Shown here: in pieces, positions 1-62,964 of the stretch
Layout of the letters: every line of letters begins with the position of its first letter
Numbering within the stretch: the first letter of the stretch is position 1
Assembly: GCA_030619925.1 (NCBI GenBank)
Contig: JAUXAL010000012.1
Coordinates: 1 to 62,964 of the forward strand
DNA length: 62,964 nt
Direction: 5' to 3'
From: Phycisphaerae bacterium
GTDB taxonomy: Bacteria > Planctomycetota > Phycisphaerae > Sedimentisphaerales > Anaerobacaceae
Notes under the pieces: generated by a model
Database searches by the model: none
What the model was told of the DNA's origin: nothing
Seen by the model: the letters and a program-made list of their open reading frames with translations, nothing else
Made by a program: the position numbers and the translations under genes

Positions 1-5
1 AGTTC

Positions 6-140
6 CTGTTGCGGAAACAGTATTTGTCATTCCCGCGGAAGCGGGAATCCAGCTTTTTCGCTCTGGACCCCTGCTTTGGGTTCCCGCAAGGCGGGGTCCC
101 TCGCAGGGGTGACATCGTCAGTTTTTGTTTTCCGCAACAG
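6..140. repeat. MITE-like inverted-repeat element
   Basis: A 12-bp perfect terminal inverted repeat, CTGTTGCGGAAA at 6-17 and its complement at 129-140, bounds about 135 bp with no reading frame of interest. The interior is itself palindromic (CATTCCCGCGG...GCGGGAATCC near 29-51) and holds a 28-nt stretch (75-102) repeated exactly at 42389-42416. Size and structure fit a non-autonomous miniature element or a large intergenic hairpin. No target duplication is visible; the left flank is cut by the window edge. It lies just upstream of nadE. Confidence 0.6.
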
Positions 141-201
141 ATACTAATTAACTTGCGTAAAGAGAAATACCTAATACGATATTGAGTTTTGGAGGTAGCT
201 T

Positions 202-1842
202 TTGGTGCGGGTGGCATTGGGACAATTTAATGCTGTAGTAGGTGACTTGGCCGGCAATGCCCAGAAGATGCGCAACATCTACGCAGAGGCGGTCCGGTCT
301 GAGGTAGATTTGTTGGTTTTTCCGGAATTAGCTGTTTGTGGCTATCCGCCTGAAGATTTGCTGCACAAGAAGCATTTTTTGAGAGACTGCTCGCTCGCCC
401 TTGATAAACTCGCCGCCGATTGCCCGGACACCACCGTAATAGTCGGCTTTGCCGAAAACTATCAGGGGGCCGGTTACAATTCCGCCGCTGTGCTGCAAGG
501 CGGCCGAACAAGCAAGATTTATCGTAAGGCCCAATTGCCGAATTACGGCGTGTTCGATGAGCAGAGATATTTCCAGCCCGGCGCAGAGCCGGTGATAATC
601 AATCTAAAGGGCGTGAATATTGCGATCACCATCTGCTTTGATATCTGGAATATCGAATGGCTGGCCAATTTTCTAAAGGACGCCGGCCAAATCCAGATGA
701 TTCTAAATATCTCAGCCTCGCCCTTCCATGTGGGCAAAATTAAAAAAAGAGAGGAAACGGTCAGCCGATGCGCAAAAGAGTTCAATTGCGCTGTTGCGTA
801 TTGCAACCTTGTTGGTGGTCAGGATGAATTGGTTTTTGACGGCCGAAGTATGTTCGCCGATTCGACCGGCAACACAAAAGCCAAGGCCAGGGCATTCGAC
901 GAGGATTTAATAATTGCCGATGTTACCCCCACACTCGAAGGGACTGTGCAGGTTGAGCCGACGCAGCCTGCCGCTCTGCAACCGAGCGACCTTCTCGACG
1001 AAGTCTATCAGGCACTTGTGCTCGGCACCAGAGATTATGCACACAAGAACGGGTTCAAGAAAACGTTGCTTGGCCTCAGCGGCGGCGTGGATTCTTCGGT
1101 TACCGCTGCTATCGCTGTGGCTGCTTTGGGCCCGGAGAATGTCGTCGGCCTTACAATGCCCTCGAAATTCAACAGTCCCGACACCAAAGCCGATGCCAAG
1201 AAGCTATCAAAGAATTTGGGCATTGAATTTTTGACCATCCCGATTGAGCCGATACTCAAGCAGTTTGATGAGGCGTTAAAGGAAGTCCGAGGCTGGAGCA
1301 GCGAAGGTATCGCTTACGAGAATTTGCAGGCCAGAATCCGCGGCGGCATCCTGATGTCGCTGAGCAATCAGTTTGGCTCTCTGGTATTGACGACCGGCAA
1401 CAAAAGTGAAACCGCAGTGGGCTATGCGACTCTTTATGGCGATACAGCCGGCGGCTTTGCCGTGATAAAAGATGTCCCCAAGACAATGGTCTATAAATTG
1501 GCCGAACACATAAACAAAATATCCCGGCGGCAAATCATACCTGCCGATGTGCTGACCCGGCCGCCCAGCGCCGAACTGAAGCCCGACCAGAAAGACAGTG
1601 ACTCACTGCCGGACTACGATTTACTTGATAAAATCCTCAAAGGCTACGTCGAAGAAGACAAATCCGCACAGCAGCTTGTTGAATCGGGCCTGCCTCAAGA
1701 CGTGGTCCATAACGTTATTCGTATGGTTGACCGCAACGAATACAAAAGAAGACTATCTCCGCCGGGAGTAAGAATTACACCAAAGGCCTTTGGCAAAGAC
1801 CGGCGACTGCCGATTACAAATCGTTACTCAGAAGACAGATGA
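202..1842 (+). CDS. nadE: Glutamine-dependent NAD+ synthetase
   Basis: Last step of NAD biosynthesis: ATP-dependent amidation of deamido-NAD using ammonia released from glutamine; cytosolic. The 546-aa product has an N-terminal nitrilase-type glutaminase domain (about 1-245) with the Glu-Lys-Cys triad visible as E42 (in FPELAVCGYPPEDLL), K109 (in RKAQLPNYGVFDE) and C145 (in TICFDIW). The C-terminal NAD synthetase domain has the ATP-pyrophosphatase P-loop SGGVDSS at 293-299. Length is normal for the two-domain bacterial form. The start is TTG, chosen because GGAGG lies six bases upstream; the GTG at 205 is an alternative. The last codons and the TGA stop (1840-1842) lie within the first unit of a 14-bp tandem repeat, so the C-terminal end appears shaped by repeat sequence. 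Confidence 0.95.
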   Translation: MVRVALGQFNAVVGDLAGNAQKMRNIYAEAVRSEVDLLVFPELAVCGYPPEDLLHKKHFLRDCSLALDKLAADCPDTTVIVGFAENYQGAGYNSAAVLQGGRTSKIYRKAQLPNYGVFDEQRYFQPGAEPVIINLKGVNIAITICFDIWNIEWLANFLKDAGQIQMILNISASPFHVGKIKKREETVSRCAKEFNCAVAYCNLVGGQDELVFDGRSMFADSTGNTKAKARAFDEDLIIADVTPTLEGTVQVEPTQPAALQPSDLLDEVYQALVLGTRDYAHKNGFKKTLLGLSGGVDSSVTAAIAVAALGPENVVGLTMPSKFNSPDTKADAKKLSKNLGIEFLTIPIEPILKQFDEALKEVRGWSSEGIAYENLQARIRGGILMSLSNQFGSLVLTTGNKSETAVGYATLYGDTAGGFAVIKDVPKTMVYKLAEHINKISRRQIIPADVLTRPPSAELKPDQKDSDSLPDYDLLDKILKGYVEEDKSAQQLVESGLPQDVVHNVIRMVDRNEYKRRLSPPGVRITPKAFGKDRRLPITNRYSEDR

Positions 1843-1920
1843 CAGAAGTCGGATGACAGAAGTCAGATGACAGAGGGCAGAGAACAGATAATCTGAATTC
1901 TGTCTTCTGTTCTCTGTTAT
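1838..1920. terminator. Tandem 14-bp repeat and hairpin between convergent genes
   Basis: Three units of about 14 bp beginning GATGACAGA lie at 1838-1851, 1852-1865 and 1866-1879. They run into an 11-bp inverted repeat, CAGAGAACAGA (1878-1888) pairing with TCTGTTCTCTG (1906-1916). The stops of the two convergent genes (TGA at 1840, TAA complement at 1917-1919) fall inside or at the edge of the tract. The hairpin could terminate both transcripts, but there is no long U-run, so the terminator role is inferred from position. Confidence 0.5.
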
Positions 1921-3143
1921 CTGCCGGCGAGGGCATCTGCAACAGCTCTGCCGAATTGGGCTGAAGCCGTTGGCCCGTATCCGGTTATTATAAATCTGTC
2001 CCGTTCAACAGGAACACCGGTATATACAGCACCGGCTTGCACAAGTTTTTCTCGTTCGGATAAAAAACTGGTGGCTCGGACACCGGTTAGCACACCGGCG
2101 TTGGCCAAAACCGTAGGGGCTATGCAAATTGCCGCAAGAATTTTTCTCTTACTCACCGCCTCACGGGCGATGTTCAATGCAACGGGATTGTTAAAATATT
2201 CAACTGCTCCCGGGCCGCCTATAAAGATTATCGCATCGTAATCATCAACCCTCAATTGGCTCACGAGAATCCTTGCCTCAGCTATGTTTCCAAGCATGCC
2301 CCGTATAAACCCTATTCTTGTACTCGCTATAGTTGTCTGAACCGCCGTCACATCGAGCACACGCTTTGTTTCGAAAAGCTCCTCATCGCGGAAATTCTCG
2401 CTGGCAACAATCAATACCGCTCTTTTTGCTCCCGTGCTCTCTTGCCCCTGGTCTGCTTCCGTTGTGGCTTGCGCCAGCGGATAACCGACACATATTATAT
2501 AAATTGGCTCCAGCTCTCTCGGCAGCCTGCAAATCTTACGGACGCCGGATATATCAAAACCACCGACCGTTACAGAGCCCAACCCCAAACAGACAGCCTG
2601 CAATTGGATATTCTGGGCGACGTGCCCGGCTTCCAATAGCATATATTTTCTGGCATCTTTGCGGAACCGGGTCGTAAGCTTTCTCACAGAGCCCGCAACA
2701 ATAATATCACAACCAGCTACCGACCCTTGCGTCGAAGCTGCCGCCAGGGCGCCGCGGACATCCTGATCCGAAATTTGTCGCAAATTGTGCCCTTGCGGCT
2801 GATAAACAGACACTCCCTCCGGCGTGGCAAAATATAACTCTATAGGATAGAGCGCCCCCGCCGATGGTGCCGTTCGCAAACCTCTTTGCGGCTCTGTTAT
2901 GCCCTGACCGGCCCAGGCCAATTGGCTAATCTGTGAGGAGCTGAGCGGTTGGCTGACAAACTGGCGTACACTTCGCCGTCTGGCCAACGCCTCCTCGAAA
3001 CTGACCGACCCTGTCAACCTCGGCTCTGTAAGCTGAATTATCTTGCCTCGCGTAACCCGAGACCTGCGCTGACCCATGCAAAGGACCGTAAAGCAGGCTA
3101 AAGTTATTACAAGGGGACCCCTAAAAATTGTTAAACGTTTCAT
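1917..3143 (-). CDS. Exported SagB-type nitroreductase fused to DJ-1/PfpI domain
   Basis: A 408-aa two-domain protein. Residues 1-25 form a basic then hydrophobic export signal. Residues about 48-225 match the SagB-type FMN nitroreductase family: RRSVRQF (57-62 region), the TAPSAGALYP segment typical of this branch, and a C-terminal VGGFD / IICVGYP core. Residues about 240-408 match DJ-1/PfpI (class I glutamine amidotransferase-like): ENFRDEE supplies the acidic residue, and the nucleophile elbow is AAIC at 337-340 with C340. The start is ATG behind GGAGG about nine bases upstream. SagB enzymes oxidise azoline rings in peptide products, and DJ-1 proteins act as deglycases, chaperones or hydrolases; the combined role is unknown. 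No azole-peptide partner genes are nearby. The stop codon abuts the 1838-1920 repeat. Confidence 0.82.
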   Translation of the reverse strand: MKRLTIFRGPLVITLACFTVLCMGQRRSRVTRGKIIQLTEPRLTGSVSFEEALARRRSVRQFVSQPLSSSQISQLAWAGQGITEPQRGLRTAPSAGALYPIELYFATPEGVSVYQPQGHNLRQISDQDVRGALAAASTQGSVAGCDIIVAGSVRKLTTRFRKDARKYMLLEAGHVAQNIQLQAVCLGLGSVTVGGFDISGVRKICRLPRELEPIYIICVGYPLAQATTEADQGQESTGAKRAVLIVASENFRDEELFETKRVLDVTAVQTTIASTRIGFIRGMLGNIAEARILVSQLRVDDYDAIIFIGGPGAVEYFNNPVALNIAREAVSKRKILAAICIAPTVLANAGVLTGVRATSFLSEREKLVQAGAVYTGVPVERDRFIITGYGPTASAQFGRAVADALAGR

Positions 3144-3383
3144 TTTTCCAATCCTCCAAATAAGTTTTTGCGGCGGTGGATTACAACATACCTATATTAC
3201 ACATTCAATCCTGAATTTCCCAGATTAAACTTCATTTTTAGTGGATGACTTTGCATTTTACGCTTCTAAATTCTTGAGTGGGGGACCTGAATTCAAAAAT
3301 CTTATTACGCCATAAACAAATCTCTGGTAAAATCATACTCGATGCTCGTCGAGAATCGAGCCGACTCTCTAAGGTTGTTTTTA

Positions 3384-4130
3384 ATGGCTTTATCGCGCCA
3401 ACAAAAAGTAACTATAATATCATTGGTTTCCTATTGGCTCACCCTTTTTATCCTTACACATATACCTGTCCCGCTATTTGTTCGCGAGGCCGGCGTCTCC
3501 GATAAAAGCCTTCACCTCCTTATGTACCTGATTTTGGTCTTTCTGTTCTGGTTTGCAATCAGCCCCGACAAAAAAGTGAGCTGGCGCCGGCCCGCCGTAT
3601 GGTGGGTACTTTTCGTGATAGTTGCATATGGGATTTTGGACGAATGGCTTCAGGGTTATGTAGAAGGACGCAGTAGCGATCTTATGGATTTTGTCGCAGA
3701 TTTGGCCGGTACGCTCACAGGCCTGATTATGTTTTCGTTTTTTACATTCTGGGCGGCCGCTCTTCTGGTGACGGGCACTGTTATCTTTGGCTTAACAAAT
3801 ATTACACGAGCGAACCTGGCTGACGTGATGCCGATTACAAATGCGCTGTTTCATCTATTTGCCTACCCAATTTTTACTATGCTGTGGGTTCGATACGTAC
3901 AACTTTTCCCGTCGCTAAGGCCCCCTAAACCCAAATGGCTGATAACGGCATTAGCAGCGCCGATAGGCTTACTATTGACTGTAAAATTATTCTCCGTAAT
4001 TCTTGGCAAAGATTTCGCTGTGCCGGATATAATCATCTCTGTCGGAGGAATCGTAGTTGTAGCTGCCACAATTTACCTGGCAGCTTTATTTCGCAAGACA
4101 CAAGACCCAAAAGACCTTGACCAAGTATAG
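3384..4130 (+). CDS. VanZ-like family membrane protein
   Basis: 248 aa with about six or seven hydrophobic segments. The N-terminal half carries the VanZ-like signature: an SDKSLHLLMYLIL helix, then GILDEWLQ and a GRSSDLMDFVADLAGTLTG helix with conserved acidic and glycine residues. VanZ proteins are poorly understood inner-membrane proteins, one of which gives low-level teicoplanin resistance; no drug role is implied here. I chose ATG 3384 over the in-frame ATG at 3342. The earlier start would translate a dispersed repeat (3337-3360, ACTCGATGCTCG...), while 3384 has AAGG about nine bases upstream. The C-terminal half (about 130-248) has further membrane helices without a recognised domain. 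The 240 bp upstream hold no other gene. Confidence 0.75.
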   Translation: MALSRQQKVTIISLVSYWLTLFILTHIPVPLFVREAGVSDKSLHLLMYLILVFLFWFAISPDKKVSWRRPAVWWVLFVIVAYGILDEWLQGYVEGRSSDLMDFVADLAGTLTGLIMFSFFTFWAAALLVTGTVIFGLTNITRANLADVMPITNALFHLFAYPIFTMLWVRYVQLFPSLRPPKPKWLITALAAPIGLLLTVKLFSVILGKDFAVPDIIISVGGIVVVAATIYLAALFRKTQDPKDLDQV

Positions 4131-4140
4131 TCTTCGGTCT

Positions 4141-5391
4141 TTAGTCGTTCTCAAAAGGTTTTTTGAAGGGCCTGTAGAGCGGATCGCCTATCAAGACCAA
4201 CTGCCACGAATTAAACGGCTTTGTATGGTAGTATGCCTCGACAAGACAATTACCTTTGTACAGCTCGAGGAAAAACAATTTCGGCTCCGGAAATGAATGA
4301 AGATACGGCTCAGCCACCGCCCCCAATGTTGCTGTTATACCGTCTCTGAGCATAGCCGGACACCACTGGCTGCTGTTAGGGTCGCGAAGGCTAACCGCTT
4401 CAAAGCTTGAGATATGATACCCAATCGCACCATCGACGAATTCAAAGGCGTCAACATATTTTTTCAGACTGTACCAGCCACAATAGATAGCCGTCCTGGG
4501 ACAAGAACGGGGGGCGAAGAGTTTTCCTGTTCGCTCTTCCTGAACGGGAAGCTCTCTTCGCAATCTTGTAAACATCGCCAAATCCCGCAAAGACTGGTCA
4601 AAATAACCGTACAAACTCCTTTTGTTTGTAATGCCTCGCGAATCGATGTAAGCGATACCTTCTAACCCCGTTTTCTCTGCCGCCATTGCCTTATCGATGA
4701 GGCCTTCGACTACGCAAGAGTCCGGGCCGTCAAGCCGGCTGACCATAAGCATTCCAAAACTAAGGCCATGCACATCAGCCTTTAGCACATTCGGCTGCCA
4801 CCGATACAGCTCGTAGGGACCGAACAACACCATTGATAACTCACTATCCACCGAGGCGTTTGTTTCTCTACCGCTGATACGATCAATTTCGAATTGCAAC
4901 CGGGCCAGCTTTTTATTGCTTTTCTCTTGCTCAACTGAGCCCTGCTTGTTGTCGCCGCCGGTAGTCTGCTCAATCCTTTCTTTCTCTTGCTTAACTAATT
5001 CTCTTAATTCTTTTAGTCTGCCTTCCAGCCCTGTTGACGTCCCTCGCCTTCCTACCTTGATGGGCACACCATAAGTCGTCAGCAGACATCTAATCGGTTT
5101 CGGTCCGGCTTTGCCGGGGAGCTGACGAGTGGACAATTCTTTGCGAATCGGCATTGCAAGCCGCTTTTCATAATCGTCTCTGCTGATTGCATCGTTAAGG
5201 CTTTTGCCTAAGGACAATGAGAGAATGTTTTCATCCGGCACGGCCCGCTTTTCGCAATAGTAACGAGCAATCCGCCCCGATGCTGCGACGTCCTTGTTTG
5301 CTATTACCAAAATCTCATCAGGTTCTAACGCAAACCCTATCCCACAGCCCACTAAAATCAGCAGAATAACCTCGCTGGTTCTAAACACCAT
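4141..5391 (-). CDS. TIGR03790 family exported protein
   Basis: 416 aa from an ATG preceded by GAGGG about eleven bases upstream. It opens with a short hydrophobic signal (residues about 8-21), followed by the EPDEILVIANKDVAASGRIA start and the YYCEKRAVPDENIL segment that I recognise from the TIGR03790 family, a group of uncharacterised exported proteins often found in Planctomycetes and deltaproteobacteria. A Lys/Glu-rich stretch around residues 120-175 is a likely coiled-coil insertion. The C-terminal part (GAIGYHISSFEAVSLRD..., then GAVAEPYL) is family-like. A longer reading frame reaches back to 5478 but would translate spacer sequence without an RBS. Its function is not known; it stands alone between convergent VanZ and KamA-type genes. 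Confidence 0.72.
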   Translation of the reverse strand: MVFRTSEVILLILVGCGIGFALEPDEILVIANKDVAASGRIARYYCEKRAVPDENILSLSLGKSLNDAISRDDYEKRLAMPIRKELSTRQLPGKAGPKPIRCLLTTYGVPIKVGRRGTSTGLEGRLKELRELVKQEKERIEQTTGGDNKQGSVEQEKSNKKLARLQFEIDRISGRETNASVDSELSMVLFGPYELYRWQPNVLKADVHGLSFGMLMVSRLDGPDSCVVEGLIDKAMAAEKTGLEGIAYIDSRGITNKRSLYGYFDQSLRDLAMFTRLRRELPVQEERTGKLFAPRSCPRTAIYCGWYSLKKYVDAFEFVDGAIGYHISSFEAVSLRDPNSSQWCPAMLRDGITATLGAVAEPYLHSFPEPKLFFLELYKGNCLVEAYYHTKPFNSWQLVLIGDPLYRPFKKPFEND

Positions 5392-5514
5392 TTCCAATAT
5401 ACCCTCTAATCTCCCGTGGCCCCCACAAATAATTAACCCCGGACTTCGCCGGGGGTCATTCAGACAACTCAAAATCAATCCCGGCTAACCAGGGTAAAAT
5501 CAAGAACTCCAGTT

Positions 5515-6651
5515 TTACTCCTGCTGGCAGGACACGTTTGGCAAATCGACCGGAGAATCTTCGACCGCTTGTTCATAATCGTCGAGCCAGTAAGCGTTCG
5601 GATTGCTCTTGAAGGCCAGGAGACGTCCGCTGTCCTGGTCGTCAGCCGCCCGATGATATCTAAAGTAGACCAAATCTTTTGTTTTGCCGATGATTTCCAC
5701 TTTTCCAGTCGAATGCGACATTGCATACCGGGCCCGCTTTGCCAGTCCGGACACCCGTGATTTTGCCTGCTCAACGATATCATACCCTTCTTCAATCGGC
5801 ACCGTATAAGCCTTGTTCCCCAGTGCCGGACGACACTGGAAAATATAGTAAGGGACCGCACCAATAAACGACAGTTGCCTGAGCAGCTCTGCCATAACCT
5901 CCGGGTCGTCATTTAGCCCCCTTATGAGGGGCGTTTGGTTCGCTAACACCGCACCGGCTCTCTGCAGCAGGCCAACTGCCTTAACCGCCGCGTCTGTCAA
6001 CTCCCTCGGGTGAACAAAGTGAGTCATCACGTATATTCTCTTTCGCTCGGCGCAGTAGGTTTCTATCATCTCAAGCAAGGCCGGGTCGTCAATAATGCGA
6101 TAGGGATTGAACGCCGGTATCTTTGTCCCGATACGAATTATCCGCACATGTTCGATTTGGCCCAGTTGGCGGACAATATTTTCAAGTTTTGACGTTGTCA
6201 GTACCAGCGGGTCTCCGCCGGTCAGCAGCACATTGGTTACCTCGCGATGTTGCTTTACGTATTGCAGCGCCGCCGGCAGGTCCCGCAGATATGCGCTCTG
6301 CGGGTCTATGAAAACACGCTTGCGGAAGCAGAACCGGCATATACCGTCACAAACATTACTCACCAAAAACACGGCTGTGGAATTATACTTGTGCTCAAGC
6401 CCGGGCATAATCGTGTAGGTTTTTTCATCCGAAGGGTCAAGCCGGCCCCATTTGTCAAGCTCCTGTAAATGTGGAATTATGATTTTCCTTATGGGGTCGT
6501 CAGGGTCGTTCCAGTCAATAAGCGACAAGTAATAGCTGTTGCCGCGAAAAGCAAACTTGTCGGTGACCTTTTTCAACTCGACTCGTTCCTGCTCGCTCAA
6601 TTGCTCCAACTGCTCTATTTTTGTCAGATATTTGCGATCAATAGCTAACAT
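5515..6651 (-). CDS. KamA-family radical SAM aminomutase-like enzyme
   Basis: A cytosolic radical SAM/PLP enzyme of the lysine 2,3-aminomutase family (KamA/EpmB/YodO group). Counted from the upstream GTG, the CxxxCxxC [4Fe-4S] motif is C108-C112-C115 in NVCDGICRFCFRKR; it is followed by LLTGGDPL (SAM binding) and a C-terminal HSTGKVEIIGKT that holds the probable PLP lysine. Family members interconvert lysine and beta-lysine, act on glutamate, or beta-lysylate EF-P. No efp or epmA gene lies beside it, so the substrate is undecided. I chose ATG 6651, with AAAGG about eight bases upstream; GTG 6672 would add seven residues. At about 380 aa it resembles the shorter EpmB-like forms more than clostridial KamA. 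Confidence 0.85.
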   Translation of the reverse strand: MLAIDRKYLTKIEQLEQLSEQERVELKKVTDKFAFRGNSYYLSLIDWNDPDDPIRKIIIPHLQELDKWGRLDPSDEKTYTIMPGLEHKYNSTAVFLVSNVCDGICRFCFRKRVFIDPQSAYLRDLPAALQYVKQHREVTNVLLTGGDPLVLTTSKLENIVRQLGQIEHVRIIRIGTKIPAFNPYRIIDDPALLEMIETYCAERKRIYVMTHFVHPRELTDAAVKAVGLLQRAGAVLANQTPLIRGLNDDPEVMAELLRQLSFIGAVPYYIFQCRPALGNKAYTVPIEEGYDIVEQAKSRVSGLAKRARYAMSHSTGKVEIIGKTKDLVYFRYHRAADDQDSGRLLAFKSNPNAYWLDDYEQAVEDSPVDLPNVSCQQE

Positions 6652-6678
6652 CTTTTCTACCTTTCTTGCCACTTTTGA

Positions 6679-6744
6679 TTATTCCTGACCCTGCATCTTA
6701 TCCAAGACCCGATACTCAATGAGCTTGAGAATATCGTCTGTCAT
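6679..6744 (-). pseudogene. Possible HEPN remnant, 21 codons
   Basis: A 21-codon frame whose ATG overlaps the stop of the preceding MNT gene (ATGA). It reads MTDDILKLIEYRV and ends soon after at TAA. MNT nucleotidyltransferase genes are normally followed, often with overlap, by a HEPN-domain gene whose N-terminus has this flavour (acidic start, then an LIEYRL-type helix). The overlap and resemblance suggest a truncated HEPN partner, but 13 residues of similarity are weak evidence and a chance frame cannot be excluded. Confidence 0.3.
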
Positions 6745-7064
6745 AAAAATTGTCCCTCTTTGCGAGCATTCAGTACCAGCGGAGAGAAACGCAATGGGCT
6801 CTGCTCAAGCTCATCTACGCCATAACAAGTGGCAGAGAAAACCCGACCGCATTCAAGCTCTGCAGCAAAGCACATTCGGATGATATCCTTCTCGATATCC
6901 CAGTTGACCTCAGGAAAAACTATCAGTAGATCTATATCCGAGCCCTCGTCAAGCTCGCCACGCGCAGCAGAGCCGTATAGAATAACATCCCCTGCCCCAA
7001 ATCGCTCTCGAAACATCTTTGCCAGATTATCTAAAGCGTCTTTTTCTTTTGAGGATAATTTCAC
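6741..7064 (-). CDS. MNT-type nucleotidyltransferase domain protein
   Basis: A 107-aa minimal nucleotidyltransferase. The family signature GSAARGELDEGSDIDLLIV spans residues 31-49, with the GS/R motif and metal ligands D43 and D45 visible. MNT proteins usually pair with HEPN proteins as toxin-antitoxin modules in which MNT modifies (AMPylates) the HEPN RNase; some are solitary. Here the expected partner position is occupied only by a 21-codon frame overlapping the stop. The third acidic residue expected further on could be one of the acidic residues in the PEVNWDIEKD/ELECGR region. The gene sits between the KamA-type and sugar transferase genes on the same strand. Confidence 0.82.
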   Translation of the reverse strand: MKLSSKEKDALDNLAKMFRERFGAGDVILYGSAARGELDEGSDIDLLIVFPEVNWDIEKDIIRMCFAAELECGRVFSATCYGVDELEQSPLRFSPLVLNARKEGQFL

Positions 7065-7081
7065 TGTTTAACTTTTCCTTC

Positions 7082-7699
7082 TTACTTCTTTTCTCCCCTT
7101 GTCTCTTCGGCTTGTGAATATCTTTTTTCGTAGATACTTTTTCGCTTAAACACATGGGCAATAGTGGCCAGTATTATCTTTATATCGGTCAAAAGGCTCG
7201 TAGTTTCCACATATTTAACATCGAGCTCAAGTTTTTCTTCACGAGTTAGCCCTCCCCGCCCTGATATTTGCGCCAAACCAGTCAGGCCGGGCCTAACGAG
7301 CAGCCGCTTTTTTTGCCGCCGGCTCCACTCGGACATCTGCGAAAGATACAGCGGCCGAGGCCCAACAAAACTCATATCTCCCTTTAATATATTAAACAAT
7401 TGTGGCAGTTCGTCAAGTGAATATTCCCGTAGGAATTTTCCAACTTTTGTCAGCCGAGGGTCTTTGCCGGATTTCGGACTCGGCCCGAATGGGTCAACAT
7501 CAACCTTCATCGTTCGGAACTTATAAAAGACAAACGGCTCACAATTCTTGCCTGCCCTTCGTTGTTTGAAAACGGCCGACCCCTTGCTGCTAAGTCTTAC
7601 GGCTATCACTATCGCAACGAAAATCGGAGACAGAATAATCATTGCCGATAGAGAAATGAAAATATCAAGTACACGTTTGCAAATATTGTAAAAGCTCAT
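7082..7699 (-). CDS. Undecaprenyl-phosphate sugar phosphotransferase (WcaJ/PglC-like)
   Basis: A bacterial sugar transferase of 205 aa, the short form with a single membrane helix (about 10-35). It transfers a sugar-1-phosphate from a nucleotide sugar to undecaprenyl phosphate, starting assembly of an exopolysaccharide or O-antigen unit at the inner membrane. Visible motifs: the KFRTM block (60-64), RLTKVGKFLREYSLDELPQL with the catalytic Asp-Glu dyad D96-E97, GDMSFVGPRP, and RPGLTGLAQISGRG. It heads away from the WecA-like gene next door, with which it is divergent; together they mark the left edge of the polysaccharide locus. The sugar specificity cannot be read from sequence. Confidence 0.9.
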   Translation of the reverse strand: MSFYNICKRVLDIFISLSAMIILSPIFVAIVIAVRLSSKGSAVFKQRRAGKNCEPFVFYKFRTMKVDVDPFGPSPKSGKDPRLTKVGKFLREYSLDELPQLFNILKGDMSFVGPRPLYLSQMSEWSRRQKKRLLVRPGLTGLAQISGRGGLTREEKLELDVKYVETTSLLTDIKIILATIAHVFKRKSIYEKRYSQAEETRGEKK

Positions 7700-7919
7700 A
7701 CAACCTCACTAAAGTATTAAAGGATGCCGGATTATGAGCGGGTTTAAAAGCAACAAATCAGTTTACTCGGATGCAGCCTTAGCGTCAACACCGGGCCGAT
7801 TGGTCTGGACAAGCTCAGCTACATCCGGTAAATTATGCAAAACCTGCAAACAGCCCTCGGCTGGGTTCGGCGGCGCCGGGGGGTCCCTTAGGAATCCTTC
7901 AGATAGAGGACAAAAGAAT

Positions 7920-9071
7920 ATGTTGGATAATCTCATAGGCCCTGAAAGACCCATAGGTTGGGTATTACAATTCTGGCCTGTGCTGGTGTTTTCATTCATC
8001 TCGGCTTTGCTCGCCACCTCGCTGTGTAAGAAGATCGCACTGAAGTTTGGAATCGTTGACAGACCTGACAATCTGGTAAAAACCCACAAAGGAACCGTCG
8101 CCTATCTTGGCGGCGTTGGTATGCTCGCCGGGCTGACCGTCGGCATACTTACGGGCATTTACTGCCTCCGCGACCAGGAACATTTCCCCCTGGCATTCCG
8201 CTGGCTCATAGCAGTGTTGGCCGGCGGAGCGATAGCATGCTTCATCGGCCTCGTGGACGACATATTCGACATAAAACCCCGACAAAAAATATTAGGACAA
8301 ATCGTGACCGCCGTCGTCTTGGTTCTGGTCGGGATTAAACCGGCGCTGTACTATTCCCTGGCTTATTTCGGCCTGAAAATTCCGGAAAATGTGGAAATAA
8401 TTCTGGGAATCCCAATCGTAGTTATCTTTGTGCTCGGCGCAACGAACTCACTAAACCTCCTGGACGGGTTGGATGGTCTTTGCGCAGGTGTTACCGTGAT
8501 AATCACAGGGGCTATGTTATTGTTAGCGATTCATCTGGGAACCTGGGGCTTCAGTGAAATCGGCGGCGACCCGGTGCGGGTAATAATATGCCTGGCACTG
8601 CTCGGCGGAGTATGTGGCTTTTTACCTTTTAACCGCCATCCAGCCAAAATATTCATGGGCGATGCCGGGAGTATGCTGCTCGGATTTGTAGTAGCAGCTC
8701 TTATGATTTTATTCGCCGAAAAGATTCCCAGATGGTGGATGGCTTCGGTCGTTGTTTTGGGCCTGCCTATCCTCGATACTGCTGTCGCCCTTGCCAGAAG
8801 GTTCATTAATAAACGCCCATTGTTCGTTTCCGACCGCGGACATATATATGACCAGATGATTGACAGAGGAATACCGTTGAAACGAACTGTCGCTATCTGC
8901 TACGGCTTAGCCGGCATGTATGCACTGATTGGCCTTGCCATGAGCCAGATAAGAACCAGATATGCCCTGATTGTGTACATAGTTGTATTCGTTGTCTCAG
9001 GAATCGTAGTCTGGAAGAAGGGCTATTTGAAGATGGAAGGCCTTCGCGGAGCAATTCACAAAGAACTGTAG
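7920..9071 (+). CDS. WecA/MraY-like UDP-sugar:undecaprenyl-P phosphotransferase
   Basis: 383 aa, about ten or eleven membrane helices, of the polyprenyl-phosphate N-acetylhexosamine-1-phosphate transferase family (WecA/TagO/Rfe). Conserved cytoplasmic blocks: KTHKGTVAYLGGVGM near the N-terminus, the catalytic Asp pair in GLVDDIFDIKP, NSLNLLDGLDGL, FNRHPAKIFMGDAGSMLLGF, and the late RGHIYDQMIDRG loop. It makes a lipid-linked GlcNAc-like start unit for wall polymer, O-antigen or exopolysaccharide. ATG 7920 is chosen because AGAGGA lies nine bases upstream. The open frame extends back to 7734, but that part (Ser/Gly-rich, no motif) looks like translated spacer. A strong palindromic terminator follows at once. 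Confidence 0.88.
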   Translation: MLDNLIGPERPIGWVLQFWPVLVFSFISALLATSLCKKIALKFGIVDRPDNLVKTHKGTVAYLGGVGMLAGLTVGILTGIYCLRDQEHFPLAFRWLIAVLAGGAIACFIGLVDDIFDIKPRQKILGQIVTAVVLVLVGIKPALYYSLAYFGLKIPENVEIILGIPIVVIFVLGATNSLNLLDGLDGLCAGVTVIITGAMLLLAIHLGTWGFSEIGGDPVRVIICLALLGGVCGFLPFNRHPAKIFMGDAGSMLLGFVVAALMILFAEKIPRWWMASVVVLGLPILDTAVALARRFINKRPLFVSDRGHIYDQMIDRGIPLKRTVAICYGLAGMYALIGLAMSQIRTRYALIVYIVVFVVSGIVVWKKGYLKMEGLRGAIHKEL

Positions 9072-9095
9072 GGGCGGTTCGTGAACCGCCCCTAC
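9068..9095. terminator. Bidirectional hairpin terminator between convergent genes
   Basis: A perfect 13-bp inverted repeat, GTAGGGGCGGTTC and its complement, separated by only GT and followed on the plus strand by TTTTC. It lies directly after the WecA-like stop and before the convergent acetyltransferase. It is GC-rich and long enough for intrinsic termination; the same type of palindrome is also common as a dispersed repeat in environmental genomes. Confidence 0.75.
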
Positions 9096-9111
9096 TTTTC
9101 TCCTGCGCCGG

Positions 9112-9729
9112 TCAGACTAAATCTGTTTGCGCAACATAACTATTACTGAGCACACCGTGATTTACAATCTGTCCGACAAGCTCAAATCCAAACTTGAGAT
9201 ACAGCTTATTTCCCGGCTTATTGTCTGCTCCGACGAGAACCTTGACTTTATCTACACCCGTTTTCCGGCAATGCCGGAAGCCCTTTTCAATTAACTGGCC
9301 GGCCAGTCCCTTTCCTCGCTCTTCTGGAGCAACAGCGATTGAAAGCAGTTCGGCCGGAGGCAGATTCATTTTCTTTGTTCTGGCAGGGTAAAACAGAGTC
9401 TCAAACATTTTTTTTACTCGCCTGCGGGAGCGCACATTACCTGCCAATAGTAATGCAAATATCAGCCCTTTTCTCCAAACGGCTGATTTGTAAAGTTTAT
9501 TGAGATTTGTGGTAAACGCTGCAAATCCGAGCACTCTGGCGTTTCTCACTGCGACAACGCCGAAACTTGATTTGCTTTGAACGATGGCTTCATATAGAGA
9601 AGTTACAAAATCAATGCCCAGCGAGCTGATAAAGCCGGTGCTTATACATTGAATATGTAACGCGGCGACCTGCCCGGCATGAGCAACCTGGAGGTCTTTA
9701 AACTCCACTTGGCTTTGCGTTTTATTCAT
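9112..9729 (-). CDS. GNAT family N-acetyltransferase
   Basis: 205 aa with the GNAT core: the acetyl-CoA binding loop ELLSIAVAPEERGKGLAGQL (family pattern V-x-P-x-x-R-G-x-G) around residues 127-146, followed by NKLYLKFGFELVG near the C-terminus. The N-terminal helices (HAGQVAALHIQCISTGF) are also typical. It overlaps the upstream glycosyltransferase gene by 8 bp, so it is probably translated with it and may acetylate a sugar or sugar nucleotide for the polysaccharide. The substrate is inferred only from context. It is the last gene of the long minus-strand operon before the 9068-9095 terminator. Confidence 0.82.
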   Translation of the reverse strand: MNKTQSQVEFKDLQVAHAGQVAALHIQCISTGFISSLGIDFVTSLYEAIVQSKSSFGVVAVRNARVLGFAAFTTNLNKLYKSAVWRKGLIFALLLAGNVRSRRRVKKMFETLFYPARTKKMNLPPAELLSIAVAPEERGKGLAGQLIEKGFRHCRKTGVDKVKVLVGADNKPGNKLYLKFGFELVGQIVNHGVLSNSYVAQTDLV

Positions 9730-12232
9730 ATCTTGCCACCGAAGAAGTCAGCTCCAAAGCCTGTCTCGCCAATTCATCTCTGTTAAATTTCTTAACGGCG
9801 AGCTGCCGGCCGTTTGCTCCCATCTTCTGCCTCTGCCGTCTGTGTGATTTAAGATACAGCACCTTTTCGACAAACTGGTCAAGGTTGCACAATTCACAGC
9901 CAAAGCCGGCTTTATTGTCTTCCAGAATTTTTCTTTGCCAGCCGGAATAATTCAAAAGCACCGGTTTGCCTGCACTGAGGCCGTCAAAAAACTTGTTGGC
10001 GCAGTTGTGCTCAACAATTGGGTACTCGGCGATTATAACCAGGGCTACATCTGCTGCTGCAAGAATCTCCGGAAGCTGCTGCTTGGGCACAGAAGGCAAA
10101 ATCTCCACATTTGTCAAGCCAAGTTTTTGAGCTTTGCTTTCCAGGAACGGCTTTTGATTTCCGTCACCTATCAACACAAACACAATATCGCTGTGGCCTT
10201 TGAGCCTTTCGGCGGCGTCTATGACAAAATCCAAGCCGTTGACCCTGCCCATTGCGCCTGTGTGGAGAAGAACAAGTTTATCCTGCCAATCTCTTTTCTG
10301 GCGGGCAGCCGAACCATCGATGTCCGGCCTGAATACGTCAATGTCGCAACTGTTGGGTATTACCGTTATCGGTTTTTCTTCAGTTAACACTTTCTTTACA
10401 CCATCAGCCTGGCCCGGCGACAGAGCTACTATGGAAGAACAATTCCTGTAGATGGTTTTCTCGAGCCACAAAAGTATCCTGATAAGAAACCTGTTGGTTA
10501 TGATACTTAGCTCGATTGGTATTTCAGGCCACTGGTCACGCACCTCAAAAACAAAAGGTACACGTTTGACCCATTTTATGACCATAGCAGGGATCCCAAC
10601 CGTCAATGGCGTGCTGGATGCGTATACAACGTCTATCTTTTTAGTCCTCAGGCTGGCATAAACGCTGAAAAGGCAAAAGGACAGAAATGACGTTACTCTC
10701 CGCAGGTATGATTGCTTATTGCTGTATTTGGTCCCGACAACGACCACATTTATCCCCTCTACATTCTGTTTCCGATAGAGCGCCCCGGCCACTTCCAAAC
10801 CGCCGATATCATAATAGCCGGTTATCAATGTAACCTTGTGCCCGGCTTTTACCCACCGGCGGGCAAATTCATACGAACGAGTGCCGGTACTGCCCGCCGG
10901 CGTGGCAAAATGTTGATGAATATAAAGAATGTGCATCCTCGATTCTCGATTCTCGCCCGCCGAAGGCGGGTTTGATCGAGACCCAGCGGTGCTGGGCGAT
11001 TCTCGTCGAGTATCGAGCATCCAGCATCGAACATCAAGCATTAGCTCTCTCAACTTTGCGGCGTTTTCCAAAATGCAAAAATCCTTGATAACACGAACAC
11101 GGGCGGCTTTTCCGAACCGTTCAATCCTATCTGCATCCTCAAGAAGCTCTTGTAAAACTTCTGCCAGCGCGTCGGCGTCTTTCTCCGGAGCCAGGCGACC
11201 TGTTAGGCCATCTTCAACCAGCTCCGGAATCCCCGATATAGCCGTTGAGACTACCGGCACCTCGCACGCCATCGCCTCCATCATGGCAACGGGAATGCCG
11301 TCCATATCCCCATCAGGCGTTTTAACACACGGCATAAGAAATACACAAGCCTGACTATAGAGTTCCACCAGTTGGTCATTCGGCCTGGCGCCAAGTAGCT
11401 TAACGTTATCGGCCAAATGCAGCCTTCCAATCAATTTCTCAAGATGTTGGCGCTGCGGCCCATCCCCTACAATTTCGAACTGGAATCTTACATTATTATC
11501 TCGCAGTTTCGCACAAGCCCTTATCGCAACGTCAAGACCCTTTTTGGGACTGAGTCTGCACACACAAATCATTCTGCCGGGCTCAGGTCTATGTGAAATA
11601 GACCCGAATTTTTCGGCGTCTATTCCACAATGCACAACACGACACAAATCGGCAACGGACCCGCCACAAGTGCTGCGAAGATATTCAACATTGAATTGAG
11701 AAACAGCGGCTATGAATTTACATTTGGCTAATCGAGGCCGTAAACTACCCGGACTTCTGGTAAATATATCGAAAGCGTGAACGGTACAGGACACGGGCAA
11801 ACCGGTCAACATCCCTATCATCAAGCCAAGGCTAAGAGACCGGCTGGCAAAATGCACATGGATGTGTTCCGCCCCGAAGCGCCTGCAATGACCCGCAAAG
11901 TAGCAGCAAGTCGCCAACTCATAAACTGCTTTTGCAAATTCAACCGGGCTGTGGACCAGCAAGCTTACCAGCCAAAGGCAGACCCTCGAGAAACGAAGCG
12001 GGTGGGTAATGATTTCTCGCAAGGTCGCCCCTATCTGCACAAGAATGTTGGGACGGTAAACAGCCTGACTATTCCATTTGACCATAACCTCGGACAAATT
12101 CTCAAACGAATGAGGTTTACAGCTCACCAACGGCAAGACTTTCCACCCGGCCTGTTCATGTGCTTCGAGCTCATTGATGACAAAAGTCATACTAACTTTC
12201 AAACTCGAAACAACGTATGCTATCTTCATCAT
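9722..12232 (-). CDS. Two GT4 glycosyltransferases joined in one frame by a repeat
   Basis: An 836-codon open frame holding two complete GT4-type (GT-B fold) enzymes. GT-A, residues 1 to about 397, starts MMKIAYVVSSLKVSMTFVINE and has the donor-site block DGIPVAMMEAMACEVPVVS. GT-B, residues 433-836, starts MHILYIHQHFATPAGSTGTR, typical of a free-standing WcaI/WbuB-like enzyme. Residues 398-432 between them (MLDVRCWMLDTRRES...) are a translation of the dispersed repeat at 10937-11041. Either the product is a real fusion or GT-B is translated from ATG 10936; the only SD there, GAGG, directly abuts the ATG, which is poor. GT-A's start overlaps the epimerase stop (TAATG) and GT-B's end overlaps the GNAT gene by 8 bp. 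Role: sugar transfer to the lipid-linked repeat unit. Confidence 0.85.
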   Translation of the reverse strand: MMKIAYVVSSLKVSMTFVINELEAHEQAGWKVLPLVSCKPHSFENLSEVMVKWNSQAVYRPNILVQIGATLREIITHPLRFSRVCLWLVSLLVHSPVEFAKAVYELATCCYFAGHCRRFGAEHIHVHFASRSLSLGLMIGMLTGLPVSCTVHAFDIFTRSPGSLRPRLAKCKFIAAVSQFNVEYLRSTCGGSVADLCRVVHCGIDAEKFGSISHRPEPGRMICVCRLSPKKGLDVAIRACAKLRDNNVRFQFEIVGDGPQRQHLEKLIGRLHLADNVKLLGARPNDQLVELYSQACVFLMPCVKTPDGDMDGIPVAMMEAMACEVPVVSTAISGIPELVEDGLTGRLAPEKDADALAEVLQELLEDADRIERFGKAARVRVIKDFCILENAAKLRELMLDVRCWMLDTRRESPSTAGSRSNPPSAGENRESRMHILYIHQHFATPAGSTGTRSYEFARRWVKAGHKVTLITGYYDIGGLEVAGALYRKQNVEGINVVVVGTKYSNKQSYLRRVTSFLSFCLFSVYASLRTKKIDVVYASSTPLTVGIPAMVIKWVKRVPFVFEVRDQWPEIPIELSIITNRFLIRILLWLEKTIYRNCSSIVALSPGQADGVKKVLTEEKPITVIPNSCDIDVFRPDIDGSAARQKRDWQDKLVLLHTGAMGRVNGLDFVIDAAERLKGHSDIVFVLIGDGNQKPFLESKAQKLGLTNVEILPSVPKQQLPEILAAADVALVIIAEYPIVEHNCANKFFDGLSAGKPVLLNYSGWQRKILEDNKAGFGCELCNLDQFVEKVLYLKSHRRQRQKMGANGRQLAVKKFNRDELARQALELTSSVARYE
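10937..11041. repeat. Dispersed GATTCTCGA-type repeat tract inside a coding frame
   Basis: A degenerate tract built from short words such as CTCGATTCTCG, TCGAGTATCGAG and ATCCAGCATCGAAC. The same style of sequence occurs in true spacers at 3337-3360, 20068-20113, 53821-53864 and 58173-58212. Here it stays open in the glycosyltransferase frame and replaces the expected stop of the first enzyme. Confidence 0.8.
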
Positions 12233-13203
12233 TATTTTACAATAGTAATTCTTGCCGGTTCTTTTAGCTTCTGAAATGCCTTTACAGCAAACGCACGAGT
12301 CCTGTTGATAAATCCATCCTCAAAGCTCGTCCACCGCTGATGATATTTTTCGAAGACGCGGTTTTCGCTGATTAGACTTAAGGCTTTAAGCTGACTTATG
12401 TGTAAGCTGTGGTAAAAACGGCTGCTTATATGCTTTTGAGAATCATAGTACGACCAGTAGCCACTGTCATAGCCGGCAAGATGCTGCGCAAGAGTATCAA
12501 TGGACCGCTCAAACAGCTCCCCGGCTCCGGCCTGGTCAATAGCCAGATTATAGTCATAAAGGCCGAACAGAGCGAATATCCAGCCATTAAGAACGGTATT
12601 TCTCGGCTGTGATGGCGCCTCTTCGAGAAAGACCGCATCGCCTTCGAAGTAAGTTACGCCGCCTTCTTCTGCACCGATGAGAAATAAGTCAAACGCCTTT
12701 TCGGCTGCCTGTTGAAATCTTGGATCGTTCGTTAGTTTCAATGCCCGCGACAAAACCGAGAGTGCCTGGCCCTGCGTCATCGCAGAATATTTCGAATGCT
12801 GCGGTCTCTGAAAGGGCTGCCACGTATCCCAGCCACCACTTTCGTCCTGATGTTCCAAAAGCCAGTTGCACAATATCAAAAACTGCTGCTTATCTTTGTC
12901 ATCTTTTTCTGCAAGCCACCGGTCCCAATGACCAAGGGCTTTTTGCGTTATCAAAATTGGAAATTGAAACTTCCGGCCGTTGGACAGTGTATTAACAGGG
13001 ACGCCGTCGGCGTCAATTTCTCCTGTCCATAGGATTTTGCCGGTTAAATCATTGAAATAACCGGCAAGCTTATTCGGCTCAAAAACCCTTCCCAAGTTCT
13101 GTGGTTTACGATGATAACTTTTGCCTGCAAGCATTTTCAGCCAATACCACATCTGCCTCGACCGAAAGAGCAGATTTCCAACAATCTTCGGACTCACAGG
13201 CAC
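12232..13203 (-). CDS. D-glucuronyl C5-epimerase family protein
   Basis: 323 aa resembling the C-terminal catalytic domain of heparosan/heparan glucuronyl C5-epimerase, which converts D-glucuronate to L-iduronate within a polymer. Supporting segments: QGQALSVLSRA (helical barrel), NGWIFALFGLYDY, DSGYWSYYD, and RFYHSLHISQLKAL, which closely parallels the YHxxHIxQL block of the animal enzyme. Tyr residues in the YWSYYD and FYH blocks are candidate catalytic residues. There is no signal peptide at the N-terminus, unlike the Golgi enzyme, so action on a lipid-linked intermediate or a cytoplasmic substrate is possible. It stands in a glycosyltransferase operon, its stop overlapping the next start (TAATG), which implies a uronic-acid-containing polysaccharide. 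Confidence 0.8.
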   Translation of the reverse strand: MPVSPKIVGNLLFRSRQMWYWLKMLAGKSYHRKPQNLGRVFEPNKLAGYFNDLTGKILWTGEIDADGVPVNTLSNGRKFQFPILITQKALGHWDRWLAEKDDKDKQQFLILCNWLLEHQDESGGWDTWQPFQRPQHSKYSAMTQGQALSVLSRALKLTNDPRFQQAAEKAFDLFLIGAEEGGVTYFEGDAVFLEEAPSQPRNTVLNGWIFALFGLYDYNLAIDQAGAGELFERSIDTLAQHLAGYDSGYWSYYDSQKHISSRFYHSLHISQLKALSLISENRVFEKYHQRWTSFEDGFINRTRAFAVKAFQKLKEPARITIVK

Positions 13204-13235
13204 TCCTTACAATCTAATTCCATAAGACTACAGAC

Positions 13236-13350
13236 TCCAGACTACAGACCACTTGAGTCTTGTGTCTTGGGTCTTGTGTTTTGCGTCATTGCGAGCGAGG
13301 CCCCCATTCTTGCTTTCAAAAGAAAGCACGGGGGCCGAGCGAGGCAATCT
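13236..13350. repeat. Composite dispersed repeat in spacer
   Basis: Two repeat styles are adjacent: ACAGACTCCAGACTACAGACC-type words with an inverted GTCTTGTGTCTTGG partner (13236-13282), then a half-element beginning GTCATTGCGAGCGAGG and ending GAGGCAATCTCC (about 13285-13352) that resembles the arms of the 15971-16084 element. It ends six bases before the stop of the next gene. Confidence 0.6.
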
Positions 13351-13356
13351 CCGGCG

Positions 13357-14517
13357 TCAACTCGGACTCTTGCTGTTGATAGCCAGCTCGTAGCTGCGCA
13401 TAGTCAGCTCGGCAGCGTGCTTCCAGCTATACTTGTTTTCCAGCTCAGAGCTGTAGTGCGATTGAAATTTATCGAGACTGCTTAGAACATTTATAATAGC
13501 CTCAGCCAGGGATTCCGGGGCACCGGGCTCGACGACCAGGCCAACCTCATCTGAGGAAACAAGCTCGGCCATTGCTCCAAGATTGCTGACGACCACAGGT
13601 TTTTTGTGTGCGTAGGCGCGAAGTAATACTCCGCTCTGCGCTTCAAATTTCAAATAGGGTAATACAACAAGGTCAGATGCCGCGAAGAAATAATCTACCT
13701 CTTCTTCGGCAATAAAATGGACAAAGGCCCGCACATGCTGCGACAAATCATATCTTTTGATTAGATTGGAGTATGGCTCGAAACTCACCCCGCGGGGGAC
13801 AGCCCCAGCGACAACCAGCAAGATTTTCGGATTCCGCAATCGAACAATCTCTATCGCCTTAAGAAGAATATCCAAACCCTTGTTGTCACGAATACTGCCG
13901 AAGAAAAGCACTATCCGGCTGTCCAACGGCAGATTCAATTTCTTCCGCGCATCTGTTAGTTTTGGAGGATTATTCAAGGGTATTATTCCATGGGGTATTA
14001 TATCTATACGGTCACTACAAACTCCCCAGTTATCGACCAATTGTCTTTTGCCGTCCTGAAAGTGCACTATCAGCCGATGGGGAATGTGAAAGTAACGTTG
14101 TAAAAATGAACGCCTGGTATTAAAACGGTCGCAATGAGGCTGAACATCATGGACGGTGAGCACCACAGGCAGATGACGAGCCAAAGACCTCAGAGAAAAC
14201 TGGTCTATCAGCGGCACCCCAATCTGCATATGAACGACATTGCAGCAGGCCCGAATAGCAAACCGGTTGCGCCGCAAACTGTTACTTAGACCCCGCCAAA
14301 CCCGGTCGGCCGCCCAATGCAATTGTGACCACTGCTTTTTCTTATCTGTAAACTCAAACAGGCGTCTTTCAAGCTTGTACGGCCTGGGCAAGTCGGGCCA
14401 TAATGAGTTAGTAAGTACAGTTACATCTGCACCACTCTCAGACAGAGAGCGGCACAAAGCATCGGCGTACGCGTACATACCGCCTCTGCCCGTATGCTCG
14501 ACCATCAATACGTGCAT
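13357..14517 (-). CDS. Glycosyltransferase family 4 protein
   Basis: 386 aa, GT-B fold retaining glycosyltransferase. N-terminal acceptor domain begins MHVLMVEHTGRGGMYAYA (glycine-rich loop); the inter-domain region has IIPHGIIPLN and the donor domain IVLFFGSIRDNKGLDILLKA. The usual E-x7-E region is represented by ASDLVVLPYLKFEAQSGVLLRAYAHKKPVVVS. It acts at the cytoplasmic face of the inner membrane on lipid-linked intermediates. Donor and linkage cannot be predicted. The start lies 25 bp downstream of the polymerase stop, consistent with one transcript. The stop lies just beyond a dispersed repeat. Confidence 0.88.
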   Translation of the reverse strand: MHVLMVEHTGRGGMYAYADALCRSLSESGADVTVLTNSLWPDLPRPYKLERRLFEFTDKKKQWSQLHWAADRVWRGLSNSLRRNRFAIRACCNVVHMQIGVPLIDQFSLRSLARHLPVVLTVHDVQPHCDRFNTRRSFLQRYFHIPHRLIVHFQDGKRQLVDNWGVCSDRIDIIPHGIIPLNNPPKLTDARKKLNLPLDSRIVLFFGSIRDNKGLDILLKAIEIVRLRNPKILLVVAGAVPRGVSFEPYSNLIKRYDLSQHVRAFVHFIAEEEVDYFFAASDLVVLPYLKFEAQSGVLLRAYAHKKPVVVSNLGAMAELVSSDEVGLVVEPGAPESLAEAIINVLSSLDKFQSHYSSELENKYSWKHAAELTMRSYELAINSKSPS

Positions 14518-14542
14518 CTTATACTTTCAAGACTGAATCCGG

Positions 14543-15895
14543 CTAAGCGTAAGCAAGGTCCTGCTCCACGGCTTCTGGAAGAATTTGCGGCTCTTGATAG
14601 AAACTTAGATAGATGTCCTGCCAATTAGCCAGTATAGCAGCGAAGCATATCAATAGCGACGCACCACGGGGATTCGAAAATATAGGATGGAAAACTCCGT
14701 CCGCCGCCAAAGCTATCATCAGCAAAAAGCACGTTGCTCCGTAATACCGCATATGTGGGATATCGCTCTTAGATAAAGCGAAGCTCCGCACAAGCGACGC
14801 CAGCAATAAAACCAGCACGGTAACTAATCCAATCAAACCACACCTGTCCGACCAGCTCAGGTACTCTGAGTGGTAAAAACCCCTTTCGCTGACTTGGCCC
14901 GTGGGTACCGGGTGCATCGCTCCGATGCCCCTGCCGGTCAATATAAAATAAGGCTCTTTTTTGTAACTTGAAATGAGTGTTTTAAATTCTATGGCCCTCC
15001 AGGTGCCTTCCTGAAAAAGCCTGGGCCTTTCAACTCTGCCTACTCCTCTTGCCGGGTCGCTTCGGAACCTTGCCAGCACATCGAATCCTATTGCAGTAGC
15101 AACACCAACCACGATTAAACCTGCAAGACAGTACACAATCAAGGTCTTGGCTCTGCCCCTGACAAATACCACCGAGGCTATTGCAAGCACACCCATTGCA
15201 CCATACATCGATCTTGTTTCGCTCAAAACTATACCGCTAATACCGACCAGCAGCGCCGCCACAGACGTCAAACTCCAGCCCACCCCGCCCACCAACCTGC
15301 CTATGGCAATACTTATCAGCACAAGGTAGAGCAGGGGAACAAGAGAATAAGTGCCTCTTTCCCCAAGCAACTGCGTAGCAAATTCGATCTCGGCGCTGGG
15401 TGGTGTGAATAAGCCAAACCTGATAAGAACATGCCAAAAGAACATCACCAGGAGCAAAACCACCGAGAATTTCAAAAAACCATTCACACGAGAGTAGTTC
15501 GTGAAGTATCTGAGCCCAAATATCATAGCCGCTACGAAATGCGCCGCTCTCGAATACGTAAAAGCGGTGTGAGTATACATCAGCAGACCCTGCACTAATG
15601 AAAAAGCGGTCATTAATGTTATGACTATGAAGCATTTCCCAATGACGCCGGAACCATACTGTCGCTCTCGAGGCACAAATAGCGCCGCCGCCAATGTCAA
15701 CCAGGCCAAAATGTCCGCCGGTGACCACGTCCGCGGCATGCCCAGGTTGCCGGCCTCGTATATGTATCCGGTGAATATCGTGCTGAACGTAACGAACGTC
15801 AAGAACGCGTAAAACACCCACTTCGGCTTCAAGACCACCAGCGGCACGCAAATCACTATTGCAATCACACACAAAACTGCAATGAACGTTGCCAT
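14543..15895 (-). CDS. O-antigen ligase/polymerase-like (Wzy) membrane protein
   Basis: 450 aa, very hydrophobic with about 11-12 membrane helices and one large periplasmic loop near residues 275-340 (RFRSDPARGVGRVERPRLFQ...). The loop ends at ILTGRGIGAM...HSEYLSWSDRCGLIG, the G-x-G plus H-(S/N)-x-(Y/F)-L-x arrangement of the Wzy/WaaL ligase fold. In a locus with a Wzx flippase this most likely polymerises the repeat units on undecaprenyl pyrophosphate at the periplasmic face. Ligase activity cannot be excluded because the two are hard to separate by sequence. Wza/Wzc-type export components are not in the window. Confidence 0.82.
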   Translation of the reverse strand: MATFIAVLCVIAIVICVPLVVLKPKWVFYAFLTFVTFSTIFTGYIYEAGNLGMPRTWSPADILAWLTLAAALFVPRERQYGSGVIGKCFIVITLMTAFSLVQGLLMYTHTAFTYSRAAHFVAAMIFGLRYFTNYSRVNGFLKFSVVLLLVMFFWHVLIRFGLFTPPSAEIEFATQLLGERGTYSLVPLLYLVLISIAIGRLVGGVGWSLTSVAALLVGISGIVLSETRSMYGAMGVLAIASVVFVRGRAKTLIVYCLAGLIVVGVATAIGFDVLARFRSDPARGVGRVERPRLFQEGTWRAIEFKTLISSYKKEPYFILTGRGIGAMHPVPTGQVSERGFYHSEYLSWSDRCGLIGLVTVLVLLLASLVRSFALSKSDIPHMRYYGATCFLLMIALAADGVFHPIFSNPRGASLLICFAAILANWQDIYLSFYQEPQILPEAVEQDLAYA

Positions 15896-15970
15896 AGGCT
15901 TACCCTTAAAATAAGGTTTCTCAAAATAAGTCTACACGCCTCATGCTCTGTAAGAGATGAAATGCAGAGT

Positions 15971-16084
15971 GTCATTGCGAGGAGCCCTTCGACTACGCTC
16001 AGGGTAAACTCTGCGACGAAGCAATCTCAATCATCCGCAAAGTAGAGATTGCCACGGCCCGCCTTCGGCGGACCTCGCAATGAC
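15971..16084. repeat. MITE-like element with nested inverted repeats
   Basis: A perfect 12-bp terminal inverted repeat, GTCATTGCGAGG (15971-15982) and its complement (16073-16084), encloses a second inverted pair GCAATCTC (16021-16028) / GAGATTGC (about 16045-16052). Non-coding, 114 bp. The remaining spacer (15896-16194) holds nothing else recognisable. Related half-elements occur near 13285, 35612 and 36524. Confidence 0.65.
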
Positions 16085-16194
16085 AACGCAGCAAATTACA
16101 TGTTACAGAACACTCGTCTTTCAAACCAAAAACCTGGTCTACAGCTAAATATCGGAAATCAAAGGGTGGGATTACAGCTTAAAAATCAAGAATT

Positions 16195-17523
16195 TTAGCT
16201 ATTTTCCTTTAGTTTTTGATTTTTTGCCTTGGGTTCAGTGTTTTTCGCCTTACCTTGCTTTGCGCGAACCTCTTCAATCATCCTTGCAAAATCCCTCTTG
16301 ACCTGCGTACAGATTTTGGAGCCCACCTGTTGCTGCCTGTGGCTGATGGCATCCAGATTTTTGTTAATCTCATCGAACATCTCTATTAGTTTCTCGGCGC
16401 TAATCTGCGCATCGTCAACGCAATACTTTTCGAGTCCGAACTGGGCCATAAAATCTTCGGTTTTTTTATGATATGCAACCGCAAGCAGCGGCGTCGCAGC
16501 TACCAATGAAAAAATTTGTGAGTGGGTCTTGTGCCCAACAAACATCCTGCACCGGGCAACTGCATCCAGGTGCTCTGAGGTCCCGGGAAAGCCTTCCATA
16601 ATTTCGCAGTTCTCTTTTTTATCAACACTGTTTATCACAGCCTCAATACAGGCCCGATCCGTGCCTCCCAGTTCCATCGGGAAAAAACGCACCTTGTATC
16701 CGGCCTCTATCGCGTGGTCAATCAACGGTGCAAAGCAGCGTGTGTAATTCTCATGCTCTTTTAGCCGGTTGGCACGCACATATACGTAAACAGCAACTCC
16801 CATCACGGCCGAACATCCACTCGGCCTGGCCCGGGATTCCACAATATCACACAGGCCAAATACGGACTCAAATGTTCGCGACACACACTCCAAAGAAACC
16901 CCCATCTCGCGTATCTGGTCTGTCGAAGCCTCGTCACGGATAAATATTTGCTCAGCACCGGAAAGTATTTTTTGCACCATCAATTTGCTTTTCGCCGACC
17001 CGAAGTCGAACGGACCAATCGATTGCGACCAGAGCACCAGCGGCTTGCCGTAAAGCAAAGCCACCGCCATATCGAATATTTGTGGAGTAACCGCATCGGG
17101 CACAAACATAGTCGTTATGTGATGCCCCCCCGTACTGAGGACAAGGTCAGCCTGCTCAACAGCTTCCAGGTATTGTCTATTGACGACGAATCTCAGATAC
17201 CACGGACGTTTCCCGGCAATCAGCGCATTACGCACCAATGGAAAGCCAATTCGTCGCGGCAGTATCAGCTTCTGCACCCGATGAATTACTTTGCCCAAAA
17301 GCCCGACACCCTTGGCGCGAGAAGTATCCCACCCCCACGGAACAACTCGTACAGCCACCTCGGGAAGATCCGGCCTGTCCTCCCAGTATTGCGGATTGCT
17401 TGCAGATACCGTGATTTGGTCAACGCCGTTGCGTACCAGCTCCCTCAGCACGAAAAACAGGACGGCCCTGTCGCCTTTGTTAGTGGAACACTGATTGATT
17501 ACAAGAACCTTCATATTCAGCAT
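16195..17523 (-). CDS. Polysaccharide pyruvyl transferase family protein
   Basis: 442 aa, family of CsaB/WcaK-like enzymes that add ketal-linked pyruvate from PEP to sugars. Recognised by the MKVLVINQCSTNKGDRAVLF start, an LVLSTGGHHITTMF loop, GKPLVLWSQSIGPFDF, IFIRDEAST and the C-terminal FVGHKTHSQIFSLVAATPLLAVAYHKKTEDFM block with the conserved His. The frame is open from 17586, but that start would overlap the methyltransferase stop by 56 bp. ATG 17523, with AGAGA upstream and a 7-bp gap, fits better; ATG 17514 is a further option. It probably decorates the exopolysaccharide with an acidic pyruvyl group. The Lys/Glu-rich tail (KNTEPKAKNQKLKENS) looks like translated spacer repeat. Confidence 0.82.
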   Translation of the reverse strand: MLNMKVLVINQCSTNKGDRAVLFFVLRELVRNGVDQITVSASNPQYWEDRPDLPEVAVRVVPWGWDTSRAKGVGLLGKVIHRVQKLILPRRIGFPLVRNALIAGKRPWYLRFVVNRQYLEAVEQADLVLSTGGHHITTMFVPDAVTPQIFDMAVALLYGKPLVLWSQSIGPFDFGSAKSKLMVQKILSGAEQIFIRDEASTDQIREMGVSLECVSRTFESVFGLCDIVESRARPSGCSAVMGVAVYVYVRANRLKEHENYTRCFAPLIDHAIEAGYKVRFFPMELGGTDRACIEAVINSVDKKENCEIMEGFPGTSEHLDAVARCRMFVGHKTHSQIFSLVAATPLLAVAYHKKTEDFMAQFGLEKYCVDDAQISAEKLIEMFDEINKNLDAISHRQQQVGSKICTQVKRDFARMIEEVRAKQGKAKNTEPKAKNQKLKENS

Positions 17524-17530
17524 ATATCTC

Positions 17531-18496
17531 TTATTTTGTCTTCCGTATCCAAAAACTTTTTCTTCCCTTTGCTTCGTCTCTTTCATATGAGCTGAAAGCC
17601 GTTTGCAATTTACCAGGATGCTTTAAGTGCATATAGTTCCCAGCCCACAATACTTCGAAATGGTCATTGAAAATTAGGAATGCTTGAAGCAAATATTGTT
17701 CGGTCCAGAATCTACAATATTTCAAAACCCACTCTTTGGAATATTCTGCCGGCAAAAATATATCGTGAACGTGAACAATTACCCCCTTATTAAGTCTGGG
17801 CAGTATCTCCAAATATTCATATTGGACATCACTGCCAATTTTTAAGACATGGCTGGAATCAATAAAAAGTATATCATTTTCTGTTAGTTTCTCAAACTCC
17901 GCAAGGGGAACATCCTGGACCTTTTCCGGCACTAATTTGGAAAGGCCGGGGAAGCCAGCCTTGAGAATTTCATTTGGATAGGGCTCAATTGCTACCAGTT
18001 CACACTCATAATCGTTATCTTCGGCTTTATTCTTTAGGATTGCTTGAGCAGACAAACAGGTAGAATAACCTGACCCGATTTCAAGTATTCTTCTTGGTTT
18101 GAAATAGCGAATCATACAATACAGGATTTCGCCATCAACAGACTCAAATTGGCCGTTCTTTATATAGTACTGATACGGTATTGATGTTTTATGCCTGGGA
18201 AATCCGTCGTATTCCTTTTTGAATTTAGAAGAGAATTCTCTAAGCAGATTGATTTGACGCTGCTCGTTAATATCAATGCCGACAAGTTCCGATTGTTTTA
18301 GCCATATATCATCGCTCAATGTTCTTGTATCCGGTATAGGCTCATAGAAATGCGCCGGTGTTACATGATATCCCTTATTTTCCCAGATATGAAAGAACCT
18401 CTTATCCTTAATTATCTTATCTGGTAGAAGTAAAGAAGCGATATGAGCAATTCGTTTTGCAATGGTAAACTTTAAGTTCATTTCTGGTCTCTTCAA
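17531..18496 (-). CDS. Class I SAM-dependent methyltransferase
   Basis: 321 aa. Rossmann motif I is ILEIGSGYSTCLS (137 onward), followed by an acidic strand end CELVAIEPYP, then NDILFIDSSHVLKIGSDVQ and GVIVHVHDIFLPAEYS, an arrangement seen in the Methyltransf_24 group. The 120-residue N-terminal extension is unassigned. Similar enzymes modify sugars or surface polymers; the operon position between flippase and pyruvyl transferase suggests O-methylation of the polysaccharide, but this is inference. An alternative start is Met6. Its DNA looks more AT-rich than that of neighbouring genes, which could mark recent acquisition. Confidence 0.8.
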   Translation of the reverse strand: MKRPEMNLKFTIAKRIAHIASLLLPDKIIKDKRFFHIWENKGYHVTPAHFYEPIPDTRTLSDDIWLKQSELVGIDINEQRQINLLREFSSKFKKEYDGFPRHKTSIPYQYYIKNGQFESVDGEILYCMIRYFKPRRILEIGSGYSTCLSAQAILKNKAEDNDYECELVAIEPYPNEILKAGFPGLSKLVPEKVQDVPLAEFEKLTENDILFIDSSHVLKIGSDVQYEYLEILPRLNKGVIVHVHDIFLPAEYSKEWVLKYCRFWTEQYLLQAFLIFNDHFEVLWAGNYMHLKHPGKLQTAFSSYERDEAKGRKSFWIRKTK

Positions 18497-18514
18497 TATT
18501 CAGCAAATCAGGCT

Positions 18515-20047
18515 TTAGCGTTCCCTATGGGCGCCAAACCTCCTTCTTACCGCAACAACCAAATCAGCCGCCTCTTTCCGCAGCGAGATAGCCGTGAAAC
18601 TTACCGCTACGACCGCTGCCGAGACCATAAGCATCACCAGCCAATGAATGCTTTCTTTCGGCAGAATGCTGCCTAACGCCCATAGTGCCGCGATTGCAAC
18701 CATACTTGCTATCAACGGCTGATACAAGCTGTCCTTCAGGTACTCGTGAGGACGTATGCCTAATTTGCGCAGACCGTAAAAGGGCAGCCAAAGCCCGATA
18801 TGCGCCCACAAGACGGCCACCAGCGCTATCGCCGGTGCCATCGGAATCGGGATGGCAACGAAGCCCTGCAAAAGAATCAGCACAAGTACAATCGCGCTTA
18901 CTGCGGCCAGAATCGCCGCAATGGTCAGCCCTCGAAGGTGTCCCATACCCACCAAGGATGGAAGCCATATTCCGAAAAACCCGCGGGCAATAACAGATAT
19001 TATCAGCACGCGCATCACCGCAACTGTCCCTGGCCGAACGATACCCTTCAACCAAAAAACCAGAATTTCTTCCGTGAAGACAAACAGCAAAATCAATGAA
19101 GCACAGGTCACAACAGTACTTATGTGAGCTCCTTTTTTTACAACCGCCTTTATTTTTTCGATTTGTCCATTCGCGTGGAGACTCGTTACAGCCGGCAGGA
19201 AAACATTCTGTGCCCCCGCCAGAAATCCACGGACAAAGCCCGGAATCCGCGAGGCGACATCGTACACCGCCATATCCTCGGCGGTACCGGCTTTACCGAC
19301 TAATAACGCTATTGTACTATACATAAAAATTGTGCTGCCTGAACGTGCAGTGGCATGACCGGTATACCGCAGCAGCTCTCGCATCGTCTCTGTTTTGAAC
19401 TTTAGTATATCAATCCTGAGAGTAGCAATTGTCTTTCGCGCAACAAAAAACATCAACAGCGCAGATACCGCCGCTGCAATTGCAAACGCCAACTGTACTG
19501 CAATCATACTTTTCCAAAATGCAAGTAACCCCACGGTTAGGACCGCTCTAAGCAGATTAGCTGCAATCACAACAGCATTAGATCGCGTGTGGTACTGATA
19601 GCCCCTCAACGCCCCGCTAAAAGCCCCCTCCAACATCTTAAAGGCCAACGTAACACCAACCAGTATACACGTAATTTGAGCATCGCCCGCTAACTCATCG
19701 GTAATAGCCGTAAATATATCGGCAATGACAAACGACAGCAGTACCGCCGCCGCCACGGTCAAAACCGCCAGTGCCAAGAGGATTGCAAATGAGGCCGATA
19801 CAAACCGATTTAGCTGGTTTTCATCATCGCGATAAAAGGCCACAAAACGGTTTATCGACAGCGAAAATGCCCTCTCCAGGATCATAGGATAGCGCAGTCC
19901 CGTCGAAAGCAGGGCCCACACACCAAAGCCCGCCACACCGATATCACGCCATATAATCGGGATCAGTACCAGCCCGACTGCCGCGGCCACGACCATGCCG
20001 GCCCCGTTCGACCCCGCATTCACTATTATCCGCTTTCGTAGTGACAT
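18515..20047 (-). CDS. Wzx-like polysaccharide flippase
   Basis: 510 aa with about 12-14 membrane helices, of the MOP-superfamily polysaccharide exporters. The N-terminus (RIIVNAGSNGAGMVVAAAVG, then DIGVAGFGVWALLSTGLRYPMI) and a conserved mid-helix region (TRSGSTIFMYSTIALLVGKAG) match the family pattern. It moves undecaprenyl-linked repeat units across the inner membrane. It is the first gene of the minus-strand operon that runs to 9112, and it begins just inside a dispersed repeat tract. Confidence 0.85.
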   Translation of the reverse strand: MSLRKRIIVNAGSNGAGMVVAAAVGLVLIPIIWRDIGVAGFGVWALLSTGLRYPMILERAFSLSINRFVAFYRDDENQLNRFVSASFAILLALAVLTVAAAVLLSFVIADIFTAITDELAGDAQITCILVGVTLAFKMLEGAFSGALRGYQYHTRSNAVVIAANLLRAVLTVGLLAFWKSMIAVQLAFAIAAAVSALLMFFVARKTIATLRIDILKFKTETMRELLRYTGHATARSGSTIFMYSTIALLVGKAGTAEDMAVYDVASRIPGFVRGFLAGAQNVFLPAVTSLHANGQIEKIKAVVKKGAHISTVVTCASLILLFVFTEEILVFWLKGIVRPGTVAVMRVLIISVIARGFFGIWLPSLVGMGHLRGLTIAAILAAVSAIVLVLILLQGFVAIPIPMAPAIALVAVLWAHIGLWLPFYGLRKLGIRPHEYLKDSLYQPLIASMVAIAALWALGSILPKESIHWLVMLMVSAAVVAVSFTAISLRKEAADLVVAVRRRFGAHRER

Positions 20048-20067
20048 CTAATATCCTAAGCTGCCCG

Positions 20068-20113
20068 CTCGATTCTGGATGCTCGATGCTCGTCAAGTAT
20101 CGAGTATCGAGTA
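20068..20113. repeat. Dispersed CTCGATGCTCG-type repeat tract
   Basis: Words CTCGATTCTGGATGCTCG and CGAGTATCGAGTA, with TCGATGCTCGT/AAGTATCGAGTAT as near-complementary halves able to form a hairpin. Same family as the tract inside the joined glycosyltransferases. It separates the flippase start from the FG-GAP gene stop. Confidence 0.65.
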
Positions 20114-20117
20114 AAGG

Positions 20118-21557
20118 CTATTCAACAGCCGCCAACCAGTGCTCGGCAAATACAATAAGGTCCAGCATGCCGACCGACTTATCAGCAGGAACGTTAATAT
20201 CGCAGTCAGGATTCCAGCCGGTCTTTCCAGACTCAGTCAACCAGGCCGATGCGAATATAGCAAAGTCTTCCAGGTCCACATCGCCGTCTGCGTCGAAGTC
20301 GCCGGGGTGCACAGCAACGTAGAACGCGTACGCCGAGCCGGAGTCGAGGCCGTTGTCGTCGTCCCAATCGGCCCCGATCAAGGCTGTCCCGCCGGAGATC
20401 CCCACCGACCAGCCAAAGTGGTCACCATACGCGGTGTCGGAACCGGTGAGTTTGGCTCCTCGTATCCAGCTCAATCCGTCGAAGTCGAACACGTATGCAA
20501 ACCCAGGTCCACTGGTAGACTCCCAGTGCCCATCAGGCCCCCCGACGACGACGGTATCGCCGGAGATATCCACTGTCCAGCCAAATTGATTGCCACACTC
20601 GCTGTCGGGAACCTGCAGTTTAGCTTCCTCAACCCAGTTTGAGCCGTTGAAACGAAAGACGTAAGCCGAGCCGGAATTACAATAGATATTTCCCGGGTCC
20701 GCATTATCGTCCCCGCAGGCCCCGACTACAATGGTGTCGCCGGAGATAGCCGCGGAGCAGCCTAAGTGGTCAGCGTATGTGGTATCGAAGGCCAGCAGTT
20801 TTTGCTCCTCGACCCACTTCGAGCCGTCGAAGCGAAACACATACGCGGCGCCGGAGTTACTCGGGCTGTCGTGCAGATACGCCCCGACCACGGCGGTGTT
20901 GCCGGAGATGGCCACGGAGCTGCCGAAGTGGTCCTCAGCCGCACCGTCGGAGGCCAGCAGTTTTTGCTCCTCGACCCAGTTCGAGCCGTCGAAGCGGAAG
21001 ATATACGCTGAGCCGGAGTTTGGGTCGTTGTCGTCGTTGCGGATCGCACCGATAACGGCGATATCTCCGGAGATGGCCACGGAGAAGCCGAACTCATCCC
21101 AATAGGCGTAGTCGCAGGCCTGCAGCTTCTGTTCCTCGACCCACTTTGAGCCGTCGAAGCGGAAGATATACGCCGAGCCGGTGAAGGTGCCGGCATCGGC
21201 GTCCCGAATTGCGCCGACCACCACAGCCTCGCCGGAGATGTCCACCGACCAGCCGAACAGGTCCCATGGCGCGCGGTCGGAGGCCTGCAATTTGGCTTCC
21301 TGAACCCAACTCAAGCCGTCGTAACGATACACGTATGCCGAGCCGGCGTGGTTGTCGTTAAACCAGGCGCCGATCACGGCGGTGTCGCCGGAGAGCGCAA
21401 CGGAGTAGCCAAATCCGTCGCCTTCCAATCCATCGGATGCAAGAATCTTGGCGAACTCAAATTGAGCCAGGGCCGGGGGCAGCCCGGCAATGACGTTCAG
21501 CACACCGACGGCGGCCAGGACAACGAGCATCGAGGTCTGGATTCGATTATTAAACAT
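20118..21557 (-). CDS. Secreted FG-GAP repeat protein with dockerin-like tail
   Basis: 479 aa from ATG 21557, with signal peptide (MFNNRIQTSMLVVLAAVGVL...) ending near ALAQ. The body is seven FG-GAP (PF14312-like) repeats of about 55 residues, each with FGxSVAISGDTAVIGA and a YVFRFDGSxWVEEQKL segment, predicted to close a seven-bladed beta-propeller. The last 65 residues hold two calcium-loop-like units, DFDADGDVDLEDFAIFASAW and DCDINVPADKSVGMLDLIVF, resembling the dockerin-like tails common on secreted Phycisphaerae proteins. Adjacent repeats are close at DNA level, implying recent duplication or gene conversion. Likely extracellular binding or surface role; no catalytic motif. The frame opens at 21629 but lacks a signal peptide from there. 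Confidence 0.8.
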   Translation of the reverse strand: MFNNRIQTSMLVVLAAVGVLNVIAGLPPALAQFEFAKILASDGLEGDGFGYSVALSGDTAVIGAWFNDNHAGSAYVYRYDGLSWVQEAKLQASDRAPWDLFGWSVDISGEAVVVGAIRDADAGTFTGSAYIFRFDGSKWVEEQKLQACDYAYWDEFGFSVAISGDIAVIGAIRNDDNDPNSGSAYIFRFDGSNWVEEQKLLASDGAAEDHFGSSVAISGNTAVVGAYLHDSPSNSGAAYVFRFDGSKWVEEQKLLAFDTTYADHLGCSAAISGDTIVVGACGDDNADPGNIYCNSGSAYVFRFNGSNWVEEAKLQVPDSECGNQFGWTVDISGDTVVVGGPDGHWESTSGPGFAYVFDFDGLSWIRGAKLTGSDTAYGDHFGWSVGISGGTALIGADWDDDNGLDSGSAYAFYVAVHPGDFDADGDVDLEDFAIFASAWLTESGKTGWNPDCDINVPADKSVGMLDLIVFAEHWLAAVE

Positions 21558-21648
21558 CAGGCGGCATCTCTTTCTGCTGCGGTAAGCACCCTCCTGAGCA
21601 GCTGGCTGTTTAGATTTGTTCTCCGGCACATTACCGTCGGTTCTACCG

Positions 21649-24066
21649 TCAGTTCTGCCGACTTGTTAATTTCAGCAGCGCATCTGACAGGACTTTTCTG
21701 GCATCATATACAACGCTGCTGTCGCGCTGGTTGTTCAAGACCCGATTGACCTGGCGTTCGAGAGTCTCCTGCGCCGTCCTTGCCATTTTCGGGTCTTTTG
21801 TTTTTGCTTTGTTAATTGCCTGCCGCAATTCATAGAGATACTGATAATCTTCGACTCCCTCACGCCATGCCTCCCAGCGCCGGGAAGAAACAATATTTTC
21901 GGCAAGCTTGCCCACAGGACTCGTCTGTGCCCCATAGACAACGCCGTAATAACCACGCGGCTTCAGAGTATCATCCCAGGGAACAGCAACGTTTTTGTAA
22001 TTAAGCCCATCGTGATAAACCCAAAATCCCGCCCCGGTTTGGCCTCGTTTGAAGGCACGCCACGGCATAAGGCGGTAATACGAATACGGGTCTTTGGCTT
22101 TCGCAGGCCCCAAACACTCGTATGTCCAGACTTTCCTTCCGAAGCCCTTTATAATCTGGAGCCATTTCGGGTATCGTTCACAGTGACTTTCCTGAAGGCA
22201 CCATATATCAATAAGCTCCCGAAATCGCATAAACTGTTTCGGACCTTTGCCAAAAGAGTTGGCATACAATCTGATTTTCGGGTCTATGCTTTTCACAAGC
22301 CTGGCCAGCTCATAATATTCATCACACAAACTCTCGTCAAAAGGGTGCAGCGCCCATTTATCATAGCCAACACCAACATCTTTTAGATGCGCTGCCAGCT
22401 TTTTCAACCATGATGAAAAAGCGGCCTTCCAGCCCGGCGTCATCCACTTCCCGAATCGGCCGTAGTCCTTTTTATCACTTCTAAAGTTGAGAAAAAGCAG
22501 GTATGTCCTGGCATAATTATGAGTCTGAATAACTGTGTCCATCTTCGTAAAATCCGGCTTCCTGAAAACGCCGGGCCGGTCGGACGCCGACCTCGGAAAA
22601 GGTATGTCGCCGACATTTATAAGGCAAACGTTAATACGATGGCTGTAAAAGTCTTTCGCGGTCTCGGACATAGAAGCAACCCTGTAACAGCCCCAGTTGC
22701 ACGTACTAAGGGCGAAATTCTCAGGAAACTCCTTTTTCTGAACCTCGATGGCAACCGCAATGCTTTCTATCAGCAGCGCTTTCGGTTTTGCGGTCTTTGC
22801 TGAAATGCCAATTGCGCCCTTATACTTGCCGGCAGTCAGCGTCGGGTTGAATATCGTTAACCATATTTGTGTTAGTTCGCCCGGCTGCAGAGTAAAGGGA
22901 CGTTCCGCCTGCAAGACAAGGGCGTCGGCTATTGAACCGACCGTACTGCCTTTAACATATATCGCCCTTCTGACTGTAAACGTTTTGTTACTGTCTGCTT
23001 TCTTGCCGTCAGGGCCCATCAAGGGCGAAATAGAAACAGCCGTTGTAATCGCCTCATCAGAGCAGTTTACAATGTTAAATGCAGCCGACTCGTATTCGTT
23101 CTGCCACAACCGAATATCCAGTTGGTTCCCGCGAAGCGGGGCCCCTTTAAGGTGCTCGCGAAGGAGCATTTCTTTTTCAAACACAATCTCCATTGGGTTA
23201 GCCGGCAGGCACACAAACGGCTTTCCATACACCGCCTTATATATTCCGGCCCGAATTTTCCCCAACTGCCCTCTGATGCCAAGAAGCTCATTGGCCGGAT
23301 ATATCTTGTTTGTTGGCATATCTACTTTCTTAGCCAGGATTTTGAGCTCAGCCAGGATTTCCTCACTCAATTCACTGGGCAGTTTCGAGCGGTTCTCCTT
23401 AACACTTTTGACCGTGGCGGCAGTGTTTTCGCTCAACTGCACGTAATCGTCGACTCTCTTTAATAGCTCTTTGGAAGTCTTGAACACCTCAAGGTTATTG
23501 CGCAATTGCGTCTTCTTTGCAGCCGAAAGCGAATCACCGAATACCTCTACTTCGTCAAGAAATACGTAACGCTGTTTTGGTTTAATTACCAGCTTGACAT
23601 ATCGCCCGGCGGCATTTATGTTTCCGGCCTTGAGCATTCGCGGGACGCCGCGGTACCCAGAGCCTCGCACGTTTTGTAATTCCTTACTACTTATCAATCC
23701 GGCAAACTGAAACACTCGGCCATCGTTACTCAGCAGCACAGCGGCGAATTCGGGAAACTCCACGTCCGCCCGACCCCCTCCGACAGTATGAATCCGTACT
23801 TCATAGACAGCAGACCTTTGGCCAAGGTCCATCACAATCTCCACAGCCGGCTCGGCCTTCTCCCAGCCGACGGTGCTTTTCTTCGTCCATTGACTGCCGA
23901 ATGTCCTGCCATCGGTCAGTTGAATTACATCAGAGCCATCAGTACACAGACGATAATTAGGCTTCGGCAAAAATGTACAAGCCTTACGCAGCGCAAGATT
24001 TTTCGCGGCACTTACCGGCTTACAACTATACACCAATAACAACAGTATAAAGAGTCGTTTGAACAT
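21649..24066 (-). CDS. Secreted DUF4091 glycoside-hydrolase-like protein
   Basis: 805 aa from ATG 24066 (signal peptide MFKRLFILLLLVYSCKPVSA). Residues about 20-170 look like an F5/8 type C (discoidin) carbohydrate-binding domain. A middle region (about 180-290) is helical, then a beta-sandwich (300-440). The C-terminal half is TIM-barrel-like and ends with DUF4091: VVYGAQTSPVGKLAENIVSS, RRWEAWREGVEDYQYLYELR. Conserved acidic residues in WALHPFDES and KSIDPKIRLYANS could be catalytic. DUF4091 proteins are common in polysaccharide-degrading Bacteroidetes and Planctomycetes. The GTG at 24090 lies inside a hairpin repeat and was rejected. It lies in the exopolysaccharide locus but is probably transcribed separately. 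Confidence 0.75.
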   Translation of the reverse strand: MFKRLFILLLLVYSCKPVSAAKNLALRKACTFLPKPNYRLCTDGSDVIQLTDGRTFGSQWTKKSTVGWEKAEPAVEIVMDLGQRSAVYEVRIHTVGGGRADVEFPEFAAVLLSNDGRVFQFAGLISSKELQNVRGSGYRGVPRMLKAGNINAAGRYVKLVIKPKQRYVFLDEVEVFGDSLSAAKKTQLRNNLEVFKTSKELLKRVDDYVQLSENTAATVKSVKENRSKLPSELSEEILAELKILAKKVDMPTNKIYPANELLGIRGQLGKIRAGIYKAVYGKPFVCLPANPMEIVFEKEMLLREHLKGAPLRGNQLDIRLWQNEYESAAFNIVNCSDEAITTAVSISPLMGPDGKKADSNKTFTVRRAIYVKGSTVGSIADALVLQAERPFTLQPGELTQIWLTIFNPTLTAGKYKGAIGISAKTAKPKALLIESIAVAIEVQKKEFPENFALSTCNWGCYRVASMSETAKDFYSHRINVCLINVGDIPFPRSASDRPGVFRKPDFTKMDTVIQTHNYARTYLLFLNFRSDKKDYGRFGKWMTPGWKAAFSSWLKKLAAHLKDVGVGYDKWALHPFDESLCDEYYELARLVKSIDPKIRLYANSFGKGPKQFMRFRELIDIWCLQESHCERYPKWLQIIKGFGRKVWTYECLGPAKAKDPYSYYRLMPWRAFKRGQTGAGFWVYHDGLNYKNVAVPWDDTLKPRGYYGVVYGAQTSPVGKLAENIVSSRRWEAWREGVEDYQYLYELRQAINKAKTKDPKMARTAQETLERQVNRVLNNQRDSSVVYDARKVLSDALLKLTSRQN

Positions 24067-24084
24067 TATTGAAAATACTTGGAA

Positions 24085-24103
24085 CCCCACGTAAAACGTG
24101 GGG
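24085..24103. repeat. CCCCACGT hairpin
   Basis: A perfect 8-bp inverted repeat CCCCACGT-AAA-ACGTGGGG immediately upstream of the DUF4091 gene. It is related in form to the hairpins at 33964-34022 and 50294-50374. Confidence 0.6.
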
Positions 24104-24125
24104 CTAAATATTTGAAATGAATAAT

Positions 24126-26152
<2,027 letters not shown>

Positions 26153-26196
26153 AATGTCTCACCCTTTTAACAGTATAGCAAAAAGTGCAAATAAGA

Positions 26197-27177
26197 TTAT
26201 GATTTTACGTCTTTCGTTTCAAGTTTCTCGCTATCAATTATCACCTGTAACGTTTCTGTCAGCCCTGTTTTTGGTTCCCAGCCGATCGTCTTTTTGATTC
26301 GCTCCAGACTCGGCACCCGCCGCATCATATCCTCAATGGGTCTGCCATAAGCATCCTCGTAGGACACAAAATCCTTCCTGCTCTTGCTGCCCGTCATTTC
26401 GATAATTTTATCAGCAAGGGCTTCGATGGTAATCTCTTCTGCCGAACCGATGTTATATACCTTCCCTGCCGCCTGCTCGCAACTCATCAAGCTGATGATC
26501 GCTTCAACAAGGTCGGCCACATAACAAAAGCATCGCCTTTGTTGGCCGGTACCATATATCAAGATCGGCTCGTTCCTTAACGCCCATTGAACGAAACGAG
26601 GCACGACCATCCCGTACTGACCTATCTGCCTCGGCCCGATTGTATTAAAGAACCTGGCAATTACCACACCCAATCCATACTGCTGATAAAAGGCCAGGCC
26701 CAAAAATTCATCTATCGCCTTACTGCAGGCGTACGACCACCGGGATAAACTCGTTCTGCCGAGCACAATATCGTCATCTTCACAAAAGGGAATCGCTTCG
26801 CTTTTGCCGTAGACTTCACTGCTTGAAGCAATCAGGATTTTTTTGCCGAACTTATTGGCCACGTCCAGCACCGTTTCAGTGCCGCCAATATTGGTTTCTA
26901 TCGTGTGCACCGGCGCCTCAGCTATCAGCTTGACACCAACCGCCGCAGCCAGATGAAAGACCGCTTCGCTCTGCTCCACCAGGGGTTCCAACAGTTCGGC
27001 ATCGCGGACGTCACCTTCAACAAACTCAAAGCCGGAATGCTTTTTGAAACCTTCAATATTTTTCAAACTGCCGGTGCTGAGATTATCGATAACGACCACC
27101 TTGTTACCATCTTTGAGCAGCCGCTCTGCCAGATGAGAACCGATAAAACCAGCCCCGCCTGTAATTAATACCCTCAT
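26197..27177 (-). CDS. NAD-dependent sugar-nucleotide epimerase/dehydratase
   Basis: 326 aa, extended SDR beginning MRVLITGGAGFIGSHLAERL with the NAD-binding glycine motif; SSSEVYGKS and SYACSKAIDEF provide the Ser and the YxxxK pair. RFFNTIGPRQIGQYGMVVP and RCFCYVADLVEAI match the UDP-glucuronate decarboxylase / UDP-glucose 4-epimerase branch. It could make UDP-xylose, UDP-galactose or UDP-galacturonate for the polysaccharide; the sequence alone does not decide. The start is ATG 27177 with GGGG upstream; the longer frame from 27222 has no support. Same strand as gmd-fcl, with a 44-bp gap, so probably one operon. Confidence 0.87.
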   Translation of the reverse strand: MRVLITGGAGFIGSHLAERLLKDGNKVVVIDNLSTGSLKNIEGFKKHSGFEFVEGDVRDAELLEPLVEQSEAVFHLAAAVGVKLIAEAPVHTIETNIGGTETVLDVANKFGKKILIASSSEVYGKSEAIPFCEDDDIVLGRTSLSRWSYACSKAIDEFLGLAFYQQYGLGVVIARFFNTIGPRQIGQYGMVVPRFVQWALRNEPILIYGTGQQRRCFCYVADLVEAIISLMSCEQAAGKVYNIGSAEEITIEALADKIIEMTGSKSRKDFVSYEDAYGRPIEDMMRRVPSLERIKKTIGWEPKTGLTETLQVIIDSEKLETKDVKS

Positions 27178-27543
27178 ATAAGCCCCATGAAAAAACTTTC
27201 TATCCGTAAGAGTAATAAGCAATACTCAATTTTACCGGACTCCGTCCCCGTCGGCTGCGCAAAAAAACAAAAACAGCCTCGCTGCCACACCTAACTTTTC
27301 TGCGGAAACTATTTTCTTACGGTCAGAATATGCGGATTGGACCGACAGTCTTCTTACACCATAAGTATCGGCAAATAAAGAACATAGCTTTAGTAAAGAC
27401 GGGGTCCCTAAAGTAGCCGTTGGGCTTACAGGCCGGACCTCCAGCGGGTGCTCAATAGCCGATTTTACGTTAAAAAACTATACGTCCTCAAAGCCTGACA
27501 AGTTCGTAATCCCTCATATACCTGCCGGATTACGGCACCTTGC
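27178..27543. other. 366-bp spacer, no gene seen
   Basis: I see no credible reading frame, RNA gene or terminator here. It is mixed-composition sequence that probably includes the promoter of the 26197-27177 gene. A GGGGTCCCT word near 27401 recalls the repeat at 75-102 and 42389-42416, but is too short to classify. Confidence 0.4.
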
Positions 27544-29130
27544 TTAGCTGATAACCATAGAATTGTCGATATGCCTTACTCTGGACACCGCCACACAAAA
27601 ACCCGCCAACAAAGCAAGCCAGAGACACAATAGTGGATAAAACAGCTTCTTTTTCTCTGAAGCCAGCATCCTGTTGGCCTTAAAGGGGAAGAAATTTACG
27701 CCATAAGCATCTCGCACGGATTGCTCACTATGATTGAATTTCAGCAGCATCGGCTCTTCATCTGTCACCTTCACGGAGCTAAAGTCGCGCTTGCCGGCTA
27801 TGTGTCCGATAATATTCTCAAATCGCTTCCGCAAATGCGACTGCGACCAGTCCCAAACATAATCGCCGGCAATCACATGATGATTGGGATTTTGCACAAA
27901 CTCAAGATTGAAATTGTATACAACTGATGCCAGCTGCAAGACGCAGCTTATCGATACCAGTGATATGACTAAAACCTTCGTCATGGTTTTCGCGGGTGTG
28001 CCGAACAAAACCACCATCGGCAGAATCAAGAACGGCAGCACCGGCACCTGATACCTGATTGACCAGGCATAATCGCCGGCCCAGGCCGAGAAAAAGCTGT
28101 GAAACACAAAATTGCTTACAATCGCCGCTGTAACGGCCAGGGCCACTACCTTGTGCCGCCGGTAAAAACCATAGACGCAGAGCGGAAAGAGCAAAAGAAC
28201 CGGATTGTAGAGGAATATGCTCTTTCCCGGACTAAACAACATCGCAGCCAGAGTTGGCAAAGGTGAGCTTTCAAACAGTCCGTGGCCGCCCAGTGACGTG
28301 GCCGTAGATAGCCCGTAGCCGCTCTCAAAAACACTGCCAAACCGGACATAGTTATACCAACCCAGAAACACGAGGAAACTACCAATTCCGCAAACACCCG
28401 CTGCCAGCCATTTGCCCACCTGCCTGGCCCGTGACTTTTTTTCTGATGCAAATATTTCGCCGCCGACCGCCACCAGATATATGGGTAGAACTACAGACGC
28501 TGACGACGGCCGGAAGAGAAAACAAATCCCCAGCACCACGCAAAACAGCCACATGTAAACCACGCGTCGCTGCCGGTGGTACTTAACCATGAACAATATT
28601 GCCAGGACCAACAGCAGGGCTATCTGTGTCTGTTCCTGTGTATTCACCGAATAATGAAAGTGCATCGTGGCGAAACCCAGTACCGCCGCAGCAATAAGCG
28701 AAGCCTTTTCGCCGTAACCCAATGAAAGTATCAGGCGATAAAAAACCCAGACCGCCGCCGCCCCCACCGCCGGAAAAAGGATTACCGACGCCAGAAACTG
28801 CGCCAGCAAATCCGATACATTAGAACTGATCGGCGTAACCCTCTCCAGGATTAGGCCAAGCCCGGCAAAAGGCAGCAGAACCAGTGACTGCCCAAGGCCG
28901 GAAACTGCGTAGCGCTTCCCGTCCACACCGACGGCACAATTGCGCGTCTGGGCAGCGGCCTCCAGTGAAAAACTTCCGCTGCGAAGGATCTGCCGGGAAA
29001 CCGACCAGCGCAGCTCCGTATCGCCCGGAAGATTGCCGGGACTTGCCAGACTATATAATAAAAATGATGCTGTAAACAGCAACGCCCCGCTTGTCAGTTT
29101 ATGTTTGGTTATCTGTCCTCTCTCAATCAC
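27544..29130 (-). CDS. Multipass GT-C-like membrane protein
   Basis: 528 aa with about 11-13 membrane helices. An acidic first periplasmic loop, SPGNLPGDTELRWSVSRQIL, follows the first helix, as in GT-C fold mannosyl/arabinosyl transferases (PMT/ArnT-like), and a C-terminal soluble piece (about 430-505) precedes one last helix. The loop FSAWAGDYAWSIRYQVPVLPFLILP is also reminiscent of that group. It may use a polyprenyl-phosphate sugar to decorate the polysaccharide, lipid or protein outside the inner membrane. The assignment is by architecture, not by a decisive motif. It lies at the right end of the polysaccharide locus. Confidence 0.6.
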   Translation of the reverse strand: MIERGQITKHKLTSGALLFTASFLLYSLASPGNLPGDTELRWSVSRQILRSGSFSLEAAAQTRNCAVGVDGKRYAVSGLGQSLVLLPFAGLGLILERVTPISSNVSDLLAQFLASVILFPAVGAAAVWVFYRLILSLGYGEKASLIAAAVLGFATMHFHYSVNTQEQTQIALLLVLAILFMVKYHRQRRVVYMWLFCVVLGICFLFRPSSASVVLPIYLVAVGGEIFASEKKSRARQVGKWLAAGVCGIGSFLVFLGWYNYVRFGSVFESGYGLSTATSLGGHGLFESSPLPTLAAMLFSPGKSIFLYNPVLLLFPLCVYGFYRRHKVVALAVTAAIVSNFVFHSFFSAWAGDYAWSIRYQVPVLPFLILPMVVLFGTPAKTMTKVLVISLVSISCVLQLASVVYNFNLEFVQNPNHHVIAGDYVWDWSQSHLRKRFENIIGHIAGKRDFSSVKVTDEEPMLLKFNHSEQSVRDAYGVNFFPFKANRMLASEKKKLFYPLLCLWLALLAGFCVAVSRVRHIDNSMVIS

Positions 29131-29144
29131 TATCCGCTATCACT

Positions 29145-29942
29145 TTAGCCGTAATATGAGCAATATGTCTTATCGGTTTCCCAGACGGTAACACAATGCA
29201 GTTCCGCCTCGCCGAATTTGCCCACGAGTTTACTCCATGCAAAGGCCGCGATATTCTCAACGGTGGGATTGGTCTTGCTGAACCGGCCAACATCGGCATT
29301 CAAATTCTTATGGTCAACCACTTTTATAAGCTCACCGTCTACTATTTTTTCAAAATCGCCGATACAAAAACCGTTTCCGCTCACGGGCATCTTTATCGTA
29401 ACCTCAACGACATAGTTGTGTCCATGACCGGCGGGGTTTGCGCATTTTCCGAAGACTTCAAGATTGCGCTGCTCGGAAAAATCATCGTTCCAGAGCTTAT
29501 GCGTCGCCGCAAATTCAAATTTCTCACTGAAATAAACCATGTCCAAATCCTTCGAACCTATGCCTACTTTCCTGAAAGGATTCAGCTTCAAACTCAATCT
29601 GCTCAACTGTGCCGTCCCAAACTTATCGGCCAATCGGCTCCAGCATGATTTTAGAAGCTCAGCGATTGCAAAGAATCCGATATGTTCGGCCCGGCGGAAA
29701 TTTTGTCTTATTCGCTCGGCAAAAACCGGCACCGCGAATTCGCGAACGTTCCTGTCAATATCGGTTACATTAACAACAAAACCCGTAGCCGGCTCGACCT
29801 CACCGACCACTTCGACAGACAATTCGAAAAATAATGATAATCCTTCACCCGCCGGCTTGGATGCAAATGAATTAAAGCCCTCAGAGCCCTTCGGCAAAAA
29901 AGGATTAATCGAAAACCGCACCTGCCTGGCCAATATCATCAT
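29145..29942 (-). CDS. Tandem-domain 6-pyruvoyl-tetrahydropterin synthase/QueD-like protein
   Basis: 265 aa, about twice the length of a single PTPS/QueD subunit. The C-terminal half (from about 138) is an intact unit: FEFAATHKLWN with the first zinc His, CANPAGHGHNYVVEV with the catalytic Cys and two zinc His, and VVDHKNLN, PTVENIAAFAW and CVTVWETDKTYCSYY with the pterin-anchoring Glu. The N-terminal half keeps the fold-like pattern (ARQVRFSINPF, LFFELSVEVVGEV) but lacks the Cys and His residues, so it is probably a degenerate, structural copy. It follows folE on the same strand, fitting synthesis of 6-carboxy- or 6-pyruvoyl-tetrahydropterin from dihydroneopterin triphosphate. ATG 29942 is preferred to the upstream TTG. 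Confidence 0.83.
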   Translation of the reverse strand: MMILARQVRFSINPFLPKGSEGFNSFASKPAGEGLSLFFELSVEVVGEVEPATGFVVNVTDIDRNVREFAVPVFAERIRQNFRRAEHIGFFAIAELLKSCWSRLADKFGTAQLSRLSLKLNPFRKVGIGSKDLDMVYFSEKFEFAATHKLWNDDFSEQRNLEVFGKCANPAGHGHNYVVEVTIKMPVSGNGFCIGDFEKIVDGELIKVVDHKNLNADVGRFSKTNPTVENIAAFAWSKLVGKFGEAELHCVTVWETDKTYCSYYG

Positions 29943-29965
29943 CGGCAACTTACCATTTTAGTGTA

Positions 29966-30046
29966 AGATGGACGACAGACGATGGACGATGGACGTTAAA
30001 AACTTCGTCCCTCGTGCCTCGTCCCTCATCCTTCGTGCCTCTTATG
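29966..30046. repeat. GACGATGGACG / CCTCGTCCCTC spacer repeat reaching the folE stop
   Basis: A short-word tract: GACGACAGACGATGGACGATGG followed by its loose complement CGTCCCTCGTGCCTCGTCCC and CCTTCGTGCCTC. The final codons of folE (MHKRHEG) are written in this sequence. Confidence 0.6.
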
Positions 30047-30613
30047 CATCAGGCTCAAGACTTCATTTCGGCTTTTCGGGTCTCTCTTAAATATCCCGCG
30101 AAGTGCCGACGTCACCATTACCGAGCCGGGCTTTTTTATACCCCGAATGGTCATACAACTATGTGAAGCTTCCAGCACCACTGTGACGCCCTGCGGCTTT
30201 AAGCTGTCCATTATAAAATCAGCTATCTGGTACGTGAGCCTCTCCTGGGTCTGCAGTCGGCGGGCAAAACAATCCACAATACGGGCCAGCTTGCTGACCC
30301 CAAGCACCGTCCCCGATGGCAAATACGCAACATGAGCCGACCCGATGAACGGCATCAAATGATGCTCACAGATACTGTAAAAAGGTATGTCACGCAGCAG
30401 AATAATCTCGTCATAGTTTTCAGTAAAGACGCTGCGAAGATGCCTCTTAGGGTCCTCGTGCATTCCGCCCAAAAGTTCAGCGTACATCCTTGCCACCCGC
30501 TCCGGCGTCCTCTTTAATCCCTCGCGCTCGGTGTCTTCGCCAACCGCTAAAAGTATTTCCTTGACCGCTTTTCTAATTTTTTCGGTATCTATCGCTTTGC
30601 ATTTTTTAGCCAT
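30026..30613 (-). CDS. folE: GTP cyclohydrolase I
   Basis: Converts GTP to 7,8-dihydroneopterin triphosphate, the entry to folate, queuosine and pterin pathways; cytosolic homodecamer. 195 aa with the zinc ligands C82 and H85 in [10 protein letters not shown] and C153 in [29 protein letters not shown] and [20 protein letters not shown] are family blocks. Length fits the bacterial enzyme. The product feeds the PTPS/QueD-like protein encoded next. The last seven residues are encoded by a spacer repeat and may be a recent extension. Confidence 0.96.
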
Positions 30614-30683
30614 TTCTTTGACCTATGACTATCACTATTAATCGATCGGCCTCTAACTTGCGCCTTTAACTGCTCGCTTCGAT

Positions 30684-32225
30684 TCAGGTTTTCTTCCCCG
30701 CTAAATTCATAAGATAAGTAGTAAGCAGCCGCACACCAAATCCGCTCGAGCCCGCTACTGCAAATTCCGTGCCCCTATCGAACATTTCCGTCCCGGCAAT
30801 ATCCAGATGTGCCCATTTCGCATCACCCACAAACTGCCTCAAAAAGGCTGCTGCCGTGCAGGCTCCGCCCCATTTGCTGCCGGTATTCTTCAGGTCGGCT
30901 ATCTTGCTCTTCATCTCTTCGGCGTATTCATCGCCGCTCGGCATGGGCCAGACCTTTTCGCCGCTGTCTTTTGCCGCTCTCTGCAATTGTTTTATCAGTC
31001 TCTCATCGTTGCCCATCAGCCCAGCCATATATTTGCCGAGGGCGACCCTGCAGGAACCGGTCAATGTCGCTATGTCAATGATAATACCGCAGTTTTGCCT
31101 GACGGCATAGCTAAGAGCGTCGCACAGTATCATCCTGCCTTCAGCGTCGGTATTCTGCACCTCAACGGTTTTGCCGCTAAAGGTTGTGATAATGTCGCCG
31201 GGCCGATAGCTTGTCCCGCTCGGCAGATTCTCCGCCGACGGAATTATCCCGTAAACGTTGACCGGCAGTCCCAGCTCCGCCACCGCCTTCATCGTCGCTA
31301 ACACCGTAATCCCGCCGGTTTTGTCTAATTTCATCTCATTCATTTTCTCTGCCGGTTTAATGCTTATCCCGCCGGAATCGAAAGTTATCGCTTTGCCCAC
31401 CAGCGCCACCGTTGGCTGACGACTTGCGGCTCTGCTCGCCGGGTTGTATTTCAAAACGATAAATCTCGGCTTATTTTGCGAACCCGAGCCGACCGCGAGC
31501 ACCCCGCCCATACCCTTTGCAGCCAACTCCTTTTCGTCAAAAACAGTACAGCCTAACCTCTTTAAACCACGAGCCAGCTCTTTTGCGGCAGCCGCTAACT
31601 TGGCTGGATTTATTACGTTGGCCGGGCGATTCGCCAATGTCCGCGCGTAACTTTGCGCCTTACCGATGGCAAGGCCGCTCGAAAGCCCCTTGCTCAACTT
31701 TCTCGTTTTCGCCGAATCAGAATCAATTATTTCAACTTTAAGGCAATCCAATCGCCCGTTTTCACTCTCAGTAACAAACTCATCATAGCGATAGCTCCCC
31801 AAATATGTCCCTTCCGCTGCCGCCCTTCCCATCGCAGACAAATCAAACCGCCCTCCGAATGCCCTGTGCAGCGCCAGACTGATAGTCTCTACTTTCATTT
31901 CCACCGACTTTTTTGCCGCGTTGGATGCCGCTTTGCGAACCGTATCAAGTGTTGCCTTTTTCTTTTTACCTAAGCCGACCAGCAGAACCCTCCTGGCACC
32001 AATTTTGTCGTTGCCGTAAACAATTGCATTCGTTCCCTCTTTTCCTTTGAAATCGCCTAATTTGAGCAATTGCCCAATTGCGCCATCAAGTTTGCTGTCC
32101 ATTTCTCTATTCAGCTTGTCCGGCACCTTGGCGTCAGAAAACAGCCCCACCGCAAGCAAATCTGTTTTGCACTGGCTGAAATCAACCTTCCGCGTTTTCA
32201 GTTCGACATCAATAATATTTTTCAT
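30684..32225 (-). CDS. pepA: Leucyl aminopeptidase (M17)
   Basis: 513-aa cytosolic M17 metallo-aminopeptidase. The catalytic C-terminal domain has VGKAITFDSGGISIKP (first metal Lys and Asp, active-site Lys), NEMKLDKTGG (Asp ligand; family members usually have MSGAA after the Asp) and the signature NTDAEGRMIL with Asp and Glu ligands and Arg. The N-terminal domain (1 to about 165) is the usual alpha/beta regulatory domain. It removes N-terminal residues from peptides and in some bacteria moonlights as a DNA-binding protein in Xer recombination. Its ATG overlaps the stop of the FG-GAP gene (ATGA), so the two may be translationally coupled. Confidence 0.93.
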   Translation of the reverse strand: MKNIIDVELKTRKVDFSQCKTDLLAVGLFSDAKVPDKLNREMDSKLDGAIGQLLKLGDFKGKEGTNAIVYGNDKIGARRVLLVGLGKKKKATLDTVRKAASNAAKKSVEMKVETISLALHRAFGGRFDLSAMGRAAAEGTYLGSYRYDEFVTESENGRLDCLKVEIIDSDSAKTRKLSKGLSSGLAIGKAQSYARTLANRPANVINPAKLAAAAKELARGLKRLGCTVFDEKELAAKGMGGVLAVGSGSQNKPRFIVLKYNPASRAASRQPTVALVGKAITFDSGGISIKPAEKMNEMKLDKTGGITVLATMKAVAELGLPVNVYGIIPSAENLPSGTSYRPGDIITTFSGKTVEVQNTDAEGRMILCDALSYAVRQNCGIIIDIATLTGSCRVALGKYMAGLMGNDERLIKQLQRAAKDSGEKVWPMPSGDEYAEEMKSKIADLKNTGSKWGGACTAAAFLRQFVGDAKWAHLDIAGTEMFDRGTEFAVAGSSGFGVRLLTTYLMNLAGKKT

Positions 32226-33910
32226 TTTTCCTTCACCTTTAATTTGACAATAACCGTTGCGGTCTTAATGTTGTCTTCTGTATTCTTTTCTCCTTCAACT
32301 CGACTAATCTCTGTTTTAAGGGTGTGTTTACCTACGGAGGTGTTGGTGGTGTCCCAGTTAAAAGTGATGTCGGTCTTATTCTCAAAAGGGGCATAGAACA
32401 CATATGCTCTGCCTTCTTTATTGTTGTATCCCCAGGCCCCTGCAACCAGATCAGTATATCCATCATTATTGAAATCACCTCCCCCAATATCGTGGCCAAA
32501 CCAACTGCCTTCTGTTTCCCCAGTGAAAATCACGTCTGGTTGGGTATCGATCGAGCTCTTTGTGCCGCCGTAGTAAACATATGTCCGACCTATACGGTTT
32601 TGGTGGAGCCAGTTATATGCCCCAACCGCAATGTCTCCGTAGCCATCTCTGTTGAAATCAGCACAGAACAATTTATCTCCTCCAAGGCTCGACTGTGCTC
32701 CATCCTCGCCCAAAATAATTACGTCAGCAACCGCATCCATTTTATCTCTCTCGTCACCCCAATAGACGAAAACAGCTCCTTGAGATAAGCGGGCTCCAAT
32801 AACAACATCAGCGTGCCCATCGCTGTCAATGTCGTATATATCCAGAGAACTTCCAAACTCATGTCGTCTATAAATCGGAGGTGTGAAAGTCATATCACAC
32901 ACAGCATCCACCTGGTTCCTGTCGCCCCCATAGAACAGGTAAGCTCGCCCATTCCTCGTACCCTCAGGAGCCGTACGTGCTCCTATGAGGATGTCTCTAT
33001 ATCCATCGCCGTCTATGTCTTGCCCGATTGTGGCATTGCGGCCAAAAAAGTCATCGGCATGTTCTCCTTCGAAAACGACATCCGCTGAACTATCCATGGG
33101 ATTGCCCCCGTAGTAGAGGTACACTCTGCCTCTCTTCTTGTCATAGCCGCATGCACCCACAAGCACATCGGCATAGCCATCCTTGTCCACGTCTCCGGCC
33201 GATAGACAATTGCAGCTGAAGTATCCTGCCTTTCCCTGCTCACCATCAAGAATCACATCAGCCTCTTTATCCATATCTAGCCCACCGAAGAAGATGTAGA
33301 CTCGACCGTCATTGTCGTTATAGCCACGAGCTCCTACGATCACATCATCACAACCGTCCCCATTCACATCGCCCAGAGCGTCTCCGCCATCGCCCAAAAA
33401 GTCACCAGCTGTTTCTCCTGTAAAAATCTGATCAGGGATCCCATCCATATCTGCCCCACTAAAGTAAAGGTATGCCCGACCATGGGTTTCATTCCACAGA
33501 CTAGCTCCAATAAGAAGGTCATCATAACCATCCTGATTGATGTCCCCATGAATATTGATGCCCCAGCCAAAATTGCCTTGCCCCGAAGACGTGGGGGACA
33601 GAATCAAATCAGCCGCGTTAGCAGATTTGTATTTTTGAGGCTCAAGAGTCATTTCTCGGCTTGCCAGTTCCACACCGCTGACTGTATCAAGCAGAGTAAC
33701 ACGAAATGCTTCTCTTTGAGCACCTTTGTTTGCAATGCTGACTGTTATAGGGACAATATCTCCTTGAACACAGCTTGAAGGTGCTGAGATATTAGTAACT
33801 GCTACATCGTGACTTGTCTGTGGACTACGTTTAGGGGCAGCGTAGGCGTCAGCCGTAATAACGAAGGGTGATAGAATAACAACCAACGTTATCAGAAATA
33901 TCCGTTTCAT
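32222..33910 (-). CDS. Secreted FG-GAP (integrin alpha-like) repeat protein
   Basis: 562 aa from ATG 33910, with AGGA seven bases upstream. It has a signal peptide (MKRIFLITLVVILSPFVITA). Residues about 35-105 look like a CARDB-type beta-sandwich (TNISAPSSCVQGDIVPITVS). Then come about seven integrin-alpha FG-GAP repeats with calcium loops such as DINQDGYDD, DVNGDGCDD, DVDKDGYAD and DFNRDGYGD, predicted to form a calcium-stabilised propeller. The C-terminal 60 residues are another sandwich-like piece (DITFNWDTTNTSVGKHTLKT). It differs from the FG-GAP_2 type at 20118. The frame is open to 34006 only because the upstream hairpin repeat is translatable. It is coupled by ATGA overlap to cytosolic pepA, an odd pairing. 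Confidence 0.85.
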   Translation of the reverse strand: MKRIFLITLVVILSPFVITADAYAAPKRSPQTSHDVAVTNISAPSSCVQGDIVPITVSIANKGAQREAFRVTLLDTVSGVELASREMTLEPQKYKSANAADLILSPTSSGQGNFGWGINIHGDINQDGYDDLLIGASLWNETHGRAYLYFSGADMDGIPDQIFTGETAGDFLGDGGDALGDVNGDGCDDVIVGARGYNDNDGRVYIFFGGLDMDKEADVILDGEQGKAGYFSCNCLSAGDVDKDGYADVLVGACGYDKKRGRVYLYYGGNPMDSSADVVFEGEHADDFFGRNATIGQDIDGDGYRDILIGARTAPEGTRNGRAYLFYGGDRNQVDAVCDMTFTPPIYRRHEFGSSLDIYDIDSDGHADVVIGARLSQGAVFVYWGDERDKMDAVADVIILGEDGAQSSLGGDKLFCADFNRDGYGDIAVGAYNWLHQNRIGRTYVYYGGTKSSIDTQPDVIFTGETEGSWFGHDIGGGDFNNDGYTDLVAGAWGYNNKEGRAYVFYAPFENKTDITFNWDTTNTSVGKHTLKTEISRVEGEKNTEDNIKTATVIVKLKVKEK

Positions 33911-33963
33911 TTTTTTCCTAACCTTTTTCTTTTTAGTTTTTGCCAACAAGGCACCAATATATT

Positions 33964-34022
33964 CCCCACACGTAAGTGTGGGGTCTCTTTGTTTTTTCGC
34001 CTCCACACATTTACATGTGTGG
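33964..34022. repeat. Pair of REP-like hairpins
   Basis: Two perfect 8-bp-stem, 4-nt-loop hairpins: CCCCACAC-GTAA-GTGTGGGG (33964-33983) and CCACACAT-TTAC-ATGTGTGG (34003-34022), about 20 bp apart. The hairpins at 50294-50374 share stem and loop design. The paired arrangement is like a REPIN. Confidence 0.65.
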
Positions 34023-34054
34023 TATCTTTCTTTGTGCCTTCGTGTCTTCGTGGC

Positions 34055-35162
34055 TCATTTATTTTTTGCCCGATGCCGCAGATAGCTCTCGATAAATCCG
34101 TTTAGCTCTCCATCCAGCACCGCATCCACATTGCCCGTCTGATGGCTCGTCCGATGGTCCTTTACCATCTGATAAGGCTGCATTACGTAGCTTCGTATCT
34201 GGCTGCCCCAGGCGATTTCGCCTTTGCTGCCGTACAGTTTTGCAAGCTCATCATCCCGTTTTTGCTGCTCAAGCATAAACAATCTGCCCTTGAGTACCTT
34301 CATCGCCTCAGCCCTGTTTCTGTGCTGGCTCCTCTCGCTCTGGCACTGCACCACGATGCCGGTCGGCTCATGTGTAATCCGCACCGCCGAGCTGGTCTTG
34401 TTCACATGCTGTCCCCCGGCCCCGCTGGAGCGATAAAAATCAATCCGCAGGTCCTCTTCGTTTATTTCAACGTCAATGTCCTCATCAAAATCCGGAATGC
34501 AGTCCACCGCTGCAAAACTCGTATGACGTCTGCTCTGTGAATCGAACGGGCTTATCCGCACCAGCCGATGCACGCCGGTCTCGCACGACAGCTTGCCGAA
34601 TGCAAAAGGCCCGCTGACCCGCAGCGTCACCGACCGCACGCCAACCTCCTCGCCCGGCGTAATATCAAGCTGGCGGAACTTGTATTTGTTTGCTTCAAAA
34701 TACCGCGTATACATCCGCAGCAGCATATTCGCCCAGTCGCAGCTCTCCGTCCCCCCCGCGCCGGCGTGAATACTGAAGAAGCAATTTTTCATGTCTTCGG
34801 GCCTCGATAACAGCCCCTGCAGCTCAATCTGCTCGCACCTTTTGACAAGCGCACCCAGATCATCTTCCAACTGTTTCAACTCCTCTTCATCCGACTCAGC
34901 CGCCGCCAGTTCGAACAGCTCCTGAAGGTCTTTAACCTCGTGCAGCATTTCTTCTACCGGCTCAATTGCTGATTTAAGCGCGCTCAATTGAGAAACTACG
35001 GATTGAGCTGAATCGGGATTGTCCCAGAACCCCGCCTTGGACATCTGGATCTGAAGCTTTTGCAGTTGGGGTTTTTTGCTGGACAAGTCAAAGCCAGTCC
35101 CGGATTTTATCAACCCGGGCCGACAATTCTGATATCGCTGATTTTAATTCTGCTGTTTCCAT
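34055..35162 (-). CDS. prfB: Peptide chain release factor 2, with programmed +1 frameshift
   Basis: RF2 reads UGA and UAA stops and triggers peptide release. Translation starts at ATG 35162 (METAELKSAISELS...), runs 24 codons to CTT TGA C, then must shift +1 to continue as DLSSKKPQLQKL..., giving about 368 aa. The open frame beginning at 35113 is only the second part. Functional motifs: SPF anticodon tripeptide (in RISPFDSQ) and GGQ (in SSGAGGQHVNKT) for peptidyl-tRNA hydrolysis. Synthesis is autoregulated: scarce RF2 lets the ribosome shift at UGA. Length and domain order are normal. It is divergent from parB across a 1.5-kb spacer. Confidence 0.95.
35087..35093 (-). promoter_or_regulatory. 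prfB: Programmed +1 frameshift site CTT TGA C
   Basis: Codon 25 of the zero frame is TGA, preceded by CTT and followed by C, the canonical RF2 shift heptamer. The upstream stretch CGGGACTGG is a weaker Shine-Dalgarno-like stimulator than the usual AGGGGG. The downstream frame begins GAC (Asp). Confidence 0.93.
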
Positions 35163-35516
35163 TGACTTCGCTCTCATATAATTGTTGAGTCCCCACTTCG
35201 CGGGAACTCTGCAGTTGATTCTAAAAAATGCTTATACCAGATTGAAGTGAGACATGCAACCCTCAACATAACTTTCAATTGTAGGATTGACCGTAGCAGG
35301 TCTGATTAACTTACCAGCTATGGTATCGAAAAACCAAACGCTTATTCATCTGCCAATTTAATCGCCTATTTGTTTGGTCTATTTACAACTAACACTTTAT
35401 CGTATTGTGCTGCTTCTTAATTTCTTTTCCTTTTTTTCTTCTAACCAGCCTCGCGCTACTCCCATATTCCTCTTTTTTACCCTTTATTTTTTTACTCCCT
35501 GCATTTTCCCTCTTAT

Positions 35517-35532
35517 TGTTCCACGTGAAACA
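35517..35532. promoter_or_regulatory. parS: parS site (one variant position)
   Basis: TGTTCCACGTGAAACA matches the ParB-binding consensus TGTTNCACGTGAAACA, with one break in the perfect palindrome. It lies about 1.2 kb upstream of parB. Confidence 0.85.
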
Positions 35533-36343
35533 CTTCCCTCTGGACACGACCGGTCTTCAAACGCCCTACCAGCTCAAATAGCTTTTCTTACTCAAACTGA
35601 CCGGTTTTTGTTGTCATGCTGAGCCGAAAGGCGAAGCCTGCCTCGACGGTGCTCCGGCACGGCGGGCATCTGGCCTTAGCAGCAAATAACTCCACTTCAT
35701 CGTGGGCCAGATTCTTCGCTACACCCTGGCTGGGCGCCGTGGCGACCGCTTCGTTACGCTCAGACCTTCAGCCGCAACTCAACCGTTGAGTTTTACGCGG
35801 CCCTGAGACTAATGGTCTGTAGCACGTTCAAGCCATCGGCAAGCTCGTCCCGCTCGGCGCTTTCTCGGGGACAAGTCCGCCGTGGGTTGGGCGGACAAGT
35901 TTTCCGGGACTCGCTTGAGGCTGCCACCGGTCAAATTAGATGTTACGGAATACTAACTAACGCCGCTACTTCTCTGAGAAACCCTACTGAGACTGTTACT
36001 CTCTCAACAGGCTCCAAGCCCATTCGACCCGCCATAAGCCGATCCTGCCGGCACGCTCGTCTAACGACTTCGGCCTTGGGTGGGCTCTTCATAGGTAACA
36101 CTTTGTGTTCGCCTGTTATATCGATCATAAAAAATATATGCGCTTCCTCAAGGCAGAGCCGCGACAAAACAGAGCCGCGACAAAACAGAGCCGCGACCGT
36201 AAGGGAGCGGTAACTACCCTTGCGTTTATACATTGGTTTACTGCCGGGCGCACACAATTTTTCTGACTGGTATCAGAAGCAACTCCACCGATTTTGATGC
36301 AGCTTCTTACTTTGACCTTTTGCTCCTGCATCCTATTGCTCGT
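35533..36343. other. Gene-poor repeat region between the two parS sites
   Basis: I find no gene I believe in here. About 35612-35760 holds a repeat like the GCATGACAAC / AGAATCTGGCCCACG elements. About 35800-36120 has an open minus-strand frame (MGLEPVERVTVSV...) that looks like translated repeat. 36155-36202 holds three 16-bp units beginning AGAGCCGCGA, the last running into CCGTAAGGGAGCGG. The 35163-35516 part is T/C-rich, with an open hydrophobic frame lacking an RBS. No convincing DnaA boxes or tRNAs were seen. Confidence 0.45.
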
Positions 36344-36359
36344 TGTTTCACGTGAAACA
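36344..36359. promoter_or_regulatory. parS: parS site (perfect palindrome)
   Basis: TGTTTCACGTGAAACA, the exact consensus centromere site for chromosomal ParB, 360 bp upstream of parB. Confidence 0.95.
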
Positions 36360-36448
36360 TTTTTTGGCAAAAAACACTTTTTAGCCTGACAAAGTTACAG
36401 AATTTTCAGCAAAAATTCCGAAATACTATTTGGGTCAATAATCTCGAT

Positions 36449-36698
36449 TCTTGACTGTCGTCAGACAAGTCTCGTGGAATAGTGTAAAGTGCCTAAAGTT
36501 TGGAGTGCCTAAAGTGCCACGTAAGTGTCATCCTGAGGCGAAACCGAAGGGTCTGGTCAACGAAAAAGAGATTCTTCACTTCGCTGCGCTGCGTTCAGAA
36601 TGACAGCAAAGCTGTCACTTTAGCTCACTTTAGACACTTTTCTAATAACTTATTAACCAATTGATTAATCAACTAATCTTGACTGTCGTCAGACAAGT
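36449..36698. repeat. 22-bp direct repeat flanking 206 bp upstream of parB
   Basis: An exact 22-bp sequence (begins TCTTGACTG, ends CAGACAAGT) lies at 36449-36470 and again at 36677-36698, the second copy ending 19 bp before the parB start. Each copy is an imperfect palindrome around CTTG...CAAG. The interval holds a CATCCTGAGGCG...AGAATGACAGC inverted repeat (about 36526-36606) and a TTAACCAATTGATTAAT tract. It could be a target duplication, a recombination scar or paired operator sites. Confidence 0.6.
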
Positions 36699-36717
36699 TT
36701 TGTGAAGGAGCACTTAC

Positions 36718-37668
36718 ATGGCTAACAAAAAAAGAGAAAAACCAAAACATCTCGGCAGGGGGCTTCAGTCGCTTTTAAGTCCGATAACACCAGATGGTGC
36801 GGAAGCAGAGCAGCTATTGCCTAATCCCACAGCCATCGCTAACTTCCCGCCGGACAAAGAGTTGCGCGATTGCCTACGGGAAGTCAACATTGATTCCATA
36901 TCGCCGAATCCTTATCAGGCACGAACGGTATGGAATGAGCAGGAGCTGGGGGATTTGGCCGAGTCCATCAGGGCCAATGGTATAATTCAGCCGATTATTG
37001 TCCGCCCCACGGCGTCCGGATACCAGCTAATTGCCGGCGAACGCCGCTTGCGGGCCGCTAAGTTAGCTTCTCTGAAAACCATACCCGCCCTGGTTCGCCC
37101 GGCAAGCGATGAACAATTGCATGAATGGGCGTTAGTTGAGAACATACACCGGGCAGACCTCAATCCTATAGAGCGAGCAAGGGCCTATCAAAATTATCTA
37201 AGCACTTTCTCCCTGACCCAGGCCGAAGCCGCCCGACAGCTCGGCGAAGACCGCTCTGTTATCGCTAACCACTTGAGGCTGCTGGACTTACCACTGGAAA
37301 TTATGCGAATGTTATCTGACGGCCAGCTAACTATGGGCCACGCCCGGGCAATACTTGCCCTACCTACCGACGAACTTAGGCGAAAGCTCGCCAACCGGGC
37401 AATGGCAGGTCGGCTTAGTGTGCGCGAAGTTGAAAGATTGGTTCGAAGGTATCTCACCGGCACCGGCCAGGCTAAGACGACCGCCCGCTCGAAACCGCCT
37501 CACATCCTGGACCTGGAAAGAAAGCTCAGCAGCCAGCTTGCTACAAAAGTGAGCATTGAAACCCGCAAAAATGGCCAAAGAGGCAAGATAATCATCGAGT
37601 TTTACTCTCTGGATGAATTCGACAGTATCGCAGAAAGGCTCGGCCTGGCATCTCTGGAACAAGTTTAA
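36718..37668 (+). CDS. parB: Chromosome-partitioning protein ParB
   Basis: A CTP-dependent DNA clamp that loads at parS and spreads, organising the origin region for segregation. 316 aa: N-terminal KHLGRGLQSLL (the ParA-stimulating peptide), the ParB/Srx CTPase domain with NPYQAR, AGERRLRAAK and ENIHRADLNPIERA, then an HTH domain (LTQAEAARQLGEDRSVIANHLRLLDLP) for parS, and a C-terminal dimerisation domain (FYSLDEFDSIAERL). The RBS GAAGGAG is eight bases upstream. Two parS sites lie within 1.2 kb upstream. Unusually there is no parA directly before it; that space is repeat-filled. Confidence 0.95.
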   Translation: MANKKREKPKHLGRGLQSLLSPITPDGAEAEQLLPNPTAIANFPPDKELRDCLREVNIDSISPNPYQARTVWNEQELGDLAESIRANGIIQPIIVRPTASGYQLIAGERRLRAAKLASLKTIPALVRPASDEQLHEWALVENIHRADLNPIERARAYQNYLSTFSLTQAEAARQLGEDRSVIANHLRLLDLPLEIMRMLSDGQLTMGHARAILALPTDELRRKLANRAMAGRLSVREVERLVRRYLTGTGQAKTTARSKPPHILDLERKLSSQLATKVSIETRKNGQRGKIIIEFYSLDEFDSIAERLGLASLEQV

Positions 37669-37816
37669 AAAACATTCAAATAATAAAAATTTGATGATTT
37701 TCAAGGAAGAAATGAAACATTTCCTGTATAATGAATATAATAATAAAGGCTGGGCGGGTCAGGCGAAGGCCGGCTGTTAACTGGATTTTAAATTAATACA
37801 TTTCGGAGGATGTACC

Positions 37817-40189
37817 ATGAGGCGTCTGGTAATTTCAATATCGATTCTGTTGTTGATCGTATCTTTCAGCCTAATGCCCACCTTTGCCGCGGAAAAAGCG
37901 GATGGCGGCGCCAAAATGACTGTCAAGTTGCTCGACCCGGGGGCTCAGCCCAGAACGGCGCTGCGATACAAATTCCAGGCCAACCGAACCGAGAAATTGG
38001 TCATGGAAATGAGCATGGCGATGGCCATGGAAATTGGAGACCAGAAGCGGCCTGAAACACAGGTGCCGGCCACACGGATGACGATGACAATTGATAGCAA
38101 AGAAGTGTCGCCGGAAGGGGATTTGCACTATGAATTCAAACTGGAGCAAGTCGAGGTTCTGCCCAACCCCGGCGTCGATCCCACGATGGCCAATGCCATG
38201 AAGCAGCAGATGAGCAGAATGCTGGGCTTGAGTGGGTCAGCCACCGTCACATCACGGGGATTTATCAAGGACGCCGAAATCAAGCCCCCTCCCGGAATCG
38301 ACCCGCAAATCAGGCAGTCCATGGACAACATAAACCAATCAATAAACCAGATGTCGGCACCTCTTCCGGAGGAACCGGTCGGCAGAGATGCACGTTGGCA
38401 GGTGACCATGCCAATGGAAACGCCTGCAATGAAGTTCACGCAGATTGCAACCTATACACTCTCGGAAATCCAGGGTGATAAGGTGAAGTTCGACATCACG
38501 ATCAAGCAGTCCGCACCCCCACAAGAGATTGATACTCCTGGCGAAGCGCCCGGCGTGAAAATGTCGCTGGAATCGTTCAATTCTTCCGGCACGGGGACTG
38601 TCGAACTACAGATGACAAATCTGGTTCCGACCTCCAACATAAACATGACGACCACCAATGTCGTTTCAGCCAATAACCAGAGAATCAAAACAACGGCGCG
38701 GATCGAGATGAAGATTCACCCTAAGGGTCTTACTTCGCTATCGGCAGCCCAGCCATATCCAATCGATGACGAGTACGAGGACGAGGAGGAGTATGTGCCA
38801 GTTCAACCAAGGCAACGACAGAGAACACCAACTGAGTCAATCCACCAGGCTGTGGTTGACGGTGATATTGACCAGGTGCAACAACTCCTTTCAGAGGGCG
38901 CCGATATCAATTCACGAAACAGGATGGGCTGGTCACTGCTGCGCACGGCGATACAGAACCGCCGGCAGGCGGTCACTGAACTTCTTATCGCCAAAGGCGC
39001 TAATGTCAGTGCAAAGGATAACTCCGGGCAGACGCCTCTGCTTGTCGCGGTGAACACCGGCCAAAAAGATACAGTGGAGCTGCTAATTACAAAAGGGGCC
39101 GATGTCAACATCATGGGGGGTCGGGGCGATAACGCCTTGTCTTTGGCGAAAAAGAGAAGGCATACGGAAATCGTTGAACTGCTGCTCAAGCACGGCGCCG
39201 AAGAGCCGAGCCTCGAAGACATGATGGGAGACAGGTATGAAGATGAAGGGCTATATCCGGGTTATGAGGAAGAGAGAATGGCTCAGCGCCCAACCAGAAC
39301 CATCGTGCAACAGCCTGTTCAGATAGATATACTGGCCGACCCGAACGAGATTAAGGCCAGAATCAAGACGTTCGAAGGCCTGGAGAAAGCATTAGCCGAG
39401 GTGGCCGACAAAAGCCAAAGCGAGATACGTCAGTGGCAGCAGAAAAGATATGATAACAGAACAACTCTCGTAAGAGCTGTGCAAAAGCAATTCGAGGACG
39501 AGATTGGTTTCGTACGAAAGGCCGCTGTTGAAGAAAAAGCTAAAAAGACAACAGAGGCGATTGACAGTTTGTTGTCCAGGAGAAAGGAGCGGCTCAAAAA
39601 GGTCAGCAGAGAGCTCCTGCAGCAGAAACGGGCGCTGAAACAAGCACAGTCCCCGATCCGCGGCCGGACTCGATACTCCGGCAGAAGCACCAGAGGCCGG
39701 TATCCACAAAGAGGACAGCTGCCCGGAGGAGACATGGCGGAGCCGTACGCTGAGCGATATGATACTATGCCCGGAACGAATAGATATCAAGGCGCGAGGC
39801 GACCATCTGAGCTGGTGGACAGAGAAACTGAATACGAGATACGTCTGTGGGTCCAGACAACTATTGACAAAAGGGCAGAACTGGCCAAGGGGGTGCACGA
39901 GCAAATCCACATAGAGATCAGTCCCATACGAATGGTTGCTGTTGAAGAAGAAGCGAAAAAAACAACGGCTGCGATTGATGGTCTCTTGCTGTACAGACAG
40001 ATGCGGTTTGAGGAGCTTGTTAAAAAAATGGAGGAGGAACAAAGGGCGCTCCAACAGGCCCAGGACCCGCGCAGCCGTGGCAGATACAGCCCAGGAAGGT
40101 ATCCACAAAGCGGGCAAATTAGAGGAGTCCAGCCCAGAGGAGGCACAGCAGAGCAACAAAGGCAGCAGCCCAGGCGCCGGCGACGCTAA
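37817..40189 (+). CDS. Exported ankyrin-repeat protein with duplicated coiled-coil modules
   Basis: 790 aa, RBS GGAGG seven bases upstream, signal peptide (MRRLVISISILLLIVSFSLM) ending near TFAAE. Residues about 30-310 resemble the DUF6263 type (KFQANRTEKLVMEMSMAMAM, then GTGTVELQMTNLVP), and an acidic linker follows. Residues about 340-470 are three to four ankyrin repeats (TESIHQAVVDGDIDQVQQLL, GQTPLLVAVNTGQKDTVELL). The C-terminal third holds two copies of a charged helical module, about 530-640 and 675-775, both with EIRxW, AVEE(K/E)AKKTTxAIDxLL and RALxQAQ, each ending in an Arg/Gly/Tyr-rich low-complexity tail. It is possibly a periplasmic scaffold. Function is unknown; the whole combination is one I do not recognise. 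Confidence 0.78.
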   Translation: MRRLVISISILLLIVSFSLMPTFAAEKADGGAKMTVKLLDPGAQPRTALRYKFQANRTEKLVMEMSMAMAMEIGDQKRPETQVPATRMTMTIDSKEVSPEGDLHYEFKLEQVEVLPNPGVDPTMANAMKQQMSRMLGLSGSATVTSRGFIKDAEIKPPPGIDPQIRQSMDNINQSINQMSAPLPEEPVGRDARWQVTMPMETPAMKFTQIATYTLSEIQGDKVKFDITIKQSAPPQEIDTPGEAPGVKMSLESFNSSGTGTVELQMTNLVPTSNINMTTTNVVSANNQRIKTTARIEMKIHPKGLTSLSAAQPYPIDDEYEDEEEYVPVQPRQRQRTPTESIHQAVVDGDIDQVQQLLSEGADINSRNRMGWSLLRTAIQNRRQAVTELLIAKGANVSAKDNSGQTPLLVAVNTGQKDTVELLITKGADVNIMGGRGDNALSLAKKRRHTEIVELLLKHGAEEPSLEDMMGDRYEDEGLYPGYEEERMAQRPTRTIVQQPVQIDILADPNEIKARIKTFEGLEKALAEVADKSQSEIRQWQQKRYDNRTTLVRAVQKQFEDEIGFVRKAAVEEKAKKTTEAIDSLLSRRKERLKKVSRELLQQKRALKQAQSPIRGRTRYSGRSTRGRYPQRGQLPGGDMAEPYAERYDTMPGTNRYQGARRPSELVDRETEYEIRLWVQTTIDKRAELAKGVHEQIHIEISPIRMVAVEEEAKKTTAAIDGLLLYRQMRFEELVKKMEEEQRALQQAQDPRSRGRYSPGRYPQSGQIRGVQPRGGTAEQQRQQPRRRRR

Positions 40190-40302
40190 GAGGGGCGCTG
40201 AAGCTATATTCGCGAATATGATTGGCCATCTTAACAATTAGGCGCAGACCCATCGCTGTGCACGCAAAATACTCTCTTAATTTCTACGGTGGGCTCTGCA
40301 AA

Positions 40303-40401
40303 ATGACAAAACAATTAGCTTCAAAAGTAGCAATAGTCACAGGTGCCAGTAGAGGAATTGGTAAAGCCATCAGTGTTGCATTGGCTAAAGAGGCAGCAAC
40401 A
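40303..40401 (+). pseudogene. 5' fragment of a short-chain dehydrogenase gene
   Basis: 33 codons, MTKQLASKVAIVTGASRGIG..., match the start of the intact SDR at 41652 with about 80% nucleotide identity by eye, most differences synonymous. After AAT the similarity stops, and a few unrelated codons lead to a stop at 40470. The catalytic half is absent, so it is a remnant. The divergence and synonymous bias mean it descends from a functional relative rather than a fresh copy of its neighbour. Confidence 0.8.
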
Positions 40402-40441
40402 GGTGGCTGTCCTTATTATTTAATGGCGGAGAAAACTCCAA

Positions 40442-41545
40442 ATGAAGATATTAAGAAGACAATTTATTAAATCATGCTTTTATTTAGCAATATCAGGATT
40501 TAGTTCTGCCTTTATCTCACCCTGTGCGGGATGCAAAAAGAAGGAAAAACTAACATCCCCGCCTGACATCCGTGACCATGATAAGAAAGAGCAGCTTATA
40601 GTTGAAGGAACAGCTAAGATCGATCCGGATTTCGAACCTGCTTATTTGAAACTGCACAGAAGCGGAGAGTTAAAAAAAAGAGGAGAAGAGCTATGGAACA
40701 TAATGAAAAGCTGTGAGCTTTGTCCCAGAAAGTGTGGTGTTAATAAGCTTACAGGAAATAAGGGGTTCTGTCAGGCTACTTCCCAATTAGAGATTTCTGC
40801 ATATCACCCGCACTTTGGAGAGGAAAAACCCCTTGTGGGCAAAGGGGGTTCCGGCGCGATATTTCTCACCAATTGCAGCCTTAGATGCGTCTTTTGTATA
40901 AACTGGGAAATCAGCCAGGGAGGACAAGGAAATCCCCGAAGCATTGAAGATATGGCGGAAATGATGCTCAGGCTTCAAGAAAGGGGATGCCCTAACATCA
41001 ATTTTGTTACACCGACCCATTACTCGCCACATATTGTTCTTGCAGTTGATATTGCCGCAGGCAAAGGTTTGAGGCTTCCTCTGGTGTACAATACCTGCGG
41101 ATGGGAGCGCGTGGAGATATTAAAAAAGCTCGACGGCATCGTCGATATTTACCTGCCCGACTTCAAGTATTCGGATGGTAAAATGGCAGCAAAATACTCA
41201 TCAGCTGCAGAGACCTATCCAGAAATTACCAAAGCAGCTCTGCTCGAAATGCACCGGCAGGTGGGCGTGGCAAAACCTGCCAAAGATGGTCTGATGTACC
41301 GAGGGCTGATGATACGTCATCTGGTTATGCCAAACCAGATCAGCGGAACCAAGGGAGTAATTGGATGGATAGCGGAAAATCTTCCTAAGGACACTTATTT
41401 TAACATCATGTCACAATACAGGCCGATGTATAAAGCATTCGAATATCCGGAGATCTCCCGGAGAATAACCCGCGAAGAATACAATGAGGCCTTAAGATGG
41501 GCAAAGAAAGCAGGTCTCACAAACCTGGATATTCAGGGATATTGA
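40442..41545 (+). CDS. Exported PflA-like radical SAM protein (COG1313 type)
   Basis: 367 aa. The N-terminus is a twin-arginine-like signal (LRRQFIKSCFYLAISGF) followed by a cysteine-rich ISPCAGCKKKE. A first Cys cluster, C91-x2-C94-x3-C98...C110 (CELCPRKCG, GFC), and the radical SAM triad C145-C149-C152 (NCSLRCVFC) match the PflX/PflA-homologue group COG1313, whose substrates are unknown. Other blocks: NINFVTPTHY, LPLVYNTCGWE, VDIYLPDFKYSD, YRGLMIRHLVMP. Radical SAM enzymes usually work in the reducing cytosol, so an export signal is odd; if genuine it implies Tat export with the cluster already inserted. The gene lies between an SDR fragment and the intact SDR. GGAG lies ten bases upstream. 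Confidence 0.85.
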   Translation: MKILRRQFIKSCFYLAISGFSSAFISPCAGCKKKEKLTSPPDIRDHDKKEQLIVEGTAKIDPDFEPAYLKLHRSGELKKRGEELWNIMKSCELCPRKCGVNKLTGNKGFCQATSQLEISAYHPHFGEEKPLVGKGGSGAIFLTNCSLRCVFCINWEISQGGQGNPRSIEDMAEMMLRLQERGCPNINFVTPTHYSPHIVLAVDIAAGKGLRLPLVYNTCGWERVEILKKLDGIVDIYLPDFKYSDGKMAAKYSSAAETYPEITKAALLEMHRQVGVAKPAKDGLMYRGLMIRHLVMPNQISGTKGVIGWIAENLPKDTYFNIMSQYRPMYKAFEYPEISRRITREEYNEALRWAKKAGLTNLDIQGY

Positions 41546-41651
41546 AAATAATAAGAAATAATAGGGACACCTACCTACTTTGTTACAAACGGAGGTTTTG
41601 CTTGCCATATTTTTCGGTTATAATCCGACATGATTTTGAAAAGTTTGCGAA

Positions 41652-42380
41652 ATGCCAAAGCGATTAGCTAAAAAAGTGGCCATAGTAACAGGGGCCAGCA
41701 GGGGGATTGGCAGAGCTATCAGCGTTGCATTGGCGCAAGAGGCCGCAACGGTCGTCCTGGCTGCACGCTCAATTCAAAAACTGCAGGAAACCGCCGACCA
41801 GGTAACAAAAGCGGGCGGAAAAGCGGACATTGTCGTAACCGAGCTGACCGAGGAAGAATCTATCAAAAACCTCGTTAAAACAACCACCGAAAAATTCAGC
41901 CGGCTGGACATCCTCGTCAATAACGCAGGCGTTACTCATTCGGCAAAATTGGAAGAGACCGCAACCGAAGACTGGCAGCGCTGTATCGAGGTAAATGCCC
42001 GTGCACCGTTTATTCTTTGCAGAGAAGCTCTGCCGCTGTTAAAGAAGGCAGAAACCGGATACATTATCAACATCGCGTCGGTCGTAGGGGTCAAAGGTTA
42101 TCCGCTTCAAAGTGCTTATACTTCCTCCAAGCATGCCCTTCGCGGGATGACAATATCGTTAGCTGAGGAACTCAGAGGTTCAAATATTCGGGTCCATTTG
42201 CTCTGTCCCGGCGGAGTGGATACCGATTTGGTCCAGAAAGTCCGCCCGGACATAAAAAAAGACGAGCTTATGCAGCCGGAAGAAATCGCCGAATTGGTTG
42301 TCTACCTTGTCACTTATAAAGGCAATGCCGTTATAGATGAGCTGCACATTCGACGAGCGGCCTCAGCACCGTGGTTTTGA
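41652..42380 (+). CDS. Short-chain dehydrogenase/reductase
   Basis: 242-aa classical SDR: NAD(P)-binding TGASRGIG at 13-20, NNAG (90-93), catalytic S143, Y156 and K160 (IASVVGVKGYPLQSAYTSSK). Closest in style to 3-oxoacyl-ACP reductase (FabG)-like enzymes, but no fatty-acid genes are near, so the substrate is open. The C-terminus (VIDELHIRRAASAPWF) ends in aromatic and small residues as in many FabG-like proteins. About 100 bp separate it from the radical SAM gene. A diverged 5' fragment of a sister gene lies at 40303-40401. Confidence 0.88.
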   Translation: MPKRLAKKVAIVTGASRGIGRAISVALAQEAATVVLAARSIQKLQETADQVTKAGGKADIVVTELTEEESIKNLVKTTTEKFSRLDILVNNAGVTHSAKLEETATEDWQRCIEVNARAPFILCREALPLLKKAETGYIINIASVVGVKGYPLQSAYTSSKHALRGMTISLAEELRGSNIRVHLLCPGGVDTDLVQKVRPDIKKDELMQPEEIAELVVYLVTYKGNAVIDELHIRRAASAPWF

Positions 42381-42388
42381 ACCACAGA

Positions 42389-42416
42389 TTTGGGTTCCCG
42401 CAAGGCGGGGTCCCTC
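42389..42416. repeat. 28-nt dispersed repeat, second copy
   Basis: Identical to positions 75-102 (begins TTTGGGTTCCCGC, ends GGGGTCCCTC). It follows an ACCACAGATT word just after the SDR stop, without the terminal inverted repeats seen at the first copy. Confidence 0.75.
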
Positions 42417-42529
42417 ACAGATTACTGGGCGATAACAAAAGATGTTCACTATTATTCCTATTCTATTATTCAAATATGTAAACGTCCCTTATTACCCAAA
42501 AATTGATCTTTGGAAGGAAAAAAGAAACT

Positions 42530-44263
42530 ATGAAAACTTTTAGAAAGACCATAATTTTTCCGCTTGTTTGGTTTTTCTTTGCAGTTGGAATTGCCACCGC
42601 TGCCGGAATGGTTTCCTCGGTCAACTCGGCTGCGAAGAAGCCCAAGCTATATTCAACAGGTAACGTGTTAGCTGATGGAAATTACAACGATAGGACAAGT
42701 AATAATCCTTTTGCGGTCCCGACATTTCACTGCATCAGTGTATACTGGTCGACCCGAGGCGGCTCCGCCGATAAAGATGTGCTGGTCGATTATCGTCCTA
42801 AAGGCACATCCGAGTGGTTGCAAGCCCTGACGATGCGGTATAATCCTATCAGCACAACCACAGAAGACAAAGCCGACTATCGGGGCAGTATCGTTAACCT
42901 GACACCAGACACAGAGTACGATATCCATCTGACGCTTGAAGGCACATCCGTAACCAGAACCCTTGAAGCGAGGACCTGGAGCGAGGATTTTCCCATCGGA
43001 GCCACAGTAAAGGTCGGTAACCAGAGAGGCCGGTATGACATCACCGTATCAGGAACGGCGGATGCCTATCTTCTTTATGATGGTACAGGTTCGACTATCA
43101 ACGTCAGAGATAGATCCGATTATTGCATCTTCATCAACGCCTCTTATGTGGCCGTTCGTGGTTTTAACCTGCAGGGTGCCCGTAAACACGGCATATATAT
43201 CGAGGGTGGACATGACATTATTATCGAGGACTGCGACATCTCGAATTGGGGAGACAGTGATGGTGGCGGTATTTTCGGAAAAAACTATCGTTCGGGCATT
43301 TTCTCACCCTATTCAGAACTGAAAAGAGTCATCATTCAGAGGTGCAAAATTCACCATCCCCGTTATGATACCAATAGCTGGGCTGAAGACAACAATGGAT
43401 ACCACCCTAAAGGTCCTCAGTGTATAGCTTTCGCAAATAGCGCAGGCAACAACGTGATTCGATACAACGATTGCTGGTCAGATGCCGAACATTATTTCAA
43501 CGACCCCATCGGCTATGGAAGCAATGCCAGCTATAGAGGATTTCCTGGCCCCGATTCGGACATTTACTGCAACTATGTGGCTGACTGTTGGGATGACGGC
43601 ATAGAGGCTGAAGGCGGGGGCCGGAATGTGCGTATATGGAACAATTACATGGAGAGATGCCTTATGGCTATCGGAAACGCCCCTATATCTATCGGACCCA
43701 CGTATATCTGGCGCAATGTTTCCGGCGAAAGTTACTGCCTTAAAAACGAATATGGGAATTTTCTGAAGATGGGGTATGCCAAGGGATTAGAGTGGATGAC
43801 CGGGCATATGTATGTTTTCCATAACACCATCCTCCAGCCGGATGGAAAAGGATTCGGTGGTCTGGGCTGCGCTCGCAGTCAAAGCGGTATTGCCCGCTAT
43901 ATTTATCATTGCACAACGCGGAACAACATTCTGCATGTCCGCGAGACAGACGCAGTTTCTATCTCCTACAGAGGTTTGGACAATGACTTCGACTACGATC
44001 TCCACAATAAGGATGTCCCCGAAGGGTATGAATCGAACGGTATCAAAGGCATACCAACTTATGTATCGGGTGCAGGGTTTGATTTCGCCACAATAACAGG
44101 TAACTTCCAATTAGATAAGTCAAGCGTCGGTTATGATGCAGGTGAATTGATACCAAACTTCAGTGATGGCTACACAGGTGTCGCACCGGATATGGGCGCT
44201 CACGAAAACGGTTGGGATGACATGGAGTTTGGCATCAACGCTGTATTCGTCCCACCTAAATAA
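42530..44263 (+). CDS. Secreted right-handed beta-helix protein
   Basis: 577 aa from ATG 42530, with GGAAGGA about eleven bases upstream and a signal peptide (KTIIFPLVWFFFAVGIATAA). Residues about 50-160 look like a fibronectin type III-like domain (SVYWSTRGGSADKDVLVDYR, NLTPDTEYDIHLTLEG). Residues about 180-470 carry the alternating pattern of a parallel beta-helix (YVAVRGFNLQGARKHGIYIE, HDIIIEDCDISNWGDSDGGG, NNVIRYNDCWSD, RNVRIWNNYMERC), the fold of polysaccharide lyases and hydrolases. No catalytic Arg/Lys trio was identified with confidence. Probably acts on, or binds, extracellular polysaccharide. The TTG-initiated extension from 42503 is unlikely. Confidence 0.75.
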   Translation: MKTFRKTIIFPLVWFFFAVGIATAAGMVSSVNSAAKKPKLYSTGNVLADGNYNDRTSNNPFAVPTFHCISVYWSTRGGSADKDVLVDYRPKGTSEWLQALTMRYNPISTTTEDKADYRGSIVNLTPDTEYDIHLTLEGTSVTRTLEARTWSEDFPIGATVKVGNQRGRYDITVSGTADAYLLYDGTGSTINVRDRSDYCIFINASYVAVRGFNLQGARKHGIYIEGGHDIIIEDCDISNWGDSDGGGIFGKNYRSGIFSPYSELKRVIIQRCKIHHPRYDTNSWAEDNNGYHPKGPQCIAFANSAGNNVIRYNDCWSDAEHYFNDPIGYGSNASYRGFPGPDSDIYCNYVADCWDDGIEAEGGGRNVRIWNNYMERCLMAIGNAPISIGPTYIWRNVSGESYCLKNEYGNFLKMGYAKGLEWMTGHMYVFHNTILQPDGKGFGGLGCARSQSGIARYIYHCTTRNNILHVRETDAVSISYRGLDNDFDYDLHNKDVPEGYESNGIKGIPTYVSGAGFDFATITGNFQLDKSSVGYDAGELIPNFSDGYTGVAPDMGAHENGWDDMEFGINAVFVPPK

Positions 44264-44367
44264 AAAGGTGTTGTGCTATATTGAGCAAAATCCTGTAAGA
44301 GCAAGGCTGTGTAGATACTCCTATTGAATGGTAGCTGAACGGGCAAGATAAGGTATGAGGAATAATT

Positions 44368-44817
44368 ATGCGAGCGGTGGTACAGCGGGTTTTACAGGCA
44401 GAAGTCAAGGTCGGCGGCCAAGTGGTAGGCAAAATCAGCAAGGGACTGCTGGTCTATCTCAGCGTCGGCAAAGAAGACGCTCTCCAGGATGCTCAGTTTA
44501 TGGCTGAGAAGCTGGTGAATCTGCGTATCTTTGCTGACGAAGCCGGCAAGATGAATCGAAGCGTGCTCGATATCAGCGGTCAGATTTTGCTGGTGAGCAA
44601 TTTTACCCTTCACGGCGACTGCCGCAAAGGGCGTCGGCCCGGCTTCGATGCCGCAGCCGAGCCGGCGTTGGCACAGCAGCTTTACGAAAAAGTAATCGCT
44701 CTTGTAGCCGAACAAGACGTACCCGTTGAAAAAGGCACCTTCGGCGAATATATGCACGTAAGCAGTATCAATGACGGGCCGGTAACCTTTTTACTGAATA
44801 GCAGCAGGCTGTTTTGA
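44368..44817 (+). CDS. dtd: D-aminoacyl-tRNA deacylase
   Basis: Removes D-amino acids, and glycine mischarged on tRNA-Ala, from tRNAs; cytosolic homodimer. 149 aa, the standard length. The start MRAVVQRVLQAEVKVGG, GLLVYLSVGKEDA and the C-terminal NDGPVTFLL (Gly-cisPro motif of the active site) are clear. The usual SQFTL block reads SNFTL (residues about 77-81), with Asn in place of Gln. AGGA precedes ATG 44368. Confidence 0.95.
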   Translation: MRAVVQRVLQAEVKVGGQVVGKISKGLLVYLSVGKEDALQDAQFMAEKLVNLRIFADEAGKMNRSVLDISGQILLVSNFTLHGDCRKGRRPGFDAAAEPALAQQLYEKVIALVAEQDVPVEKGTFGEYMHVSSINDGPVTFLLNSSRLF

Positions 44818-45502
44818 ACCACGGATTTCACGGATTTTGCAGATTTTGGGGGAAATTGGGTGTTTTTCAGGTTTTTTTTGTGGAGATGTTAGTTTTTGGG
44901 CTAAAAATGGGGGCTCTTATGTCAACTTGCAAGGTATGGGCAAGATGGATAAGATAAAAACGTCAAAAAATGACTGAAAATGAAGCAAAAACGAGTGAAA
45001 AGTTCGTAAAAACGCGCGCTTTTTTAGCAAAAATGACCAAAAATTTCGCATCTTTGCATTTTAACACGTATGTCAATTTGGGAGATATAGGCAATTTTAG
45101 TTCGTGCGTCATCGCCCGTGGCTCGATGCGAGATGCTGGATGCTTCCGCCTTCGCTAAAGCTACGGCGGACAAGCGATGTTTGTATCTCGTGGTGAATGG
45201 TGGAAGACAGAGACAAATGGTGGGGCCAGTCCCACCCTACCACTTTTTAAATAGATTTCTCGACTTCGCCTGCGGCTGCGCTCGAAATGACGGATGGAAT
45301 ATCGAATCTCGAACAAGGAACATCGGATGATGAAGTGGGTCGCCGCTTGCGCAGGGATTACGGCAGAGGAATATCCAATATCGAACAAGGAATAACGAAT
45401 GATGAAGTGAAGCGGCCGGGGGGGCGTTTTTTCCATTTACAGGCGGCTACTTACGATTTACGATTGTGCAGCAGGAATTGAATCTCTGAAAGGAAATATA
45501 AG
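44818..45502. repeat. 685-bp spacer made largely of dispersed repeats
   Basis: No gene seen. It opens with ACCACGGATTTCACGGATTTTGC, a common spacer word, then an A-rich stretch. Around 45113-45180 is a CTCGATGCGAGATGCTGG / GCCTTCGCTAAAGC tract; around 45251-45297 CTTCGCCTGCGGCTGCGCTCG. Two copies of an approximately 40-bp unit (GAATATCGAATCTCGAACAAGG... and GAATATCCAATATCGAACAAGG..., both ending ATGATGAAGT) lie at 45297-45335 and 45369-45408, in the family that forms the fcl tail. Confidence 0.65.
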
Positions 45503-46261
45503 ATGGATACGAAAATAAAGGAAAAATTCATAAGTCTCTGGGGAAAATATTTTAACGGGGCAGAGCTTCCTATCACCTTCTATTACACTGACGAGCCAAC
45601 CGGGGCCGAAGCGGCCAAGCCTTCCTCGGGACACAGGTGCATTTTTGCTGATTTATGCAAAGTAAGAACGGGAAAATCTCTTTACTTCGACGCTGAGTCA
45701 ATCGGGTGTTTCGGCGGGAAAAGGTATTTAGGGTTTACTACAAAAGTCATGGAGAACTTCGAATATTTCCTTTCCTGCGGTATCCCCGGAAAGCTTGAGG
45801 GTGAGCGTTACAAAAAAACGCCTGAACTGGTCAGAGAGATGATGGAAAACGTCCCAAAGTTAGAGGCGCCCCGTAAGTTCATCGTTTTCAAGAGATGGGA
45901 CATGCTCGAAGAGCCGGACGAACCTGATGTGGTCATCTTCTTTGCCCGCCCTGATGTTCTATCGGGCTTATTTACACTTGCAAACTTTGATGAATGTGAG
46001 CCGAACGCAGTATTTGCGCCATTTGCCGCCGGCTGCGGTTCCATAGTTCAGTATCCTTATCTGGAAAAAGATTCCGACCGGCCAAGAGCGGTTCTGGGGA
46101 TGTTTGACGTCTCGGCCCGGCCGTTCATCCCTGAGAATATTCTCAGCTTTTCAGTGCCGATGAATAGATTTGTTGAAATGATTGGGAATATGGAAGAGAG
46201 TTTTCTCATAACGCAGTCCTGGGGAAAAGTTAACAAGAGAATACAAAGAGCGAAGCCATAG
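45503..46261 (+). CDS. DUF169 family protein
   Basis: 252 aa. Recognised from the layout PITFYYTDEPTGAEAAKPSS, CIFADLCKVRTGKSLYFD, CFGGKRYLGF, ANFDECEPNAVFAPFAAGCGSIVQYP and GMFDVSARPFIPENILSFSVP, which fits DUF169 (COG2043), a family of soluble proteins with conserved cysteines and no established function, found in anaerobic bacteria and archaea. Cysteines at CIFADLC and GCGS could bind metal or a thiol ligand. AAAGGAAA precedes the ATG at the usual distance. No operon partner: the spacer before it is repeat-filled and the next gene lies 450 bp away. Confidence 0.8.
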   Translation: MDTKIKEKFISLWGKYFNGAELPITFYYTDEPTGAEAAKPSSGHRCIFADLCKVRTGKSLYFDAESIGCFGGKRYLGFTTKVMENFEYFLSCGIPGKLEGERYKKTPELVREMMENVPKLEAPRKFIVFKRWDMLEEPDEPDVVIFFARPDVLSGLFTLANFDECEPNAVFAPFAAGCGSIVQYPYLEKDSDRPRAVLGMFDVSARPFIPENILSFSVPMNRFVEMIGNMEESFLITQSWGKVNKRIQRAKP

Positions 46262-46415
46262 CTTAAAAACTCGAAAGTTGATTTGAGATTTTCATACCCG
46301 CTCCCCGATCATAGTCGAGGACAAGTTTCGCGGGCACAGGCTCCGTGGGCTTTGCGCGGACGAGCAGCTACTTGGGTTGTAAGGTAAGACATTATCGTGT
46401 GTTTTTGATCAATCT

Positions 46416-46494
46416 TAGTATTAAAGATACTTTGTCATAGTATTAGTATTTCTAATGAAGATTTGCTTGACTGAACAGCTGAAAGTAGTATAAT
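46416..46494 (+). promoter_or_regulatory. Sigma-70-type promoter with upstream inverted repeat
   Basis: TTGACT (46467-46472), a 16-bp spacer, and TATAAT (46489-46494) give the best promoter match I found. A short inverted repeat AGTAT-TAAAG-ATACT (46416-46430) lies 36 bp upstream and could bind a regulator. It points at the two-gene module starting at 46715. Confidence 0.6.
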
Positions 46495-46499
46495 TGTTA

Positions 46500-46714
46500 A
46501 TGTAGCGCCTAAGGAGGAGTTTTTACATAGTCAGGAGAAGGCGAAAAAAGGGATTGTAAACATGACTCAACTGGTGGGGACTCGCATGCTTGCCGCAGGA
46601 GGAGTGTGTAAATACTAAAGCATCGGCGCCAAAAAGGCCGACAAGACTGATAGGCAGTGTACGTAAGTAGGGCGAATTCATCATAAAGGATAATTTGGCG
46701 GGAAAGGGAAAAAT
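46500..46714 (+). other. Long 5' leader with an 18-codon upstream frame
   Basis: About 210 nt separate the predicted start of transcription from the first gene. It contains a small frame 46562-46618 (MTQLVGTRMLAAGGVCKY) with AAAGGGA upstream, and several GGAGGAG stretches. It may be a leader peptide or structured RNA; neither is demonstrated. The rest of the spacer (46262-46415) holds a TCGAGGACAAGTTTCGCGGG-type repeat. Confidence 0.35.
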
Positions 46715-46912
46715 ATGGCTGAAGGAAGGAGGACCGACCCGCTGGACAAGAAGATACCTGATCGGGGTCCTATTACGAAAGAGGTCGTTGACTGCATATT
46801 GAAGGAAGCAAGCAGGTTTAGAGGGGGTGTTCGTCTTTCTATAGGTCGTATATGGACAAATAAAGAATATGACGAACGCCGCAAACGCATTCTGAGTACG
46901 CCTCTCCCATAA
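46715..46912 (+). CDS. Small protein of unknown function (65 aa)
   Basis: I do not recognise this protein. It has a strong ribosome site (GGGAAAGGG, six bases before ATG), and is hydrophilic and basic with a distinct C-terminus: GRIWTNKEYDERRKRILSTP LP read as two short helices. No signal, membrane segment or cysteine pair is seen apart from one Cys. It is probably co-transcribed with the gene 36 bp downstream from the promoter at 46467. A small soluble protein before a membrane-anchored one recalls regulator-effector pairs, but that is speculation. Confidence 0.6.
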   Translation: MAEGRRTDPLDKKIPDRGPITKEVVDCILKEASRFRGGVRLSIGRIWTNKEYDERRKRILSTPLP

Positions 46913-46948
46913 ACCGCTAAGGCGAAACGCCTGCAACAAGGATGGTTC

Positions 46949-47503
46949 ATGAGCTCCGACAAATGGTCTAAGATTGTACAGCTACACCGAGCCACCAAAA
47001 CGCTTACGCTCTTATCCGAAGAACACGAACTTAAGGAATGGCGTAAGTTCCTTCAGCCTGCTATGGAGGAGGTACACGCACTTGAACATATCATGAGGGC
47101 TAAGGCTGCGGAGCTGGGCTTTCTGGCAGATCTCGAACCAGACAACAAACTTGGGTATATTGAGAAAAATCTGGACAAAGCAATTGGGCACTTGTATCGC
47201 GCGTTTTTTGACACAGCAGATTGGCTTAGTGTTATCATACGTCAAAAAATTATCACTGCTTTGGAAACGTATGACAACAGATGTATCACAGCGGTTATAC
47301 CTGAATACTACAAAGAAAAACTTGAAAAGTTGTTAACATACCATAAAACTATCATTACCAAGGTACCGGCGTTAGAGCAGTATAAAAATAAGGAAGCAAA
47401 AAAGGACTTCCGACAAAAAGTAATTGGGTTCGTTATCGGCGTCGTGGTGACAGTTATAGGCGTTATTATAGCATATCTACTTAATCGACAAAGCAGCCCC
47501 TGA
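46949..47503 (+). CDS. C-terminally membrane-anchored helical protein of unknown function
   Basis: 184 aa, not recognised. AAGGATGG lies just before ATG 46949. Residues 1-150 are strongly helical and charged (KTLTLLSEEHELKEWRKFL, YIEKNLDKAIGHLYRAFFD, YYKEKLEKLLTYHKTII), and 155-177 form one hydrophobic helix (VIGFVIGVVVTVIGVIIAYL) followed by NRQSSP, so the protein is probably tail-anchored with its bulk in the cytoplasm. No enzymatic motif is seen. Together with the 65-aa protein it forms an isolated module flanked on both sides by repeat-rich spacer. Possible roles include stress, defence or signalling; none is shown. Confidence 0.65.
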   Translation: MSSDKWSKIVQLHRATKTLTLLSEEHELKEWRKFLQPAMEEVHALEHIMRAKAAELGFLADLEPDNKLGYIEKNLDKAIGHLYRAFFDTADWLSVIIRQKIITALETYDNRCITAVIPEYYKEKLEKLLTYHKTIITKVPALEQYKNKEAKKDFRQKVIGFVIGVVVTVIGVIIAYLLNRQSSP

Positions 47504-47987
47504 TTTTTCTACCAGTATTGAGTGTTTGATACTTGTTGTTCGAACTATGATATCGGTCGCACTAATCCAATTTCCGAAGCTATATCAAAACCCTTGCATT
47601 TAGAGATGGAACACAGTTTGTCGACGAATAACACACAAATGTAGCTTGAAGGATTATGGGGTGGTTCTAATTGATAACTGATTACTGATTATTTGGGGTG
47701 GATCCCCGCCGACGACTTGCGGGGACAAGGATTGCCATACCTGTTCGTCACAATGACACGGAGAGATTGGAAAGGAAGACCGGGTTGCCGCCCATTCGGC
47801 CCTTCGGCTGCGCTCGGGGCAGGCTCTGCGTGGGAATGACCGTGTCGAATATCGAAACCCCACATCATCCGGACAGGCAAGGAATTCCGAATGATGAAGT
47901 TGTCAGGCGATAAATATGACTTGACGAATTGGCGAAGCATTCATACACTCATTTCTTTATTTGATCTCTATATTCAGGAATTAACAG
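47504..47987. other. 484-bp spacer, partly repeats
   Basis: No gene seen. 47504-47660 is unremarkable sequence. 47668-47690 has the GATAACTGATTACTGATTA word. 47695-47830 has CCCGCCGACGACTTGCGGGG and GCGCTCGGGGCAGGCTCTGCG type repeats. 47847-47905 has a degenerate copy of the fcl-tail family (GTGTCGAATATCGAAAC...GAATGATGAAGTTG). Confidence 0.5.
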
Positions 47988-48866
47988 GTGGAAGAAGCTA
48001 TTGCAAAAGCTCGCGCGCTCATTGAAGCGATGGAATATATCCGCAGCTTTCGCGGGCAAATCGTGGTGGCAAAGCTCGGCGGAAGCGTCCTCGACGATGC
48101 CGGCCTGCAAAAAAAGCTGCTGACCGATATCGCCTTTATGGCCGCCGTCGGGATGCGGCCGATCATCGTTCACGGCGGCGGAAAGGCCATCACAAGAGCG
48201 ATGAACGACGCTGGCCTTGAGCCGGTATGGGTACAGGGACTGCGCTATACCGATGAGCGAACCCTGACAATAGCAGAGCATACGCTCGTACATAAAATCA
48301 ATACGCCCATCTGCGAGACCCTGACCGAACTGGGATGTGAGCCCATGGGGCTGCACTCACTGAGCAGTTGTGTATTGTTTGCCGAAACTCTGAGACTGGC
48401 CGGCGAAGATGGGCGAAAACGCGACCTCGGTTTGGTCGGACAAGTTACGAATATAAATGCGCAATTGCTCAAGACGCTCTGCGCCGACAGGACTATACCG
48501 GTTATCGCATCGGTAGCCAAAGACAGGGCCGGCGGAAAGTTAAACGTTAACGCCGACAGTGCCGCCGGCAAGGTCGCCGCCGATGTAGTCGCTGAAAAGC
48601 TCGTTGTTGTAAGCGATACGCATGGAATACGGACAAACGTCGAAGACCCGGACAGTTGGGTTTCGAGCCTAAATGAAACACAAATCAAGGAAATGATTGA
48701 TGCCGGCGTTATCACCGGTGCAATGCTGCCAAAGGTCGAGGCCTGCCTGACGGCGCTGGACGCAGGAGTCAAAAAAGCGCATATTATCGACGGGCGAATC
48801 GAGCATTCATTACTATTGGAAATCTATACCGACAAAGGAATCGGGACACAAATAGTTGGAAAGTAA
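47988..48866 (+). CDS. argB: Acetylglutamate kinase
   Basis: Second step of arginine biosynthesis: phosphorylation of N-acetylglutamate; cytosolic. 292 aa, amino-acid kinase fold: KLGGSVL (ATP lysine and Gly loop), VHGGGKAIT, KLNVNADSAAGKVAADVVAEKL, LVVVSDTHGI and GVITGAMLPKVEACL are the family blocks. The GTG start is supported by AGGA about nine bases upstream and by the family-like N-terminus MEEAIAKARALIEAMEYIRSF; an N-terminal helix of this kind is seen in arginine-sensitive hexameric forms. First gene of argB-argD-argF. Confidence 0.95.
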   Translation: MEEAIAKARALIEAMEYIRSFRGQIVVAKLGGSVLDDAGLQKKLLTDIAFMAAVGMRPIIVHGGGKAITRAMNDAGLEPVWVQGLRYTDERTLTIAEHTLVHKINTPICETLTELGCEPMGLHSLSSCVLFAETLRLAGEDGRKRDLGLVGQVTNINAQLLKTLCADRTIPVIASVAKDRAGGKLNVNADSAAGKVAADVVAEKLVVVSDTHGIRTNVEDPDSWVSSLNETQIKEMIDAGVITGAMLPKVEACLTALDAGVKKAHIIDGRIEHSLLLEIYTDKGIGTQIVGK

Positions 48867-48929
48867 AAAGGGAGAATTCAGGACCAAGCAAACAGAATAC
48901 GGTGATTTGTAAATAAAGCTCGAAGCACT

Positions 48930-49052
48930 AAATCCGAAATCCGAAACAAATTCGAATGACCAAAATACAAAATCCAAAACTTCAAAGTTTGGGACATTTG
49001 AAATTTGAATTTTGAGATTGTTTCGAATTTCGATATTCGGATTTCGGATTTT
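48930..49052. repeat. AAATCCGAAATCCGAA inverted spacer repeat
   Basis: The left arm AAATCCGAAATCCGAAAC...TTCGAA (48930-48956) is the near-complement of TTCGAATTTCGATATTCGG... (49023-49052). The centre holds ACAAAATCCAAAACTTC / CATTTGAAATTTGAATTT words. It lies between argB and argD without an obvious terminator function. Confidence 0.65.
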
Positions 49053-49109
49053 ACATAAAGCAGGGCTAACAATAACGAAATGGGAAATGTTTAATACGAG
49101 ATGTAAATT

Positions 49110-50285
49110 ATGACTACAAAGGAGACTATTGATTTATTCGACAAATATGTTATCGCCAATTATAGCCGGCTGCCGCGGGTTATCGTCAAGGGCGAAGGCT
49201 GTTATTGTTTCGATGCCGACGGCAATAAGATACTGGATATGTTTCCCGGCTGGGCCGTCAGCGCGATAGGCCATTGCCATCCGAAGGTTGTTGAGGCATT
49301 GCGCAAACAGGCGGGCGAGCTTCTGCACATCGATAACACCTTTTACTCGGAGCCGCAGGGCAAATTAGCCAAGCTGCTGAGCGAGCGGGCGTTCGGCGGT
49401 AAGTGCTTCTTTTGCAACAGCGGCGCCGAGGCCAATGAGGCGGCGTTAAAACTGGCACGTCTGCACACTGGGCCGGAGAAGTACAAATTTATTACCGCCG
49501 AGGGCAGCTTCCACGGGCGAACCCTTGCAACCCTGACGGCAACCGCTCAGCCGAAGCACCATGAAGGTTTGCTGCCGCTGCTGCCGGGCTTTGCTTATGT
49601 CCCGTTCAACGATATTGCCGCGCTCGAGTCGGCTTTCAGCGATGAAGTGGCGGCGGTTATGGTCGAGCCCATTCAGGGCGAAGGTGGAATTAATATTGCT
49701 GCGAAGGAGTATCTGCAGGCAATCCGCCGGCTCTGTGATGAAAATGCGGCGCTGCTTATCTTTGATGAAGTCACCACCGGAATCGGCAGGACCGGCAAAT
49801 GGTTCGCATATCAGCATTTTGACGTCGAGCCGGATATTATGACCATGGCAAAGGCGCTGGGCGGAGGCGTGGCCATAGGGGCCATGATGGCTAAAGCCGA
49901 AGTGGCCGCCTCGCTGGTCCCCGGCAAACACGCTTCTACTTTCGGCGGCAACGCCCTGGTCTGCGCAGCAGCCATTGCCGTCATAGAGGCAATAGAGCAG
50001 GAGAATCTATTGGAAAATGCCGTCAAGCTTGGCCAATACACTAAAGACAGGCTCGAGCAGCTTAAGCAAAAACACGCCATTATCGACAGCGTCCGCGGTG
50101 TTGGCCTGATGATAGGCGTTCAATTGACAAGCTCCGGCACCGACATTGCCGACAAATGTTTGGAAAACGGCCTGCGCATAAACTGCACCCAGGGCACGGT
50201 GCTTCGGTTTATGCCGCCAATGATTGCCACTAAAAGCCAAATCAACCAGGCCGTCGATATTCTTGATACTGTTTTGACGGAATAA
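49110..50285 (+). CDS. argD: Acetylornithine aminotransferase
   Basis: PLP-dependent class III aminotransferase of arginine biosynthesis (N-acetylglutamate semialdehyde to N-acetylornithine). 391 aa. FCNSGAEANEAALKLAR (phosphate-binding), FHGRTLATLTATAQPKH, EPIQGEGGINIA, LLIFDEVTTGIGRTGKWFAYQ (Asp for the pyridine nitrogen) and MTMAKALGGG with the PLP lysine K248 are all present. It could also serve lysine synthesis as the succinyl-diaminopimelate aminotransferase. Same strand as argB, separated by 243 bp of repeat; about 100 bp before argF. Confidence 0.95.
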   Translation: MTTKETIDLFDKYVIANYSRLPRVIVKGEGCYCFDADGNKILDMFPGWAVSAIGHCHPKVVEALRKQAGELLHIDNTFYSEPQGKLAKLLSERAFGGKCFFCNSGAEANEAALKLARLHTGPEKYKFITAEGSFHGRTLATLTATAQPKHHEGLLPLLPGFAYVPFNDIAALESAFSDEVAAVMVEPIQGEGGINIAAKEYLQAIRRLCDENAALLIFDEVTTGIGRTGKWFAYQHFDVEPDIMTMAKALGGGVAIGAMMAKAEVAASLVPGKHASTFGGNALVCAAAIAVIEAIEQENLLENAVKLGQYTKDRLEQLKQKHAIIDSVRGVGLMIGVQLTSSGTDIADKCLENGLRINCTQGTVLRFMPPMIATKSQINQAVDILDTVLTE

Positions 50286-50293
50286 AGAAGAAT

Positions 50294-50374
50294 CCCCACA
50301 CTTATGTGTGGGGAATGGATACCACGCTCGTGAGTGTGTGGATGTCTATGGATACCACACACGTGAGTGTGTGG
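50294..50374. repeat. REP-like hairpin cluster supplying the argF Shine-Dalgarno
   Basis: Three hairpins: CCCCACAC-TTAT-GTGTGGGG (50294-50313), CCACGCTC-GTGA-GTGTGTGG (50322-50341, imperfect) and CCACACAC-GTGA-GTGTGTGG (50355-50374). The last two sit in a near-direct repeat beginning ATGGATACCAC. The GGAGG at 50373-50377, six bases before the argF ATG, is partly made by the end of the third hairpin. Confidence 0.7.
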
Positions 50375-50383
50375 AGGTCTGAA

Positions 50384-51295
50384 ATGAGAAATTTCCTTTC
50401 CATAAGCGATTGTCCCGTTGAGCTGCTAAAAGAATTGCTGCGGACAAGCGCCAGGCTTAAGAGTTTATACGGCGTTGGCGGTAATGATTTATGCCTTTCG
50501 GGGAAAATCTTAGCGATGCTTTTTGAAAAGCCGAGCCTGCGGACCCGAATCAGTTTCCACGTTGCCATGACGGACCTCGGCGGCAGTGCGATTTACATCA
50601 AGCCCGAAGACATCGGCGGCATCGGCAGCCGCGAGCCGATCAAAGATTTGGCAAGAGTTCTGAGTCGATACGTCAACTGCATAATGGCACGCACCTTCGA
50701 GCACAAAACCATCACCGAGCTGGCTGAATACGCAACGGTGCCGGTTATAAACGCCCTGACGAACCGGCTGCATCCCTGCCAGGCGATGGCTGACGTACTT
50801 ACGATCCAGGAGCATTGCGAAGACATAAAGGGCGTGAAAATTGCTTTTATCGGTGACGGCAATAACGTGGCCCGGTCACTGGCTTTTGCCTGCGCAAAGC
50901 TGGGTATGAATATGGTCGTTGCTTCGCCGGCTGGTTACGAGCTCGATGCTGAAACAATCGAAAAGGCAAATCAAATATCAGCCGAGACCGTCCGGCAAAC
51001 AAACGACCCCGGCGTAGCTGTTCTTGATGCCGATATTATTTACACCGACACCTGGGTCAGCATGGGCCAGGAGGAGGAAAAGCAAAAGCGCCGTGCGGAT
51101 TTTGCAGGTTTTCAGGTCAATGCCGAATTGGTCAAGTCCGCACCGGCCAATGTCAAGATTATGCACTGTCTGCCGGCTTATCGCGGCTTTGAAATCACCG
51201 ATGAGGTCACCGAGTCGCCCAATTCGATTATGTTCGACCAGGCTGAGAACCGCCTGCACTTCCAGCGAGCTTTATTAAAAAAACTGTTGGGCTAA
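50384..51295 (+). CDS. argF: Ornithine carbamoyltransferase
   Basis: Forms citrulline from ornithine and carbamoyl phosphate; cytosolic trimer. 303 aa. Carbamoyl-phosphate loop FEKPSLRTRISFHV (SLRTR at 51-55), HPCQAMADVLTI, IAFIGDGNNVARSL, YTDTWVSMGQEEE and the ornithine-site HCLPAYRG are all present. ATG 50384 is chosen because GGAGG lies six bases upstream and the family-like start RNFLSISDCP follows. The in-frame codons back to 50306 translate the hairpin repeats (DTTLVSVW, DTTHVSVW) and are not credible protein. Last gene of the arginine operon. Confidence 0.95.
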   Translation: MRNFLSISDCPVELLKELLRTSARLKSLYGVGGNDLCLSGKILAMLFEKPSLRTRISFHVAMTDLGGSAIYIKPEDIGGIGSREPIKDLARVLSRYVNCIMARTFEHKTITELAEYATVPVINALTNRLHPCQAMADVLTIQEHCEDIKGVKIAFIGDGNNVARSLAFACAKLGMNMVVASPAGYELDAETIEKANQISAETVRQTNDPGVAVLDADIIYTDTWVSMGQEEEKQKRRADFAGFQVNAELVKSAPANVKIMHCLPAYRGFEITDEVTESPNSIMFDQAENRLHFQRALLKKLLG

Positions 51296-51301
51296 TTAAA
51301 A

Positions 51302-52288
51302 ATGACACATCATAGAATAATTATTGGTGATTCCAGATGCATGATGGAGGTGCCTAATGAGTCTATCCATCTGATTATCACATCTCCACCATACTGGCAA
51401 CTAAAAGATTACGGAAATGGTAGCCAAATAGGTTTTGATGATAGCTACGAAGATTATATTAATAATTTGAATATTGTCTGGAAAGAATGCCACAGAGTCC
51501 TAAATAAGGGTTGCCGTTTGTGCGTGAATATTGGTGACCAGTTTGCTCGCTCTGTTTACTACGGAAGATACAAGGTCATTCCTATAAGAACCGAGATCAT
51601 AAAGTTTTGTGAAACTGTAGGCTTTGACTATATGGGGGCAATTATCTGGCAAAAGGTTACAACCTGTAATACAACGGGCGGTGCAACAATAATGGGCTCA
51701 TTTCCTTTTCCGAGAAATGGGATTCTCAAAATTGACTATGAATTTATTCTGATTTTCAAAAAGCACGGCAGCGCACCTAGGGTTAGCAGAGAAATAAAAG
51801 AAAAGTCAAAGATTACAATTGATGAGTGGAACCGTTTTTTCACCGGCCATTGGAATATTCCAGGGGAAAAACAAGATAAACATCTGGCAGTATTTCCCGA
51901 AGAGGTGCCCCGCCGTCTAATCAAGATGTTCAGCTTCGTAAATGACACGGTTCTTGACCCTTTTCTTGGAAGCGGAACCACTTCTTTGGCGGCCAAAAAA
52001 CTCGGGAGAAACTCTGTTGGATATGAGATAAATCCGGATTTTCTCCAATTGATAAAAGAAAAGTTGGGGATATACCAAAAGATGATTTTTGAAGAGGACG
52101 ATTTTGAAATAAGCAGGCAGGATAAAGCAAGTATAGACTATAAAGAACTGGCCAAACAATTACCTTATACTTTCAAGGATCCTATCGAATTTGACAAGAG
52201 AGTTGACCCCAGAAAACTGCAATTTGGTTCAAAAATAAGTAAAGACAACCCCAAGAGGAAGACCATTAAATATGCAAGTAATAAATAA
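51302..52288 (+). CDS. DNA methyltransferase (N4-cytosine/N6-adenine, beta class)
   Basis: 328 aa. Catalytic motif IV TSPPYW is at 27-32, ahead of the SAM-binding motif I DPFLGSGTT (219-227), so the order is that of beta-class amino-methyltransferases; the SPPY form favours N4-cytosine, though N6-adenine enzymes are not excluded. Motif X-like residues follow near GRNSVGYEINPDF. The target-recognition region lies between. It starts six bases after argF, so it may ride on the arginine transcript, yet its base composition is visibly richer in A+T than the arg genes, a sign of acquisition. The last 17 bp overlap a predicted nuclease gene, giving a modification-restriction order. Confidence 0.88.
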   Translation: MTHHRIIIGDSRCMMEVPNESIHLIITSPPYWQLKDYGNGSQIGFDDSYEDYINNLNIVWKECHRVLNKGCRLCVNIGDQFARSVYYGRYKVIPIRTEIIKFCETVGFDYMGAIIWQKVTTCNTTGGATIMGSFPFPRNGILKIDYEFILIFKKHGSAPRVSREIKEKSKITIDEWNRFFTGHWNIPGEKQDKHLAVFPEEVPRRLIKMFSFVNDTVLDPFLGSGTTSLAAKKLGRNSVGYEINPDFLQLIKEKLGIYQKMIFEEDDFEISRQDKASIDYKELAKQLPYTFKDPIEFDKRVDPRKLQFGSKISKDNPKRKTIKYASNK

Positions 52289-52961
52289 ATTTTCCAAGTC
52301 TATCTGGAAAAAAGAAGAAGAAAAATTCAAAAAATTAACAGGCAAAACCAAAATACCTAATAAAAATTTAGATGAAGTTGATTTTCTTGTCCTTAGGGAA
52401 GAGAGTGATTTCGATAGGATTCCTGATATAGGTGGGTGTTATTGGATTTGGACTAACGAGAGAGTGAACCATAGGTTCCATAAACACGAAATTCCTGACA
52501 GGGTTAAGGCAGGAGAAGTTATTTATAATGGTATAGCGAAAGACAATGTTCGGCAAAGAATAAAACGCCATCTACTTGGTGATATGGAAGCCACCTGGTC
52601 AGGAATTAGCTTAGACATTTTTCTTTCTAGGCGGTCTAAGTCACACAGGAAAAAAGTTTTATCTTCAACAGGAAAAGTGCCTTATATTTTTATTGACAAT
52701 GAATTGCAACCAATCAGGGAAAGGGATTTAACTTTTAGATTAAATTTGTCTAAAGAGGAACGTGATTTTATTCAGAAATGTAAACTGGTTACGTGTTTTT
52801 TTAGAAACGGTATCAATATTTTTGAGAGAAAGCATAGGAAATTTACTTTTAAAATTTACTTCATAACTGGATTAGAACCCCTTTATTTAGAATATATAGA
52901 AAAAAGATGGCGAGAGAAATTTGGGCTGCCAAAGTTATGTTCGTATTCATCCGGTCGTTAA
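52272..52961 (+). CDS. Putative GIY-YIG-fold type II restriction endonuclease
   Basis: 229 aa overlapping the methyltransferase by 17 bp. Residues 55-60 (GCYWIW) and 84-87 (IYNG) resemble the paired GIY and YIG strands, Y57 and Y85 being the candidate catalytic tyrosines; R94/R96 in NVRQRIKRHLLGD fits the GIY-YIG arginine, and E144 (in FIDNELQPIRE) sits at a plausible distance for the metal-binding Glu. GIY-YIG restriction enzymes of the Eco29kI/Hpy188I type are known, and the gap between the two tyrosines is wider here than in homing nucleases, as in that group. The gene is AT-rich and Lys-rich, unlike its neighbours. The fold assignment is by motif reading only; pairing with the methyltransferase is the strongest support. 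Confidence 0.62.
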   Translation: MQVINKFSKSIWKKEEEKFKKLTGKTKIPNKNLDEVDFLVLREESDFDRIPDIGGCYWIWTNERVNHRFHKHEIPDRVKAGEVIYNGIAKDNVRQRIKRHLLGDMEATWSGISLDIFLSRRSKSHRKKVLSSTGKVPYIFIDNELQPIRERDLTFRLNLSKEERDFIQKCKLVTCFFRNGINIFERKHRKFTFKIYFITGLEPLYLEYIEKRWREKFGLPKLCSYSSGR

Positions 52962-53028
52962 CTTAAACATTATCAACTATCTTACGATTTATGTTATTTT
53001 GTGAGGATGTGAACACTTCTTAGAATCC

Positions 53029-53658
53029 GTGTATAGTAAAGATAGAAAAATTCTCGTTGCTACTACCAATCCCGGCAAAATCACTGAACTCAGAGCTATG
53101 CTCGTTTTGGATATCGAGTGGCTCGGTTTATCAGACTTCGGTGACATCGACGAAATCCAAGAAGACGGCATCGCATTTGCCGAGAACGCCCGCAAAAAAG
53201 CGGCCGGCTACGCTAAAGCCGCCGGCCTATGGACTATTGCCGACGACTCAGGACTGGTGGTTGATGCTCTCGGCGGAGCACCGGGCATAAAATCCGCGCG
53301 ATTCTCCGGTGAGAAACTAAAGGATGAGGATAGAACGCTAATAGACCATCGAAATATTGCGAAAGTTCTGGAACTTCTTAAAGGTTTACCGGAAGAAAAA
53401 AGAGCGGCAAAATTTGTTTGCTGCCTGTGTCTGGCAAGCCCTGAAAGAATATTAATCGAGACTCAGGGGACACTGGAAGGTCTTATAACCGACAGAGAGA
53501 TCGGAGAAAACGGTTTCGGCTACGACCCGATTTTCTTTGTGCCGCACCTGGACAAAACCGTCGCTCAGCTAACTCGCGAAGAAAAGAACGCAATATCGCA
53601 CCGTGGTAACGCAATCCGAAAATTAAAACCTCTGCTTGAAGAACTCCTTTGCGGCTAA
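53029..53658 (+). CDS. rdgB: XTP/dITP pyrophosphatase (RdgB/HAM1)
   Basis: A house-cleaning enzyme that hydrolyses non-canonical purine nucleoside triphosphates (dITP, XTP) to monophosphates; cytosolic dimer. 209 aa: TTNPGKITELRAML, EDGIAFAENARKKA, IADDSGLVVDALGGAPGIKSARFSG (central signature), ENGFGYDPIFFVP and the C-terminal ISHRGNAIRKL are all present. The start is GTG without a well-placed ribosome site (GAGG lies too far upstream), so the exact N-terminus is uncertain. It follows the restriction-modification pair by 67 bp. Confidence 0.93.
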   Translation: MYSKDRKILVATTNPGKITELRAMLVLDIEWLGLSDFGDIDEIQEDGIAFAENARKKAAGYAKAAGLWTIADDSGLVVDALGGAPGIKSARFSGEKLKDEDRTLIDHRNIAKVLELLKGLPEEKRAAKFVCCLCLASPERILIETQGTLEGLITDREIGENGFGYDPIFFVPHLDKTVAQLTREEKNAISHRGNAIRKLKPLLEELLCG

Positions 53659-53661
53659 AGG

Positions 53662-53864
53662 ATAAGTTAATTGGTTAATTGGTGAGTGGTTAATTGATGA
53701 TTAGTCAACTCACTACTCACCGCTCACTACTCACTAATTAGTGTGTGAAACGCCGGGCTAAATTTCGATACTCAATGCTCAAAGGGTGGCAGCCTCAAGC
53801 GCAGCTTGGGGATGGCTTTTTTCGATGCTCGACGAGAATCGAGCATCAAGTATCGAGAATCAAG
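53662..53864. repeat. Two spacer repeat tracts
   Basis: 53662-53746 is the TTAATTGGTTAATTGGTGAG / TCACTACTCACCGCTCACTAC family, also at 60347-60410 and in part at 36640-36676. 53821-53864 is the TCGATGCTCGACGAGAATCGAG family. The second tract is open in frame with the sulfatase and creates a false 31-residue N-terminal extension. Confidence 0.65.
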
Positions 53865-53878
53865 AAAGAGGACATATT

Positions 53879-55402
53879 ATGAGCAACATAAATCGCAGAA
53901 GTTTCCTGAAGAATTCCGCTATGGCGGCTGCGTCACTGGCTTTGGGCCAGGGATGCAACCAGGCCAATCACCAAAAGTATCGTACCACTAATAGTACCGG
54001 CCGTCCCAATGTAGTAGTCATTATGACGGACGACCAGCGGTGGGATATGATGAGCTGCGAAGGGCATCCTTTTTTGAAGACGCCGAACATGGACCGCATC
54101 GCCAAAGAAGGTGCACGCTTTGCCAATATGTTCGTTACGACCTCGCTCTGCTCACCGAGCCGGGCGTCGTTTTTGTCGGGACTTTACGCCCACACCCACA
54201 AAGTAACAAACAATTTTACCGATTATCCCGCCGACTTGCCGAGCTATCCGATACGCTTACAACAAAGCGGTTACGAGACAGCTTACATAGGCAAGTGGCA
54301 CATGGGCGAACAAAGCGACGAGGCTCGCCCGGGCTTCGACTATTGGATTGCTCACAAAGGACAGGGCAAATACTACGACACAACTTTCAATATTAACGGA
54401 AAACGAACGGTCAAAAAGGGTTACTATACTCACCGCGTAACCGATATGGCGGTCGATTGGCTCAAGCGGGAACACAGCAGGCCGTACCTGCTGATAATAG
54501 GCCACAAGGCACCACACACGCCATTTACGCCGGAGAAGAAATACGAGGGCATCTACGATGATGTGGAAATTCGCTATCCCCGGACGGCGTTTGATCTGGA
54601 AGGCAAACCAAAATGGGTCCAAGAGCGGCTGAACACCTGGCACGGCATATACGGCCCGATATTCGGATTTCGCAAAGACTTCCCTGATACCAGTCCCGAA
54701 AGCGTACTGAAATTCGCTGAGTTTGTCCGGGCCTATACAGCTACGATTAAGTCGGTAGATGACAGTGTTGGAAGGGTTTACCGGACCCTCGAAGAGCTGG
54801 GCCAGTTAGATAATACTGTGTTTATTTTCACCAGTGATAATGGTTTCTTTTTGGGTGAACACGGGATGACTGACAAGCGAACAATGCACGAACCGAGCAT
54901 CCGGGTACCATTGTTAGTCAGATACCCCGGGCTTATTCGCCCCGGTACAGTCATCGACAAGATGGTGCTGAACGTTGACATGGCACCGAGCATTCTCGAT
55001 ATTTGCCGGGCCGAACCCCTCACGAACATCCACGGCAGGTCGTGGAAGAAGCTGCTGGCCGGCCGCACGAGTGATTGGCGCAAGTCGTTGTATTACTCGT
55101 ATAACTATGAAAAGGAATTTCCATACACACCCAACGTCCGTGGCGTAAGGACAGAGCAGTGGAAATATGTGCACTGTCCCAACGGTGACAGCAAACCGGA
55201 CCGGTACAAAGCAGAACTGTACAATCTGAAGAACGACCCGCACGAAACCAGGAATTTGATAGACGACCCGAAATATGCCCACAAAGTCAGGCAGCTCAAA
55301 GCCGAGCTTCACCGATTGATGGCTCAGACAGGGGCACTGCCGGATAAAATGCCGCTCTATTTAGGGATAAAAACAGAACTGCCGGACGAAAAGATTAGAT
55401 AA
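53879..55402 (+). CDS. Tat-exported formylglycine sulfatase
   Basis: 507 aa. The N-terminus [19 protein letters not shown] is a twin-arginine signal; C26 after GQG might be lipidated, though the lipobox is imperfect. The sulfatase fold follows: [12 protein letters not shown] with metal ligands D51 and D52, the modification site CSPSR with C91 (converted to formylglycine by an anaerobic or aerobic maturase), [13 protein letters not shown] (Lys and His), and [19 protein letters not shown] (Asp, Asn, His, Lys). It hydrolyses sulfate esters on polysaccharides or glycosaminoglycans outside the cytoplasm. ATG 53879 is chosen since it begins the Tat signal; upstream codons lie in repeats. No maturase gene is in the window. 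Confidence 0.92.
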
Positions 55403-55818
55403 AAGGCGAAGAGATTGACTGTATTCAATGCCCTGGTCTGTGTTTTCATGGGGTGTGATCTTTCTTTCTTTCCTTCTTCCTGTGCGTGTTTTTTTTACAA
55501 AGCACGTAGTACTTTTCACTAACGAAAAGTACTACGACAGCCTTCTGTAAGTTAGTGTAATATTAATTTTGTAAATATTGTTTATGTAAAGCGTGTGGCG
55601 GAACAAAAGAAAACGAAGTGGACAGAAGCGGAAAATCGATTGTCGTACCTGCGAATAGGTATTGCCAAGCAATAAATCGAGGCAGGACTTGTTTTCTCTT
55701 GACATTTACGCAGTTCATTTATATTTGTCCATTTTTAAATTTTGTTGTGAATATTGCCGATAACTGATTCGTGTTTAGTGAATCGTAACCATAAACCGCA
55801 ATCGACTGAGTTTTATTT
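55403..55818. other. 416-bp spacer with a long hairpin
   Basis: No gene seen. A perfect 13-bp inverted repeat CGTAGTACTTTTC-ACTAAC-GAAAAGTACTACG (55505-55536) lies after a T-rich run; it may terminate the sulfatase transcript or be a mobile palindrome. The remainder is low-complexity, with the topA promoter candidate at its right end. Confidence 0.5.
55699..55725 (+). promoter_or_regulatory. Candidate topA promoter
   Basis: TTGACA (55699-55704) with TATATT (55720-55725), spaced by 15 bp, a little short of ideal. It lies about 90 bp before the topA ATG. Confidence 0.4.
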
Positions 55819-58167
55819 ATGGCAAAATCGAGCGTCTCTAAAAAATCTTTGGTAATAGTCGAATCGCCTGCCAAGGCCAAAACGATAAACAAGTATCTCG
55901 GCCCTGCCTTTGACGTAAAGTCGTCAATGGGGCACGTCCGGGACCTACCTTCAAAGGGTCTTAACGTCGATATAGAAAATGATTTCAAGCCGACTTATGA
56001 TATAATGCCCGGCAAAAAACGCACGGTAATATCGTTAAAGGCGGCAGCAAAAAAATGCGATAAACTGTTTCTGGCCACCGACCTTGACCGTGAAGGCGAA
56101 GCGATCGCCTGGCACCTTGCACAAATCCTCGGTGTACCGAAGGAAAAAACCTACCGCGTGATTTTCAACGCTATAACCCAATCGACTATAAAGCGTGCCT
56201 TTGCCGAGCCGGGCAGGCTCAATATGGACAAGGTCATGGCACAGCAGGCACGGCGAATCCTCGATAGAATCGTCGGCTATCAGATAAGCCCGCTACTGTG
56301 GAAGAAAATCGCCTGGGGCCTTTCAGCCGGTCGCGTCCAGTCCGTGGCCGTCAAAATGATAGTTGAAAAAGAAAGAGAAATCCGCGGTTTCGACCCCGTC
56401 GAGTATTGGCTTATCCCGGCGGTGTTTACCACCGATTTACAAAGCGACTATCACCAACAATGGCTCGATTTTGTCACGCCCGAAACCGAAGATGATAAAC
56501 CCCCTACCATCGCAGAACAAACCAAATGGCTCACAGAACATAACGCTTTCAAGGCCGAACTATACAAAATCGGCGATGAGAAATTCGAGGCATCCAAGCA
56601 AAAAGATGCCGAGCGGATTTTTAATGCGTTAAAAGGTTCGGAGTTTAAGCTCGTCGATATAGAAACCAAAGAGTCTGTTTCTCGCCCTTCGGCTCCTTTT
56701 ATAACTTCGACATTGCAGCAGGCCGCCGCAAATCGGTTAGGCTTTAGCACAAAAAGAACAATGGTAGTAGCTCAGCAATTGTACGAAGGTATTGACTTAG
56801 GCTCGATGGGTTTTCTGGGCCTTATTACGTATATGAGAACGGACAGCCCCCAGCTCTCAAGTGAAGCTATCGGAGAGGTTCGAAAATATATCAGTATGCA
56901 CCTCGGCCCGGATTACCTTCCGGCCAAACCGAAGGTTTACGCTTCCAAAAAGACCGCCCAGCAGGCACACGAAGCTGTTCGCCCAACCGACGTTGACTTT
57001 ACACCTTCCGATATAAAGCCATTTCTTACCAATGACCAGTTCAAACTCTATGACTTAGTGTGGCGCCGCTTTGTAGCCTGCCAGATGGAACCGGCCAAAT
57101 GGAATGTAACAAATCTAAATATCGCAGCCGATACGTCGGTGGGTCGATGCTGGTACAAAAGCGCAGGGCGAATACTGGTCTTTGACGGCTTTACGAAAAT
57201 CTGGTTGGTTTCATCAAACGAGCAGCAATTGCCGCCAATGAAAGCCGGCCAGGGGCTGGGGGTGGTTGATATCAAGGCCGAGCAGCATTTTACCAAACCC
57301 CCGGCCCGATATACCGAGGCGGGACTGGTAAAGGCCCTTGAAAAAGAAGGTGTCGGCAGACCAAGCACATACGCCGCGATAATAAGCACCATACAGGAGC
57401 GACGTTACGTCGAGCAAAAAGACAAAAAATTCTTCGCCACCGACCTTGGCGAGGTAGTTACCGACAAGCTGAACGAGTACTTCCCGAAAATAATGGACAT
57501 CGCTTTCACCCGCCATATGGAAGAGCAGCTCGACAAAATCGAAGAACATCACCTCGACTGGCTTGGCGTCTTAAAAGATTTTTACGGCCCATTCAAGAAA
57601 AGCCTTGAGACAGCCCAGAAACAAATGAAACACGCCAAGGCGGAAATCACGCCCAGCGAATATGAATGTCCGCGGTGCGGTCAGCAGCTCGTTTACAGAT
57701 TCGGCAAAAATGGAAGGTTCTTGAGCTGCTCAACGTACCCGAAGTGCACATTTGCCTGTCCCTGCGATAAAGAAGGCAAGATGGTCAAAGAGGAGCTCAG
57801 TGAGCATAAATGCCCCACGTGCGGTAAGCCGATGGTGCATAAAAGCGGCCGATTCGGGCCGTTCCTGGGATGCAGCGGCTATCCGGACTGCAAAACAACT
57901 CTTAAACTGGACAAGGAGGGTAATGCGCTGCCGCCAAAACCACCGGCTGAACCGACGGGGATAAAGTGCCACCACTGCAAAGGCGGCGAGCTGGTAATCA
58001 GGCAAAGCAAAAAAGGTCCCTTCTTGGGCTGCAACAAGTTCCCAAAGTGCAGAACTATTATCAGTATTAAACAATTGGACCACCTAAAACAACTACAGTC
58101 AGCCAAGCAATGGCCGCCTAAAACACTCGAGGAGGTCGACCAAATCCTCGGAAGAAACAAAAGCTAA
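55819..58167 (+). CDS. topA: DNA topoisomerase I
   Basis: Type IA topoisomerase that relaxes negative supercoils. 782 aa: TOPRIM domain (LVIVESPAKAKTINKYLG, then TDLDREGEAIAWHL), catalytic gate with Y338 in LITYMRTDSP, and three C-terminal C4 zinc fingers: ECPRCG...CSTYPKC, KCPTCG...CSGYPDC and KCHHCK...CNKFPKC. The HEAVRPT and EGVGRPSTYA blocks are standard. No clear ribosome site precedes ATG 55819; the MAKSSVSKKSLVIVES start is nonetheless family-like. Confidence 0.96.
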   Translation: MAKSSVSKKSLVIVESPAKAKTINKYLGPAFDVKSSMGHVRDLPSKGLNVDIENDFKPTYDIMPGKKRTVISLKAAAKKCDKLFLATDLDREGEAIAWHLAQILGVPKEKTYRVIFNAITQSTIKRAFAEPGRLNMDKVMAQQARRILDRIVGYQISPLLWKKIAWGLSAGRVQSVAVKMIVEKEREIRGFDPVEYWLIPAVFTTDLQSDYHQQWLDFVTPETEDDKPPTIAEQTKWLTEHNAFKAELYKIGDEKFEASKQKDAERIFNALKGSEFKLVDIETKESVSRPSAPFITSTLQQAAANRLGFSTKRTMVVAQQLYEGIDLGSMGFLGLITYMRTDSPQLSSEAIGEVRKYISMHLGPDYLPAKPKVYASKKTAQQAHEAVRPTDVDFTPSDIKPFLTNDQFKLYDLVWRRFVACQMEPAKWNVTNLNIAADTSVGRCWYKSAGRILVFDGFTKIWLVSSNEQQLPPMKAGQGLGVVDIKAEQHFTKPPARYTEAGLVKALEKEGVGRPSTYAAIISTIQERRYVEQKDKKFFATDLGEVVTDKLNEYFPKIMDIAFTRHMEEQLDKIEEHHLDWLGVLKDFYGPFKKSLETAQKQMKHAKAEITPSEYECPRCGQQLVYRFGKNGRFLSCSTYPKCTFACPCDKEGKMVKEELSEHKCPTCGKPMVHKSGRFGPFLGCSGYPDCKTTLKLDKEGNALPPKPPAEPTGIKCHHCKGGELVIRQSKKGPFLGCNKFPKCRTIISIKQLDHLKQLQSAKQWPPKTLEEVDQILGRNKS

Positions 58168-58172
58168 AAAAC

Positions 58173-58212
58173 CTCGATTTTCGATTCTCGATACTCGTGA
58201 CCGTCGGACGAG
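58173..58212. repeat. Dispersed CTCGATTTTCGATTCTCG repeat
   Basis: Another copy of the GATTCTCGATACTCG family, followed by GACGAGCATCGG, directly after the topA stop. Confidence 0.55.
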
Positions 58213-58380
58213 CATCGGAACCAACTTTTGCGAACGTCAAAAGTCAGCCCGATTGTAAAAGAACGGCTAAGTGCCCACCTTTTGAAAAAACCACAAAACA
58301 TAAAAAGTTGCAAAGCTGCTTTTCAACGCGTATAATAGTTATGGTATTCAAAACAATTGCCTTGCAGAGAATAGTGCAAA

Positions 58381-58701
58381 ATGGATAAGAGAAAGCAAAT
58401 CGAAGTAAAGCCGCTTGAAACGGTCGAGCCGATAGGCAAACGTGTCCTGATTCGCAAAGACGAGGACAAAAAACAAACGAAAGGCGGCATTCAACTGCCC
58501 GACAATATAGAAATCCCCACGATAACCGGCCGAATCGTAGCGATCTCCGCCGAGGTCGGAAACTCAACGGATATACCACTCCGTCAATACGATAAAGTGC
58601 TGTTCAATCCTAAAAGTGCAATCCCCGTTGACTTCGAAGGCGATAATCGCCTGTTCGTGGTCGAGGTCGAAAACGTTGTGGCAGTCTTTAGAAAATCATA
58701 A
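58381..58701 (+). CDS. groES: GroES-family co-chaperonin
   Basis: 106 aa beta-barrel co-chaperonin: KPLETVEPIGKRVLIRKDED, then the mobile loop TKGGIQLPDN (family pattern T-x-G-G-I-x-L-P), then GRIVAISAEVG, DKVLFNPKSAIPVDFEG and a short C-terminal VENVVAVF. The mobile loop contacts GroEL. No groEL gene lies beside it. Divergent roof loops and a longer N-terminus than E. coli GroES suggest a second, stand-alone copy rather than the main operonic one. The ribosome site is weak. Confidence 0.87.
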   Translation: MDKRKQIEVKPLETVEPIGKRVLIRKDEDKKQTKGGIQLPDNIEIPTITGRIVAISAEVGNSTDIPLRQYDKVLFNPKSAIPVDFEGDNRLFVVEVENVVAVFRKS

Positions 58702-58878
58702 AAATCATTGTACCGGTACAAACTTAAGACGCCGGCGGTCAATGAGAACGGCGTGCGATAAAAAATCTTCAGATTCAAGCTTGCTTTTTCGCGGGACCGG
58801 TGCATATTTGTTAAAACATTTGTTTAGCCGGTGTTCCGGCAAGATGCTTGATGTGCCCTATTTGGAAAATCACGGCTT

Positions 58879-59220
58879 ATGGCTGACAAAAGAAGAAACA
58901 CCTCGTTTGCTAAAATAAAAAGGACTTTTACCTCAATATTGCCTGTCTGCGAAAGGCGGAAAGGTCAATGTGTTGGTTGTGGGGCGTGCTGCAGACTGCC
59001 TAATGTCTGCCCCTTTCTCAAGTGCGAACCCCGCACCAATCGTACCTCAGAGAAAGACTTATGCCTGCCGTCAGACCCGGTCGCCACCGCAAGCGGTCAA
59101 TTGGTGCGGGGCAAATTTTACTGTTCTATCTACCCGATTCGACCGTTAAATTGCAAAAAATACCCACGAACCGAATCTGAGTTTATTACCGCAGATACGT
59201 GTGGTTATAGATTCGAGTGA
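58879..59220 (+). CDS. YkgJ-type cysteine cluster protein
   Basis: 113 aa. The CxxCxxCC cluster is C31-C34-C37-C38 (QCVGCGACCRLP), followed by CPFLKCEP, FYCSIYPIRPLNCKKYPR and a final CGYRF. This is the CxxCxxCC (YkgJ) family, proteins thought to bind Zn or an Fe-S cluster, of unknown biochemical role. The end CKKYPR...CGYRFE is typical of it. The 177 bp before it hold an open frame that I do not trust. Confidence 0.82.
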   Translation: MADKRRNTSFAKIKRTFTSILPVCERRKGQCVGCGACCRLPNVCPFLKCEPRTNRTSEKDLCLPSDPVATASGQLVRGKFYCSIYPIRPLNCKKYPRTESEFITADTCGYRFE

Positions 59221-59360
59221 GGTTGGTTTTGCTTTGTGTAAATACTCTATATGGGTATTTAGGATAGCACTGCAGCTTTGCCAAGAAACAGTGATGTTGT
59301 CGTGACAACAGCTCACCAGAACAGCCATTGCATATTTGTCTGCCTTTTACCAATAGCTTG

Positions 59361-59966
59361 TTATCGTGCCTGCTTCTTTGCACGACGTCTTGCAAAGACA
59401 AACATGCCACCCAGGACCAACAATACGCCTGTCGCGGGTTCTGGTACGTCTGCCATTCCATCATTGGCTTGCAAAGATAACAATACAGGCCCTTGCAGTC
59501 TCGGTCCTGCACCCCCGCCCATAATTGTTGCTGTCGGCCTGCCAAAATCTGTGGCACTGGGGGACAAACCACCGCCGGTAAAGTAGCCGCCGCCCCCGCT
59601 GGAAGGCAGGTTCTTGCTCGCAACCAAAGTGTCATTATTGATCGGCTCAAATACAGCAACAACTATCTTCGGTTCATCAAGATGAACAACGGTGTAGCTT
59701 GTCGTCGGATCGCTCACATCGCCCAGCCAGTAAACGAATCGATAGCCGGGTTTTGGAATTGCGGTCAAAGCAACCTCTGAATTGGGTGCATAGTGATAAA
59801 TCCCTGTGCTTGGAGTGATTATGCCGCCTTGAGTTGGGGTCTGTTGAAGAAGAAGCGTAACACCTAACGATTGGCAATATGCCGGCGCAAGTAATCCGCC
59901 GGCAATAATTGTGATTGCTAATATTATGCCCTTGCATCCGATGAATCTCGGATCTCGCTGTTTCAT
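59361..59966 (-). CDS. PEP-CTERM exported protein
   Basis: 201 aa. Signal peptide (FIGCKGIILAITIIAGGLLA), then a short repeat-like domain (TPTQGGIITPSTGIYHYAPN, VALTAIPKPGYRFVYWLGDV) of the bacterial-repeat/InlB-B type. A glycine-rich stretch leads to the sorting tag: VPEPATGVLLVLGGMFVFAR followed by RRAKK, that is PEP motif, hydrophobic helix and basic tail. PEP-CTERM proteins are processed by an exosortase and often linked to exopolysaccharide. No exosortase is in the window. ATG 59966 is preferred, with GGGGAG six bases upstream. Confidence 0.9.
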   Translation of the reverse strand: MKQRDPRFIGCKGIILAITIIAGGLLAPAYCQSLGVTLLLQQTPTQGGIITPSTGIYHYAPNSEVALTAIPKPGYRFVYWLGDVSDPTTSYTVVHLDEPKIVVAVFEPINNDTLVASKNLPSSGGGGYFTGGGLSPSATDFGRPTATIMGGGAGPRLQGPVLLSLQANDGMADVPEPATGVLLVLGGMFVFARRRAKKQAR

Positions 59967-60406
59967 CACGTCTCCCCTTGAGGCAAAATTTAGTTGCGTA
60001 TCAACATCCCCAAGCTATCACAAATACGAACACCATTATTTAACCAAATTTCCCTGCAAAAGTCAAGTGTTTTCCAACTTCTTGGCCGATATTACTAAAC
60101 AATCGACGGCAAATCGATTGTGGCGACCACCTAACAGTTTTATTATGGGCGAGGTTGCGGTAGAAGATATGCAGATTTTTTTAACCGCTTTATGCAATAA
60201 AAATCCGTTGCCCGCCGCCCCGCTTCGCCGGTCTCGGCTTGGCCGCTCGTCGGAGCGGAGCCAAGACGGGCGGGAACCGCGGGGGCAGGCTTGTTGCGGT
60301 GCACGCCCGATAAAATGCCTAATCTTTGACCGAATTGCCGGTTGAACCGGTAATTAGTCAATTGGTTAATTAACTACTCACCGCTCACCATTTAACTAAT
60401 CACCAA
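59967..60406. other. 440-bp spacer with hairpin and repeats
   Basis: No gene seen. A GC-rich hairpin lies at 60238-60265: CTTGGC and CGCTC pair with GAGCG and GCCAAG around a GTCG loop with a two-base bulge. 60347-60410 is the TTAATTGGTTAATT / CACTCACCGCTCACC repeat family, also at 53662-53746. Confidence 0.5.
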
Positions 60407-61627
60407 TTAGCTCTTGCGCACAAATCGGCTGATATTGCGAATCGCCTGCCGCAGACGCTGCTCGTTTTCCACAAGGGCGATACGCATATAGTCTTCGCCG
60501 TTTTCACCGAAAGCCCTGCCCGGAGCGATTGCAACCTCTGCATACTCCATCAGGTCTATTGCGAAGTCAATACTGCCCTTGCCCTTGGAATGTTCCTGCG
60601 GCACTTTTGCCCACACGAACATTGAAGCGCGCGGCTTTTCCACCGCCCAGCCGATTCTTGCAAGGCCATCGCACACCACATCCCGCCGCGACTGATACCT
60701 TTCGTTCTGAGCGATTATGTCCTCGTTACAGCTTCGCAGGGCAATAATACCGGCTATCTGTATCGCCTGGAATATACCATAATCGTAATAGCCCTTTATC
60801 GTGGCAAGGTAATCGAGCATATCTTTATTGCCTGCGACAAAGCCGATGCGAAAACCTGCCATATTGTACGGCTTGCTCATCGTAATAAATTCAACGCCGA
60901 TGTCCTTCGCCCCTTTGACCGAAAGAAAACTCGGCGCTTTATAGCCGTCAAAACAGGTTTCCCCGTATGCAAAATCGTGAATGACCGCTATACCGAACCG
61001 CTTCGCTAAATCCACGACCGGCTCAAAAAACCCCTCGTCAACAGTCATCGCCGTCGGATTGTGCGGGAAATTGAGAATCAGCAATTTAGGCTTCGGATAA
61101 AGATTCTCACAGACCATCGCGATGTTATCTATGAATTTCTTATCGCAGCCGAGAGGAACTGATATTACATTCGCGCCGGCTAAAGCAACGGAGTAATTGT
61201 GAATCGGAAAAGCCGGGTCCGGCACAATCGCCGTATCTCCAGGCCCTAACATCGCCAGGCACAAATGGCTAAAGCCCTCCTTCGAGCCGATGCAGGCAAG
61301 CACCTCGGTCTCCGGGTCCAGTTGCACGTTCCATTTCTGCTCATATTTCTTTGCGATTTCTTTTCGCAGGCCCTTAATACCTCTTGATGCACTGTACCGG
61401 TGGTTCCGCGGGTCCTGCGCCGCCTGGCATAGTTTGTCCACCACGATTTGCGGCGCCGGGTCGGAAGGATTACCCATACCCAGATCGATAATGTCCACAC
61501 CTGCCTGACGCTTGGCAAGTTTCAACGCATTCAATCGCCCGAACAAATAGGGCGGCAAACGCTTTATCCTCTGTGCCGGCTCAATCCGTCTGTTAGAACC
61601 GGATGTATCCATCTTAAACTCAGCCAT
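60407..61627 (-). CDS. alaC: AlaC-like alanine/glutamate-pyruvate aminotransferase
   Basis: Class I PLP aminotransferase, 406 aa. It follows E. coli AlaC closely: RIKRLPPYLFGRLNALK, VDIIDLGMGNPSDPAP, HRYSASRGIKGLR, IGSKEGFSHLCLAML, LNFPHNPTAM, IHDFAYGETCFDGYKAPS, the PLP lysine in TMSKPYNMAGFRIGFV and the late PRASMFVWAKVP. It interconverts pyruvate and alanine with glutamate; LL-diaminopimelate aminotransferase is a related possibility. ATG 61627 is chosen because GGGAAAG lies just upstream; the upstream GTG adds four residues. Confidence 0.88.
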   Translation of the reverse strand: MAEFKMDTSGSNRRIEPAQRIKRLPPYLFGRLNALKLAKRQAGVDIIDLGMGNPSDPAPQIVVDKLCQAAQDPRNHRYSASRGIKGLRKEIAKKYEQKWNVQLDPETEVLACIGSKEGFSHLCLAMLGPGDTAIVPDPAFPIHNYSVALAGANVISVPLGCDKKFIDNIAMVCENLYPKPKLLILNFPHNPTAMTVDEGFFEPVVDLAKRFGIAVIHDFAYGETCFDGYKAPSFLSVKGAKDIGVEFITMSKPYNMAGFRIGFVAGNKDMLDYLATIKGYYDYGIFQAIQIAGIIALRSCNEDIIAQNERYQSRRDVVCDGLARIGWAVEKPRASMFVWAKVPQEHSKGKGSIDFAIDLMEYAEVAIAPGRAFGENGEDYMRIALVENEQRLRQAIRNISRFVRKS

Positions 61628-61833
61628 AATCTTTCCCACAAATCAAAAAACCTTCTCTTTCAATACAATCGGATAGTGTACATTGAACAGATAAATTTTC
61701 AAACCATTTTTCACTCCGGCAAAAATTTGATTATGTGATAAACGTAAGCCGCTCTATAATTTACGCTTTGCATCTGTATTAGCCGAAAGCAAAAGATGTC
61801 AAAGATGACCATTAGTTAATGGAGTAAGCAAAA

Positions 61834-62673
61834 ATGATTTATCCAGCTCATCAGCAAGGCAAGCTGGAACGAATAACCCGAAGGTGGTGGTTCTATCTGC
61901 TGTTTGTGCTATTGTGGTTTGTTGTTCCGCCATACGCGTCTAAAGGTTACAAGTTCCCAGAGGAGTGTTCAAATGTGATATATCACGTGCTTGGCAACGC
62001 GATCATTTACTCATATTCCGAACTGTTTCCTATTTTCAAAATAGTTCCTATTCTTCTTATCGTTTCGATTTTTATTTTCCGTAACAAAGTTACCCGCCTC
62101 TTTAACATCTATGTTGCCGTAAACTACGTTATTTTCGCGGTAGGTCAAAGCATAAGTGCGACAGAAAAATACGGCGTGGCAATATGCACCATCAACTTAG
62201 TGATGTTCCTTGCGGTTGCTGCCTTGTGGATATGGGAAGCTTTTGTGTTGCAAAATGATTTCATTCCAAGAAGACGCCCGACCTGGAAATACTGGGTTGT
62301 GCCTTTGGCAGTTCTGGCATTTTGGTATCCGATAAATCTGCGAACCGGCCAACCTGACTTTAATCCTATTTACATATTCACGTCGCCGGCAGGAGTGGCT
62401 TTTTGTATGATGACGCCGGTTTATATAGGCCTGCTTACTCTATATTGGCCGAGAGTCAACATAGCTACTCTGAGAGTAACCAGTCTTGTTGGGCTTTCCA
62501 TCGGTATAGCCAACATGTTTACCAATTTTTTGGTAAGGCCAAGCGTAAATTGGTGGAACGGGGTATTGCACATTCCGCTACTTGTCATATCGCTGTATGG
62601 ATTGGTACTCTCCCTGAAACACCCCCAAGCTGATAAACAAACTACTGAAAAAATTGAGCCAGCCCGAAACTAA
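61834..62673 (+). CDS. Multipass membrane protein of unknown function
   Basis: 279 aa with about seven or eight hydrophobic helices, separated by short loops (KLERITRRWWFYLLFVLLWF, KIVPILLIVSIFIF, NIYVAVNYVIFAVGQSIS, INLVMFLAVAALWIWEAFVL). I do not recognise a family. The conserved-looking loop AVGQSISATEKYGVAIC lies between helices 3 and 4. GGAG precedes the ATG by nine bases. It converges with the PAP2 gene, the stops overlapping by four bases. Confidence 0.65.
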   Translation: MIYPAHQQGKLERITRRWWFYLLFVLLWFVVPPYASKGYKFPEECSNVIYHVLGNAIIYSYSELFPIFKIVPILLIVSIFIFRNKVTRLFNIYVAVNYVIFAVGQSISATEKYGVAICTINLVMFLAVAALWIWEAFVLQNDFIPRRRPTWKYWVVPLAVLAFWYPINLRTGQPDFNPIYIFTSPAGVAFCMMTPVYIGLLTLYWPRVNIATLRVTSLVGLSIGIANMFTNFLVRPSVNWWNGVLHIPLLVISLYGLVLSLKHPQADKQTTEKIEPARN

Positions 62674-62964
62674 AATCGCTTGACCAGACTAACCCCCATT
62701 GCCGGGCCATTGTTGCCTGCCATATAAGGCACCACCTTAAACCCCGCAACTTCGAGCTCTTTATGTTTTCCTGCAAAGGTATGGCCGACCACCCAGCCGA
62801 GAGTTGCCCCAAAAATAATGTCGCTGCCCCAGTGGTCACCCGAGTCTATCATTCGATAGCTCACAAGAGAAGCCACTGCATACGACGGAATGCCTACCCT
62901 CGGCCCGTAAAACTCATCCAATACAGAGGCGACCGTGAACGAGCTCGCGGCATGAGCGCTGGGC
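62670..62964 (-). CDS. PAP2-family phosphatase, C-terminal part (cut by window edge)
   Basis: The right edge of the window cuts this gene; about 97 codons are visible. The PAP2 acid phosphatase motifs remain: PSAHAASSF (family PSGH block, with Ala for Gly) and SYRMIDSGDHWGSDIIFGAT (family SRxxxxxHxxxD, here with Tyr before Arg). Residues after it include a hydrophobic helix (GATLGWVVGHTF). These enzymes dephosphorylate lipids such as undecaprenyl pyrophosphate or phosphatidate. The final segment (VPYMAGNNGPAMGVSLVKRF) suggests an outer-membrane-like or extended C-terminus. Confidence 0.78.
   Translation of the reverse strand, partial: PSAHAASSFTVASVLDEFYGPRVGIPSYAVASLVSYRMIDSGDHWGSDIIFGATLGWVVGHTFAGKHKELEVAGFKVVPYMAGNNGPAMGVSLVKRF

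Follow-up and report, generated by a model that had tools for sequence, protein, structure and literature searches.

A predicted CTAG methyltransferase followed by a putative GIY-YIG nuclease in a Phycisphaerae bacterium, and the probable exchange of its endonuclease partner

The HVO_0794-like CTAG methyltransferases, with which the enzyme examined here is compared, include M.MthZI, M.MjaI and M.BfaI. According to the excerpts available from PMC5867850, M.MthZI is an experimentally characterised 4mC CTAG enzyme, and for M.MjaI and M.BfaI the characterisation is unpublished and on record in REBASE. GIY-YIG type II enzymes are few, and Eco29kI, Cfr42I and Hpy188I are among them (PMC4081073, in excerpt). 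Replacement of the R gene of a restriction-modification system has a precedent in H. pylori, hrgA (PMC4615327, in excerpt).

The window analysed, a stretch of 62,964 nucleotides from a Phycisphaerae bacterium, contains the adjoining genes of a predicted DNA methyltransferase, hereafter M, and of a putative GIY-YIG endonuclease, hereafter R (Table 1). We consider it quite probable, from comparison of the sequences, that they form a type II restriction-modification pair in which a resident M methylates CTAG and R is a swapped-in GIY-YIG enzyme cutting unmethylated CTAG.

Table 1. Features of the locus in the window and of the alternative partner gene in related genomes
Feature	Position	Strand	Description
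argF	50306..51295	+	ORF upstream of M; 6-bp gap to M
M	51302..52288	+	328 aa, ATG start; predicted beta-class DNA methyltransferase, probably m4C/CTAG, lacking a C-terminal SNase-like domain
M motif IV, TSPPYW	51380..51397	+	residues 27-32; from sequence; TSPPY in 12/12 aligned sequences
M motif I, DPFLGSGTT	51956..51982	+	residues about 219-227, AdoMet binding; from sequence and alignment
M C-terminal end	52262..52288	+	family-profile match ends at profile position 321
R	52272..52961	+	229 aa, ATG start; predicted GIY-YIG restriction endonuclease
R GIY half-motif, G55-C56-Y57	52434..52442	+	invariant in 9/9
R YIG half-motif, Y85-N86-G87	52524..52532	+	invariant in 9/9
R helix residues, R96-x3-H100	52557..52571	+	invariant in 9/9
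R E210	52899..52901	+	likely metal-binding Glu; invariant in 9/9; in predicted helix 203-216
rdgB-like gene	53029..53658	+	ORF downstream of R; site marker
362-363-aa conserved protein	L029:4783-5871; L071:3355-4443; L073:5976-7067	-; +; +	directly after an M lacking the SNase-like domain, at the argF-rdgB site

The M-R locus and its relatives

M and R lie between argF and a gene that we take to be rdgB. The ORF coordinates bear out the layout given in the sequence-only reading, with M starting six bases after the argF stop, overlapping R by 17 bp and preceding a product of 229 residues. Expression of argF, M and R from one shared transcript would be probable. GC content is 0.386 in M and 0.332 in R, against 0.520 in argF, 0.483 in rdgB and 0.486 in the whole window. 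The pair is AT-rich relative to the arg genes, as had been remarked, but this says little about a recent arrival of R because its relatives have a GC content of 0.29-0.34 in 8/8 loci measured; low GC was rejected as such a sign. The 5' end of the listed argF ORF carries two tandem 33-nt copies with 91% identity (window 50315-50380), and the true start of argF may be the ATG at 50384. At 47654-47940, short ORFs contain the peptide CPERSRRAEW or frame-shifted kin, presumably a translated intergenic palindromic repeat of a common kind.

Judged by its motifs and profile matches, M is a beta-class amino-methyltransferase. It matches PF01555 (E 5.5e-45), and motif IV (SPPY) precedes motif I, the arrangement that together with this family marks the beta-class group; the two motifs on which the sequence-only reading had based the same assignment are confirmed. 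M also matches the PADLOC type II methyltransferase model PDLC03259 (E 9.8e-161), its residues 1-319 aligning to a profile of 423 positions, and its closest solved relative is 2zie, a 'Putative modification methylase' (E 2.4e-58). The SPPY motif and the CTAG methyltransferase relatives point to m4C as the product.

The assignment of the pair to type II systems with a GIY-YIG nuclease, already proposed, now appears likely. A methyltransferase adjoins the relative of R in 9/9 loci, the opposite of homologues consistently found without such a neighbour, and the two genes are separate and consistently linked in all nine, as in type II systems. Eight loci (L002-L008, L010) have a window-type M directly upstream, overlapping the R relative in seven and separated from it by 3 bases in L010. 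These foreign M-GIY pairs come from MAGs labelled Nitrospirae, Bacteroidetes and its genera, Neomarinimicrobiota and Ignavibacteria, and their R and M products are 48-59% and 63-75% identical, respectively, to those of the window. The ninth locus, L009, has a different methyltransferase 243 bp downstream of the R relative. In the Nitrospirae MAG, L002, a second type II methyltransferase (PADLOC PDLC03323, L002:2756-3793, + strand) precedes the M-GIY pair at a distance of 0.9 kb, suggesting a defence cluster.

Searches of plasmids, phages and viral contigs found no relatives of R. A single-sequence search of 392 sampled genomes of the phylum returned only the window's own copy, and a profile search of 162 genomes of the order gave no convincing copy in the 161 besides the window's. 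A weak partial match in G395 (E 8.2e-4, profile positions 76-117) lies on a 5.9-kb contig that has no M.

Partners of M at the argF-rdgB site

Among 90 genomes of the window's taxonomic family, 32 have M at E 1e-80 or better, in 33 places. Addition of one fragment in G412 and of six loci from the order, two of which are contig-end pieces in G209, led to 40 loci from 38 genomes, 38 of them uncut and two cut at a contig end. An MjaI-type partner follows M in 28 of the 38 uncut loci (family and order), including L042, where M is broken and the partner frame short; a small ORF separates M from the MjaI-type partner in L034, L074, L081 and L082. Three uncut loci (L029, L071, L073) encode the 362-aa partner, five (L032, L077, L084, L086, L088) have no recognised partner, and in L083 M is truncated and fused to what remains of SNase and MjaI. 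The GIY-YIG partner is found in the window only. The gene directly upstream of M is argF in 16/40 loci, window included, and an rdgB-like gene lies at most 3 kb downstream of M in 23/40. Since M is common at the argF-rdgB site in the family and order, it would be a long-standing resident and only R a newcomer; the earlier proposal that the whole pair was inserted after argF was rejected on this ground.

A midpoint-rooted tree of M (317 columns, 45 of 52 sequences) groups the window's M with those of L029, L072 and L071 (UFBoot 100). The partner is the 362-aa protein in L029 and L071 and an MjaI-type enzyme in L072, and each of the four loci lies between argF upstream and rdgB downstream. The nearest Ms over the first 317 residues are those of L029 (89.6% identity) and L072 (86.8%). 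The Ms of the foreign M-GIY pairs, more distant from the window's M than that of L029, fall elsewhere in the tree and interleave with MjaI-paired Ms: L002 with L037, L038 and L092 (UFBoot 99), and L006 and L008 with L091 (UFBoot 97). The partners thus appear to have been exchanged repeatedly.

The most economical interpretation takes M as resident, with a GIY-YIG gene substituted for its former partner at the same position. In this family M at the argF-rdgB site usually carries an SNase-like domain as a fusion and precedes an MjaI-type endonuclease. In the window's lineage the downstream partner gene would have been replaced by the GIY-YIG endonuclease of a distant M-GIY system, next to an M devoid of the SNase-like domain. 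M would methylate CTAG, probably at cytosine N4, and so shield the chromosome, while R would cut incoming DNA at unmethylated CTAG. Such a switch of endonuclease would be tolerable because existing methylation guards against any endonuclease of the same site.

The 362-aa partner has an E...D...E-x-K...Q pattern in its C-terminal half, recognised by eye in an alignment from three genomes, and by this pattern it looks like a PD-(D/E)XK nuclease. It had no credible library match, and Pfam gave nothing credible for 3/3 sequences. This protein may act as a third endonuclease with the same target site. Window-type methyltransferases are also encoded on viral contigs of IMG/VR (L134-L144, the best 11 of 80 loci). 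Several of these, L136, L138, L139, L141 and L143, are short, with neither SNase domain nor recognised endonuclease, and would fit a role in self-protection against CTAG restriction; viral contig L135 has an MjaI-type partner.

Target sequence and carboxyl terminus of M

The target of M and R is probably CTAG, as predicted from the partner endonucleases and the relatives. All six MjaI-type partners scanned with Pfam match PF09568 (RE_MjaI; E 1.3e-28 to 3.2e-68), and the remaining ones were recognised by a custom profile built from nine of these partners. R.MjaI cuts CTAG, its M being a CTAG methyltransferase. In plasmid pFZ1 an MjaI-family endonuclease adjoins an annotated methyltransferase, which we take to be M.MthZI. 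The L009 methyltransferase shares 50.6% identity over 326 aa with the pFZ1 protein and 35% with the window's M. Through the MjaI-type partners of M on one side and the pFZ1-like methyltransferase of L009 on the other, two methyltransferase lineages found beside the R family lead to CTAG. The assignment comes from partners and not from close homology to a tested methyltransferase, since the window's M has only 34% identity to the pFZ1 methyltransferase, over 281 aa. R is predicted to be a GIY-YIG isoschizomer of MjaI.

CTAG is rare in the window, with 4 occurrences observed and 69.7 expected, two of them within M (51777) and R (52627), and in the 151 kb sampled from its genome, where trinucleotides predict 185.8 occurrences and 16 are present. 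Avoidance as proof of the target was rejected, and the depletion gives no support to it, because relatives without detected M (no match at E 1e-80) are equally depleted. The pooled ratio of observed to expected CTAG is 0.164 in 19 such relatives and 0.086, 0.108 and 0.150 in the GIY, 362-aa and MjaI groups, and the 12 genomes with an M-R pair do not differ from the 19 (Mann-Whitney p 0.56). This comparison used small samples (3.5-151 kb each) of 37 genomes, 36 of them usable, G427 consisting only of N.

It is unlikely that R is a GIY-YIG enzyme, and M its methyltransferase, for a target other than CTAG, either because the specificity of M changed or because the MjaI-type partners differ in theirs. 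The distance between the window's M and the pFZ1 methyltransferase would allow it, as would the uninformative CTAG depletion and the fact that RE_MjaI membership alone does not fix a target. However, the two separate methyltransferase lineages beside the R family both indicate CTAG, and the M of L072, 87% identical to the window's, is paired with an MjaI-type enzyme.

The window's M ends about 100 residues before most of its relatives. Those paired with MjaI-type enzymes extend some 100 aa further, into an SNase-like domain; neither its absence from the window's M nor the probable CTAG target featured in the sequence-only reading. PF00565 (Staphylococcal nuclease homologue) is matched at E up to 1 (best 3.2e-9) by 9/9 C-terminal domains, taken from the full-length Ms of the eight foreign M-GIY pairs and of viral L011. 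Among the 38 uncut loci the domain is present in 28/28 MjaI-paired Ms and absent from 9/9 Ms with a 362-aa, GIY-YIG or no recognised partner, L083 retaining a remnant. Its presence in 8/8 foreign M-GIY pairs disfavours a strict tie to MjaI partners. In thermonuclease the Arg of the GRWLAY stretch is catalytic; the aligned site is Asn in 7/9 SNase-like domains and Arg in 2/9, so that the domain is probably non-catalytic. A structure model of the methyltransferase-SNase fusion was of too low a quality for use (pLDDT 54.3), and no report of such a fusion was found among the matches listed in the literature searched.

No SNase remnant was found near M in the window's own genome, where the search returned just one SNase-like frame, separate and 219 aa long. 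M ends close to where the SNase domain begins, within a few residues of the ends of the L029, L071 and L073 Ms, which makes a sequencing error unlikely. As the HVO_0794-like CTAG methyltransferases have 303-364 aa (excerpts of PMC5867850), with no need of an SNase domain for CTAG methylation there, the window's M can still be active. Given that the eight foreign M-GIY pairs have the domain, the function of M, or the coupling of M to R, might be impaired. The alternative that the locus is decaying, with M having lost its SNase-like domain, R a stray gene and restriction gone, is improbable in our view. It draws on the 5/38 uncut loci that are partnerless, all five with Ms lacking the SNase domain, on the remnants in L083, and on the partnerless L032 M, which reads TSLPY and not TSPPY. 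Against it stand the two intact ORFs of the window with all invariant residues present, as well as the size of the HVO_0794-like enzymes.

The putative nuclease R and comparison with known systems

R is likely a GIY-YIG nuclease. It has the residue set of these enzymes (half-motif Tyr, helix Arg, Glu), and GxY, YNG, R96, H100 and E210 are invariant in 9/9 aligned sequences, the window's included. The GIY-YIG-like residues of the sequence-only reading hold for Y57, YNG, R96 and H100. Its candidate glutamate, E144, was rejected, the position being E/K/D/N/N/N/K/N/D across the nine sequences, and E210 is the likely catalytic residue, with a presumed place in the metal site. Pfam PF01541 (GIY-YIG) gives R an E-value of 0.047 and 14.4 bits, below the cut-off of 22.6, and matches 1/9 R-family members at E up to 1. 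hhalign of R to three GIY-YIG proteins of the same genome gives a probability of 1.6%, against 0.1% for unrelated controls, the weak match being in register over YNG...R...H. R had no match to PF09568 at E up to 10, a family that all scanned MjaI-type partners match, and no sequence match to PDB chains. R.Hpy188I was likewise difficult to detect (PMC2630997, in excerpt). The window's genome has six PF01541 matches over the cut-off, on contigs C26, C126, C87, C107, C11 and C79; R is not among its PF01541 matches at E 0.01.

Structure prediction had been suggested earlier, for comparison with Eco29kI among others. The AlphaFold2 model of R (pLDDT 78.6) has UvrC and R.Eco29kI among its structural neighbours, with modest scores; in Foldseek the best E-value, 0.65, belongs to an unrelated protein and the first Eco29kI row has E 0.78. 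The reading of R as something other than a restriction enzyme, either a nuclease for repair or regulation or a protein of another fold than GIY-YIG that accompanies CTAG methyltransferases, is very improbable. It is favoured by the weak profile and fold scores and the lack of any PADLOC match (0 families at E up to 10), and opposed by the tight pairing with M in 8/9 loci from several phyla, by the position of R in the slot where relatives hold MjaI-type endonucleases, and by the invariance of the GIY-YIG residue set.

A broader and more tentative idea is that the resident CTAG methyltransferase locus between argF and rdgB acts as a docking site for three unrelated, interchanging nucleases, namely the MjaI type, the GIY-YIG type and the 362-aa protein with its PD-(D/E)XK-like signature, with methylation maintained throughout. 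The apparently non-catalytic SNase-like domain would then act as a coupling module, retained where the partner is of MjaI type and, in this family, lost beside the two other nucleases. Should the CTAG specificity be true, R would be a GIY-YIG cutter of CTAG, and the locus would show with unusual clarity how, in nature, an endonuclease can take the place of an unrelated one while the methyltransferase beside it is conserved and the chromosomal site stays fixed. It would allow a test of how the fold of a restriction enzyme changes without loss of host protection, and of the role of the SNase-like domain on the methyltransferase. The literature searched, with most subscription papers outside its reach, had no report joining GIY-YIG with CTAG restriction; where GIY-YIG and MjaI occur within one paper, they are mentioned apart only.

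The hrgA case differs in that at the window a predicted nuclease replaces a nuclease; to our knowledge, hrgA does not encode an endonuclease that takes over the same site. R shares the GIY-YIG residue set with R.Eco29kI and Cfr42I (CCGCGG) and with R.Hpy188I (TCNGA). Its R96-x3-H100 resembles R104-x3-H108 of R.Eco29kI (PMC1952068, in excerpt), and its step of 11 from Y85 to R96 equals that from K73 to R84 of R.Hpy188I (PMC2630997, in excerpt). R differs from these enzymes in its predicted target and in having no sequence match to PDB chains. The foreign M-GIY pairs have the same M-R order, but their Ms carry the SNase-like domain and are farther from the window's M than the nearest MjaI-paired Ms. 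With MjaI/MthZI, which combines a PF09568 endonuclease and an m4C CTAG methyltransferase, the locus shares a homologous methyltransferase (65-87% identity to 26 MjaI-paired Ms), the same gene order, often the same argF-rdgB site and, by prediction, the CTAG target. It departs from that system in that its M has no SNase-like domain and its endonuclease is an unrelated GIY-YIG-like protein.
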